IMG/VR virus record: IMGVR_UViG_3300036715_000939
Location: 1 to 33,617 of that record
Origin: a virus
Length of the DNA stretch: 33,617 nt
Reading direction: 5' to 3' (one strand)
Made by a program: the position numbers and the translations under genes. Below are positions 1 to 33,617 of this stretch, piece after piece. The notes beneath the pieces are model-generated. The model did no database searches and was not told the DNA's origin. It worked only from the letters and a program-made list of their open reading frames with translations. How positions within the stretch are numbered: position 1 is the first letter of the stretch; the number at the start of each line of letters is the position of its first letter.

Positions 1-1069
1 CCCAGTCTCCATTGTTTCCAGGGGTCGTGGCGTTCTTGAGCGTGATGATGTCGCCGACATTGAACCCTTCGGTGATGAAACTAGTGAACGAACCTCCGAC
101 AGCCTTTGTGAGCGTGGCCGTGAGAGCCGTCGTGGTGGGGGCAGCCGCGCTGATTGCGAGTGTGGTCCCAGCGGCAGAGGAAATGGCATTGTCATGCAGT
201 GCCGTGAACGGCAGTGTCATGATGGTCGCACCATCCTTGGGAGGTGCGATTTCTGCGCCCGTGTATTTGATGCGTGGCAGATTGATGGTGAACGCGCCGC
301 CCGCCGGGTCAACCAGCGTCATGTTGAGCGCACTCTCGGTTTCGTTCAGAAACTTATTCAGAAGAACCAAGTCCTTGAACAGAGCCGTGATTGTGCCAGT
401 GACGGCGGAGCGTCCATTGAAAGTGGCTGGGGAGGTGTTGGATCCGATCACGCCCACCTGACCGATGCCATTGTCCAGATTGATGTCGCAGCCGGTGACG
501 TAGGCGATGGGAGAGCCGCCCTCAGTGATCGTTCCACCCGCGTAGCTCACCGGACTAGAAGTCCCAGCAGCGACAGTGCTATTGACGGCCTGAACAGTGC
601 CCGCAGTGGCATCCTGTCCGAGGATATCAAAGGAGATGCCCACCATGGCACCGGGTTTGATGGTAAGCTTCATCTTTGAGAAACTGCACCCGAAGAACAA
701 CCGATACTGAATGGTGGTGAGATCAGGGAACGCCTGCTCCAGAACATACGATCGGAGTGTGATGCCAGAGCGCAGATTCTTGTTGGACCAAGTGCCCTGG
801 AGCGCGCCCTGAAGGAAATCATCCCAGTCGCCCAGCATGAGATCGCCCTCGATGGATCCCTCCACCTTACGCATTCCGTGCCTAACATCGCTGATGCCGC
901 GATCGGCCCGGACCTCGTCAGTGGTGTAGGTGTCCTTCTTGAGACTCATGTTAGACGGCTTCGCGCGAAGCGTCTTCATAGGTATGGTGGGAGAAAGACC
1001 CTTGTCTCCATAGACAGTTTCAAGAGCCTGCCTCCAGGTTACGGTAGAGCCAGAAGAATAAGTTGCCAC
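1..1069 (-). CDS. Tail tube (major tail) protein, 3' part outside the window
   Basis: Builds the tail tube through which DNA passes. The frame runs open from a GTG at 1069 to the window edge, so about 356 N-terminal residues are seen and the stop is not. The GTG follows GGAGGGAACC at good spacing, and an in-frame TAG (the stop of the upstream gene) lies just before it, which fixes the start. The N-terminus has the family-like pattern of a conserved Arg/Lys-rich segment followed by EGSIEGDL and a GDWDDFLQGAL-type stretch, then Thr/Ser/Gly-rich beta-type sequence, as in Phage_tube_2-like tail tube proteins. It lies directly downstream of the tail terminator gene, the usual order. Assignment rests on recognised sequence style and position; no alignment was run. 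Confidence 0.8.
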   Translation of the reverse strand, partial: MATYSSGSTVTWRQALETVYGDKGLSPTIPMKTLRAKPSNMSLKKDTYTTDEVRADRGISDVRHGMRKVEGSIEGDLMLGDWDDFLQGALQGTWSNKNLRSGITLRSYVLEQAFPDLTTIQYRLFFGCSFSKMKLTIKPGAMVGISFDILGQDATAGTVQAVNSTVAAGTSSPVSYAGGTITEGGSPIAYVTGCDINLDNGIGQVGVIGSNTSPATFNGRSAVTGTITALFKDLVLLNKFLNETESALNMTLVDPAGGAFTINLPRIKYTGAEIAPPKDGATIMTLPFTALHDNAISSAAGTTLAISAAAPTTTALTATLTKAVGGSFTSFITEGFNVGDIITLKNATTPGNNGDW

Positions 1070-1078
1070 GGTTCCCTC

Positions 1079-1492
1079 CTAGAAGTTGTGGTACGCGTTG
1101 TAGTGAACGGAGACTGGCAGGGTCCACCAATCTGTGTCTTGATCAGCGGCTTTTGTGCCGAGGGTAGACTTATAAAATACCACATCGCCGCCGCCAGCGG
1201 GGAGGGAAGTGCCAGGTTTTAACGCCTTGGCGATTGCCCCAGCTAATTCAGTTGCGACTCCGCCGCCTGAGCCCGCTGGGAAGTGAATCAAAAGGCGCAT
1301 GATACCTTCGGTGTCCATGACGCCCGCAACGCCAATAGTGAGAGGCGCCGTGTCAACTGGAATATGAAGAATTTCAATGAACGGGTTGAGGGGTGTGGAG
1401 GAAAACGCAACATTCTCTGGGTAAATGGGGCACCCAAGATTAAGGGACTGAACTTTCTGCTCAAGTGCAGAATAGATGGCGTTCCAGTTCAT
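1079..1492 (-). CDS. Tail terminator protein (DUF4128-like, lambda gpU role)
   Basis: A 137-residue protein that would cap the tail tube and form the head-side joining ring. It opens with MNWNAIYSALEQ, a helix typical of phage tail terminators, followed by short beta strands (PFIEILHIP, IMRLLIHFP) and a Tyr/His-rich end. It overlaps the preceding gene by four bases (ATGA type) and its stop is ten bases from the tail tube start, so translation is probably coupled. Length and position between a gp10-like protein and the tail tube fit the DUF4128 tail terminator family. Function is family inference. Confidence 0.7.
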   Translation of the reverse strand: MNWNAIYSALEQKVQSLNLGCPIYPENVAFSSTPLNPFIEILHIPVDTAPLTIGVAGVMDTEGIMRLLIHFPAGSGGGVATELAGAIAKALKPGTSLPAGGGDVVFYKSTLGTKAADQDTDWWTLPVSVHYNAYHNF

Positions 1493-1884
1493 TTCACACC
1501 CCGAACTCTTCGGCGAGTTCTGGCAATTACAGCCGCTGTGATGCCATATTTATTTTCAATTATTCGGATGTATGGCACACCGTTGCACAGGAAGATTCTG
1601 TCGCCCATTTTGATCTTGGGAATCTTAATGGCGGGGGGAGCTGTCTTGGATTTGCGTGGCGGGCGAATCGGGCCCATTGCAAGTCCTTCGTTTGGTTCTC
1701 CAATTGACACATCCCACGAACCGCGTGCCCAACCAGAATCTACATGACCACTGATAGTGAAAGCATCGTGGACTTCTTCCATCATTATCTCTATGATCTC
1801 CGTGAGCTGCTCTGCGAGTTGTGCAGACCGCTTCCTGGTGAATTTCTCCACCGAAGACCGAAATGACAGATTCTTTCCGTTCAC
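1489..1884 (-). CDS. Neck/tail completion protein, HK97 gp10-like
   Basis: 131 residues, strongly basic at both ends. The first part is a long amphipathic helix (SVEKFTRKRSAQLAEQLTEIIEIMMEEVHDAF), followed by GHVDSGWARGSWDVSIGEP, which resembles the TGRLRGSW-type turn of HK97 gp10-like head-tail joining proteins. It ends with VPYIRIIENKYGITAAVI, a pattern common in these proteins (a Tyr-Ile-Glu-Asn/Gly motif). It overlaps both neighbours by four bases within the head-completion operon. The likely role is a tail completion ring between connector and terminator; the assignment is moderate. Confidence 0.6.
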   Translation of the reverse strand: MNGKNLSFRSSVEKFTRKRSAQLAEQLTEIIEIMMEEVHDAFTISGHVDSGWARGSWDVSIGEPNEGLAMGPIRPPRKSKTAPPAIKIPKIKMGDRIFLCNGVPYIRIIENKYGITAAVIARTRRRVRGVK

Positions 1885-2234
1885 TTAGTCACCAAGATTT
1901 CATATAGGATGATCTTTGACTTAAACCAGATGGACTTCTGGTAGAACGCGGTGTAGGGGATACCATCAACTGTCACATAATCTCCATCATAAACCGGAGA
2001 AGTGGTGAGTATGCGTAGACTTCCTGACCTGTTAAGGTCTCCTTTTCTGAACTGCTCCGACCTAAGCTGCGCTACTTCGCTCCCGAACCCGTCGATGATG
2101 CCGTAAATCGGAACTTCTGTCTGATCCGCATTGACAACAGTTCTTGTGATTGGGTCATAGACTCCACTAGAGCCCGACATCTTTTTCCACAAGAGTTTCT
2201 TGCCTTTGCGCTTGATGACAGACGCCAGATTCAT
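1881..2234 (-). CDS. Putative head closure / head-tail adaptor protein
   Basis: 117 residues with a basic N-terminus (VIKRKGKKLLWKK) and a beta-rich remainder containing the phrase SGSLRILTTSPVYDGDYVTVDGIPY. That kind of sequence occurs in small beta-barrel head closure (stopper) proteins, where a value or property of the product must be tested before naming it. It sits between the DnaT-like connector and the gp10-like protein, the slot of the stopper in siphophages, and overlaps both by four bases. The role is inferred from position; I recognise no catalytic motif. Confidence 0.5.
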   Translation of the reverse strand: MNLASVIKRKGKKLLWKKMSGSSGVYDPITRTVVNADQTEVPIYGIIDGFGSEVAQLRSEQFRKGDLNRSGSLRILTTSPVYDGDYVTVDGIPYTAFYQKSIWFKSKIILYEILVTK

Positions 2235-2725
2235 ACACGGCCGACCTTGCCCACACCATTCGGACGCCCGGTTAGGTAGGGCAGAATCATTTCAGTGACA
2301 GAATCAGGAAGAAGTTTTCTCTGGTAGTAATCAGGATCTTTGACTGGTCCGACCTTGCCGTTAACGGACACCAGCCCGCCTTCGTCAAGAGAACGGTCTT
2401 CCCCGAGCAAGGCCATGGCCAGCTCCGCTGTCGCTTCCTTTAAGAATTGCGGAATGATATCATAGGGAACATACCTACGATCGCGATCCGTAAGTCCACT
2501 TCGGGGAAATCTCAGCGACTGAGGCAAAGTCCACTTGAACCCTGCCCAGGGCTGCTGATCAAGAATTCTGGTTGCCCACATGAGGGCAGACTCTTTCGCG
2601 GCATTGGTCGCAGAAGTCCAATTATCATTGAAGCCCCGCGTCAGGAAATAGTCCTCGGCGTCACTTACTGAACAGTAAGAGTTCGCAGTGGAAGTTCCCA
2701 CAGTTGCATCAATGACAACGGCCAT
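2231..2725 (-). CDS. DnaT-like (DnaT_2) family connector protein
   Basis: 164 residues. The N-terminus VIDATVGTSTANSYCSVSDAEDYF followed by a Trp/Ala helix (ALMWATRILD), WAGFKWTLPQSLRFPRSG and a helical EATAELAMALL segment is the pattern of the phage family named DnaT-like in databases. Despite the name, members lie between coat and tail genes and are best read as head-tail connector (adaptor) proteins, an interpretation from gene order. The ATG at 2725 lies seven bases after the stop of the 56-residue gene, with GTAGGTGAC as a plausible ribosome site. Its 3' end overlaps the next gene by four bases. Confidence 0.7.
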   Translation of the reverse strand: MAVVIDATVGTSTANSYCSVSDAEDYFLTRGFNDNWTSATNAAKESALMWATRILDQQPWAGFKWTLPQSLRFPRSGLTDRDRRYVPYDIIPQFLKEATAELAMALLGEDRSLDEGGLVSVNGKVGPVKDPDYYQRKLLPDSVTEMILPYLTGRPNGVGKVGRV

Positions 2726-2732
2726 GCGTCAC

Positions 2733-2903
2733 CTACTTCTTCGAGGTTTTAGACTCGGGGACCTTGAATGGATCTGCCTCGACGAAGATCTCGTGAGTGC
2801 CTTCCACGAAGTCTTCTTTATTGATCAGCATGAATCCTTCGGTGAAGGGAGCCACTACTTTGACAGTGTCTTTTGGCACAGGGCCAGGTGTGAAATCGGA
2901 CAT
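2733..2903 (-). CDS. Small acidic phage protein, 56 aa
   Basis: ATG at 2903 preceded by TAGGAGAACCAAG, a strong ribosome site; TAG at 2733-2735. The protein starts MSDFTPGPVPKDTVKVVAP and ends with a Lys-rich KVPESKTSKK tail. It is the first gene after the terminator that follows the coat gene and it leads into the connector genes. Small proteins in this slot sometimes decorate capsids or assist head completion, but nothing in the sequence proves that. The open frame is well supported by its ribosome site and tight spacing to the next gene. Confidence 0.6.
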   Translation of the reverse strand: MSDFTPGPVPKDTVKVVAPFTEGFMLINKEDFVEGTHEIFVEADPFKVPESKTSKK

Positions 2904-2928
2904 CTTGGTTCTCCTAGAAAGGCTATTT

Positions 2929-2967
2929 GAAAACAGCCGCCCAACGGTGTGAACCGTCAGGCGGCTG
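2929..2967 (-). terminator. Intrinsic terminator after the coat gene
   Basis: The arms CAGCCGCC (2934-2941) and GGCGGCTG (2960-2967) enclose a second pairing ACGGT/ACCGT around a GTGA loop. Read on the minus strand the hairpin is followed by TTTTC. It begins 19 bases after the coat gene stop, so it can reduce read-through from the highly expressed coat gene into the head completion genes. Confidence 0.8.
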
Positions 2968-2985
2968 AGTTACTCCGCCCGGTTA

Positions 2986-4143
2986 TTAACCGAACAGGCG
3001 AGCGCCGAGCTCTTCACGCACAACGTCCACACCCCAGAGCAGGTCGAAGGCCCACCGAACGCGATGGAACTCTTCCCTAACCTGGAGTCGCAGGGTCAGA
3101 CCGCTGACAGGATCAGCAACCTGCATAGAGTTGGGGTTGGGCTCGGCCCCGGCGACGTGATCCAGGGTGCGCGAAGCGAACCCGAAGCAGTCGGCCTGGA
3201 ACGCGAGGTTCACTCGGTGGCTGGCCTTCACGGTGATGGCTTCGGAGCCGGTCAGGGCCATGGCGAGCGGCTGATTGATCGTGAGGCTGACATCAGTAGC
3301 AGCAGCGGCCTGAGTCGCAGCAGCGGCCAAAGAATAGGTCCGCGGATGGCCAGCGATGGTGATGATATCGCCAGCAACCAGGGCGCAAGCGCCGGTGGAG
3401 GCTGCGGTCGTTGCCAGGAAGGTCTTGGTCCCAGCCGCCACAGGAGTAGCGGCCTTGGCAATCAGGCCGGTGGTGATGGTTCCAGCGGTGTGCTGAGGAA
3501 CCTGCTGATCCTCAAACCAGTCGAAGCCGTACTTGCGGCCGATTGAGCCTTCTCGCATGACAGCAGGATCGCTACTGTTGAGCGCATAAGCGAAGGCACC
3601 GAGCTTGAGGGCATTGCCCATGGCCACGGTGTCAAGCACGAGCCGGCGATCTCCAGTGGGGGCCTTCCAGGTTGTCAGCAGTTCCTTCAGGTCCACTGCG
3701 CTATCAACAGCGGTTGCGAAGGGCGCGGAGCCAGGGGTGCCGGTGCTGAGACCGAGCTTCTTGTACTTGCTGAAGATCGTGCCGTTCACATACTCAGCAA
3801 GTGCCACGACAGCGGCATTGGCCTGACGAGCGGGATAACCCGCAGCGGCCTGAGCCATTTCCTGCTCGGTCAGCGTGAAGGGAGCCTCACGCCAGTAGTC
3901 GAGGGAAATCTGCGCGACGGTAGGCGTGGAATTTCCGCTGTCCGGGGCGTAGGGGCCAGGAACGACGTCGTTGGTCGCGTTGGCGGAAGGGATGGGAATG
4001 GTCACTACCTGGCCTTTTTCCATCGCGTTGGTAGAGAAGCTGTTGTTCACCATGCTGGGCATGACGCAGTTGCCCCGGAGAACATTCAGCCCCTGTGCAA
4101 AAATCACAGGGATGATTGCGGAAATATTGTTGGACAGGGCCAT
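2986..4143 (-). CDS. Major capsid (coat) protein, P22-coat-like
   Basis: 385 residues from ATG 4143, chosen over an upstream in-frame ATG at 4239 because GGAGG lies seven bases before it and the MALSNNISAI start is typical. The protein forms the icosahedral shell. Its order matches P22-type coat proteins: an N-terminal segment ending in TIPIPSANATNDVV, an Ala-rich helical region (EMAQAAAGYPARQANAAVVALAEYV), VLDTVAMGNAL, a beta insertion around residues 215-300 (TPVAAGTKTFL, GDIITIAGHPRTYSL) resembling the I-domain or telokin insertion, and a C-terminal VNLAFQADCFGFASRTLDHV beta-hinge region. It has its own promoter and is flanked by terminators on both sides, consistent with very high expression. 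The scaffold gene precedes it. Confidence 0.82.
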   Translation of the reverse strand: MALSNNISAIIPVIFAQGLNVLRGNCVMPSMVNNSFSTNAMEKGQVVTIPIPSANATNDVVPGPYAPDSGNSTPTVAQISLDYWREAPFTLTEQEMAQAAAGYPARQANAAVVALAEYVNGTIFSKYKKLGLSTGTPGSAPFATAVDSAVDLKELLTTWKAPTGDRRLVLDTVAMGNALKLGAFAYALNSSDPAVMREGSIGRKYGFDWFEDQQVPQHTAGTITTGLIAKAATPVAAGTKTFLATTAASTGACALVAGDIITIAGHPRTYSLAAAATQAAAATDVSLTINQPLAMALTGSEAITVKASHRVNLAFQADCFGFASRTLDHVAGAEPNPNSMQVADPVSGLTLRLQVREEFHRVRWAFDLLWGVDVVREELGARLFG

Positions 4144-4248
4144 GCCTGTGCCTCCTATGAAGTGAAGATGGTTTATGCTTGACCCCGTGTATGGCCCCAC
4201 CATACTGTTTCGGGCGAGCAACCACCGGAAGCTCCGCAACTGAAATGA

Positions 4249-4277
4249 AGTATAAGCCCGTTCCTGGCCCCGCGCAA
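4249..4277 (-). promoter_or_regulatory. Promoter of the coat gene
   Basis: On the minus strand TTGCGC (4277-4272) is followed, 17 bases later, by TATACT (4254-4249). The hexamers and spacing fit a sigma70-type promoter and equal those of the first rightward promoter at 13920. It lies between the scaffold terminator and the coat start, giving a leader of about 100 bases. The boxes spaced by 11 bp that mark the early promoters are not evident here. Confidence 0.65.
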
Positions 4278-4286
4278 GTATTTATG

Positions 4287-4314
4287 CAAAATAAAAGAGC
4301 CTCCGAAGAGGCCC
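4287..4314 (-). terminator. Intrinsic terminator after the scaffold gene
   Basis: Minus-strand hairpin GGGCCTC-TTCG-GAGGCTC (one G-U pair) with a UUCG-type tetraloop, followed by TTTTATTTTG. It lies 35 bases downstream of the scaffold stop and directly upstream of the coat promoter, separating the two transcription units. The plus strand also carries a short CCCTTTTCC run on the other side, so weak bidirectional activity is possible. Confidence 0.88.
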
Positions 4315-4348
4315 TTTTCCACTCGGATCCTTTTTAGGGGATACGACT

Positions 4349-5101
4349 CTAAATCACCTTGATTTTGCCCTTGGCAATGGCATCCAAGTTATTCAAGATA
4401 CCCATTTGATCGTTTCGGCTGATGGTGCCGGGAGCGGAGGTGCCTTTGTTCTGCTGCTGCCCTCCGGTGGCGCCGCCTCCCTTCGACTCATTGAACAGGT
4501 GCCCCGCGACGGCAGGAAGGTTTGACATCCACTCATCGATTCCAAGCGGATCTGTTCCTGTCTTTCCATACTTGATGTTATTGCCTTCCATAGCGACGGC
4601 CACGCCGTCACGAACCTGGAAAGTGGCACGAGCTCGGAATAGGACATCTTCCATAGCCGAGGGCTTGACACCATGTTTCGCGGCAGCAGTCTGAACTGCG
4701 TTGTCAATAACCAGTTTGTTGAGCTGGGTTTCCAAAGCTGTGACTTTGGTTCGCTCATTGCCAAGTTCTCCCTGAAGGCTCTCGCGCAGAGCCTTGGTCC
4801 TCAGTTCGGTGAGCTCATCAACCTTACCAGCAGCAATGAGCTGGCCCTCCAGGATCTGCTGTTCATGAGTAAGCATCACCTTATACTTCTCAGGATCAAC
4901 ATCCTTGAACTTGGCAAGGCCATCCTTCGTGCCTCGGAGTTCCTCTCGAACATTGATCAGCGAACTCTTGAGTCCGCGAACGCCGGGGTGGTCTTCTACA
5001 TTGACGTCAAGGGCGAAGGTTCCATCCCCAACTGGCTTGTATTCACCCTGAAGGGCCTCCGGAACTTCTGAAAGTGATTTGATTACTGCTGGCAAAGCCA
5101 T
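4349..5101 (-). CDS. Capsid scaffold protein
   Basis: 250 residues. The predicted role is to direct assembly of the prohead and then leave. Features fit phage scaffolds: an N-terminal MALPAVIKSLSEVPEALQGEY, the common phrase GLKSSLINVREELRGTK, a long charged coiled-coil region (about residues 45-130, rich in Glu, Leu, Lys and Thr), an ordered DPLGIDEWMSNLP segment, and a Gly/Gln-rich linker (GGGATGGQQQNKG) before a basic C-terminus KGKIKVI, which could contact the coat. ATG 5101 follows AAGGAG at normal spacing. It lies immediately upstream of the coat gene, separated by a terminator and promoter. Confidence 0.75.
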   Translation of the reverse strand: MALPAVIKSLSEVPEALQGEYKPVGDGTFALDVNVEDHPGVRGLKSSLINVREELRGTKDGLAKFKDVDPEKYKVMLTHEQQILEGQLIAAGKVDELTELRTKALRESLQGELGNERTKVTALETQLNKLVIDNAVQTAAAKHGVKPSAMEDVLFRARATFQVRDGVAVAMEGNNIKYGKTGTDPLGIDEWMSNLPAVAGHLFNESKGGGATGGQQQNKGTSAPGTISRNDQMGILNNLDAIAKGKIKVI

Positions 5102-5131
5102 GTGAAACTCCTTGTCAGCTCCGCTGACGTT

Positions 5132-5221
5132 TTAATCGTTAGACCCGCTAACGATGGTTGGACGATGCTCGGGAAAGACACTAGCTACAATCCAGTAGAA
5201 GATGCGCGTGTAGATTCTCAT
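5132..5221 (-). CDS. Very small protein, 29 aa
   Basis: ATG 5221 overlaps the TGA of the preceding 86-residue gene by four bases; the frame ends in TAA at 5132-5134. The product starts MRIYTRIFYWIVASVFPEH, hydrophobic and aromatic for about 15 residues, so it could lie in a membrane. The 3' end is within a hairpin (arms ATCGTTAG/CTAACGAT) in the leader of the scaffold gene, so translating it could change that structure. Coupling supports translation, but no function is recognised. Confidence 0.4.
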   Translation of the reverse strand: MRIYTRIFYWIVASVFPEHRPTIVSGSND

Positions 5222-5478
5222 GATTGAAATTCCTTCCAAGCAACCGCTGGTTCCAGTGTAAAGGTGAACCAGAACTGAATGCAAACTCTTTTTTCTAGGA
5301 CTACTTCGCCATTTACGACTTTGGGCGCCCCATCTGTGTCCCTAACATAGACCCAATACTCGCCAGTATCCGTATCTAATCTGACGACGTCATCTAAGCG
5401 CCTGCCAGTTTCGTCGTGAATAAGTATTCCGCGGCTATCGATGACCATATTAACGATGCTACCCGACTCGATGATCAT
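5218..5478 (-). CDS. Hypothetical phage protein, 86 aa
   Basis: ATG 5478 lies 12 bases after the portal stop, preceded by AGGGGG. The protein is mostly beta-strand-like: SGSIVNMVIDSRGILIHDETGRRL, DTGEYWVYVRD, EVVLEKRVCIQFWFTFTLEP. It is mildly acidic and has no signal peptide or obvious membrane helix. Small beta proteins encoded between portal and scaffold occur in many phages without a firm role. I do not recognise this family. Confidence 0.6.
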   Translation of the reverse strand: MIIESGSIVNMVIDSRGILIHDETGRRLDDVVRLDTDTGEYWVYVRDTDGAPKVVNGEVVLEKRVCIQFWFTFTLEPAVAWKEFQS

Positions 5479-5490
5479 ACTGGCCCCCTG

Positions 5491-7026
5491 CTAGTCGTTA
5501 TTCGTGGCCCCAGAAGGTGCCTTGCCCGCCCCGGCGCCGCTACCGCCTGCCCCATTAGCGCCCCCTGCGTCTGGCGCACCATCCTGGCCCACAGTGGCAA
5601 GGGATGAGGGCTGGGCAGCGGCCATCTTGGCCGCAACGGCCGCATCTTTGATGACTTTTTCTTCATCCAGGACTTTTTGGAACTCATCAAAGGTGATATT
5701 TGGCTTGACAATGCCCCCGCGCTGAAGATTCCAGAACAAATCCTCATTTCGCATAGAACCCGCCTGCCAAGCGGCTACGATCGCAGTGATTTCTTGCGCA
5801 GAAAGTGTGGCATCAATGAAATCGCGGTTCAAAGTGACTTCGATGTCACCTTCAGCAGGGACCACACCTTCCCAGTTCATGATATACTCAAGGGCTCGCT
5901 CAAACCCCTCTTCAATTCGGCCCACAATAGTCGAAAGTAGCGAAGTTTCTCCACTTTGCTGGATGCGGGCCGCTTCTGCGGTCTCAACTCCTCGCCCACG
6001 TTGCGAACGCTGAAGCAACTGAGCCCCGAGAGCTGCCATCTGCTTCGTGCGATCTTCCAGTGCGTCCTTGATTGCCACGAGTCCCTGGCCATTAAACTCA
6101 AGATAAAACGCTTTGGAGTTCACATCCCGCAGATTAATAGCTCCTTCTGACCCGAGATAATACGCCTTGCTATCATCTACTCCGGTGAAAACAGGCGTGG
6201 GGAGCGCCGTGAAGTGCAGGCCATGGCGATAATCTGCATCCAACTGATAGTGGTTGATGTTTACATTGACCAGATCCAAAAGGGGCGGCTTTGAGCAACT
6301 GATCGAATCCTCGTCAGCAGAAATCATCACGAATGGGATGTGATCAATTGGAATTCCGCGCATCGTGGGGGCCACGGTCTGCCCAGGGATCCATTCTTCT
6401 GATCCTGCGGTGACACCAGTTGTCTTTCGCCACAGGGTCACCGTGTAGATGCCCGTTTCCATAGACAATTCTCTGATTTGTTTGACTTCAACAAGATCAT
6501 ACTTGTCTTTGTCAGGTGCCAAGATGGTTTCTTCCAAGATTACGGCCATGAACTTTCCATCAACCACCACCCAGTTCAGAATATTCTCTGGATAATAGAG
6601 CTTAATGAACGCCGGCTCTACTTCAGCCGCGTCCTCACTAAGTTTATCTACCAATAGTCCGCACCGACCAGTGGTCAGCAATTCTTTAGTGAGTGCGTGG
6701 GCGAACTGAACAGCATTCTGCCCCGCATCTGTGATGTCTTCCATGCGATCCCGCAAGATATCAGGAACGATGAACGATGGATCTTTGCGCAGAATGGCCC
6801 CAACATATCCATTAAGCGTTCGATCGGTGGCCCCAAACCACAGGGCACGCCCTTTGTAGGCCTCATACGCCTGGGCGCCCGTATTCGGATCAAAGTGCCC
6901 ACTGAGGCGTGGAAGGTAACTGTCGCCCTTGGCTTTGATGACATCCTGTCCTTCGACGGCGTCTCGGCACCGAGTCCACTGAGGCAGGGTTCGCTGATAC
7001 TCGGGATGCTGAGAGTTAATGGGCAC
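5491..7026 (-). CDS. Portal protein, DUF4055 family
   Basis: 511 residues; forms the ring at the capsid vertex through which DNA is packaged and to which the tail is attached. Starts at GTG 7026 behind GGAGGAACC. The N-terminus (HPEYQRTLPQWTRCRDAVEG, VKAKGDSYLPR-like text, YKGRALWFGATDRTLNGYVG) is characteristic of DUF4055 proteins, which hold the portal position in phages with this type of coat. A central segment with LLDLVNVNINHYQLDADYRHGLHFTALPTPVFTG and the helical AALGAQLLQRSQRG section fit. The C-terminal 45 residues are low-complexity Ala/Gly/Pro (GGANGAGGSGAGAGKAP). Located between terminase and scaffold as expected. Confidence 0.82.
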   Translation of the reverse strand: MPINSQHPEYQRTLPQWTRCRDAVEGQDVIKAKGDSYLPRLSGHFDPNTGAQAYEAYKGRALWFGATDRTLNGYVGAILRKDPSFIVPDILRDRMEDITDAGQNAVQFAHALTKELLTTGRCGLLVDKLSEDAAEVEPAFIKLYYPENILNWVVVDGKFMAVILEETILAPDKDKYDLVEVKQIRELSMETGIYTVTLWRKTTGVTAGSEEWIPGQTVAPTMRGIPIDHIPFVMISADEDSISCSKPPLLDLVNVNINHYQLDADYRHGLHFTALPTPVFTGVDDSKAYYLGSEGAINLRDVNSKAFYLEFNGQGLVAIKDALEDRTKQMAALGAQLLQRSQRGRGVETAEAARIQQSGETSLLSTIVGRIEEGFERALEYIMNWEGVVPAEGDIEVTLNRDFIDATLSAQEITAIVAAWQAGSMRNEDLFWNLQRGGIVKPNITFDEFQKVLDEEKVIKDAAVAAKMAAAQPSSLATVGQDGAPDAGGANGAGGSGAGAGKAPSGATNND

Positions 7027-7036
7027 GGTTCCTCCG

Positions 7037-7237
7037 TTACTTTTTCTTCTTTAAGACTGCCACAGGAATGGCGATATTGGGTTTCGTAGGAAAATATTCA
7101 GTCTTTTCCTGATACTTAGACCCATTATCTGTGGTTGTTCTGACCAGGTATCCATTTGAAATCTTATCCACGCTAACGGAAGTATATTGACGCGTGGGCG
7201 CTGCGGGTGCGGAGATCGACTTATTCTTGGCCATCAT
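7037..7237 (-). CDS. Small basic protein, 66 aa
   Basis: The start ATG at 7237 overlaps the TGA of the preceding gene by four bases; a second ATG at 7234 is equally placed for the AAGAAGG ribosome site, so the start is uncertain by one codon. The product begins MMAKNKSISAPAAPTRQYTS, carries a short beta pattern (SNGYLVRTTTDNGSKYQEKTEYF) and ends in KKKK. It lies directly before the portal gene. No function recognised; the basic tail is consistent with nucleic-acid or capsid-surface contact. Confidence 0.55.
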   Translation of the reverse strand: MMAKNKSISAPAAPTRQYTSVSVDKISNGYLVRTTTDNGSKYQEKTEYFPTKPNIAIPVAVLKKKK

Positions 7238-7512
7238 TTCACCTTCTTTGGGTAGGCTCGGAACTGGATTTTCTTCACCGGAAACGACTCGCCAGCCTTC
7301 TTGCATTTCTTAATGAAGATCCTGTCTAAGTAGTTCGGGGTCCCGAAGGTCACAACCATTTCTTCTCGGGAGTTCCGCCCAGAAGTCTTGTTACGCCAGG
7401 TGGCCTTGACCGTAGTCTTTTCGTCAATGATCTTGACGGCCGTCTTCATTCCCGATCCGATCAGGGCATTGCACACGACAGAAAACCATTTCGCTTCGAT
7501 AGGCTTCTTCAT
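7234..7512 (-). CDS. Hypothetical basic protein, 92 aa
   Basis: ATG 7512 follows GAGGCCAGTC, 12 bases after the large terminase stop. The product is Lys-rich throughout (MKKPIEAKWFSVVCNALIGSG at the start, FIKKCKKAGESFPVKKIQFRAYPKKVK at the end). Predicted isoelectric point is high. It sits between TerL and portal, a slot used for small packaging accessory proteins or for unrelated inserts. No domain is recognised. Confidence 0.55.
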   Translation of the reverse strand: MKKPIEAKWFSVVCNALIGSGMKTAVKIIDEKTTVKATWRNKTSGRNSREEMVVTFGTPNYLDRIFIKKCKKAGESFPVKKIQFRAYPKKVK

Positions 7513-7523
7513 GACTGGCCTCC

Positions 7524-8867
7524 TCAGCCGTAGTAAGTCTTGGTGACAGAAAGACTCTGTCCACCAACAAAACGATAGACAATGTAGTATCCAAGTCCAT
7601 CAGATAAGTGAGTCAGTTTCGCGTCCTGGTGCTTGTCAATCTCCCCACTGCCGCCTTCAAGCAGCCGCACCCCGTCCAAATCGCGCGATGTCATGGGGGC
7701 GCGGTTCGGGTCGCAGTAGAGATGCCTCTCGCCTACGACATTCAGAATGCGGCTGTTCATGCAGTTCACCCTCGCGCGCTCGGTGGGATTAGACCGCGGC
7801 ACGAAATACATGAATCGTTCTCCAAAGTGCGGTTTAAGCACCGACCGGACCAAATCCCAGTCAGACCCCTGGGTCGCCGACGTCTTTCTGTTCCCACCGG
7901 TGGCGTCTCCATACACATGAACCTCGCCTTGGTGCTCACCCCATACTTCAATGAGTTTCCGGCATACGGCCACGGTATTAGAATTCTGAGGTATGTAGAC
8001 CTCACCGATAACCTTGGTCCCGACGAGGCCGTTTGGGAGAATGCCCTCCTGAGCAATAACAGCCACGCCCGGATCCACATTGAAGTCGAAGCAGAACGCG
8101 ATTGGAGCTTTTGGATCATAATCCAATCTAGCCTTATTCGCGTCAGTATAGTTGTAGTACGCCCTTCCGACGAAGTTGACAAAGGATCCCTCGTATTCCT
8201 GCTGAAAAGTAAGCTCATCCATGTCACGCTTAGCCGACTCAACGGTCTGCGCGTCCAAGACCTCAGAACTCTTCCAGTGGTAGTATCCCCACTCGCTCGC
8301 TTCGCCAAACTCAATCATCTGCGCTTTGGCATACTCGGCGATGTCGTAATAGTGGTTTCTTCCTTCAGGCACTCCGATCAGATCGCACCAGCCCTGTCGG
8401 TCGGCCAGCGCAGGCCGGACGTTCGCGTTCCATGCCGACGCCTTCATGTTTCCGTATTCATCAAGGATCCCGCCATCCCAGGGCGACCCTTCAATGCGCT
8501 CTGGCTTGTCCATGCCCACGACCATAATGGTCGAATTCATAATGGTAGTGATGGAAAGCTCTGTTTCTGAGATCCCACGGGGGGCGATCAGCCGCTTCGG
8601 CACCAAGAGCTTCAGATCATTCCAATAGATGCGCTTGGCCTGATCCCGAGTGGGCGCCCCGCAGAAGTATCGTGGATCCGGAAAGCTGCTCGCTCCACGC
8701 ATCCCTGGTGGCATGAGCGCCCGCAGCACAAGTTTCCGCTTTGCGTTCTCTGTCTTTCCCGATCGTCGCCCCGCAGGCACCACATTGAACCTGTGGGGCG
8801 AGTTCGCATACTCCATCTGTGGCTTGATCTCACGCAGTGGAGTCCAACGAGCGGGGAGGCTAAGCAT
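7524..8867 (-). CDS. terL: Terminase large subunit
   Basis: 447 residues; ATP-driven motor that packages DNA and cuts concatemers. The ATPase domain shows a Walker A AGRRSGKT at residues 32-39 and Walker B ILDEYG at 134-139. The nuclease domain has the RNase H-like order: FDFNVDPG with Asp261 and Asp265, GDATGG at 320-325, and the last acidic residue in HLSDGLGYY (Asp423). The GDATGG and SDGLGY motifs match the P22/Sf6-like and related phage terminases. It follows the small subunit by 14 bases and starts the late operon with it. Confidence 0.95.
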   Translation of the reverse strand: MLSLPARWTPLREIKPQMEYANSPHRFNVVPAGRRSGKTENAKRKLVLRALMPPGMRGASSFPDPRYFCGAPTRDQAKRIYWNDLKLLVPKRLIAPRGISETELSITTIMNSTIMVVGMDKPERIEGSPWDGGILDEYGNMKASAWNANVRPALADRQGWCDLIGVPEGRNHYYDIAEYAKAQMIEFGEASEWGYYHWKSSEVLDAQTVESAKRDMDELTFQQEYEGSFVNFVGRAYYNYTDANKARLDYDPKAPIAFCFDFNVDPGVAVIAQEGILPNGLVGTKVIGEVYIPQNSNTVAVCRKLIEVWGEHQGEVHVYGDATGGNRKTSATQGSDWDLVRSVLKPHFGERFMYFVPRSNPTERARVNCMNSRILNVVGERHLYCDPNRAPMTSRDLDGVRLLEGGSGEIDKHQDAKLTHLSDGLGYYIVYRFVGGQSLSVTKTYYG

Positions 8868-8881
8868 CGGCAGCCTACCCG

Positions 8882-9427
8882 CTACTCGCCGCTGGGCGCT
8901 GCGCCCTCGGCATCTGCTTCTTCCTGAAGTCTCCGCTTAACGAGGTAGGCATTGTAGTCAGTCTCCTTACCAGACTGTTTCATTGCCTGATATAGGAAGT
9001 CTCGAACCGCGATCGCGCCATCGTTGTCGCCCTTGGGGGCCTGATCCATACCGAGGAACTTGGACCGTCGGTCAGAAATCTTCAGGAGGATGTCAGCAGA
9101 CTTACTGTCCTTGGCCATGGCCCAATGAATCTTATGGAGTGCGTCCAGGCGGCTGAGCTCAAGGACCATCACTTCATCAATCGTCTCCTGAAGCTCCTTG
9201 TGCAGAAGCTCCAGTCCTGTCTTCACAAGTTCCCTAGCCATGACGGTGCCGATTTCCATGATAGCACCGATTTCCATGTAGTCATGGCCGTCCCGGCGGA
9301 GCTGCATGGCTCGGAGCACTCGGAGCGAAACGCCCAGGGAGGCTTCGTCCACGAACTCAAACACGTCCGCATCGTGCGCGTCGGGGGGAATTTGTAGGGG
9401 TTCCGGTTTTTTACTAGACTTCGCCAT
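8882..9427 (-). CDS. terS: Terminase small subunit
   Basis: 181 residues; recognises the packaging site and hands DNA to TerL. A helix-turn-helix type segment is seen at about residues 38-65 (MQLRRDGHDYMEIGAIMEIGTVMARELV), followed by a long helical oligomerisation part (LLHKELQETIDEVMVLELSRLDALHKIHWAMAKD) and a KSADILLKISDRRSKFLGMD segment typical of small terminases. An acidic tail ends the protein. It is the first gene of the leftward late operon. Assignment rests on this order plus position next to TerL. Confidence 0.8.
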   Translation of the reverse strand: MAKSSKKPEPLQIPPDAHDADVFEFVDEASLGVSLRVLRAMQLRRDGHDYMEIGAIMEIGTVMARELVKTGLELLHKELQETIDEVMVLELSRLDALHKIHWAMAKDSKSADILLKISDRRSKFLGMDQAPKGDNDGAIAVRDFLYQAMKQSGKETDYNAYLVKRRLQEEADAEGAAPSGE

Positions 9428-9586
9428 GCTTGGATCCTCGGTAGTCCAGTGCCAAGTGTAAGGCGGATTGGCTGCGCGAGCAAGCCTTTATGTTCGATCC
9501 TCAGTATTTTGTGATTCCATTTACGGTGGATACTATGAACTGGGATCTCTGGCAGATGGGGCTGGGAGGCTCTATCTAGGCATTGC

Positions 9587-9709
9587 GCTTCTCTGATTCC
9601 CGGATCTCTGGGATCTCTGATTCCCAGCTTCTCTGATCTCTGGTATTCTTGGATTCTTGGATCTCTAGTATTCTTGGATTCTTGGATTCTTGGATTCTTG
9701 GATCTCTGG
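9587..9709. repeat. Short GA/TC-rich direct repeats upstream of terS
   Basis: A gene-free stretch (9428-9990) separates terS from the next minus-strand gene. Within it 9587-9709 consists of repeats of GGATCTCTG and the 8-bp unit GGATTCTT, five or more units in near-perfect tandem at 9651-9700. Similar GGATTCGTGGATCTC text recurs near 13110. The tract has no ribosome site and the open frames across it are low-complexity. It might be a packaging or recombination substrate, but that is only a guess. Confidence 0.6.
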
Positions 9710-9880
9710 CGCGGAGTGAACATTCTGAAGACCAGCATAGATGCACCCCGAGGTGTGCGGAGTATTAGCTTCTCAGTGCTGCGAGACTGGGAGCGCGGCG
9801 CAGCCGTAATGGTACTGAATGGGCATGTGCTTATATACCTATATGTACATAAGCATAACAAGGCATGTTGTAACCTATGG

Positions 9881-9971
9881 CATAGGCTACCAGGGGGTAG
9901 CCTATGGGCATTGTTACAATTTAATACAACAATGCCCATAGGCTACCAGGGGGTAGCCTATGGGCATTGTT
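9881..9971. repeat. Nested inverted and direct repeats forming strong hairpins
   Basis: Two hairpins share one sequence. The first has 11-bp arms (9881-9891 and 9896-9906), the second perfect 18-bp arms (9930-9947 and 9952-9969), both with an AGGG loop. A 35-base block is repeated directly (9881-9915 and 9937-9971, 56 bp apart). The segment between (9902-9942) is itself an inverted repeat around ACAATTTAAT. It lies just downstream of the 156-residue minus-strand gene, so it may terminate its transcript, or be a protein or recombination site. No long T tract is seen. Confidence 0.85.
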
Positions 9972-9990
9972 TACTTGTGCAGTGTTTATG

Positions 9991-10461
9991 CTAGGCTGGC
10001 ACGCTAAGAACAATTGCTTGCTTCTGCCAGGCACAGCGCACAATGCCAGCGTTGATGCTGAACCATGTCCCCGTGTTAGGATGCTGCGCTGCAAGGCCCT
10101 TAACCTTGCACTGGCCATTAGCCTGGGCCTTGGCCTGGGCTGGCAGGGTACAGCCCAGCACTGTGCCAACGGTAACGGGCTGGCCATTGCTGGCCAACTG
10201 TGCCATGGCCTGCAATATGGCATTGTGCCCCGCGCTGCGTACGCTACCGTTGGCAGGTACGGGTACAGGGCCGGTGGCAACCAGTAGGTTATGCGTAGGC
10301 ATGGCGCCCCCGCATAGTTTGGCCATAAGTACGGCCTGAGCCTGCCTACTGCTGGCGCCCTGTAACGGCGTGGCGGGCGTGGCCACGGCTGGCACGGCTG
10401 GCACGGCGTGGGCCTTTACGGCGGTGACTTGCTTGGTAGCGGTAGCTTGCTTGGTGGCCAT
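9991..10461 (-). CDS. Basic protein without Asp or Glu, 156 aa; possible paralogue of the 11937 and 20498 genes
   Basis: Starts at ATG 10461 behind CCCAAAGGGG (an in-frame ATG farther upstream lacks a ribosome site). The product is built from Ala, Val, Gln, Lys, Gly, Pro and Thr and contains no Asp and no Glu, a direct result of the missing GA dinucleotide. An Ala/Val/Pro low-complexity start (VPAVPAVATPATP) precedes a more structured half with HNAILQAMAQLAS and TWFSINAGIV. These align loosely with LRYNIMKAIQ and VGFALANGLI in the 20498 protein, and the leader and ribosome region resemble those of the 11937 gene, so a diverged third paralogue is possible. Function unknown; it may bind nucleic acid given the charge. 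Confidence 0.6.
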   Translation of the reverse strand: MATKQATATKQVTAVKAHAVPAVPAVATPATPLQGASSRQAQAVLMAKLCGGAMPTHNLLVATGPVPVPANGSVRSAGHNAILQAMAQLASNGQPVTVGTVLGCTLPAQAKAQANGQCKVKGLAAQHPNTGTWFSINAGIVRCAWQKQAIVLSVPA

Positions 10462-10516
10462 TGTGTACCCCTTTGGGTAATGGGCTGGGCGGCATTGCCC
10501 TAGCCTGCCTTGTATA

Positions 10517-10540
10517 AGCATAAGGCAGGCCAAAGTGCAA
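10517..10540 (-). promoter_or_regulatory. Probable promoter of the acid-free protein gene
   Basis: TATGCT (10522-10517 on the minus strand) with TTTGCAC 12 bases upstream, about 56 bases before the gene start. The spacing equals that of the third box in the other promoters, but the box normally 22 bases upstream is not recognisable. After the -10 come the arms GCCTGCCT (10504-10511 region) and AGGCAGGC (10523-10530), a pairing that spans the -10 itself. Weaker evidence than for the neighbouring promoters. Confidence 0.45.
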
Positions 10541-10702
10541 AGTGCTATGCTTGCAGCACTTAGCTATATTACCACCTGGTTATAGTGCCGCATTACGGCA
10601 TAGCATAAGCGCCAGTTTACCATAAGTGTAGCAACTGCGCCATTTAGCTTGTGCCGTATTGGGGCTATGTTATGCCGCGCTACGGCACTCCCCAGCAAGG
10701 GT

Positions 10703-10837
10703 CGCGTCGCAGCATCTTTCGTGCCAATTCGCGTCGCAGCATCTTTCGTGCCAATTCGCGTCGCAGCATCTTTCGTGCCAATTCGTGTCGCAGCATCTTT
10801 CGTGCCAATTCGTGTCGCAGCATCTTTCGTGCCAAAT
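10703..10837. repeat. Five tandem copies of a 27-bp repeat
   Basis: Units begin at 10703, 10730, 10757, 10784 and 10811. Each reads CGCGTCGCAGCATCTTTCG plus TGCCAATT; copies 4 and 5 have CGTG in place of CGCG, and the last unit ends AAAT. There are no spacers, so this is not a CRISPR array. Open frames through it (repeated RSIFRANS or RVAASFVPI) lack ribosome sites and are artefacts. The core AGCATCTTT also occurs, inverted, in the module boundaries at 11001-11013 and 11530-11541. It marks the right edge of the GA/TC-poor region. Confidence 0.95.
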
Positions 10838-11010
10838 CCATTCTTTTCATTTTCGTAGTCTATGACTCAGGAGCGGAGTCGCGCAGAGTCTCCTCTCGAG
10901 CGCCCGCGTGTGAGATCAAACCGTGAGCTCCTCGGCTCCTCGAGCGAGCGCCCGCGTGTGAACTCAGTTCCGCGATCTCTGAAGAGTCGCGCAGAGTCAA
11001 GCCAAAGATG

Positions 11011-11042
11011 CTCAAAACAAGGAGTCCCCTAAGGAACTCCTT
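11011..11042 (-). terminator. Intrinsic terminator after the 61-aa gene
   Basis: Minus-strand hairpin AAGGAGTTCC-TTAG-GGGACTCCTT (10 pairs, one G-U) followed by GTTTTGAG, 19 bases downstream of the gene stop. Confidence 0.8.
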
Positions 11043-11060
11043 GCGCGCCCGCGTGTGAAC

Positions 11061-11246
11061 TCAGTTCCAATTCCCGTAGGCATGACGCTCAGCTTCCTCA
11101 ATCTCACGCTGCCACATCTGGTCTATGAAGTCGCGTAGTCGCTGATGCCCGGAGCGCTTGACACGGATTGTCCTTGCTTCTCCGGCACACAGCCGCTTGC
11201 AGAGGATGTCTCCTGTGTAGGGGTGACGGGGGAGACGGGGGAGCAT
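11061..11246 (-). CDS. Small basic protein, 61 aa
   Basis: ATG 11246 overlaps the TAA of the upstream 45-residue gene by one base (TAATG), so translation is coupled. The protein begins MLPRLPRHPYTGDILCKRL and ends with a charged helix (QRLRDFIDQMWQREIEEAERH). A longer frame starting at 11369 runs through the other gene and has no ribosome site. Second gene of a two-gene module with promoter, hairpin leader and terminator. Unknown function; small basic early proteins of phages often target host enzymes, which is speculation here. Confidence 0.55.
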   Translation of the reverse strand: MLPRLPRHPYTGDILCKRLCAGEARTIRVKRSGHQRLRDFIDQMWQREIEEAERHAYGNWN

Positions 11247-11383
11247 TAGCCCACCTTGACCAAGCGCCGCGCGACGCGGGGGGAGTTGCCGCAGGCGATG
11301 AGCCCGCAGAAGAGATACGAGCAGGACAGCGCCCAGACAGCGACGTGCCTGGAAACGCGGATGGTGCAACGGAACTTTGACAT
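11246..11383 (-). CDS. Small membrane protein, 45 aa
   Basis: ATG 11383 behind CAAAGGGGTCCACA, the same leader end used by the 10461 and 11937 genes. The start MSKFRCTIRVSRHVA is basic, followed by one hydrophobic helix (about residues 15-31, VAVWALSCSYLFCGLIA) and a basic end (RVARRLVKVG), predicting a single-span membrane protein. The segment CGLIACG could instead be a lipoprotein-like cysteine, though no signal-peptidase II pattern is clear. Own promoter 50 bases upstream. Confidence 0.6.
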   Translation of the reverse strand: MSKFRCTIRVSRHVAVWALSCSYLFCGLIACGNSPRVARRLVKVG

Positions 11384-11429
11384 TGTGGACCCCTTTGGGC
11401 TGCGACAGGCACCCTTGCCTGGTATGTAT

Positions 11430-11475
11430 AGTATAAGGCGGGCGGGGCTCAAATGCTGGTCAAACTTTGCTCAAA
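11430..11475 (-). promoter_or_regulatory. Early promoter with three 11-bp-phased boxes
   Basis: Read on the minus strand: TTTGAGC (11475-11469), TTTGACC (11464-11458) and TTTGAGC (11453-11447), each 11 bp apart, then TATACT at 11435-11430. The middle box is 22 bp from the -10. Leader hairpin CAGGCA-AGGG-TGCCTG follows before the ribosome site. Confidence 0.8.
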
Positions 11476-11540
11476 TATTTTGGACCCATGATCTTAGAAT
11501 TTTCGACCACGAGTCGCGCAGAGTCAAGCCAAAGATGCTC

Positions 11541-11567
11541 AAAATAAGGAGCCCTCGTGGGCTCCTT
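11541..11567 (-). terminator. Intrinsic terminator after the 116-aa gene
   Basis: Minus-strand hairpin AAGGAGCCC-ACGA-GGGCTCCTT (9 perfect pairs), then TTATTTTGAG. It is 19 bases past the gene stop. The same arms appear at 11019-11042 with a different centre. Confidence 0.85.
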
Positions 11568-11586
11568 GCGTGGACGCGCGTGTGAA

Positions 11587-11937
11587 CTATTTGGCGCTGA
11601 CGAACCCGTTGGTGATGCAGAAGACGACATCAGTCATCTTGATGGCGTAGGGCTTGGAGTCGTGCTTGGACCCCGGCTTGCCGTAGACCTCAGCTCCGAG
11701 CGCCTCGCCCACGGTGGACACGGACTGCACCTTGGCGACGATGTTGAAGCGGAGTCCCGGCTTGCAGTCGTTGGGCTTGCCCATGGACAGCTTGGTGGAC
11801 GCAACAGGCACCTTGATCTCGGTGGCCTTGGTGAACAGAGAGGTCTTGACAGCGGCGCAGGCCGGGCGAGTAGCGCGGTGCTCGCGGGCCATGACGGCGG
11901 CGGCGACGGACTTGGGGGAGGTGGACTTGGTGGCCAT
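11587..11937 (-). CDS. Phage paralogue-family protein, 116 aa (copy 1)
   Basis: ATG 11937 with AAAGGAGCCTACA before it. Compared with the 136-residue protein at 20498, shared elements occur in the same order: RPACAAVK / RPTCAAVR, LRFNIVAKVQ / LRYNIMKAIQ, TVGEALGAEVYG / TVADAIAKEVHG, KPYAIKMTDVVF / KPYRIKRVDVGF and ITNGFV / LANGLI. The two are therefore paralogues on opposite strands, 9 kb apart. Basic Ala/Ser-rich N-terminus, no membrane helix. The function is unknown to me; conserved Cys and the positively charged character allow DNA binding. Its own promoter, leader hairpin and terminator form a complete module. Confidence 0.65.
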   Translation of the reverse strand: MATKSTSPKSVAAAVMAREHRATRPACAAVKTSLFTKATEIKVPVASTKLSMGKPNDCKPGLRFNIVAKVQSVSTVGEALGAEVYGKPGSKHDSKPYAIKMTDVVFCITNGFVSAK

Positions 11938-11983
11938 TGTAGGCTCCTTTGGGTTGTGACAGGCACCCTTGCCTGGCACATAT

Positions 11984-12029
11984 AGTATAGGGCCTGCGCC
12001 GCTCAAATGCACATCAAACTTTTGTCAAA
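11984..12029 (-). promoter_or_regulatory. Early promoter with three 11-bp-phased boxes
   Basis: Minus strand: TTTGACA (12029-12023), TTTGATG (12018-12012), TTTGAGC (12007-12001), then TATACT at 11989-11984; the middle box is 22 bp from the -10. A leader hairpin with arms CAGGCA and TGCCTG (11960-11975) lies before AAAGGAG. Confidence 0.82.
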
Positions 12030-12074
12030 CTTTTTTCGAGCCCAGAGTCGCGCAGAGTCAAGGGTCCAGGTCGC

Positions 12075-12096
12075 GCAAAGAGTTCCTAAGAACTCT
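12075..12096 (-). terminator. Probable terminator after the 79-aa gene
   Basis: Minus-strand hairpin AGAGTTC-TTAG-GAACTCT followed only by TTTGCG, so termination may be weak. It occupies the same place in the module as the stronger terminators at 11011 and 11541. Confidence 0.5.
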
Positions 12097-12138
12097 GCTC
12101 ATGCGCCCGCGTGTGAGCTCGGGCCCGCGTGTGAGCTC

Positions 12139-12378
12139 TTACTTGGTCCTGGTGATGGCCCGAAGCGCAGTGTCAACGTGCGAGTCATTCAGCCCGTCAC
12201 GGTAGACCAGCATGGGGTCAATTAACTTGCGATCACATGCCGCATGATACAGATCCCAGCGGTACTGCATGGCAGACTTCCCCGCCTTTGTATAATTGTC
12301 CAAGGCTTGGGGGTATAGATCCATGACTGTCCTTACTCCAAACTGAATCGTAGCGAAAGTGTCGGCACTCATCTTCAT
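12139..12378 (-). CDS. Hypothetical protein, 79 aa
   Basis: ATG 12378 behind AGGAGTCTAAG; a second in-frame ATG two codons on is less well spaced. The protein is helical, with MSADTFATIQFGVRTVMDLYPQ, YTKAGKSAMQYRWDLYHAAC and a DGLNDSHVDTALRAI end. Segments of this type (Trp-Asp-Leu-Tyr-His-Ala-Ala) occur in small conserved phage proteins of unknown function. It is followed by two copies of the 3' element and a terminator hairpin. It is downstream of the 94-residue gene and may share the promoter at 12980. Confidence 0.6.
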   Translation of the reverse strand: MKMSADTFATIQFGVRTVMDLYPQALDNYTKAGKSAMQYRWDLYHAACDRKLIDPMLVYRDGLNDSHVDTALRAITRTK

Positions 12379-12486
12379 CTTAGACTCCTGAGCTAGGGGC
12401 GTGGTTCCATAAACTAGGCCCCTCTGTGCCTCGAAGTGCGGCCCTGACCGCTACCGCCTTGGCGCGTAGGCTCGAGGAGCGTAGAG

Positions 12487-12512
12487 CGTAGCCCAGAGCT
12501 GTCTGGGCTACG
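12487..12512 (-). other. Perfect 11-bp hairpin between two minus-strand genes
   Basis: Arms CGTAGCCCAGA (12487-12497) and TCTGGGCTACG (12502-12512), loop of four. No T run follows on either strand, so RNA processing, stability or attenuation is more likely than intrinsic termination. The 176 bases 12379-12554 hold no gene that I can support. Confidence 0.6.
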
Positions 12513-12554
12513 TTCTGGGGCTTGGCGTAGGGCTGTTCAGGGCTGCGCCTGTTC

Positions 12555-12839
12555 CTAGGCCTCGGGATCTGCCGCCACGACCTCTGGTTCCTCGGGCTCG
12601 TAGCGGATGGGCACGAGCGGCACACAGGAGAGCTTGTTGATCTCGCAACCTTCAACCCAGGCTCCAGCCCAAGCGTAGCGATAATCCAGTTCCTGTTTCT
12701 TGAATGCTTCGGCTACGAGTGCCACCGCCTGTCTGAGAGCCTGAGCGCTCGTGGATCCATCTGTGTGGATATCAAGTTCTAGGTCAAACTTGACACGCAC
12801 TCGGCTCTTGATCTTCTCGTTCCACTCCGAAGGTTTCAT
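12555..12839 (-). CDS. Hypothetical acidic protein, 94 aa
   Basis: ATG 12839 overlaps the stop of the small membrane protein gene by four bases. The product starts MKPSEWNEKIKSRVRVKFDLELDIHTDG, a beta-type segment, continues with an Ala-rich helix (ALRQAVALVAEAFKKQ) and ends with a Glu/Pro-rich tail (RYEPEEPEVVAADPEA). Alternating strands and a helix could form a small ferredoxin-like fold, but no family is recognised. Transcribed from the promoter at 12980. Confidence 0.6.
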   Translation of the reverse strand: MKPSEWNEKIKSRVRVKFDLELDIHTDGSTSAQALRQAVALVAEAFKKQELDYRYAWAGAWVEGCEINKLSCVPLVPIRYEPEEPEVVAADPEA

Positions 12840-12943
12840 CGTGACAGCTCCGCTGCGAGGGCCAGCATGAAGGCGCTGGTGATGGTTGCAAGGATAATGC
12901 CCGAGATCCAGGCATTGATGGTGCGAGTTTGTGCCCTAGGCAT
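12836..12943 (-). CDS. Small membrane protein, 35 aa
   Basis: ATG 12943 behind CGGAGGCTATC, ending in a TGA that overlaps the next start. MPRAQTRTINAWISGI continues into a hydrophobic span of about 20 residues (GIILATITSAFMLALAA) and ends AELSR. First gene after the 12980 promoter and hairpin leader. Basic N-terminus predicts N-in orientation. Function unknown; the size fits phage membrane-acting early proteins as well as a holin-like role, which is not supported by context. Confidence 0.6.
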   Translation of the reverse strand: MPRAQTRTINAWISGIILATITSAFMLALAAELSR

Positions 12944-12957
12944 GATAGCCTCCGTAT

Positions 12958-13025
12958 GCAGGGTTGCCCTGCACCTATAAGTATAACGCTCGGTGCCTCA
13001 ATTGCAAGCTCAAAGTTTAATCAAA
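12958..13025 (-). promoter_or_regulatory. Leftward early promoter with phased boxes and leader hairpin
   Basis: Minus strand: TTTGATT (13025-13019), TTTGAGC (13014-13008), AATTGAG (13003-12997), 11 bp apart; TATACT at 12985-12980 is 22 bp from the middle box. The transcript then forms GCAGGG-CAA-CCCTGC (12972-12958), directly before CGGAGG. This is the first leftward promoter at the edge of the origin candidate. Confidence 0.82.
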
Positions 13026-13116
13026 GTTTGGCTCGTCACTAAGAGTCGCGTGGAGTCAAGTTGAATGAATATTCGAGCGGAGATTGTCGGCAAAAGACTG
13101 AGATTCGTGGATTCGT

Positions 13117-13209
13117 GGATCTCCGCGTGTGAACTCCAGTCGCGTCGGTAAAGAGCGGAATTCGTTGAGTCTCGGATCTCCGCGTGTGAACTCCAGTCGC
13201 GTCGGTAAA
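13117..13209. repeat. 36-bp direct repeat
   Basis: Identical blocks at 13117-13152 and 13174-13209, 57 bp apart, containing GGATCTCCGCGTGTGAACTC and a GTCGCGTCGGTAAA end. They carry the 3' element of the small-gene modules although no gene lies here, suggesting remnants of lost modules. Confidence 0.9.
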
Positions 13210-13353
13210 TTAAGGACTAGGATCTCTGGATTACAGCGAAAATGAGCGAAAAATGAAGCGAGGGATGAGCGTGGAACTCGGATCTTTGGCGCGATCTATG
13301 GAGTAGAAAACACCGATTTTGTGGACGTGGTTCTTTGTGCTCAGATCGCTCGT

Positions 13354-13682
13354 CGTTCCGAGAACATAGTCAACTCGGAATGATTCCGAATTTTGCATAA
13401 CTCGGAATCGAGAATCACACCGCCTTTAGGGGGAGGATTATGGTGCCGCCGGAGAAGCAGAGAATCTTAGAGAAGCGTCGAATCTTATCGGCGAATCTTA
13501 TCAGTTACTCATTATGGGCAGGCATATTCCGTGCCAGGAAGCATCAGAGATCCAAGTTTCCAAAAAGTTTATTTTAAGCGCCCCTAACTATATATACCTA
13601 GAATAAAATATATAAATATAATAAATAAATAAATAGGAAGGTATAGAATTATATTTATATTTTTTATTTTATTAAATATAAA
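13354..13682. other. Candidate replication origin
   Basis: The window has no gene from 12944 to 13979, where leftward and rightward transcription diverge. It holds CTCGGAA motifs in both orientations (13356-13362, 13374-13388 including CGGAATGATTCCG, and 13401-13407), three copies of GAATCTTA (13462, 13480, 13493), then a tract from 13585 to 13682 that is almost purely A and T. Direct repeats beside an AT-rich unwinding element at a divergence point are typical of origins. No replication protein site is known for this phage, so the call is inference. Confidence 0.45.
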
Positions 13683-13832
13683 CCCGGCACGCGCAAAAGC
13701 CCTTTTTTCGTTATTCAACCTGCTGCAAACAGGGCACTTGAGTTTTACGCTTCAAAAGCATTTCCAGCCCCCCGCACGCGAAGACCAAAATCGAGCCTGG
13801 TTACGGAGCCAAATATTCAGCACCATACTATT

Positions 13833-13871
13833 ATATAAGGTGCCCCGGGGAGTCCCAATGCCACCTTATAC
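13833..13871. promoter_or_regulatory. Inverted repeat with facing TATA elements
   Basis: Arms TATAAGGTG and CACCTTATA enclose CCCCGGGGAGTCCC. Each outer edge gives a -10-like sequence (TATAAT on the minus strand, TATACAAT on the plus strand), so it may be an operator or two divergent start sites just upstream of the first rightward promoter. Confidence 0.4.
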
Positions 13872-13919
13872 AATAAGCATCTGCGGACCCCCAAACGCGC
13901 TATTCTGTAAAACAAGCCG

Positions 13920-13948
13920 TTGCGCGCGAGTAAACCGCACCCTATACT
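13920..13948 (+). promoter_or_regulatory. First rightward promoter
   Basis: TTGCGC (13920-13925), 17 bp, TATACT (13943-13948), ordinary sigma70 geometry and the same hexamers as the coat promoter. A GGGC/GGCC-type short pairing and AGGGAG follow before the ATG at 13980. Confidence 0.65.
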
Positions 13949-13979
13949 TAGCTGGGCACGTTGGCCTAGGGAGAAATAT

Positions 13980-14474
13980 ATGGAAGAAGAGGAATATATT
14001 CCCAAGCGAAGATCGTCACTTACAGAGGAACAACGCTTCGATGACAAGTTAGTGAAGTCCCCCAACTCCGACTGTTGGCTGTGGCAAGGAACGAGGGGCA
14101 GAGGCGGGCAGTGCCTTTTCACCCAGGGAAACGGCAAGCTGGTTCAGGCGGGCCGCTACGCCTGGGAGCGAGCGCATGGCCCCCTTGAAGCGGGCGTCAG
14201 AGTTTCGCGGACCTGCCTGAACAGGAACTGCATGAACCCGGCGCATCTGTATGCCTACACCCCCGAAGGCCATCAGCCTAAAGTTGGGGCACCTGCGCGC
14301 GAAATGAAGCCAAACATGAGGATGATTGAGAAAAAGATCATGGAGCTTCATGCTGAACTTACGGCCCAGGGTGTGGAAGGCGCGGCCATTGCTGCGAGGC
14401 TGAAACGTCGGAAAGTAGAATTGTGCAAAGAGTTTGGGCTGATCGAAGGCACCAAGTTCCTGAAAGAAAAGTGA
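13980..14474 (+). CDS. HNH endonuclease-like protein with altered active site
   Basis: 164 residues from ATG 13980, behind AGGGAGAAATAT. The N-terminal two thirds follow the phage HNH pattern: CWLWQG at residues 32-37, a Gly/Arg-rich turn, GPLEAGVRV and then a Cys-Asn-x-x-Cys-x-Asn-Pro-x-His-Leu signature at 79-90. The catalytic His that normally precedes the first Cys (V-x-H-T-C) is Arg77 here, and the Asp after that Cys is Leu80, so nuclease activity is doubtful. The C-terminus is a helical, charged segment (ELTAQGVEGAAIAARLKRRKVELC), possibly a DNA-binding helix-turn-helix. First gene of the rightward region; could be a domesticated homing nuclease or regulator. Confidence 0.65.
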   Translation: MEEEEYIPKRRSSLTEEQRFDDKLVKSPNSDCWLWQGTRGRGGQCLFTQGNGKLVQAGRYAWERAHGPLEAGVRVSRTCLNRNCMNPAHLYAYTPEGHQPKVGAPAREMKPNMRMIEKKIMELHAELTAQGVEGAAIAARLKRRKVELCKEFGLIEGTKFLKEK

Positions 14475-14547
14475 CGGCAGGCCCCCCTGGTGGGCGGGGA
14501 TTGAGCTAGTCATGCGGCTTAGTCTTTAACGTACTTCTGGAGGAACC

Positions 14548-14979
14548 ATGCACGAGAACGCTAAAACAATCTATGCCGTAAGCGCGGGCTGCCACAGCGA
14601 CTACAGGGTCGTCGCCCTGTTCACGACGGTTGAGCTTGCTGAGGAATTCATGGCAGCGGTGCCCTGCGCCGACTACAACAGCATCGATGAGTTTGATCTT
14701 GACCCGAAGACTGCCGATCTAATCCGACGCGGGTATTCCATCTGGCGCGTGCTAATGCTGCGAGACGGGACGACGGAGCGAGTGGACCGCAAAGATGTTA
14801 GTCTCTCAGAAGTGACCGACGTTGGGCGTCACCTATGGCGCAGGTCAAGGATGCCGCATTTCTTCATGAAGGTTCCCGACTGCCTCGTGTCAACGGTATG
14901 GGCAAAGTCGGAAGAGGGCGCGGTGAAGATTGCGAACGAACAACGGACGCAGATGATCGCAAGCGGAGAGTGGGCCTAA
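14548..14979 (+). CDS. DUF7336-like small protein, 143 aa
   Basis: Starts at ATG 14548 behind CTGGAGGAACC, a ribosome site used repeatedly in this block. IYAVSAGCHSDYRVVALFTTVELAEEF matches the common phage/host-type phrase (VSSGxYSDYxVxxVFxxxELA) of small proteins with unknown function. The second half (VPDCLVSTVWAKSEEGAVKIANEQRTQM) looks like a ligand-binding or protein-interaction repeat. No catalytic motif is visible. The 73 bases before it hold a GC hairpin after the HNH stop. Confidence 0.6.
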   Translation: MHENAKTIYAVSAGCHSDYRVVALFTTVELAEEFMAAVPCADYNSIDEFDLDPKTADLIRRGYSIWRVLMLRDGTTERVDRKDVSLSEVTDVGRHLWRRSRMPHFFMKVPDCLVSTVWAKSEEGAVKIANEQRTQMIASGEWA

Positions 14980-15001
14980 CTCGGAGCCAACCGGAGCACG
15001 T

Positions 15002-15187
15002 ATGTCTGCTAACCAGGCTTGTCTAGGGGACGCACTGTATGCCACAGTGGTGCATGGCGTGGTGATGAAACTGTGCGCCAACGACCTAGAGGAACCATCA
15101 GACACGGTGTATTTAGAGCCGGAGACCTATGAGGCTCTGATCAGGTTCGCTGACCAACTTGGGTGGCCGAGACCAGAGTTGAGTTGA
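15002..15187 (+). CDS. Hypothetical protein, 61 aa
   Basis: ATG 15002 behind GGAGCACGT. Acidic, with a Cys-containing start MSANQACLGDALYATVVHGVVMKLC and a C-terminal DTVYLEPETYEALIRFADQLGWPRPEL that looks like a helix ending in a Trp-Pro cap. The last part resembles short phage proteins that carry a YEALxxFAxxLGW motif. Sits 22 bases after the DUF7336-like gene. Unknown function. Confidence 0.5.
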   Translation: MSANQACLGDALYATVVHGVVMKLCANDLEEPSDTVYLEPETYEALIRFADQLGWPRPELS

Positions 15188-15193
15188 GGCTAC

Positions 15194-15475
15194 ATGAGCG
15201 AAACTGCCTGTGACATCTGTGGTCGTCCTTCAGGCGCTGGACATCTACCAGAGTGCTACAGTGCCCCAGCTTTCAGAGCGCAGTTTTCGTACATAGACTT
15301 GTCCTCCCCGCCGGGGGCCTGTCCATCTGGAGGAACCATGACCCCCGATAATGCTGGGTGGATTAAACGAGTCAGGCAAACATCCTCCTTCGAGGAAATG
15401 GCCGTCGTTTTGCGCGAGTGGTTGGCAACGATTGAGGCCCTGAAAATTGACCACATCAATAAGCTGAAAGGCTGA
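15194..15475 (+). CDS. Cys-containing small protein, 93 aa, with an internal start
   Basis: ATG 15194 is supported by GTTGAGGCTAC. The N-terminal 45 residues carry CDICGRPSGAGHLPEC, a possible zinc ribbon. At 15338 an in-frame ATG has a perfect CATCTGGAGGAACC ribosome site, identical to that of the neighbouring genes, which would give a separate 45-residue protein MTPDNAGWIKRVRQTSSFEEMAVVL-type helical segment. Either one fused gene or two products from one frame is possible; the strong internal site favours two. Confidence 0.5.
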   Translation: MSETACDICGRPSGAGHLPECYSAPAFRAQFSYIDLSSPPGACPSGGTMTPDNAGWIKRVRQTSSFEEMAVVLREWLATIEALKIDHINKLKG

Positions 15476-15494
15476 TACTTCATCTGGAGGAACC

Positions 15495-15707
15495 ATGCCG
15501 CACTGGGAAATAACCCCCCACCACGATGAAGCCGAGGCGGATTCAACGATCATGCCAGCCGAGACTGACGCTGACCATCACGCCGCCCTCGATTACGCCA
15601 AGGAACGATTGGAATCCCTGTGGGATCAGGCAGACCACGACAAAACCGTGACCGTGACCATGACTCTGCGCTCTGCGCCGATGCCTGAACCACCGCCTTC
15701 TAGCTAA
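15495..15707 (+). CDS. Acidic hypothetical protein, 70 aa
   Basis: ATG 15495 behind CATCTGGAGGAACC. The product is rich in His, Asp and Glu (WEITPHHDEAEADSTIM, DADHHAALDYAKERLESLWDQADHD), with a helical middle and a Pro/Ser end (PMPEPPPSS). The DHHAALDYAKERLESL part resembles helical pieces of DinI-like or regulator proteins only superficially. Acidic early phage proteins can act as DNA mimics, but that is not shown here. Confidence 0.5.
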   Translation: MPHWEITPHHDEAEADSTIMPAETDADHHAALDYAKERLESLWDQADHDKTVTVTMTLRSAPMPEPPPSS

Positions 15708-15725
15708 TTCCCATCTGGAGGAACA

Positions 15726-15800
15726 ATGAAACGCTGCACCTTTGTTGAACCGGACGGACTTCACGGTTGCATGAGCCATGCCTTCAGGAGCCTGACATGA
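15726..15800 (+). CDS. Very small protein, 24 aa
   Basis: ATG 15726 has the block-typical CATCTGGAGGAACA ribosome site and the TGA overlaps the next ATG by four bases. MKRCTFVEPDGLHGCMSHAFRS has two Cys and two His, enough for a metal site in principle. Its main role could be to couple translation to the downstream zinc-ribbon gene. Support comes from the ribosome site and the overlap only. Confidence 0.4.
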   Translation: MKRCTFVEPDGLHGCMSHAFRSLT

Positions 15801-15970
15801 GGCAATACCCCAAGCACGACGGCACCGAGGATGAGCGAGGCTTTACCGCTGACGAGATTCGGCGCGGCATCCATACCCTCTACGCTGACAACGAGTGCCC
15901 TGAGTGTGGGCGCGTCCAGCCCGTTGCCGCTGGTCATCTGTGCCAGCGTTGCCAGCACAACTTCAACTAA
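15797..15970 (+). CDS. Zinc-ribbon protein, 57 aa
   Basis: ATG 15797 overlaps the previous TGA, with CAGGAG upstream; a longer frame from 15767 lacks a ribosome site. The N-terminal half is charged (DGTEDERGFTADEIRRGIHTLY), the C-terminal half has CPECGR and CQRCQ 12 residues apart, a four-Cys zinc ribbon. Proteins of this shape usually bind nucleic acids or proteins. Last gene before an intergenic region. Confidence 0.55.
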   Translation: MRQYPKHDGTEDERGFTADEIRRGIHTLYADNECPECGRVQPVAAGHLCQRCQHNFN

Positions 15971-15993
15971 TCTTGTCAAAGATCCGCTGGGGC

Positions 15994-16095
15994 ATGTCGA
16001 ATACAGACGACATAGGTAAACGGGTCGCAACCGTAACCGAGAAAAGTCCGTGGCACCTCACAAGGACGAATGCCGCACCAAAGCGGGAGTCGTGA
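15994..16095 (+). CDS. Possible 33-aa protein
   Basis: ATG 15994 has GCTGGGGC only, with poor spacing. MSNTDDIGKRVATVTEKSPWHL is a plausible soluble start and the frame closes at 16095. It lies in the 279-base interval before the 16250 gene, which otherwise holds the early promoter. Confidence 0.3.
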   Translation: MSNTDDIGKRVATVTEKSPWHLTRTNAAPKRES

Positions 16096-16153
16096 CCCGC
16101 CCCCAGCACCTTTTCAACGAATGCCCACTACCAGGAAGCACAAACCGGCCAAG

Positions 16154-16199
16154 TTTGACTTAACTTTGACTGGCAAGCGACTTAACCATGCCCTATACT
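16154..16199 (+). promoter_or_regulatory. Rightward early promoter with phased boxes
   Basis: TTTGACT at 16154 and 16165, a degenerate AGCGACT at 16176, all 11 bp apart; TATACT at 16194-16199 is 22 bp after the middle box. The leader contains GGGCC/GGCCCC arms before CGGAGGAACC. Confidence 0.82.
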
Positions 16200-16249
16200 A
16201 TGGTATGGCAACTGGGCCATCACACCCTAGGCGGCCCCACGGAGGAACC

Positions 16250-16429
16250 ATGGAACTAAGAGAAGTAATCCTACGCGAGATCCTGGTGCGGCAGGAGAAC
16301 TACGCTGCCACCGTCTTGAAAGCTTCCGCAGATCACAACGCGGCGCTCCGGCAGTTGCTGGAAAAAGTCATGTCGTGGAGCGCAGCTGACCAAGCCGCTC
16401 AGATCAGAGATAAGGCCGACAATGACTAA
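16250..16429 (+). CDS. Small helical protein, 59 aa
   Basis: ATG 16250 behind GGAGGAACC, first gene after the promoter at 16154. The sequence is one long amphipathic helix (VILREILVRQENYAATVLKASADHNAALRQLLEKVMSW) with a charged end, a likely coiled coil or oligomerising protein. It overlaps the next gene by eight bases. Unknown function. Confidence 0.55.
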   Translation: MELREVILREILVRQENYAATVLKASADHNAALRQLLEKVMSWSAADQAAQIRDKADND

Positions 16430-16733
16430 GCCCCTGCGTTCACCCTGCGCTGACGACTGCACGCATCCTGACCATGCGGGGGACACTCCGCTATTTGAAG
16501 TGCTACCCCCCCGACCCCGCACAGAGAGCGAGGACAAGGCGCTTATCAGAAACCTGTCGCAGCGCGTAACGACACTTGATAATGCGTTGAGAGCCTACCT
16601 GGCCCACATCATCGAAACAGAGGGCTGCGACTACCTGGACTATGGAAACCTTGAAGAAAAGGTTTCTGAAGAAGAATACGCCATGCTCATGCAAATGAGC
16701 GTAGAGATCTACCAAGTAAAGCGTGGGAGGTAG
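16422..16733 (+). CDS. Hypothetical protein, 103 aa
   Basis: ATG 16422 lies inside the end of the previous gene (overlap of eight bases). An N-terminal Cys/His cluster (CADDCTHPDHAGD) resembles a small metal site. Thereafter a helical section (ALIRNLSQRVTTLDNALRAYLAHII) and an acidic stretch (LEEKVSEEEYAMLMQM). No known domain. Confidence 0.5.
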   Translation: MTKPLRSPCADDCTHPDHAGDTPLFEVLPPRPRTESEDKALIRNLSQRVTTLDNALRAYLAHIIETEGCDYLDYGNLEEKVSEEEYAMLMQMSVEIYQVKRGR

Positions 16734-16736
16734 GCA

Positions 16737-17138
16737 ATGTTCAGCATCTACGGCAAGACCTTCCAATACCGAGAACAGCTCAAGGCACTTGGTTGTCGTT
16801 GGAACCCGACGCTGAGGTGCTGGGAAACGAATAACCCGGCTGCGGCGCGTCAGTGCGATGGCTGGCTTGGAGTGACAGTTATTGGCGAAGTAAGTAAGCC
16901 CGCAGAGGACCTCCGCATCGAGTATCCTAGCCGAGGGGCTACCTACTATGACGAAGAATACGGCGTCTACAAGTATTCCAAGTATCCCAAGCGCAGCGTG
17001 CTCGCGGGACAGCAGTGCCGCCAGTTTCTCGGATCATACATAACGCTTGACTTGGCGAAGGCAGCCCACCCCACGGCAGTCATGGCGAGTGGCTCTGGCT
17101 ACCGCGAGCCTTTTGTCAACCACCTTCCTGGGGAGTAG
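16737..17138 (+). CDS. DUF5710-like domain protein, 133 aa
   Basis: ATG 16737 behind GGGAGGTAGGC. The first 30 residues, YGKTFQYREQLKALGCRWNPTLRCWE, match the short domain seen in DUF5710 proteins and in some recombination and primase-associated proteins (pattern KxxLKxLGaRWdpxxkxW), thought to bind nucleic acid. Followed by a Tyr-rich linker (ATYYDEEYGVYKYSKYPKRS). In-frame neighbours are separated by three bases. Role in DNA or RNA handling is inferred from the domain only. Confidence 0.55.
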   Translation: MFSIYGKTFQYREQLKALGCRWNPTLRCWETNNPAAARQCDGWLGVTVIGEVSKPAEDLRIEYPSRGATYYDEEYGVYKYSKYPKRSVLAGQQCRQFLGSYITLDLAKAAHPTAVMASGSGYREPFVNHLPGE

Positions 17139-17142
17139 CTAC

Positions 17143-17832
17143 ATGACCGCACTGCACCGACTTACAGGTATTCGCGAGGACTACGCAGCAAGGCTCCGAG
17201 AGGCAACGGTGTTCGCCCTGGCCATTGACATCGCTAGTGAGGCGACGTACGGGATGCTCAAGCCCTGGCTGCTTGAAGCCTTCGAGCAAGACGTCGCACT
17301 GATCGCACCCTGCAAGGAGCATGCGTTCGCGATGGTGCTGTCGGAAGTAGGGGCGCACTCTGCGCGTCTAGGGCGCAACATCGTGCCAACCGACTTCAGG
17401 AAACTATCCCCAGAATATGCGGCTCTCATGGTAGAGCTGATGAACGAAAAAGGAGATGTCGTGATGCAGAGCGGCAAAATCAAGACCGCGCTTGACATGC
17501 TTGAGCAGCTTGGTATCGGACATGGTATGCCGGAGAACCCGGCAGAAGAGTTCTTTACCGCGATTGCCGCGCACAACGAACTGAAGGCTCTGTTGGCAGG
17601 CATTGAAGACCTAAAGGAACGCAACCGCATACTTCGCGAGGAACGGGTGGAGACCCATAACAAGCGGATGGCCGAGCTACAAAGAAACACAAGCCGAGTC
17701 AAGGATGTAATCCAATACATTTATGACAACGGCCACCACAAGGACTGTCCTAAGACCCAGGACATCGAGGATGATAATGATTGCGACTGTGGCTACGACG
17801 ACGCAATGTCCCAACTGAAGGCGATGCTATGA
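17143..17832 (+). CDS. Hypothetical helical protein with Cys/Asp-rich end, 229 aa
   Basis: ATG 17143 follows GGGGAGTAGCTAC; a longer frame from 17047 runs over the previous gene. The protein is mostly helical (RLREATVFALAIDIASEATYGMLKPWLLEAFEQDVALIAPC, then a coiled-coil EDLKERNRILREERVETHNKRMAELQRN). The C-terminus HHKDCPKTQDIEDDNDCDCGYDD is an acidic Cys-rich patch that could bind metal. Overlaps the next gene by four bases. No family recognised. Confidence 0.5.
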   Translation: MTALHRLTGIREDYAARLREATVFALAIDIASEATYGMLKPWLLEAFEQDVALIAPCKEHAFAMVLSEVGAHSARLGRNIVPTDFRKLSPEYAALMVELMNEKGDVVMQSGKIKTALDMLEQLGIGHGMPENPAEEFFTAIAAHNELKALLAGIEDLKERNRILREERVETHNKRMAELQRNTSRVKDVIQYIYDNGHHKDCPKTQDIEDDNDCDCGYDDAMSQLKAML

Positions 17833-18158
17833 CTCCTGACTACCGAGCAGGCTTTGAAGCGTGTCTAGAACTTCTGCTGAAGCACGACGAAATTGGCAGC
17901 ATGTTCTGCCAGGGCACTGCCAGAGACATTGCAGAAGAAATTCGCATTGAGGGCGGGCTCTGCACCGACACAGAGTTCATGGAACTAAGGGGGCCGAAGA
18001 TGGACAGCGTCCTTCAGATCATGGATGATAAGTTCCCGCGCAAGTTCGTGCATGGAATTGACGGCGCAATGATCGTTACTGACATAGCGCCGGGTGGTGA
18101 GTCAAAGACGGAATCCTTCGCGAACTGGGTAAACAGGCATACTTTGACTAAAGGTTGA
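17829..18158 (+). CDS. Hypothetical protein, 109 aa
   Basis: ATG 17829 overlaps the previous TGA (ATGA). Starts MTPDYRAGFEACLELLLKHDEIGSM, helical, and continues with IRIEGGLCTDTEFMELRG and KFVHGIDGAMIVTDIAP. Looks like a globular alpha/beta protein. The frame starting at 17781 overlaps the other gene and has no ribosome site. The stop lies inside the promoter region of the next unit. Confidence 0.5.
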   Translation: MTPDYRAGFEACLELLLKHDEIGSMFCQGTARDIAEEIRIEGGLCTDTEFMELRGPKMDSVLQIMDDKFPRKFVHGIDGAMIVTDIAPGGESKTESFANWVNRHTLTKG

Positions 18159-18188
18159 GCTAGCCTCTGGCCCAATGAGCCTTATACT
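18143..18188 (+). promoter_or_regulatory. Rightward early promoter with phased boxes
   Basis: TTTGACT (18143) and GTTGAGC (18154) are 11 bp apart; TATACT at 18183-18188 lies 22 bp after the second. GGGGC/GGCCC arms and AAGGAGC follow before ATG 18224. The boxes overlap the end of the preceding gene. Confidence 0.82.
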
Positions 18189-18223
18189 TATTGCATGGGG
18201 CACTAGGCCCACAAGGAGCAAAC

Positions 18224-18535
18224 ATGGCAAAAGACTTTTACCAAATGATCCTAGCCCATGGGGAGCTTGGCAGCACGCCTGAGGCTCACCCAACCTTTGA
18301 CATGGGCGTCATGGGGTTGAAAGAGGGCACCTATTTAGCCGAGGCGCTCACTACAGCAAGTGGCCATGCGGACACCTATATGTTTGAGGGAACCACCCTC
18401 AATGTCCTGCAAGCATGGGGCAACCCCGAGTATAGGTTCTGGGCACTGCCGCTCCACGACGAACAGTGCGGAGAAGCCTGCTACCAGTTTGCTGAACGGT
18501 GGATGGAAGTGCCCGCCGACCAGGATCCCCGATGA
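18224..18535 (+). CDS. Hypothetical protein, 103 aa
   Basis: ATG 18224 behind AAGGAGCAAAC, first gene after the promoter. MAKDFYQMILAHGELGSTPEAHP, an acidic middle (GLKEGTYLAEALTTASGHADTY) and an aromatic end (WGNPEYRFWALPLHDEQCGEACYQFAERW). Possible compact alpha/beta fold, no family recognised. Ends with ATGA overlap to the next gene. Confidence 0.55.
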   Translation: MAKDFYQMILAHGELGSTPEAHPTFDMGVMGLKEGTYLAEALTTASGHADTYMFEGTTLNVLQAWGNPEYRFWALPLHDEQCGEACYQFAERWMEVPADQDPR

Positions 18536-18732
18536 GCCAGAACGACTTGAACCTTCTAATCAAGGACACCATTTCAGACGCGGTGGGAGATCTGCTCTAC
18601 TACCACCGCAAGGAAGACTCAGAACTTCCGGTGGGGTGCATTGACCAAGCCGTTCGCGACGGTGTAATCACCGTTGATGAAATGGTTGAGGAATTCCGTA
18701 ACGAGTTGACCAAAGGTCTCAAGAATGGGTAG
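18532..18732 (+). CDS. Small helical protein, 66 aa
   Basis: ATG 18532 overlaps the previous TGA by four bases. MSQNDLNLLIKDTISDAVGDLLYYH and AVRDGVITVDEMVEEFRNELTKGL are amphipathic helices with net negative charge. Similar size to small early proteins that interact with host enzymes. Function unknown. The last eight bases overlap the next start. Confidence 0.5.
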   Translation: MSQNDLNLLIKDTISDAVGDLLYYHRKEDSELPVGCIDQAVRDGVITVDEMVEEFRNELTKGLKNG

Positions 18733-19108
18733 ACTTCCCCGGCTGGTTCTCAGCATACCGGAGATCCTAGAGGCCCAGAGCGAGGCGCACCGCAATGGGC
18801 ATCTGTTGGTATGGACGGACTTGGCTGGGCAGCGTAGCATTGGAGTATGCGAGTGCGGGGCCAGCCTGAGAATAAACGGCGACAACGCGTTCCAGCCCGT
18901 AGTGATCACTGGCACTGATATACCGCACAGCGAGATTCAACTTTTGAATAAGGGGGAGGTGGCGATGTCGCGCAGGAGATTGCTAAACACGCCCCACCCC
19001 TCTATACCTGTCATACCAAAGCCGGGGCCTGGAGAAAGACCACCCCTAACGGTTGACTTTGCAAGACAGCAGGCTGCATCAACACAGTGGAGAAAGAAAA
19101 AGCGATGA
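18725..19108 (+). CDS. Hypothetical protein, 127 aa, with a likely internal start
   Basis: ATG 18725 overlaps the end of the previous gene. The front half (ILEAQSEAHRNGHLLVWTDLAGQRSIGVCECGASLRI) is strand-like with a CEC site; the back half (SRRRLLNTPHPSIPVIPKPGPGERPPL) is basic and Pro-rich. An ATG at 18965 has a much better ribosome site (GGGGGAGGTGGCG) and would give a 47-residue protein, so the region may be two genes. Ends KKKR. Confidence 0.45.
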   Translation: MGRLPRLVLSIPEILEAQSEAHRNGHLLVWTDLAGQRSIGVCECGASLRINGDNAFQPVVITGTDIPHSEIQLLNKGEVAMSRRRLLNTPHPSIPVIPKPGPGERPPLTVDFARQQAASTQWRKKKR

Positions 19109-19353
19109 TTGCCACGCTAACCCCCGAGCAGTTGCTTATGGAAGCCAGGTCGCGCAGCGGGGCACCTGCGGCACGCCTTACCACGAAGCATGTCCGGCGT
19201 GTGCCAGACGGCCCCTGGTGGCCCCTCTACCAGCTTACCCTATACGGGGCCTTACACCGCACGCTGAGCACGCAGAACAGCTTGGTTTTGGAAGTCCTGT
19301 TTGACCTTTACGCCCCGAAGGGCTCAATCATAAGGAGGTATAGGTGGAGATGA
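19105..19353 (+). CDS. Hypothetical protein, 82 aa
   Basis: ATG 19105 overlaps the previous TGA by four bases, preferred over a GTG at 19087. TPEQLLMEARSRSGAPAARLTTKHVRRVPDGPWWPLYQL is basic with a Trp pair, then a helical GALHRTLSTQNSLVLEVLFDLY and a basic RRYRWR end. It reads like a small DNA-binding regulator but no helix-turn-helix is certain. Confidence 0.5.
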   Translation: MIATLTPEQLLMEARSRSGAPAARLTTKHVRRVPDGPWWPLYQLTLYGALHRTLSTQNSLVLEVLFDLYAPKGSIIRRYRWR

Positions 19354-19709
19354 AGGAATTCATGCACTTGCTCGCCAAGGAAAACCCCGGCAAACAGATT
19401 CTTGACTGGGCGTGGGAATGGAAAGTTGCTCATCCGCAGGGAACGGCAAGCGAGTTCTTTCTGGCTCAGAAAGCCAAGGGGAAGGACGGAGAAGTGTGTG
19501 GAATCTGGGTAGGCCCGACGACCAGGAATCTCTACTGGTGCTTCATTTACATGTTGGACTACCGGGGGCGCAAGAAGGTGTGGAACAACGCCCTTCTCTG
19601 CAATGCCATCAATGCCTTGGCTCGCAAGTGCGGATACGATGGTATGTATGGAATGACACGCAATGCGGTTGCTGAGGCATTGGCGCGGGCTTACGAGGAG
19701 GAAGCATGA
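19344..19709 (+). CDS. Hypothetical protein, 121 aa
   Basis: GTG 19344 has AAGGAGGTATAG at ideal spacing; ATG 19350 is the alternative. The sequence is Trp-rich and helical (ILDWAWEWKVAHPQGTASEFFLAQKAKGKDGEVCGIWVG, LYWCFIYMLDYRGRKKVWNNALLCNAIN, ALARKCGYDGMYGMTRNAV). No membrane span is clear. A 15-codon frame overlaps the end (ATGACGCCC at 19706) before the next gene. Unknown function. Confidence 0.5.
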   Translation: MEMKEFMHLLAKENPGKQILDWAWEWKVAHPQGTASEFFLAQKAKGKDGEVCGIWVGPTTRNLYWCFIYMLDYRGRKKVWNNALLCNAINALARKCGYDGMYGMTRNAVAEALARAYEEEA

Positions 19710-19745
19710 CGCCCGCTGTGATGGTGGCCATGATAGGGGCAGACT

Positions 19746-19895
19746 ATGATTGACTTCTTGGCGTTCTGTGTCACTGGCTTTTGGAAGTTCTGTGGCATAA
19801 TTATCGTTATACACACGCTAGGCTGGCTCGTCATCAAGCTCATCCAAGCCGCGCTGACAGGGTTGGCGCTTATGATCTGGGGGCCGAAGAAATGA
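19746..19895 (+). CDS. Small membrane protein, 49 aa
   Basis: ATG 19746, with AGGGGC upstream, ends in TGA at 19895, overlapping the next gene by four bases. MIDFLAFCVTGFWKFCGIIIVIHTLGWLVIKLIQAALTG is largely hydrophobic: one or two membrane helices with a charged C-terminal tail (IWGPKK). One of three adjacent membrane-type small genes. Function unknown. Confidence 0.5.
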   Translation: MIDFLAFCVTGFWKFCGIIIVIHTLGWLVIKLIQAALTGLALMIWGPKK

Positions 19896-20113
19896 TGCAG
19901 ACAGTGTTCATAACAGATGTGGGCGTTGACTACACCGAACGAACGTCTACAGGCTGGTGCTCAGACACAGTGTTCGCCAGAGCTTGGCGCCCCATAGGCG
20001 CAGAGCGTTATACGATGACTATCGTGTGCGATGGCATCACAACCCCCGCACAGGCAGAGCGCCTAGCAAAATGGATCTTGGCCCAAGGTCCCTCAATTCA
20101 GGTGGACATATGA
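19892..20113 (+). CDS. Hypothetical protein, 73 aa
   Basis: ATG 19892 overlaps the previous TGA (ATGATG, second ATG at 19895 possible). The protein is strand-rich: MMQTVFITDVGVDYTERTSTGW, RAWRPIGAERYTMTIVCDGITTP, followed by a helix (AQAERLAKWILAQ). Soluble, next to three membrane proteins. It ends with four-base overlap to the next gene. Unknown family. Confidence 0.5.
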   Translation: MMQTVFITDVGVDYTERTSTGWCSDTVFARAWRPIGAERYTMTIVCDGITTPAQAERLAKWILAQGPSIQVDI

Positions 20114-20214
20114 TCACAATAGCGATCATCCTCGTAGTGTTTCTGGGGCTGGCCTACCTTCGGTATAGGCGCCAGGAGAACCACCGAAAGAACTTCAAGG
20201 GGCTGCACAAATGA
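20110..20214 (+). CDS. Small membrane protein, 34 aa
   Basis: ATG 20110 overlaps the previous TGA by four bases. MITIAIILVVFLGLAYLRYRR is a single membrane span followed by a strongly basic tail (QENHRKNFKGLHK), predicting N-out, C-in topology. Such small phage proteins are often of unknown role; spanin or holin functions are not excluded but no partner lysis genes are in the window. Confidence 0.5.
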   Translation: MITIAIILVVFLGLAYLRYRRQENHRKNFKGLHK

Positions 20215-20363
20215 GCAAGTGGGAAAGAGCAGGGTGGTTAGTCTTTGGCCTGATACTGTCTGTTATAGCCGTGCATCAGACACAAGTAGCCGAGCGCGTT
20301 CTTGTATCAGTTTTTTCAGTTCTGTTCTTGACAATGGCGGTCACAGGCAAGCCAAAACATTGA
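20211..20363 (+). CDS. Small two-span membrane protein, 50 aa
   Basis: ATG 20211 overlaps the previous TGA by four bases. MSKWERAGWLVFGLILSVIAVHQ is a first span, then AERVLVSVFSVLFLTMAV a second, with a short charged loop (TQVAE) between. The stop is seven bases upstream of the phased boxes of the next promoter. Unknown function. Confidence 0.5.
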   Translation: MSKWERAGWLVFGLILSVIAVHQTQVAERVLVSVFSVLFLTMAVTGKPKH

Positions 20364-20369
20364 ATAAAG

Positions 20370-20414
20370 TTTGATGCAACTTTGACTTGCGCCAGCTTTG
20401 CTGGAGCTTATGCT
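20370..20414 (+). promoter_or_regulatory. Rightward early promoter with phased boxes
   Basis: TTTGATG (20370) and TTTGACT (20381), 11 bp apart; TATGCT at 20409-20414 lies 21 bp after the second box (one less than elsewhere). The leader can pair GTGGC with GCCAC around 20462-20475, before AAGGAGCC. Confidence 0.78.
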
Positions 20415-20497
20415 TGTATTTGTAGGGCAACGGCAGCATCCCGCGGCCACCCCTTCTAACCAGTGGCTCACGCCACCCTGTTACTAAGGAGCCTATC

Positions 20498-20908
20498 ATG
20501 GCTGCTACTTCCACCAAGATCCCCGCCGGCTCGCGTCCCGCCCCGGTGCTCCCCGCCGCCCCCAAGGCGAAGATCCAGCCCATCAAGCAGGCCAATGTCC
20601 CCGAGGGCGTTGCCAAGGCTGTTCGCAGTCACCTCGCCGACCGCCCCACCTGTGCTGCCGTCCGCAAGGAGGTCGCGAATAGCGACATCATCGCCAAGGT
20701 GGCCGACACCACGGCGCGGCAGGGGTCGCTGCGCTACAACATCATGAAGGCCATCCAGGAGTCCAAGACGGTGGCTGATGCCATCGCCAAGGAAGTCCAC
20801 GGCCCCGGCAAGCACGAGGCCGCGGACAAGCCCTACCGCATCAAGCGGGTGGATGTCGGGTTCGCGCTGGCCAACGGGCTCATCACTCTGACCAAGGCGG
20901 CCAAGTAG
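20498..20908 (+). CDS. Phage paralogue-family protein, 136 aa (copy 2)
   Basis: ATG 20498 behind AAGGAGCCTATC, nearly identical to the ribosome site of the 11937 gene. Shares with that protein RPTCAAVR, LRYNIMKAIQ, TVADAIAKEVHG, DKPYRIKRVDVGF and LANGLI, in order. The N-terminus is a longer Ala/Pro/Lys linker (STKIPAGSRPAPVLPAAPKAK). No membrane span; basic, likely nucleic acid- or protein-binding. Own promoter and followed by a strong hairpin. The function is not known to me. Confidence 0.65.
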   Translation: MAATSTKIPAGSRPAPVLPAAPKAKIQPIKQANVPEGVAKAVRSHLADRPTCAAVRKEVANSDIIAKVADTTARQGSLRYNIMKAIQESKTVADAIAKEVHGPGKHEAADKPYRIKRVDVGFALANGLITLTKAAK

Positions 20909-20919
20909 TCAAACCTCTA

Positions 20920-20945
20920 TGGGCCAGGGTTCACTCCCTGGCCCA
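20920..20945 (+). terminator. Strong hairpin after the 136-aa gene
   Basis: Arms TGGGCCAGGG (20920-20929) and CCCTGGCCCA (20936-20945), 10 perfect pairs with a six-base loop, 11 bases after the stop. No T tract follows, so it may act as a weak or factor-dependent terminator or as an attenuator. Confidence 0.5.
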
Positions 20946-20965
20946 TGACCTGTTCTGGAGCGATC

Positions 20966-21178
20966 ATGTATTCCGAAGTAGATTACAAGTCCAAGAAGGC
21001 CATGAAAGAAGCCATCGTCGCAAGGGGTGACGCTGGCGGTGTCTACAACCCAGGGCTGGGCGGAGAGCCGCCAACTGACGGAGTGGTCACGCTGGAAGGC
21101 CCTCACTACCCCAAGCCTCATACCTGGTATGCGCGGGTCCAACTCAAGGGCGGCCTCATCGTGAAGGTGCTGCAATGA
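20966..21178 (+). CDS. Hypothetical protein, 70 aa
   Basis: ATG 20966 has TCTGGAGCGATC directly before it, which favours it over the ATG at 20945 inside the hairpin. MYSEVDYKSKKAMKEAIVARGDAGGVYNPGLGG, then a GVVTLEGPHYPKPHTWYARVQLKGGLIVKVL strand pattern. The KKAMKEAI plus GEPPTDGVVTLEGPHYPKPHTWYA segment recurs in small phage proteins. Overlaps the next start by four bases. Confidence 0.55.
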   Translation: MYSEVDYKSKKAMKEAIVARGDAGGVYNPGLGGEPPTDGVVTLEGPHYPKPHTWYARVQLKGGLIVKVLQ

Positions 21179-21369
21179 GCTACTGGGAAGAAGACCTAGA
21201 AGACCTGGACTTTGCAGAACCGGGCGGTAAATCTGCGCTACGGGCAGGGAAGAGAATCTACCCCTGCCCAACTTGCGGAGATAAGAATAGACTGACCGCA
21301 AAAGACAAACAACTCGGTTATCAGTGTGATAGATGCGCTGATCTAGCTGAATCTGGAATGGGGTGCTGA
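21175..21369 (+). CDS. Zinc-ribbon protein, 64 aa
   Basis: ATG 21175 overlaps the previous TGA. An acidic start (SYWEEDLEDLDFAEPGG) is followed by YPCPTCGDKN and GYQCDRCADL, a four-Cys zinc ribbon of the type found in phage regulatory or DNA-associated proteins. It ends with a lone Cys. Likely binds zinc; its role is unknown. Confidence 0.55.
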   Translation: MSYWEEDLEDLDFAEPGGKSALRAGKRIYPCPTCGDKNRLTAKDKQLGYQCDRCADLAESGMGC

Positions 21370-21370
21370 A

Positions 21371-21490
21371 ATGATCAACGGAAAGCACAGGAAGAAGGTG
21401 CAGGATAAGAAGGCCAAGGCCCTGGCTATCAAGAAAGATATGCGCGATAGGGTCAAGAAGGAGAAGCCCCGTGCTAAGTCAAAGGACTGA
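21371..21490 (+). CDS. Small, very basic protein, 39 aa
   Basis: ATG 21371, one base after the previous stop, with only GGGGTG as ribosome site. About half the residues are Lys or Arg (GKHRKKVQDKKAKALAIKK, RVKKEKPRAKSKD). It overlaps the next gene by 20 bases. It would bind nucleic acids non-specifically, in the manner of small phage basic proteins. Confidence 0.5.
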   Translation: MINGKHRKKVQDKKAKALAIKKDMRDRVKKEKPRAKSKD

Positions 21491-22103
21491 CTTTAACAAG
21501 CGCGAGCTTGATGTCTACAACTACGAAATGAAGCGCGGGCTCCAGCAAATCAGAGGCATCGCAGAGCAGGGTATCCGCAAGCCAAATGTCATGTTAACGG
21601 ACAACCTGTCGGCAAGGCGCTGTGTCTGCTACGACCTGACCAACGCCAAGGAACTCTTCAGTATCCCTTTCAACCCTGATGGGACTGTGCCCACCAAGGA
21701 ACAGAAGCGCGAGGCGCTTCGCAACTTCAGGAGCAACAACATGTCTACGTTCAGCAATTCTTCAGTCCCCAAGGAAGCCGAGATCGCGGCCGAGCGCGAG
21801 CAGGCCAGCAAGGAACTGATCGCCAGCGGCAACCAGTTCTACATCATCTGGTGTCCCTCCAGCCAGCGTCCTCCTCATATGGCCTACCCCACTCCCGAGG
21901 CCGCGCACGAAGTCGCTGCCAAGCTGGCCGTCAAGTATATCGACACGGTCTACTTCGTTCTTCAGTGCCAGGGTCGTGTAGAGGCCCGCACGCCTGTCGC
22001 GCACACTACCCTCACGCCTGTCGCGCACGCCCGCGTCCGGAAGCCCAGACTCAAGAATGCCGTGGCTGAAGTGAAGCCCAAGCGCAAGCGGGCCACCAAG
22101 TAA
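21471..22103 (+). CDS. Hypothetical protein with repeated VAH/PVAH tail, 210 aa
   Basis: Proposed start is GTG 21471 behind AAGGAGAAGCCCC; the ATG 21740 (MSTFSNSSVPKEAE) has GGAGC and is an alternative start for the C-terminal part. The N-terminal third is helical and basic, the middle includes CVCYDLTNAKELFSIPFNPDG. The C-terminus has a TPVAHTTLTPVAHARVRK repeat and ends PKRKRATK, typical of linker plus basic tail. It could carry a VPV-type interaction tail. The promoter for the next gene overlaps its end. Confidence 0.45.
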   Translation: MLSQRTDFNKRELDVYNYEMKRGLQQIRGIAEQGIRKPNVMLTDNLSARRCVCYDLTNAKELFSIPFNPDGTVPTKEQKREALRNFRSNNMSTFSNSSVPKEAEIAAEREQASKELIASGNQFYIIWCPSSQRPPHMAYPTPEAAHEVAAKLAVKYIDTVYFVLQCQGRVEARTPVAHTTLTPVAHARVRKPRLKNAVAEVKPKRKRATK

Positions 22104-22104
22104 C

Positions 22105-22161
22105 ATTGACGCAACCTTGATGGCCTCTGCACCTTGTTACGAAGGGTGTGGAGGCTATGCT
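22105..22161 (+). promoter_or_regulatory. Rightward early promoter with phased boxes
   Basis: ATTGACG (22105) and CTTGATG (22116) are 11 bp apart, a third degenerate CTGCACC lies at 22127; TATGCT at 22156-22161 is 22 bp after this third box. The two good boxes are therefore one helical turn further away than in the other promoters. Leader pairing GGGC/GCCC follows. Confidence 0.7.
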
Positions 22162-22194
22162 TGGGCACAGGCCAGTGGGCCAGTGGAGGACTAC

Positions 22195-22398
22195 ATGGTG
22201 ATGCGACAATTTGAACGAAGCGGTGACTCTGTTAAGGTTTCTGGGCGCTGCCCGTTCTGTGGCAAAAGCTGGGAAGTTTCTATGAGTATCAGGGACTACG
22301 TCAGATGGCGCTACCGCGATGAGCTTATTCAAAACATCTTTCCTGATCGTTCTCCTGCTGAGCGAGAACTTTTGATCAACGGGGTGTGCTGCGTCTGA
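22195..22398 (+). CDS. Small Cys-motif protein, 67 aa
   Basis: ATG 22195 behind AGTGGAGGACTAC; a longer frame from 22117 lies in the promoter. MVMRQFERSGDSVKVSGRCPFCGKSWEVSM contains CPFCGK and ends GVCCV, so a zinc site with four Cys is possible. The middle (RDYVRWRYRDELIQNIFPDRS) is basic, helical. Unknown function; likely nucleic acid-associated. Confidence 0.5.
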   Translation: MVMRQFERSGDSVKVSGRCPFCGKSWEVSMSIRDYVRWRYRDELIQNIFPDRSPAERELLINGVCCV

Positions 22399-22412
22399 TA
22401 TCCGCTGGACCC

Positions 22413-22556
22413 ATGCGTATGGCGCCAAATTCTTGTTCAAATGATACTGGAGCGTGGTTTTGGGGCGCTAGGCGCTGGCATGGCGGGGCCTTCAACTGGG
22501 TACCCGATGGCCTCAGGCGCAACTCTGCGGTGTGGGGCGTGGTGGTAAGCCTGTAG
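22413..22556 (+). CDS. Possible 47-aa protein
   Basis: Open frame from ATG 22413 to TAG 22554-22556, Trp-rich (GAWFWGARRWHGG). The ribosome site GCTGGACCC is poor. The 281 bases 22399-22679 otherwise hold the next promoter. Confidence 0.25.
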   Translation: MRMAPNSCSNDTGAWFWGARRWHGGAFNWVPDGLRRNSAVWGVVVSL

Positions 22557-22597
22557 CGCCCCCGCGCAGGTCGAGTAACCTCTACGGGCCTGTGTTA

Positions 22598-22643
22598 TGG
22601 ACCAAAAGGTTGATTTGCGCCGATATTATTGATGCCGTATGCT
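22598..22643 (+). promoter_or_regulatory. Rightward early promoter with phased boxes
   Basis: TGGACCA (22598, degenerate) and GTTGATT (22609) are 11 bp apart; TATGCT at 22638-22643 lies 22 bp after the second. The leader pairs GGGCC with GGCCC (22651-22670 region) before AAAAAGGGA. Confidence 0.75.
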
Positions 22644-22679
22644 TTAGGTGGGCCCAAGCGGCCCTAAAAAGGGATAAAC

Positions 22680-22907
22680 ATGGAAACGATGGGCGCGCCA
22701 AGAGAACCAGAGTTCAATAAAACCATCACACAGGATTCAAGCGGCTTTGCCTCAAAGTGCTGCTACGACGAATCCGCCCCCCGCAAGGGCCCGAGTTTCC
22801 GGTATAACCCAGAAACTTACCGCTACGAACCCCAGCTTGTTTCCTTCACAGACTTCGATAAGTCGTTCCTTACGCAGCTTGGGTGGAACGCCTCGAGGGT
22901 CAAGTGA
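22680..22907 (+). CDS. Hypothetical protein, 75 aa
   Basis: ATG 22680 behind AAAAAGGGATAAAC. Acidic-neutral sequence with a Cys pair (SGFASKCCYDESAP) and a beta-like PSFRYNPETYRYEPQLVSF part. Overlaps the next gene at its GTGA stop. No family recognised. Translational coupling to the following membrane protein is likely. Confidence 0.5.
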   Translation: METMGAPREPEFNKTITQDSSGFASKCCYDESAPRKGPSFRYNPETYRYEPQLVSFTDFDKSFLTQLGWNASRVK

Positions 22908-23071
22908 TTATCTTCTGGATAATTCTTCTGTGTCTACTACTGGGGTTCAGATTGCCAGCTATCGTGGTAATACTTGGACTGATAATGCTTGGATCCTTGG
23001 TAAAATTTCTGACGGCAGGATTACCCAGCATGAGTATTAGAGGCAGGGGCAGGGGCAGGGGCAGTAATTGA
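22904..23071 (+). CDS. Small membrane protein with RG-rich tail, 55 aa
   Basis: GTG 22904 overlaps the previous TGA (GTGA), with CGAGGG as ribosome site. VIIFWIILLCLLLGFRLPAIVVILGLIMLGSLVKFL is two hydrophobic stretches, followed by a short basic tail RGRGRGRGSN, encoded by a GGCAGG hexamer repeat. The tail suggests a recently expanded microsatellite. Membrane location likely; function unknown. Confidence 0.55.
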   Translation: MIIFWIILLCLLLGFRLPAIVVILGLIMLGSLVKFLTAGLPSMSIRGRGRGRGSN

Positions 23072-23113
23072 TGCAAAATAGAATTTGCATTGAGTAGTGG
23101 CGACATTTATGCT
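23067..23113 (+). promoter_or_regulatory. Rightward early promoter with imperfect boxes
   Basis: ATTGATG (23067), degenerate ATAGAAT (23078) and ATTGAGT (23089), 11 bp apart; TATGCT at 23108-23113 is 12 bp from the third box, and 23 bp from the degenerate middle one. TTGCAT (23085-23090) at 17 bp is a plausible ordinary -35. GGGGC/GCCC hairpin and AAGGAGG follow. Confidence 0.7.
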
Positions 23114-23151
23114 TGCATATGGGGCATAGTGCCCACACAAGGAGGCCAGCA

Positions 23152-23403
23152 ATGGGCCACGACTTAATCGCCCGCAACCAGAAGTCTAAAGTTCGCGGGC
23201 CTGTGTTCTTTGTAGGTTTCGCCACTTTCCACCACCGGCGGGTAAAAAACGACACTGTGCGCCTTGAAGTTTACCGGATGGGGCGTGTCTACGGCACCAT
23301 CCTTTATACTGCGAAGGAAGTATTCTTCGTGCCTCTTGAAGCCAAGCCGAAAATTGAGCCTTGCTCCTGTGATGACTGCGTTCGGATGGCTACCAATGTC
23401 TGA
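23152..23403 (+). CDS. Hypothetical protein, 83 aa
   Basis: ATG 23152 behind AAGGAGGCCAGC. Strand-rich basic protein (KVRGPVFFVGFATFHHRRVKNDTVRLEVYRMGRVYGTILYTAKEVFFVPLE) with a Cys-rich end (CSCDDC). A small beta-barrel is plausible. Last codons overlap the next gene by eight bases. Confidence 0.5.
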   Translation: MGHDLIARNQKSKVRGPVFFVGFATFHHRRVKNDTVRLEVYRMGRVYGTILYTAKEVFFVPLEAKPKIEPCSCDDCVRMATNV

Positions 23404-23770
23404 ATCATACATTCTTTACAGAACACAGGTTGCTCACAGAAGGGTAGAAGTTGGCAGCATCCTTTGTAGCACGGCGCGTGGTGCGCTCCTGAAAGTGATT
23501 GAGGTCCGCACCAATGGGGGCCTCTTGGCCGAGACCCATGGAGGATTCCTTCACGGGTATATCACCCCTGCGGTGAAACCGCGTAGGACTGCACTGATCC
23601 AGCCTTGTTCTGATAGTGCCAAGATCTACAATGTCCCGAGTGGCGAGGGCAAGGATCAAAGCGGCGTATATCACTGCTGCTATCGTCATGTCACCTTAGT
23701 GCCGGTGGCGGAAGTCACAAGCACCCGCCTCAACGATGGGTCTACCATCCTCAACCGCAAGATTCTATAG
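23396..23770 (+). CDS. Hypothetical protein, 124 aa
   Basis: ATG 23396 is within the end of the previous gene. The protein is strand-rich with a gene-typical SIL.CSTARGALLKVIEVRTNGGLLAETHGGFLHGYI segment and a C-terminal TLVPVAEVTSTRLNDGSTILNRKIL. It contains two Cys in HCCYRH. Possible beta-barrel (Tudor- or SH3-like), not assigned. The longer frame starting at 23264 is the shadow of the previous gene. Confidence 0.5.
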   Translation: MSESYILYRTQVAHRRVEVGSILCSTARGALLKVIEVRTNGGLLAETHGGFLHGYITPAVKPRRTALIQPCSDSAKIYNVPSGEGKDQSGVYHCCYRHVTLVPVAEVTSTRLNDGSTILNRKIL

Positions 23771-23779
23771 GAGCCTAGC

Positions 23780-23968
23780 ATGGGCATCCACAAAAGCATC
23801 ACCACAGAACGCGTCACAGAAATGATTGAAAGAGACGACTGTGAAGGCATCTGCACAGCCTGCGGGGAAGATGCCTACGGGGTTGAACCCGACGCACGAA
23901 ACTACGAGTGTGAGTGCTGCGGGGCGCGTAAGGTGTTCGGTGCTGAAGAACTTCTTTTCATTGTTTGA
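23780..23968 (+). CDS. Zinc-ribbon phage protein, 62 aa
   Basis: ATG 23780 behind AGGAGCCTAGC. Pattern TTERVTEMIERDDCEGICTACGEDAYGVEPDARNYECECCGARKVFGAEELL is a widely distributed small phage protein: a helix, two CxxC-type pairs forming a zinc ribbon and a GAEELL end. It occurs in many phages with no known function. The recognisability is high, its biochemical role is unproved. Confidence 0.65.
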   Translation: MGIHKSITTERVTEMIERDDCEGICTACGEDAYGVEPDARNYECECCGARKVFGAEELLFIV

Positions 23969-23977
23969 GGGGAATGA

Positions 23978-24175
23978 ATGGATAAGATCTTTCGCATCCA
24001 CGGATGGGCGTCAGACGGTAAGCCCATTATCAGGTATGGTACTGAGATCATGGGAGCGGCTCTCGGTAAGAAAGACCGAGCAACGCTGGCTGCGCTTAAA
24101 GTTGGGGAATCCTTCAGCCCCTTGTTCAGAACTCTGTCTGGAAAGATTGCATACCGTGTGGAGCGTGTCAAATGA
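23978..24175 (+). CDS. Hypothetical protein, 65 aa
   Basis: ATG 23978 behind TGAGGGGAATG. MDKIFRIHGWASDGKPIIRYGTEI, then ALGKKDRATLAALKVGESFSPLF and AYRVERVK end, a compact basic strand-helix-strand layout. It overlaps the RadC gene by four bases, so the two are likely co-translated. Function unknown. Confidence 0.5.
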   Translation: MDKIFRIHGWASDGKPIIRYGTEIMGAALGKKDRATLAALKVGESFSPLFRTLSGKIAYRVERVK

Positions 24176-24801
24176 AATCACCATCTGTTCATGAACAAAT
24201 CAGAGCCTATGGGGGAGAGACACTGTCAGATGAACAGATCATTGACCTGTTGCTCCCAGGCATGAGGCCAGGGCAGCTGGACGCTTGGCGCCCCCATGAA
24301 CTCATCAGTATGAGTGGCCAGCAGCTTGTGGATGAGTGCGAATTGACAAAGATCCAAGCATCGCGGATCGTAGCTCTTGGTGAATTCGTTCGCAGGTGTG
24401 GGGCTGTGTCAAAACACGCCTGCATAAACTCTCCTCGGCTGGCTGGAGAATATCTGCTGCCAAAGGCCAGGGGTCTTACAGAGGAGGTATTTGGTGTCGT
24501 GTGTCTTAACTCTAGAGCGCGCATTATATCTGACAGAATTATCTCAAAAGGAACGTCTACGGGGACTCTCGTTGGATCACGCGAAGTTCTTAGAGAAGCG
24601 CTTCTTAGAGGGGCCGTGTCCGTGCTCGTGTGGCACAACCATCCGAGCGGCGATCCAAGCCCTAGCCGAGAAGACATATCTCTCACGCGAAGTCTCCGCG
24701 CAGGCTGCGAAGCTATCGGAGTTCCTCTTGCGGACCACATCATTGTGGGAGCAGACACCTATCACAGTTTCAGAGCCTCGGAGGGCTGGGATGTTAGATG
24801 A
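24172..24801 (+). CDS. radC: RadC/JAMM domain protein
   Basis: 209 residues. The N-terminal part (LSDEQIIDLLLPG, ELTKIQASRIVALGEFVRR) matches the RadC helix-hairpin-helix region. The C-terminal MPN/JAMM domain has the metal motif HNHPSGDPSPSREDI at residues 155-169: His155, His157, Ser165 and Asp168 in the spacing H-x-H-x7-S-x2-D, with Glu104 or Glu105 as the upstream acid. RadC proteins are linked to DNA processing and horizontal elements, though their exact function is not settled. In a phage it may act as a nuclease or anti-defence factor. Located at the end of the accessory block. Confidence 0.9.
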   Translation: MKSPSVHEQIRAYGGETLSDEQIIDLLLPGMRPGQLDAWRPHELISMSGQQLVDECELTKIQASRIVALGEFVRRCGAVSKHACINSPRLAGEYLLPKARGLTEEVFGVVCLNSRARIISDRIISKGTSTGTLVGSREVLREALLRGAVSVLVWHNHPSGDPSPSREDISLTRSLRAGCEAIGVPLADHIIVGADTYHSFRASEGWDVR

Positions 24802-25204
24802 ACGCTTCAAACTCAAGTGCGAGCTCATGGCCACACTGATGGCTGGAACATGGAGGCTTGATGGTCGTGAGAATGGGTATTTTGAGCTGGATCTAATTAG
24901 GGCGCTTCAAGCAGCCACCGATATAATGATTATGGCAGAGAAAACAGAGCCGAAAGCAGAAAAGAAACCAGAGCCTCAGCAGCCCACCCGCAAAGAGAAG
25001 CTGAGTGAAGACACAATTCGTATCCAGCATGTAGACCAGGATGGCATGTGGGTGGCGAATATTCCTGTGTGGGCGCGTAAAACTATCCTGAAGGAAGGTG
25101 TCGGCCTGCTTGCAGATAATATCTGTAGGAGTTTTCCAGGCAGTGCATATTCTTGCGCCACCCGAGGAGAGGCGGACGCTCTGCTGAAGCTGATCGATCG
25201 GTAA
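24791..25204 (+). CDS. Hypothetical protein, 137 aa
   Basis: ATG 24791 has GGAGGGCTGGG before it and overlaps the RadC end by 11 bases; the frame that starts at 24491 is a RadC shadow. N-terminal helical half (MLDERFKLKCELMATLMAGTW, ELDLIRALQAATDIMIM), a Lys/Glu/Pro linker (KTEPKAEKKPEPQQP) and a strand-rich C-terminal half (TIRIQHVDQDGMWVANIPVW, SAYSCATRGEADALLKL). Two domains, neither recognised. Confidence 0.5.
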   Translation: MLDERFKLKCELMATLMAGTWRLDGRENGYFELDLIRALQAATDIMIMAEKTEPKAEKKPEPQQPTRKEKLSEDTIRIQHVDQDGMWVANIPVWARKTILKEGVGLLADNICRSFPGSAYSCATRGEADALLKLIDR

Positions 25205-25230
25205 AGCGGGGCCTCAGAGCGCGTCAGGGC

Positions 25231-25266
25231 GGGGCCATGGCTGGGCTGGGTGCCCAGCACGGCCCC
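25231..25266 (+). other. GC-rich hairpin before the primase gene
   Basis: Arms GGGGCC and GGCCCC flank an inner GCTGGGC/GCCCAGC pairing; a single unpaired base breaks the two. There is no T run. The 179 bases 25205-25383 contain further GC pairings and TTTATGCAAC upstream of the start codon, a weak -10. It may slow or stop transcription from the accessory block into the replication block. Confidence 0.5.
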
Positions 25267-25383
25267 AAGCCTTGAAGGGGCGCCTGAGCGCATCGTTGGG
25301 CGTTCCCATAGGTGGGCCTTGCGCTTTACCGTGGCAGGGTTTAACATTACCTTCCGGCCATTTATGCAACTATTGGAGATAGT

Positions 25384-27429
25384 ATGAATAATAAGCTTCA
25401 AACCAGTGACGATGTCATGGTTGAAATGCTTAACAAAATCGGAAAATCAGGCTTAACTGAAAAGCACGCCACTCGGCTTGGGTTCGACACGTATACAGCC
25501 CAGGAGTCTCTAACCTCCAATCTGCCCTTTCCCAAGGCGGGGTTTAAGATCCCCTACTATGACTTAGCTGGCAATGAAACAAAATTCTGGCGATTTCGTT
25601 ATCTTGAGTCCACCCTAAACGCCTGGGACAAAGCATCTGGTAAGAAGGAAATGCGCTACTGTCAGCCAAAAGGCTCATTGAACGAGTTATACCTGCCTCC
25701 TCTAGTTGACTGGGCCAAGATAGCTGGAGATACAACGGTCGCAGTTATCATTACAGAGGGGGAATTGAAGGCAGCCTGCGCCTGCGCCGCTGGATTCCCC
25801 ACCATTGGGCTCGGAGGAGTCTGGTGCTTCAGATCAGCAGCGAATCACATGCACCTGCTTCCGATGTTTGATGAATTCAAATGGGAGCAGCGAACAGTCT
25901 TCATTTGCTATGACTCCGATGCCGCTGTGAACACGAAAGTTATGGCCGCAGAGAACACCCTGGCCCGAGAACTAACTCTGCTGGGCGCCGTGCCCTTCAT
26001 AGTCCGCCTACCACAAACATCCCCGCCCCTGAAAACGGGGCTTGATGATTATTTAGTTGAGGAAGGGGTGGGGGCATTGAAGGCCGCGCTGCAAGAAGGT
26101 GTGGAATGGCGTGCCGCTAAAGAACTATTCAAACTCAACGAAGAAGTGGTTTATGTCAGAGATCCTGGTGTCATTCTTCGGCTGGATAACATGCAGAAGA
26201 TGACGCCCATGAGCTTCACTAATCATGCCTACGCAAACCGTCGATATTTTGAGGAAGTAATCGGCGCCAAAGGCGTGAAGTTAGTAGAACGAAGCGCCCC
26301 AGTAGAATGGATGAAGTGGCCACTTCGCGCAGAAGTTGCTCGCTGCGTCTACAAACCGGGCGAAGACCACTTCTACAAAGGAGCGATGAATACATGGCCC
26401 GGATGGGGCTGCTATCCTGCTGAAGGATCAGTTCAGCCATGGGAAGAACTCATGGCGTATATGTTCAATGTTGAAGATATCCCAGAACGGGCCAAAGATC
26501 GCGTGTGGTTTGAGCAGTGGCTGGCGTACCCACTTCAACACCCTGGCGAAAAACTCTATACTGCCGCAGTTTTCTGGGGAACAAGACATGGCACGGGTAA
26601 GTCACTGATTGGCTATTCCATGATCAAGATTTATGGCAAAAATGGAACTGAGATCGGCGACCGTGACCTCCACTCATCATTCAATGAGTGCATGGAAAAC
26701 AAGCAGTTTATCATGGGAGAAGAAATAACGGGAGGAGATAAGCGTGCCGTAGCCGATCACATGAAGTCAATGATTACCCAAAAGCAGATCAGGCTAAATG
26801 TCAAGTATATTCCAAGCTACACGATCGATGACTGCATCAACTACTATTTCACCAGTAATCACCCCGACGCGTTCTTTCTTGAGGATACAGACCGTCGGTT
26901 TTTTATTCATGAAATAAACGCTCCTCCGAAACCATTCAAGTTTTATACAGACTACATGACTTGGTTGAACGGCAGCGGAGCCAATGCGCTGTTTGACTAC
27001 CTACTGAAGATTGACTGCACCGGCTTCAATCCCCAGGGCGCCGCCCCTATGACGGTATCTAAGCAGGAAATGATTGATAATGGTAAGAGTGATATAGCCG
27101 CGTGGGTCGCGCTACTTAAAGATCAGCCGGATTATGTGACACGACTGGGCGGTGTGACCTTGAAATATCGTCTTTGGTCGGCCACAGAACTTCATTCAAT
27201 CTACGACAAGGATGGGCGCGGTAAGACGACAATCGGCGGAATGGCGCGAGAGTTGGCGCGGGCAGGGATTGAGAAAGCTGCTGAAGGGGCGAATATTTTC
27301 ACTGATCATGGGATGCAGAAGCTGTGGATCATTAGGCCGATTCCACACACGGTATCTCCTGCTGAATTGTCTGAAATGTATCTCACAGAACGGGGGATCG
27401 CATGCAAGAAAACTACTACAAAATTCTAG
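25384..27429 (+). CDS. Primase-helicase (DUF3854/TOPRIM plus DUF5906 type)
   Basis: 681 residues, ATG 25384 behind TTGGAGATAGT. The N-terminal part has a TOPRIM-like fold: VIITEGELKAACACAAGFPTIGLGGV around residues 120-145 (acidic Glu in TEGE) and VFICYDSDAAVN around 175 (Asp pair), as in DUF3854. The C-terminal half is an SF3-type helicase with Walker A GTRHGTGKS at 399-407, GEEITGGDKR and a SNHPDAFFLEDTDRRFF sensor-type stretch. Such proteins make primers and unwind DNA at the phage fork. The gene opens the replication block and overlaps the DnaJ-like gene by 28 bases. Confidence 0.85.
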   Translation: MNNKLQTSDDVMVEMLNKIGKSGLTEKHATRLGFDTYTAQESLTSNLPFPKAGFKIPYYDLAGNETKFWRFRYLESTLNAWDKASGKKEMRYCQPKGSLNELYLPPLVDWAKIAGDTTVAVIITEGELKAACACAAGFPTIGLGGVWCFRSAANHMHLLPMFDEFKWEQRTVFICYDSDAAVNTKVMAAENTLARELTLLGAVPFIVRLPQTSPPLKTGLDDYLVEEGVGALKAALQEGVEWRAAKELFKLNEEVVYVRDPGVILRLDNMQKMTPMSFTNHAYANRRYFEEVIGAKGVKLVERSAPVEWMKWPLRAEVARCVYKPGEDHFYKGAMNTWPGWGCYPAEGSVQPWEELMAYMFNVEDIPERAKDRVWFEQWLAYPLQHPGEKLYTAAVFWGTRHGTGKSLIGYSMIKIYGKNGTEIGDRDLHSSFNECMENKQFIMGEEITGGDKRAVADHMKSMITQKQIRLNVKYIPSYTIDDCINYYFTSNHPDAFFLEDTDRRFFIHEINAPPKPFKFYTDYMTWLNGSGANALFDYLLKIDCTGFNPQGAAPMTVSKQEMIDNGKSDIAAWVALLKDQPDYVTRLGGVTLKYRLWSATELHSIYDKDGRGKTTIGGMARELARAGIEKAAEGANIFTDHGMQKLWIIRPIPHTVSPAELSEMYLTERGIACKKTTTKF

Positions 27430-27734
27430 GCGTCCCGCCATCCGCTGCAATGTCGGAGATCAGAGAAGCCTACTGGAATATCGCCAAGGCAAACCACCCC
27501 GATCTAAACCCTAGCGGGTCGGGCATCATGGCCGCCGCTGCAGAAGCCTACGGTGTTCTATCCGACGATAAAAAGCGCATTCGTTACGACAGTTTGTTGG
27601 ACTTTACTCTGACTAAGTGCCCAGAGTGCTCTGGTCGTGGAACGACTTTGCGCGTGACTGGTTTCAATAAAACGGGTGCTCATACTGAGAAATGTAAGAC
27701 CTGCAATGGGGCAGGTTATGGAAATAAAGGCTAA
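27402..27734 (+). CDS. Mini-DnaJ: J-domain plus two CxxCxGxG repeats
   Basis: 110 residues. J-domain: YYKILGVPPSAAMSEIREAYW, HPD at residues 32-34, and a helix with LSDDKKRIRYDS. This is followed by CPECSGRG (73-80) and CKTCNGAG (98-105), half of the four-repeat zinc domain of bacterial DnaJ; the substrate-binding C-terminal domain is absent. It would stimulate host DnaK. It overlaps the primase-helicase by 28 bases, linking it to replication, for instance to remodelling of the replication complex; this is inference. Confidence 0.88.
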   Translation: MQENYYKILGVPPSAAMSEIREAYWNIAKANHPDLNPSGSGIMAAAAEAYGVLSDDKKRIRYDSLLDFTLTKCPECSGRGTTLRVTGFNKTGAHTEKCKTCNGAGYGNKG

Positions 27735-27753
27735 GTTTCTTTCTAAGATAAGG

Positions 27754-28107
27754 GTTGAAGGATATTGCTGGCGGGGGCCGGCATCCTAACAGACGATGGC
27801 TATGGGTTAGTGAACATAAATGGAACGAGCAAGCGCGCTCATCGTGTTGTCTTCGAAGAGCAAGTTAGAAAACTTTCCTCAAAAGAACTCCTGTCTGCGA
27901 CTTACAGCAACAGGAACTGTTTCAACCCTCTCATATGGAGATCATATCGCCAGGGAATCTTCGTCACAGAAATCAAACCGAGCACAACGCAACTCTTTTC
28001 AACTGTGCCCCAAAGGGCACAAGTTAGATGAGAATCGTAAGTGCCGGATATGCACCAATGACTACATGCGCGACTACATGCGCCGACGGCGCAAAGAAGC
28101 AAAATAG
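27754..28107 (+). pseudogene. Decayed HNH endonuclease gene
   Basis: Pieces of one HNH protein lie in shifting frames: GYCWRG in one frame (27760), ILTDDGYGLVNINGTSKRAHRVVFEE in the next, then SNRNCFNP followed in the third by SHMEIISPGNLRHRNQTEHN, and finally LCPKGHKLDENRKCRICTNDY plus a RRRRKEAK tail in the first frame. An intact HNH gene would read Cys-Trp, DGYG, AHR, CxNP-SH and Cys-rich end continuously. At least four frame changes and a missing His before the first Cys show decay. Neighbouring genes are intact, which argues against poor sequencing. Confidence 0.75.
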
Positions 28108-28109
28108 AG

Positions 28110-28139
28110 TTGGCGCAGAAACCAAACGAGCAGTATAAT
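28110..28139 (+). promoter_or_regulatory. Sigma70-like promoter
   Basis: TTGGCG (28110-28115), 18 bp, consensus TATAAT (28134-28139), then AAGGGGCTGGG before ATG 28160. The phased boxes of the other promoters are not present. Confidence 0.65.
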
Positions 28140-28159
28140 ATAGTAAGGGGCTGGGCACT

Positions 28160-28381
28160 ATGGACGAAGCAGTCAGAACCTCTCTGATGGAAGTATCACT
28201 GGCTATCAATGTATGTGAAATGAAACTTGAGCACCTTTCTCGGTCAATGGTTGGGAGGTCATATCATGAAAAAGAAATAGCCCAAGAACTTCAGCAGTGC
28301 CGCGCTCGTATAGACTGGCTGGTTCAGCCACACCCGCAGACAAACGCCCAGGTGAAAGAAGCACGATCAAAAGACTTGTAG
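28160..28381 (+). CDS. Small helical protein, 73 aa
   Basis: ATG 28160 behind AAGGGG. An N-terminal helix (VRTSLMEVSLAINVCEMKLEHLSRSM) and a second one (HEKEIAQELQQCRARIDWLVQPHPQT) form a likely helical hairpin or coiled coil. Ends 10 bases before the ligase, so they are co-transcribed. Function unknown. Confidence 0.5.
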   Translation: MDEAVRTSLMEVSLAINVCEMKLEHLSRSMVGRSYHEKEIAQELQQCRARIDWLVQPHPQTNAQVKEARSKDL

Positions 28382-28391
28382 AGGAGCAAGC

Positions 28392-29309
28392 ATGGCAATC
28401 AGGGGAATGAAGGCGGCCACCGCACCCATGGATCTTCGCAAGATGCGGCTTCCGAAGTATGGCAGCACCAAGATTAATGGCGTGCGCGGAATCGTTGTTG
28501 ATGGCGTATTGATGAGTTACAACATGAAGCCCATCGTCAACGACTTCACGCAGGCCATGTTCGGCAGGCCAGAGTTAAATGGTTTTGATGGAGAAATTGT
28601 GGTCGGGGCCCCAAACGACCACAATTCACTTCGCAACACAATGAGCGCCATCACTAGGCACCACGGGGAATGCGATGTTCATTTTTATCTCTTTGATAAT
28701 TACCTGTTAGAGGCCGATTATCACCGCAGGTACGAAAATATGCTGTGGCAGCGCGACACTGGAAAGTGGCGCGGCGTGTGCGACCGCCTTGTAGTAATTG
28801 AACAGAAAGCACTCGTGACATACGACGCTCTTGAAGCATTTGAAGAAGATGTCTTGAACCGTGGCTTCGAAGGAATCATGCTGCGAAGGATTGACGGGCG
28901 CTACAAGTTTGGGCGAAGCACCCCTAGCGAGGATGATCTGTGGAAAGTAAAGCGGTTCGTAGACGCGGAGGCCGTGGTAATCGGATTCGAGGAGGGAATG
29001 CACAATGCCAACGAACTTCAAGTGAACGAGCTGGGCAAGGCCAAACGGACTTCTCACAAAGAAAATAAAGTCCCAAAAGGCACGCTCGGGGGACTGCTGG
29101 TTCGCGGCATAAACGGACAATACAAGGGCGTTGAATACCGAGTCGGCATCGGATTCGATCAGCTAACCGCCCAAGAAATCTGGGACAATCAGGACACCTG
29201 GATGGGAAAGATCATCAAGGTGAAATACTTCCCAGTGGGAAACCTCAACAAACCGGCCCACACTTCATTCGAAGGCGAGTTCTTGGGTGAGCGGCCAGAG
29301 GGAATGTGA
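28392..29309 (+). CDS. ATP-dependent DNA ligase, T7-like
   Basis: 305 residues, ATG 28392 behind GAGGAGCAAGC. Seals nicks during phage replication. The nucleotidyl transfer domain shows motif I KINGVRG (Lys27 as the AMP acceptor; the usual KxDG Asp is Asn29), motif III FYLFDNYL, motif IV EGIMLRR (Glu160) and motif V LWKVKRF (183-189). The C-terminal OB-fold part holds LGGLLVRGINGQYKGVEYRVGIGFD and ends with VKYFPVG, as in T7 ligase. The gene overlaps the next by four bases (GTGA). The Asn in motif I is the only oddity. Confidence 0.88.
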   Translation: MAIRGMKAATAPMDLRKMRLPKYGSTKINGVRGIVVDGVLMSYNMKPIVNDFTQAMFGRPELNGFDGEIVVGAPNDHNSLRNTMSAITRHHGECDVHFYLFDNYLLEADYHRRYENMLWQRDTGKWRGVCDRLVVIEQKALVTYDALEAFEEDVLNRGFEGIMLRRIDGRYKFGRSTPSEDDLWKVKRFVDAEAVVIGFEEGMHNANELQVNELGKAKRTSHKENKVPKGTLGGLLVRGINGQYKGVEYRVGIGFDQLTAQEIWDNQDTWMGKIIKVKYFPVGNLNKPAHTSFEGEFLGERPEGM

Positions 29310-29473
29310 GGTCTTCCAAGCGCAGACTGAACTCCTGGCGTGGTCGCCAAGCCGGTAAGTCAGCCGAGCAGTTTGAAATGATGCGACGGTGGATTCTTGA
29401 TGTTCAGTACAGGGGTCTGTGCATCGTCTGGGACGCCTACCCCATGGAAGCATTTTCCTACTACGGAGCTTGA
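29306..29473 (+). CDS. Small basic protein, 55 aa
   Basis: GTG 29306 overlaps the ligase stop (GTGA), with AGAGGGAAT before it. Basic start (RSSKRRLNSWRGRQAGK) followed by a helix FEMMRRWILDVQYRGLCIVWDAY. The 3' end is one base from the next start. Function unknown; co-translation with ligase suggests a replication role. Confidence 0.5.
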   Translation: MRSSKRRLNSWRGRQAGKSAEQFEMMRRWILDVQYRGLCIVWDAYPMEAFSYYGA

Positions 29474-29474
29474 A

Positions 29475-29744
29475 ATGATCGACACGCCTCGTCTTAAAGA
29501 ACTTCTCAGCAGAGAGTACAGTGGGAAAACCGTGTTCCTTCTTGGCAAGAAACAGGAGTGGATGGTTGAGCAATTAATCTGCGATGAAAAGGATCTGAAA
29601 CGCCTGGGTGGAACGCACCTCGCCAGCGCCGAAATGGTCATAGCAGATCTACTAGCTCTGTTAGATCGAGCGCGTAACTATGTGACAGATAGTGAACTTC
29701 GTGCAGAAATCACCCGCGTAGCGCCCCCGAAAGCGAGGACATAA
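29475..29744 (+). CDS. Hypothetical protein, 89 aa
   Basis: ATG 29475 behind CGGAGCTTGAA; a longer frame from 29397 overlaps the previous gene. MIDTPRLKELLSREYSGKTVFLLGKKQEWMVEQLIC has a strand-like core, followed by an acidic helix (HLASAEMVIADLLALLDRARNYV). Between ligase and a further small gene. Unknown family. Confidence 0.5.
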   Translation: MIDTPRLKELLSREYSGKTVFLLGKKQEWMVEQLICDEKDLKRLGGTHLASAEMVIADLLALLDRARNYVTDSELRAEITRVAPPKART

Positions 29745-30043
29745 TGAAGTGTTTCATTATTGGTCTAGATGAAGGTGGAAAGATCATGGCGCGCTCACGT
29801 CATGAAGTTGAAATGAAGATCATCCTGGGGAAGATTGGCCCGAAGCCGGGGAGCTACGCGCTTGATATTCTCAGGTTCCCCACAAAACTTTTCAGACTTG
29901 GGCTTGAAGTAGAAGACATGACCGTGTACGTCTTCGACCCAGCACCAACAGCGACACTGGTCCGTGGGGATACACTGACTGCGAACATCAAGGGCGACGA
30001 CAAACTGTGGCCCGAGGAAGAAGTGGACTACTACAAAATTTGA
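29744..30043 (+). CDS. Hypothetical protein, 99 aa
   Basis: ATG 29744 overlaps the previous TAA by one base (TAATG). MKCFIIGLDEGGKIMARSRHEVEMKIILGKIGPKPGSYALDILRFPTK is strand-helix-strand, with an acidic C-terminal half. The GLDEGGKI start recalls proteins that bind nucleotides, but no motif is certain. Function unknown. Confidence 0.5.
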   Translation: MKCFIIGLDEGGKIMARSRHEVEMKIILGKIGPKPGSYALDILRFPTKLFRLGLEVEDMTVYVFDPAPTATLVRGDTLTANIKGDDKLWPEEEVDYYKI

Positions 30044-30056
30044 CGGTATTCTGCCC

Positions 30057-30085
30057 TTGCACATGAGGGTTTGGACGCCTACACT
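30057..30085 (+). promoter_or_regulatory. Promoter of the 143-aa gene
   Basis: TTGCAC (30057-30062), 17 bp, TACACT (30080-30085). An isolated TTTGACG box lies at 30040, 34 bp before the -10. Leader pairing GGCCC/GGGC then TTGGAGGGCC before ATG 30122. Confidence 0.55.
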
Positions 30086-30121
30086 TAACCACGGCCCAAA
30101 CGGGCACACTTGGAGGGCCTC

Positions 30122-30553
30122 ATGGCCAAAACGAAAACACCTGTTCCCGAGTTAGAAGTTCCTGAACCAACCGAGTTCCAAGTTCCCGAAAGCCTCGCAG
30201 CTTGCGCCGACTTGCTATACTCCACCCGTGAAATGCGGCTGGGTATTGAAAAACAGGTTGATGCGCTGAAGCAATGCGAGACGCAGCTTCGGGACCACCT
30301 GATCAACACGCTGCCCAAGGGCGAAGCTTCCGGGATCGCAGGGCGCATTGCACGCGTCGCCATTGTCGTAAAGGAAGAACCCCAGGTGCAGGACTGGGAT
30401 GCCTTCTATGGCTATATCAAAGAGCATGATGCCTTTGATCTGCTGCAGAGGCGTATGTCGGCCCCCGCAGTCAAGGCGCGTTGGCAGGAAGAAGAAACCG
30501 TGGCAGGGGTGGGCGTCTTCAACAACGTCACCATTTCTCTGCGAAAGGTTTAA
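30122..30553 (+). CDS. Conserved phage replication-region protein, 143 aa
   Basis: ATG 30122 behind TTGGAGGGCCTC. After a Pro/Glu/Val-rich lead (PVPELEVPEPTEFQVPE) comes a helical pair (MRLGIEKQVDALKQCETQLRDHLINTLPKGEASGIAGRIARVAIVV) and the phrase VQDWDAFYGYIKEHDAFDLLQRRMSAPAVKARW, ending VFNNVTISLRKV. Very similar text is common in phages next to their SSB and polymerase genes; it has no assigned enzyme function. The helices suggest it binds a replication partner, such as SSB or polymerase. Confidence 0.55.
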   Translation: MAKTKTPVPELEVPEPTEFQVPESLAACADLLYSTREMRLGIEKQVDALKQCETQLRDHLINTLPKGEASGIAGRIARVAIVVKEEPQVQDWDAFYGYIKEHDAFDLLQRRMSAPAVKARWQEEETVAGVGVFNNVTISLRKV

Positions 30554-30779
30554 GAATCCGTGGCGGATGTGAGTTGAGCTCGGGGTTGCAACCTAAAGCT
30601 GAAACAACATTCTGAGTTCGGAGAACCATCACGGCGCGTGTGCCGAGCCAATACCCTAGTCGCAATGCCGGATAGGTTTGAGTCCTACTGGTAGAAATGA
30701 GGGCGGTCAGTGATGGGCCACTTAATTTCAACGCTGAGTGCAGGCAGATCCCTGCACAGTTCACTAGTGGAGCAGCACC
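30554..30779 (+). other. 226-bp leader with a hairpin before the SSB-like gene
   Basis: A gene-free leader. A perfect hairpin GTGCAGG-CAGATC-CCTGCAC lies at 30738-30757, directly before the ribosome site GTGGAGCAGC. A tRNA-like stretch ATAGGTTTGAGTCCTAC at 30671-30687 has no matching acceptor stem. An isolated TTTGAGT box is at 30676 but no -10 is found 22 bp away. It is probably an RNA leader that could control translation. Confidence 0.4.
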
Positions 30780-31538
30780 ATGGCAAAGAAAGAAGTGCCC
30801 GCACCTGTCGTAACACAGGTCAACACCTGGGATCAGCAGCTTGCTGATGCCGCAGCAGAAGTTTCCAGCATGGAGTCTGGAAACAGCAATTTCATCAGCA
30901 CCCGCAACGGAATTCTGTCCTACAACGGAACGCCGATTCCCGGTAACAAGCTGAATGTCGTGGTAATCAACCACGCCATGGAGAACCACTACTACACCGA
31001 GCGCTTCGATCCGGACAGCCCTGCGAGCCCGGTATGCTTTGCATTCGGAACGGACGAGGCTACCATGGCCCCGCACGAACTTAGTTCGGAGCCGCAGGCC
31101 GAGAAGTGCGCGAGCTGCCCACGAAATCAGTTTGGTTCTGCTGACACTGGTAAGGGAAAAGCGTGCAAGAACATCCGGCGCCTTGGCGTCATCACCGAAG
31201 ACGACCTGGAAGACGTCAAAGCCGCTACCTTGGCTGTGATCAAGGTTCCCGTCACCAGTGTCAAGCCCTGGAAGGCATACGTCCAGAGTTTGAACAACAC
31301 GCTGCGGCGCCCTCCGTTCTCCGTAGTAACGCAGATTGCGCCCGTACCGCATCCGAAGCACCAGTTTGAGCTGACCTTCAAGCTGGATGCTCAGATCACC
31401 GACGGGGCTGACCTTCAGGCGATCCTGGACCGGCGCGACGCCGCCATGGAGGAACTGTGCCGCCCGTATGCGCCCCCCGTGGCGCAGGACGAGGCCGCAG
31501 AGCAGCCCCAGAAGCCTCAGGGAAAGCGCAAGTTTTAG
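30780..31538 (+). CDS. Conserved phage protein, possible ssDNA-binding protein, 252 aa
   Basis: ATG 30780. After a disordered start, the protein has a strand-rich core: SNFISTRNGILSYNGTPIPGNKLNVVVINHAMENHYY, a four-Cys zinc-like site (EKCASCPRNQFGSADTGKGKACKN, Cys at about 105, 108 and 122), VKPWKAYVQSLNNTLRRPPFSVVTQIAPVPHPKHQFELTFKLD, and an acidic/Lys tail. This pattern occurs in many phage replication blocks, and its position before the polymerase suits a ssDNA-binding protein, but no OB-fold signature is certain. A strong terminator hairpin follows. Confidence 0.55.
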   Translation: MAKKEVPAPVVTQVNTWDQQLADAAAEVSSMESGNSNFISTRNGILSYNGTPIPGNKLNVVVINHAMENHYYTERFDPDSPASPVCFAFGTDEATMAPHELSSEPQAEKCASCPRNQFGSADTGKGKACKNIRRLGVITEDDLEDVKAATLAVIKVPVTSVKPWKAYVQSLNNTLRRPPFSVVTQIAPVPHPKHQFELTFKLDAQITDGADLQAILDRRDAAMEELCRPYAPPVAQDEAAEQPQKPQGKRKF

Positions 31539-31550
31539 CGGTGGCCGCTA

Positions 31551-31586
31551 CAGGCCCGCAGGGGTTCAGGCACCTCTGCGGGCCTG
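31551..31586 (+). terminator. Terminator hairpin after the SSB-like gene
   Basis: Fifteen-pair stem (arms 31551-31565 and 31572-31586, one G-U pair), loop of six, then CTTTAT. T tract is short, so termination may be partial, leaving read-through to the polymerase. Confidence 0.65.
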
Positions 31587-31604
31587 CTTTATGGAGGGAT
31601 AGTC

Positions 31605-31847
31605 GTGACAAACCCAAACTATCTCGTTAAGGACCACCAAAGCATCAACTACTGGTTGATAGTCCTTAGGACATGGCGCACGCTCACAGCTTTCTTGAGT
31701 AAGACCACTGATGAGGAAGCCTGCTGGTCTCTTCTCAAGTTTGAGAAAGAACAGCAGAACCGGCCACTCTTCGTAAAGCGAATCTACGGCAAGGCATCAA
31801 TCCTACGGGCTCGTAATGAGCGCGCCAAACTGAAAGGCATCAAGTGA
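31605..31847 (+). CDS. Hypothetical basic protein, 80 aa
   Basis: GTG 31605 behind GGAGGGATAGTC. Helical, basic protein (NYWLIVLRTWRTLTAFLSKTTDEEACWSLLKFEKEQQ, then KRIYGKASILRARNERAKLKGIK). The sequence NYWLxxLRTW and EEACWSLLxFEKxxxNRPxFVKRIYGK recurs in small phage proteins next to DNA polymerase; role unknown. Overlaps the polymerase start (GTGA). Confidence 0.6.
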   Translation: MTNPNYLVKDHQSINYWLIVLRTWRTLTAFLSKTTDEEACWSLLKFEKEQQNRPLFVKRIYGKASILRARNERAKLKGIK

Positions 31848-33617
31848 ATATTCCTAACCCATGGGTCCTTGACTTTGAGACTGAGGCCATTGGGGGCAGG
31901 CCCGACTACCCACCTGTTCCTGTGAGCTTCAGCATCCAGAGCCCAAGAGACGAAGTTCAACGGTTCTACGCCTGGGGCCACCCCACGGAGAACAACTGCA
32001 CCTATGATGAAGCTCTCGCTGTTCTGCATGAGTGCTGGGATAGCGGAGAGCCAATTCTGTTCCACAACATGAAGTTTGATATAGATGTCGCACAGCATCA
32101 CATGGGGTGCGGAGATATTGAATGGCGTCGCGTTCACGACACCATGTTCCTTCTATTCTTGATGAACCCCCATGCGCGACTTCTGTCATTGAAGCCAAGT
32201 GCAGAGAAACTTCTGAATATGCCGCCTGATGAACAGGACGCTGTTCGTGATTGGCTAGTCGCTAACGGGGTGTGCAATGACACAAAGGGATGGGGCGCAT
32301 TCATCTGCAAGGCCCCTGGATCACTTGTCGGAACTTATGCCGAGGGTGATGTTATCAGGACCAGGCTTCTTTTCGAACTACTCTACCCACAGGTGGTGGA
32401 AGCTGGAATGCTTTCAGCTTACGACCGAGAGCGTGAGCTTATGTTCGTTCTGCTCCAGAATGAACGCGAGGGTGTCCGAATTGATCTAAAACTTTTGAAG
32501 AAAGACCTGGCCATTTACGAAGCTGCTATGGAAAAAGTAGAGGCTTGGGTCCGCGAGCGCTTGGGCGTGGCAGAATTGAATCTAGATGCTGCGGCTCAAG
32601 TGGCCAATGCTCTAGATGCAAGTGGTGTAGTCACACAGTGGCACCTCACGAAGACCGGCAAGCGGTCCACAGCCAAAGATAAGATGACCCCCGACATGTT
32701 CACAGACGAGCGGGTTAGTCAGGCGCTGGGATATCGGAGCCGGCTCTCCACCTTACTCGGCACCTTCATGCGAAATTGGTATGATGTTGCCGTGAGGTCA
32801 AACGGAATCATCTACACTAACTGGAGTCAGGTTCGCCAGCCCGGTTCCGGAGACGGAAGCAAGGGGGCAAGAACTGGCCGTATGTCAAGCAGCCCACCGT
32901 TCATGAACATCGCAAAAGACCTGGAAGAAAAGAGCGACGGGTACACCCACCCTGCGTTCTTGGATGTTCCAGAACTTCCAGCCATTCGCAAATACATTCT
33001 TCCTGACCATCCAGGCGATCTCATTCTACACCGAGATTATAATCAGCAGGAACTACGAGTGCTGGCGCATATGGAAGATGGAGACTTCATGGCCGCGTAT
33101 GTCGCGAACCCATCCATGGATGTTCATGAATATGTCAGGCAAGAAATCAAGAGACTGACGGGGGTGGAATACACCCGGTCGCAGGTGAAGCAGGTGAACT
33201 TTGGTATCATCTATGGCATGGGTTATGGAGCCTTGGCCAAGAAACTTGACAGCACAGTGGATGTCGCCAAGGACATCAAGACCGCCCAGCGAAGGGTTCT
33301 TCCAGGGGTGGCGGCTTTGGAGAAGTCAATTAAGAAAATCGGCAGTTCCGGAGGTTTCATCACTACCTGGGGCGGTCGGCGCTACTTCGTAGAGGAGCCC
33401 AAGATCGTAAAGGGCGCGGCAATGTCGTTTGAGTATAAGTTGCTCAACTACCTTATTCAAGGTAGCGCGGCGGATATCACAAAGCAGGCGCTGATCAACT
33501 ACCACAAAATGAAAAAGCATGGACGATTCCTTATCACGGTTCATGACGAAATCAACATCTCCGTTCCTAAAGAATACGCCGATGAGGAAATGGAAATTCT
33601 CAAGAAAGCCATGAACT
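31844..33617 (+). CDS. DNA polymerase I family (Pol A), 3' end outside the window
   Basis: Begins at GTG 31844, overlapping the previous TGA, and runs past the window edge (591 residues seen). The N-terminal part is the 3'-5' proofreading domain: Exo I VLDFETEA (Asp10, Glu12), Exo II FHNMKFD, Exo III YAEGD. The polymerase domain shows motif A DYNQQELRVLAH (Asp398), motif B RSQVKQVNFGIIYG (Arg445, Lys449, Phe453, Tyr457) and motif C VHDE (Asp568). The motif A residues NQQ replace the common SQI. It lacks a 5' nuclease domain, like T7 polymerase. Main replicative enzyme with the primase-helicase. Confidence 0.95.
   Translation, partial: MNIPNPWVLDFETEAIGGRPDYPPVPVSFSIQSPRDEVQRFYAWGHPTENNCTYDEALAVLHECWDSGEPILFHNMKFDIDVAQHHMGCGDIEWRRVHDTMFLLFLMNPHARLLSLKPSAEKLLNMPPDEQDAVRDWLVANGVCNDTKGWGAFICKAPGSLVGTYAEGDVIRTRLLFELLYPQVVEAGMLSAYDRERELMFVLLQNEREGVRIDLKLLKKDLAIYEAAMEKVEAWVRERLGVAELNLDAAAQVANALDASGVVTQWHLTKTGKRSTAKDKMTPDMFTDERVSQALGYRSRLSTLLGTFMRNWYDVAVRSNGIIYTNWSQVRQPGSGDGSKGARTGRMSSSPPFMNIAKDLEEKSDGYTHPAFLDVPELPAIRKYILPDHPGDLILHRDYNQQELRVLAHMEDGDFMAAYVANPSMDVHEYVRQEIKRLTGVEYTRSQVKQVNFGIIYGMGYGALAKKLDSTVDVAKDIKTAQRRVLPGVAALEKSIKKIGSSGGFITTWGGRRYFVEEPKIVKGAAMSFEYKLLNYLIQGSAADITKQALINYHKMKKHGRFLITVHDEINISVPKEYADEEMEILKKAMN

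Follow-up and report, generated by a model that had tools for sequence, protein, structure and literature searches.

A kilobase island kept almost free of GA/TC dinucleotides beside the terminase genes of uncultured phages

Is the loss of GA and TC real, and is it maintained?

Why should a virus remove one two-letter word, TC (GA on the other strand), from almost 900 bp of its genome, across coding and non-coding DNA alike, while using it freely elsewhere? We addressed this question with a 33,617-bp record of an uncultured virus (IMG/VR IMGVR_UViG_3300036715_000939; hereafter, the window, meaning this whole stretch), in which a preliminary description made from the letters alone had reported such a desert, with GA/TC-rich flanks. 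The observation held. Positions 9819-10688 contain 6 GA and 2 TC, whereas base composition predicts 106.5 (observed/expected, O/E, 0.08; binomial P about 5.5e-38). When O/E was computed along the window, as that description had proposed as a test, all windows clear of the desert gave GA/TC values of 0.76-1.37, and no other dinucleotide class was comparably depleted anywhere. The GA/TC-free runs are 191, 258 and 263 bp, plus one of 88 bp; the next longest in the window is 62 bp. Since both GA and TC are missing, this is a property of double-stranded DNA. GC, TA and CA/TG are enriched instead. The flanks are indeed rich, with O/E of 2.15 (9587-9709), 1.94 (10860-11000) and 1.72 (13080-13220). 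The left-flank enrichment recurs in close relatives (1.3-1.6), but not in a more distant cousin, G010 (0.99). The features of the locus are as follows.

9818..10688, no strand: GA/TC desert (maximal scoring segment 9792-10689, score 88.6)
10008..10081, no strand: leaky stretch holding six of the eight GA/TC; relatives have few or none here
9991..10461, minus strand: desert gene P0001, 156 aa, without Asp or Glu, conserved at 82-95% in relatives
9868..9971, no strand: strong nested hairpins downstream of the desert gene (GGTAGCCTATGGGCATTGTT arms), not conserved in sequence in relatives
10702..10836, plus strand: five 27-bp direct repeats (iterons), TCGCGTCGCAGCATCTTTCGTGCCAAT, abutting the desert; present in five of six close relatives and missing in one, G001, whose desert extends instead
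9587..9709, no strand: GA/TC-rich, low-complexity left flank
10860..11000, no strand: GA/TC-rich right flank with repeated GAGTCGCGCAGAGTC units
8882..9427, minus strand: gene in the terS position, directly upstream of terL; it matches phrog_645, which PHROGs labels 'RNase E', probably wrongly
7524..8867, minus strand: terminase large subunit
11587..11937, minus strand: P0002, an ordinary gene outside the desert with normal Asp/Glu
20498..20908, plus strand: P0003, a further member of the P0002 family (39% identical)

The desert is not a sequencing error, as independent assemblies from several metagenomes carry it, with long stretches of zero GA/TC. Relatives found in IMG/VR by the desert protein (82-95% identity) have cleaner deserts: 1,042 bp with none in G001, 959 bp with none in G003, two GA/TC in G002, and four each in G004 and G005. 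We then asked whether the avoidance is actively maintained. Aligned pairs of relatives differ by 110-255 substitutions inside the desert. If each substitution type had fallen at random on the same base, 35-59 GA/TC would have arisen, but only 0-4 are present (z -7.5 to -9.5). By contrast, the left flank shows no such deficit, and it diverges less (87-93% identity, against 72-87% inside the desert). Thus, the DNA changes freely except that it may not spell GA or TC. The preliminary description had stated that codon choice cannot explain the desert; this is right and goes further, because amino acids were sacrificed. P0001 contains no Asp or Glu (P 8e-10), and GA/TC is avoided at all three codon phases, within codons and across codon junctions.

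A second lineage keeps a desert at the same place. G010, whose terminase large subunit is 67% identical, has a 589-bp desert with two GA/TC next to the terminase genes. The gene inside it is different: it belongs to the P0002 family and is 41% identical to P0002 of the window, which lies outside the desert with 7 Asp/Glu in 116 residues, whereas the desert copy has 2 in 135. Two further relatives, G008 and G009, show partial deserts there, near or up to their contig ends. The P0002 family has repeated GA/TC-rich leaders (window 11061-12012 and 20498-20908) and also includes a broken copy at 11061-11383 and the C-terminus of L088:15776-16477. The start region of P0002 is 86% identical over 29 nt to that of P0001, but a profile comparison did not show the two proteins to be paralogs (hhalign E 0.27), and neither has a PHROG or Pfam family at E 0.001.

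A predicted thymine-hypermodification module in a complete relative

Given that the avoided word might be the target of a DNA modification, we searched relatives for modification genes. The window is a fragment and does not itself contain the module described here. G005 (60,490 bp) has ends that are joined by another contig, L107, so it is circular, about 60.2 kb, and it is syntenic with the window over 19.2-53.0 kb. Just past the syntenic end of the window, at 56.5-59.9 kb, it encodes a protein that we call X318, an HMUDK_hel protein (PF18723, E 2e-44), a thymidylate-synthase-like protein (PF00303, E 2e-18; phrog_5131, E 6e-112) and an HD nucleotidase. The closest known systems are the 5hmdU-derived thymidine hypermodifications of Pseudomonas phage M6, Salmonella phage ViI and Delftia phage phiW-14, with their HMUDK/aGPT-Pplase clusters. 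The HMUDK_hel, thymidylate-synthase-like and HD nucleotidase genes lie in the same order in Bordetella phage CN2 and Pseudanabaena phage Pam3, where the block is accompanied by P-loop kinase and aminoacyl genes. In G005, tblastn with kinase queries did not find the separate P-loop 5hmdU DNA kinase, which is found in other desert phages such as G056 and L209, and tblastn with a single query, the Pam3 protein, gave no hit for the aminoacyl transferase AADT2. Contig names show that the samples of G001, G003, G004, G009 and G010 also hold contigs with this module.

The structure of X318 is predicted with pLDDT 91 and matches T4 DNA beta-glucosyltransferase (BGT) best (Z 21.0, 3.6 A over 293 residues to 1nzd; Foldseek E 2.8e-8 to 1c3j), with the alpha-glucosyltransferase AGT next (Z 16-17) and other GT-B proteins at 16.8 and below. 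Sequence identity is 10-13%, and there is no sequence-level hit in PDB. In T4 the product is glucosyl-hmC; here the partner gene is thymidylate-synthase-like and lies in a thymine-hypermodification block, suggesting hmU rather than hmC as the acceptor. In G005 this BGT-fold protein takes the place of the P-loop kinase next to HMUDK_hel. The protein at L088:16552-17505 and its relatives (an alignment of 18 sequences) form a family with a T4 BGT-like predicted fold and no PHROG or Pfam family, often next to HMUDK_hel, with weak homologs in Escherichia phages EP_H11 and IME392 and Cronobacter phage S13. The HMUDK_hel model (pLDDT 92) best matches the PaMx11 5-PmdU glycinyltransferase (Z 11.5) and then, among others, HhH-GPD base-flipping DNA glycosylases; this Z is below the caution line for helical proteins and is suggestive only.

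Local deserts and HMUDK_hel phages

We next examined whether such deserts go with HMUDK_hel. A log-odds segment scan of all ten strand-symmetric dinucleotide classes over about 50 related or HMUDK_hel-bearing records, leaving out low-complexity segments, showed that every segment above score 19 is GA/TC and lies in the desert lineage or in an HMUDK_hel phage: besides the lineage of the window, these are G071, G067, G033, G032, G070, G034, G056, G036 and G050. None lies in 12 terminase relatives taken as controls. At the level of loci, 9 of 72 HMUDK_hel loci (1.17 Mb) have a GA/TC segment of score 14 or more, against 0 of 62 terminase control loci without the gene (0.69 Mb; Fisher p 0.003). HMUDK_hel is not sufficient, however: 21 of 32 HMUDK_hel contigs show no GA/TC desert at score 14, a whole-contig count that is mildly biased because a few contigs were chosen after a first scan, whereas the locus comparison is not. 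Nor is there one in isolates M6, Ab20, Golden, phiW-14, CN2 or Pam3, of which the last-named CN2 and Pam3 were scanned over 50/62 and 50/54.5 kb and phiW-14 over 150/157 kb. M6, Ab20, CN2, Pam3 and phiW-14 also lack a CA/TG desert, and CA/TG-poor tracts in Golden and in G024 are low-complexity repeats. The seven genomes in which AADT2 was found have no desert, suggesting that deserts go with other branches of the pathway, although this was noticed after the fact. Our searches found no cultured phage close to the desert phages.

The desert of the window lies 0.4 kb from the terS-position gene. Deserts also lie near terminase genes in G008-G010, G056 (272 bp from terS), G071 (1.9 kb from terS) and, more weakly, G032 (about 2 kb before terL). 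G032 carries at least five separate small GA/TC deserts (30.6, 57.0, 57.3, 63.8 and 64.2 kb). Elsewhere deserts lie in replication or modification modules. Against a packaging role, those in G034, G067 and G070 are far from terL, and no terL was firmly placed for G033 or G036.

A modification-free control site as the favoured reading

The preliminary description had offered avoidance of a nuclease or DNA-modification target, a TC-context deaminase, or an unusual source, and had mentioned 7-deazaguanine chemistry; its interpretation is only partly supported, in that avoidance of a modification target is supported but that chemistry is not. We consider the following most likely, at a probability of roughly 0.66. 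The phage would replace thymine by a bulky hypermodified thymine at TC. The thymidylate-synthase-like enzyme would make 5-hydroxymethyl-dUMP, and after replication the base-flipping HMUDK_hel protein would read the DNA while X318 adds the group, probably a sugar. About 900 bp beside terS/terL, kept free of TC/GA by selection, could then hardly carry the group on either strand, and would stay bare for proteins that must read normal DNA, most likely the small terminase at a packaging site, or else the replication initiator at an origin. What our analyses establish is the desert, the purifying selection on it, its conservation beside terminase genes, the presence of the module in a complete relative, and the association of local GA/TC deserts with HMUDK_hel phages. 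By contrast, the modification itself, its TC context in this phage, the hydroxymethylase activity, the transfer of a sugar, and the protein that needs the bare DNA, including any binding of the small terminase to the iterons, are inferred.

The TC context is inferred from the depletion and from other phages, where TG is also implicated: restriction analysis of DNA from Pseudomonas phage M6, Salmonella phage ViI and Delftia phage phiW-14 led its authors to propose that hypermodified T lies in TG or TC, set by the 5hmdU DNA kinase (PMC6449724). The packaging site is tentatively favoured by the position beside terS, with iterons abutting the desert in five of six relatives. A mapped pac site in another modified phage, 9g, lies next to direct repeats, and such sites are physically close to the terminase genes (PMC5567051). 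In phage P1, whose packaging depends on Dam methylation, the modification state of the packaging site likewise matters to the terminase, but P1 pac is rich in methylation sites, whereas here the segment is purged of the site. CpG islands are also segments kept free of a genome-wide base modification around a control site, but there CpG is retained, while here the word is removed from the sequence, genes included. P0001 may be a protein that works on this site, as a marginally similar gene (E 0.003) fills the G071 desert, but this is a guess.

If this reading is correct, phages with TC-specific thymine hypermodification write unmodified islands into their genomes by removing the target dinucleotide from kilobase stretches, genes included, to protect a packaging or replication site from their own DNA modification, and a virus must shield part of its genome from its own DNA armour, even at the cost of all acidic residues in a protein. 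It would make testable an old question, namely why putThy in phiW-14 is non-randomly placed and tied to packaging (PMC5977210). The missing dinucleotide would reveal the specificity of a modifying enzyme from sequence alone, and the desert would mark the site that needs bare DNA, giving a new way to find DNA modifications and packaging or origin sites in uncultured phages. We found no description of a dinucleotide desert in the literature searched, nor of a hypermodification branch that pairs HMUDK_hel with a BGT-fold protein.

The main rival, possible but less likely, is that the same modification-free island serves as a replication origin, or as a central control region for divergent transcription. 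In G005, the cumulative GC-skew minimum (28,422) lies 350 bp from the desert (28,775-29,725), with the maximum about half a genome away; iterons abut the desert of the window; and some deserts in other phages follow primase/helicase genes (G033, G034, G070). The desert beside terS in G056 (L289:16823-17453) holds an array of TGTTACACTAG repeats in both orientations, like binding sites. However, gene orientation flips near the same point in G005, which alone can make the skew, the desert is anchored to terS/terL in several lineages, and we identified no initiator gene beside it.

It is unlikely that the phage instead avoids a phage- or host-encoded nuclease, nickase or glycosylase acting at GA/TC on one special structure, such as single-stranded or packaging-intermediate DNA. 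In favour of this view, the purging is local while the rest of the genome keeps normal GA/TC, but a TC-cutting enzyme would have to act only on this kilobase, the association with HMUDK_hel would be unexplained unless the enzyme recognises the modification, and no co-occurring candidate nuclease was identified. A 7-deazaguanine-type modification of G in GA motifs is very unlikely. Phages with such motifs exist (Olsen et al. 2023, cited in PMC11008142), and the dPreQ0 phages of the Queuovirinae share the same dinucleotide word, but they involve a different base and pathway, and no desert is reported for them in the text we read. TGT/DpdA (PF01702) was absent from 13 related records, including the complete G005, whereas the search detected it in 14 of 14 control genomes. 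A mutational origin is the weakest reading, since no result supports it: AA and TT are not in excess (0.93 and 0.97), which speaks against a TC deaminase, while the syntenic position in divergent relatives, the age of the segment, and the start region of P0001 as a diverged copy of that of its neighbour speak against a foreign insert of odd composition; the substitution test contradicts a mutational origin of either kind.

Two further features were observed. G015 (L136-L140; 86,878 bp), a terminase relative without HMUDK_hel that served as a control, has GA/TC-poor windows and no local GA/TC desert, but is depleted of GA/TC across its whole genome (O/E 0.57), a different, genome-wide avoidance. 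In the window, an AT-rich inverted repeat lies at 13590-13671, in the intergenic region between leftward and rightward genes.
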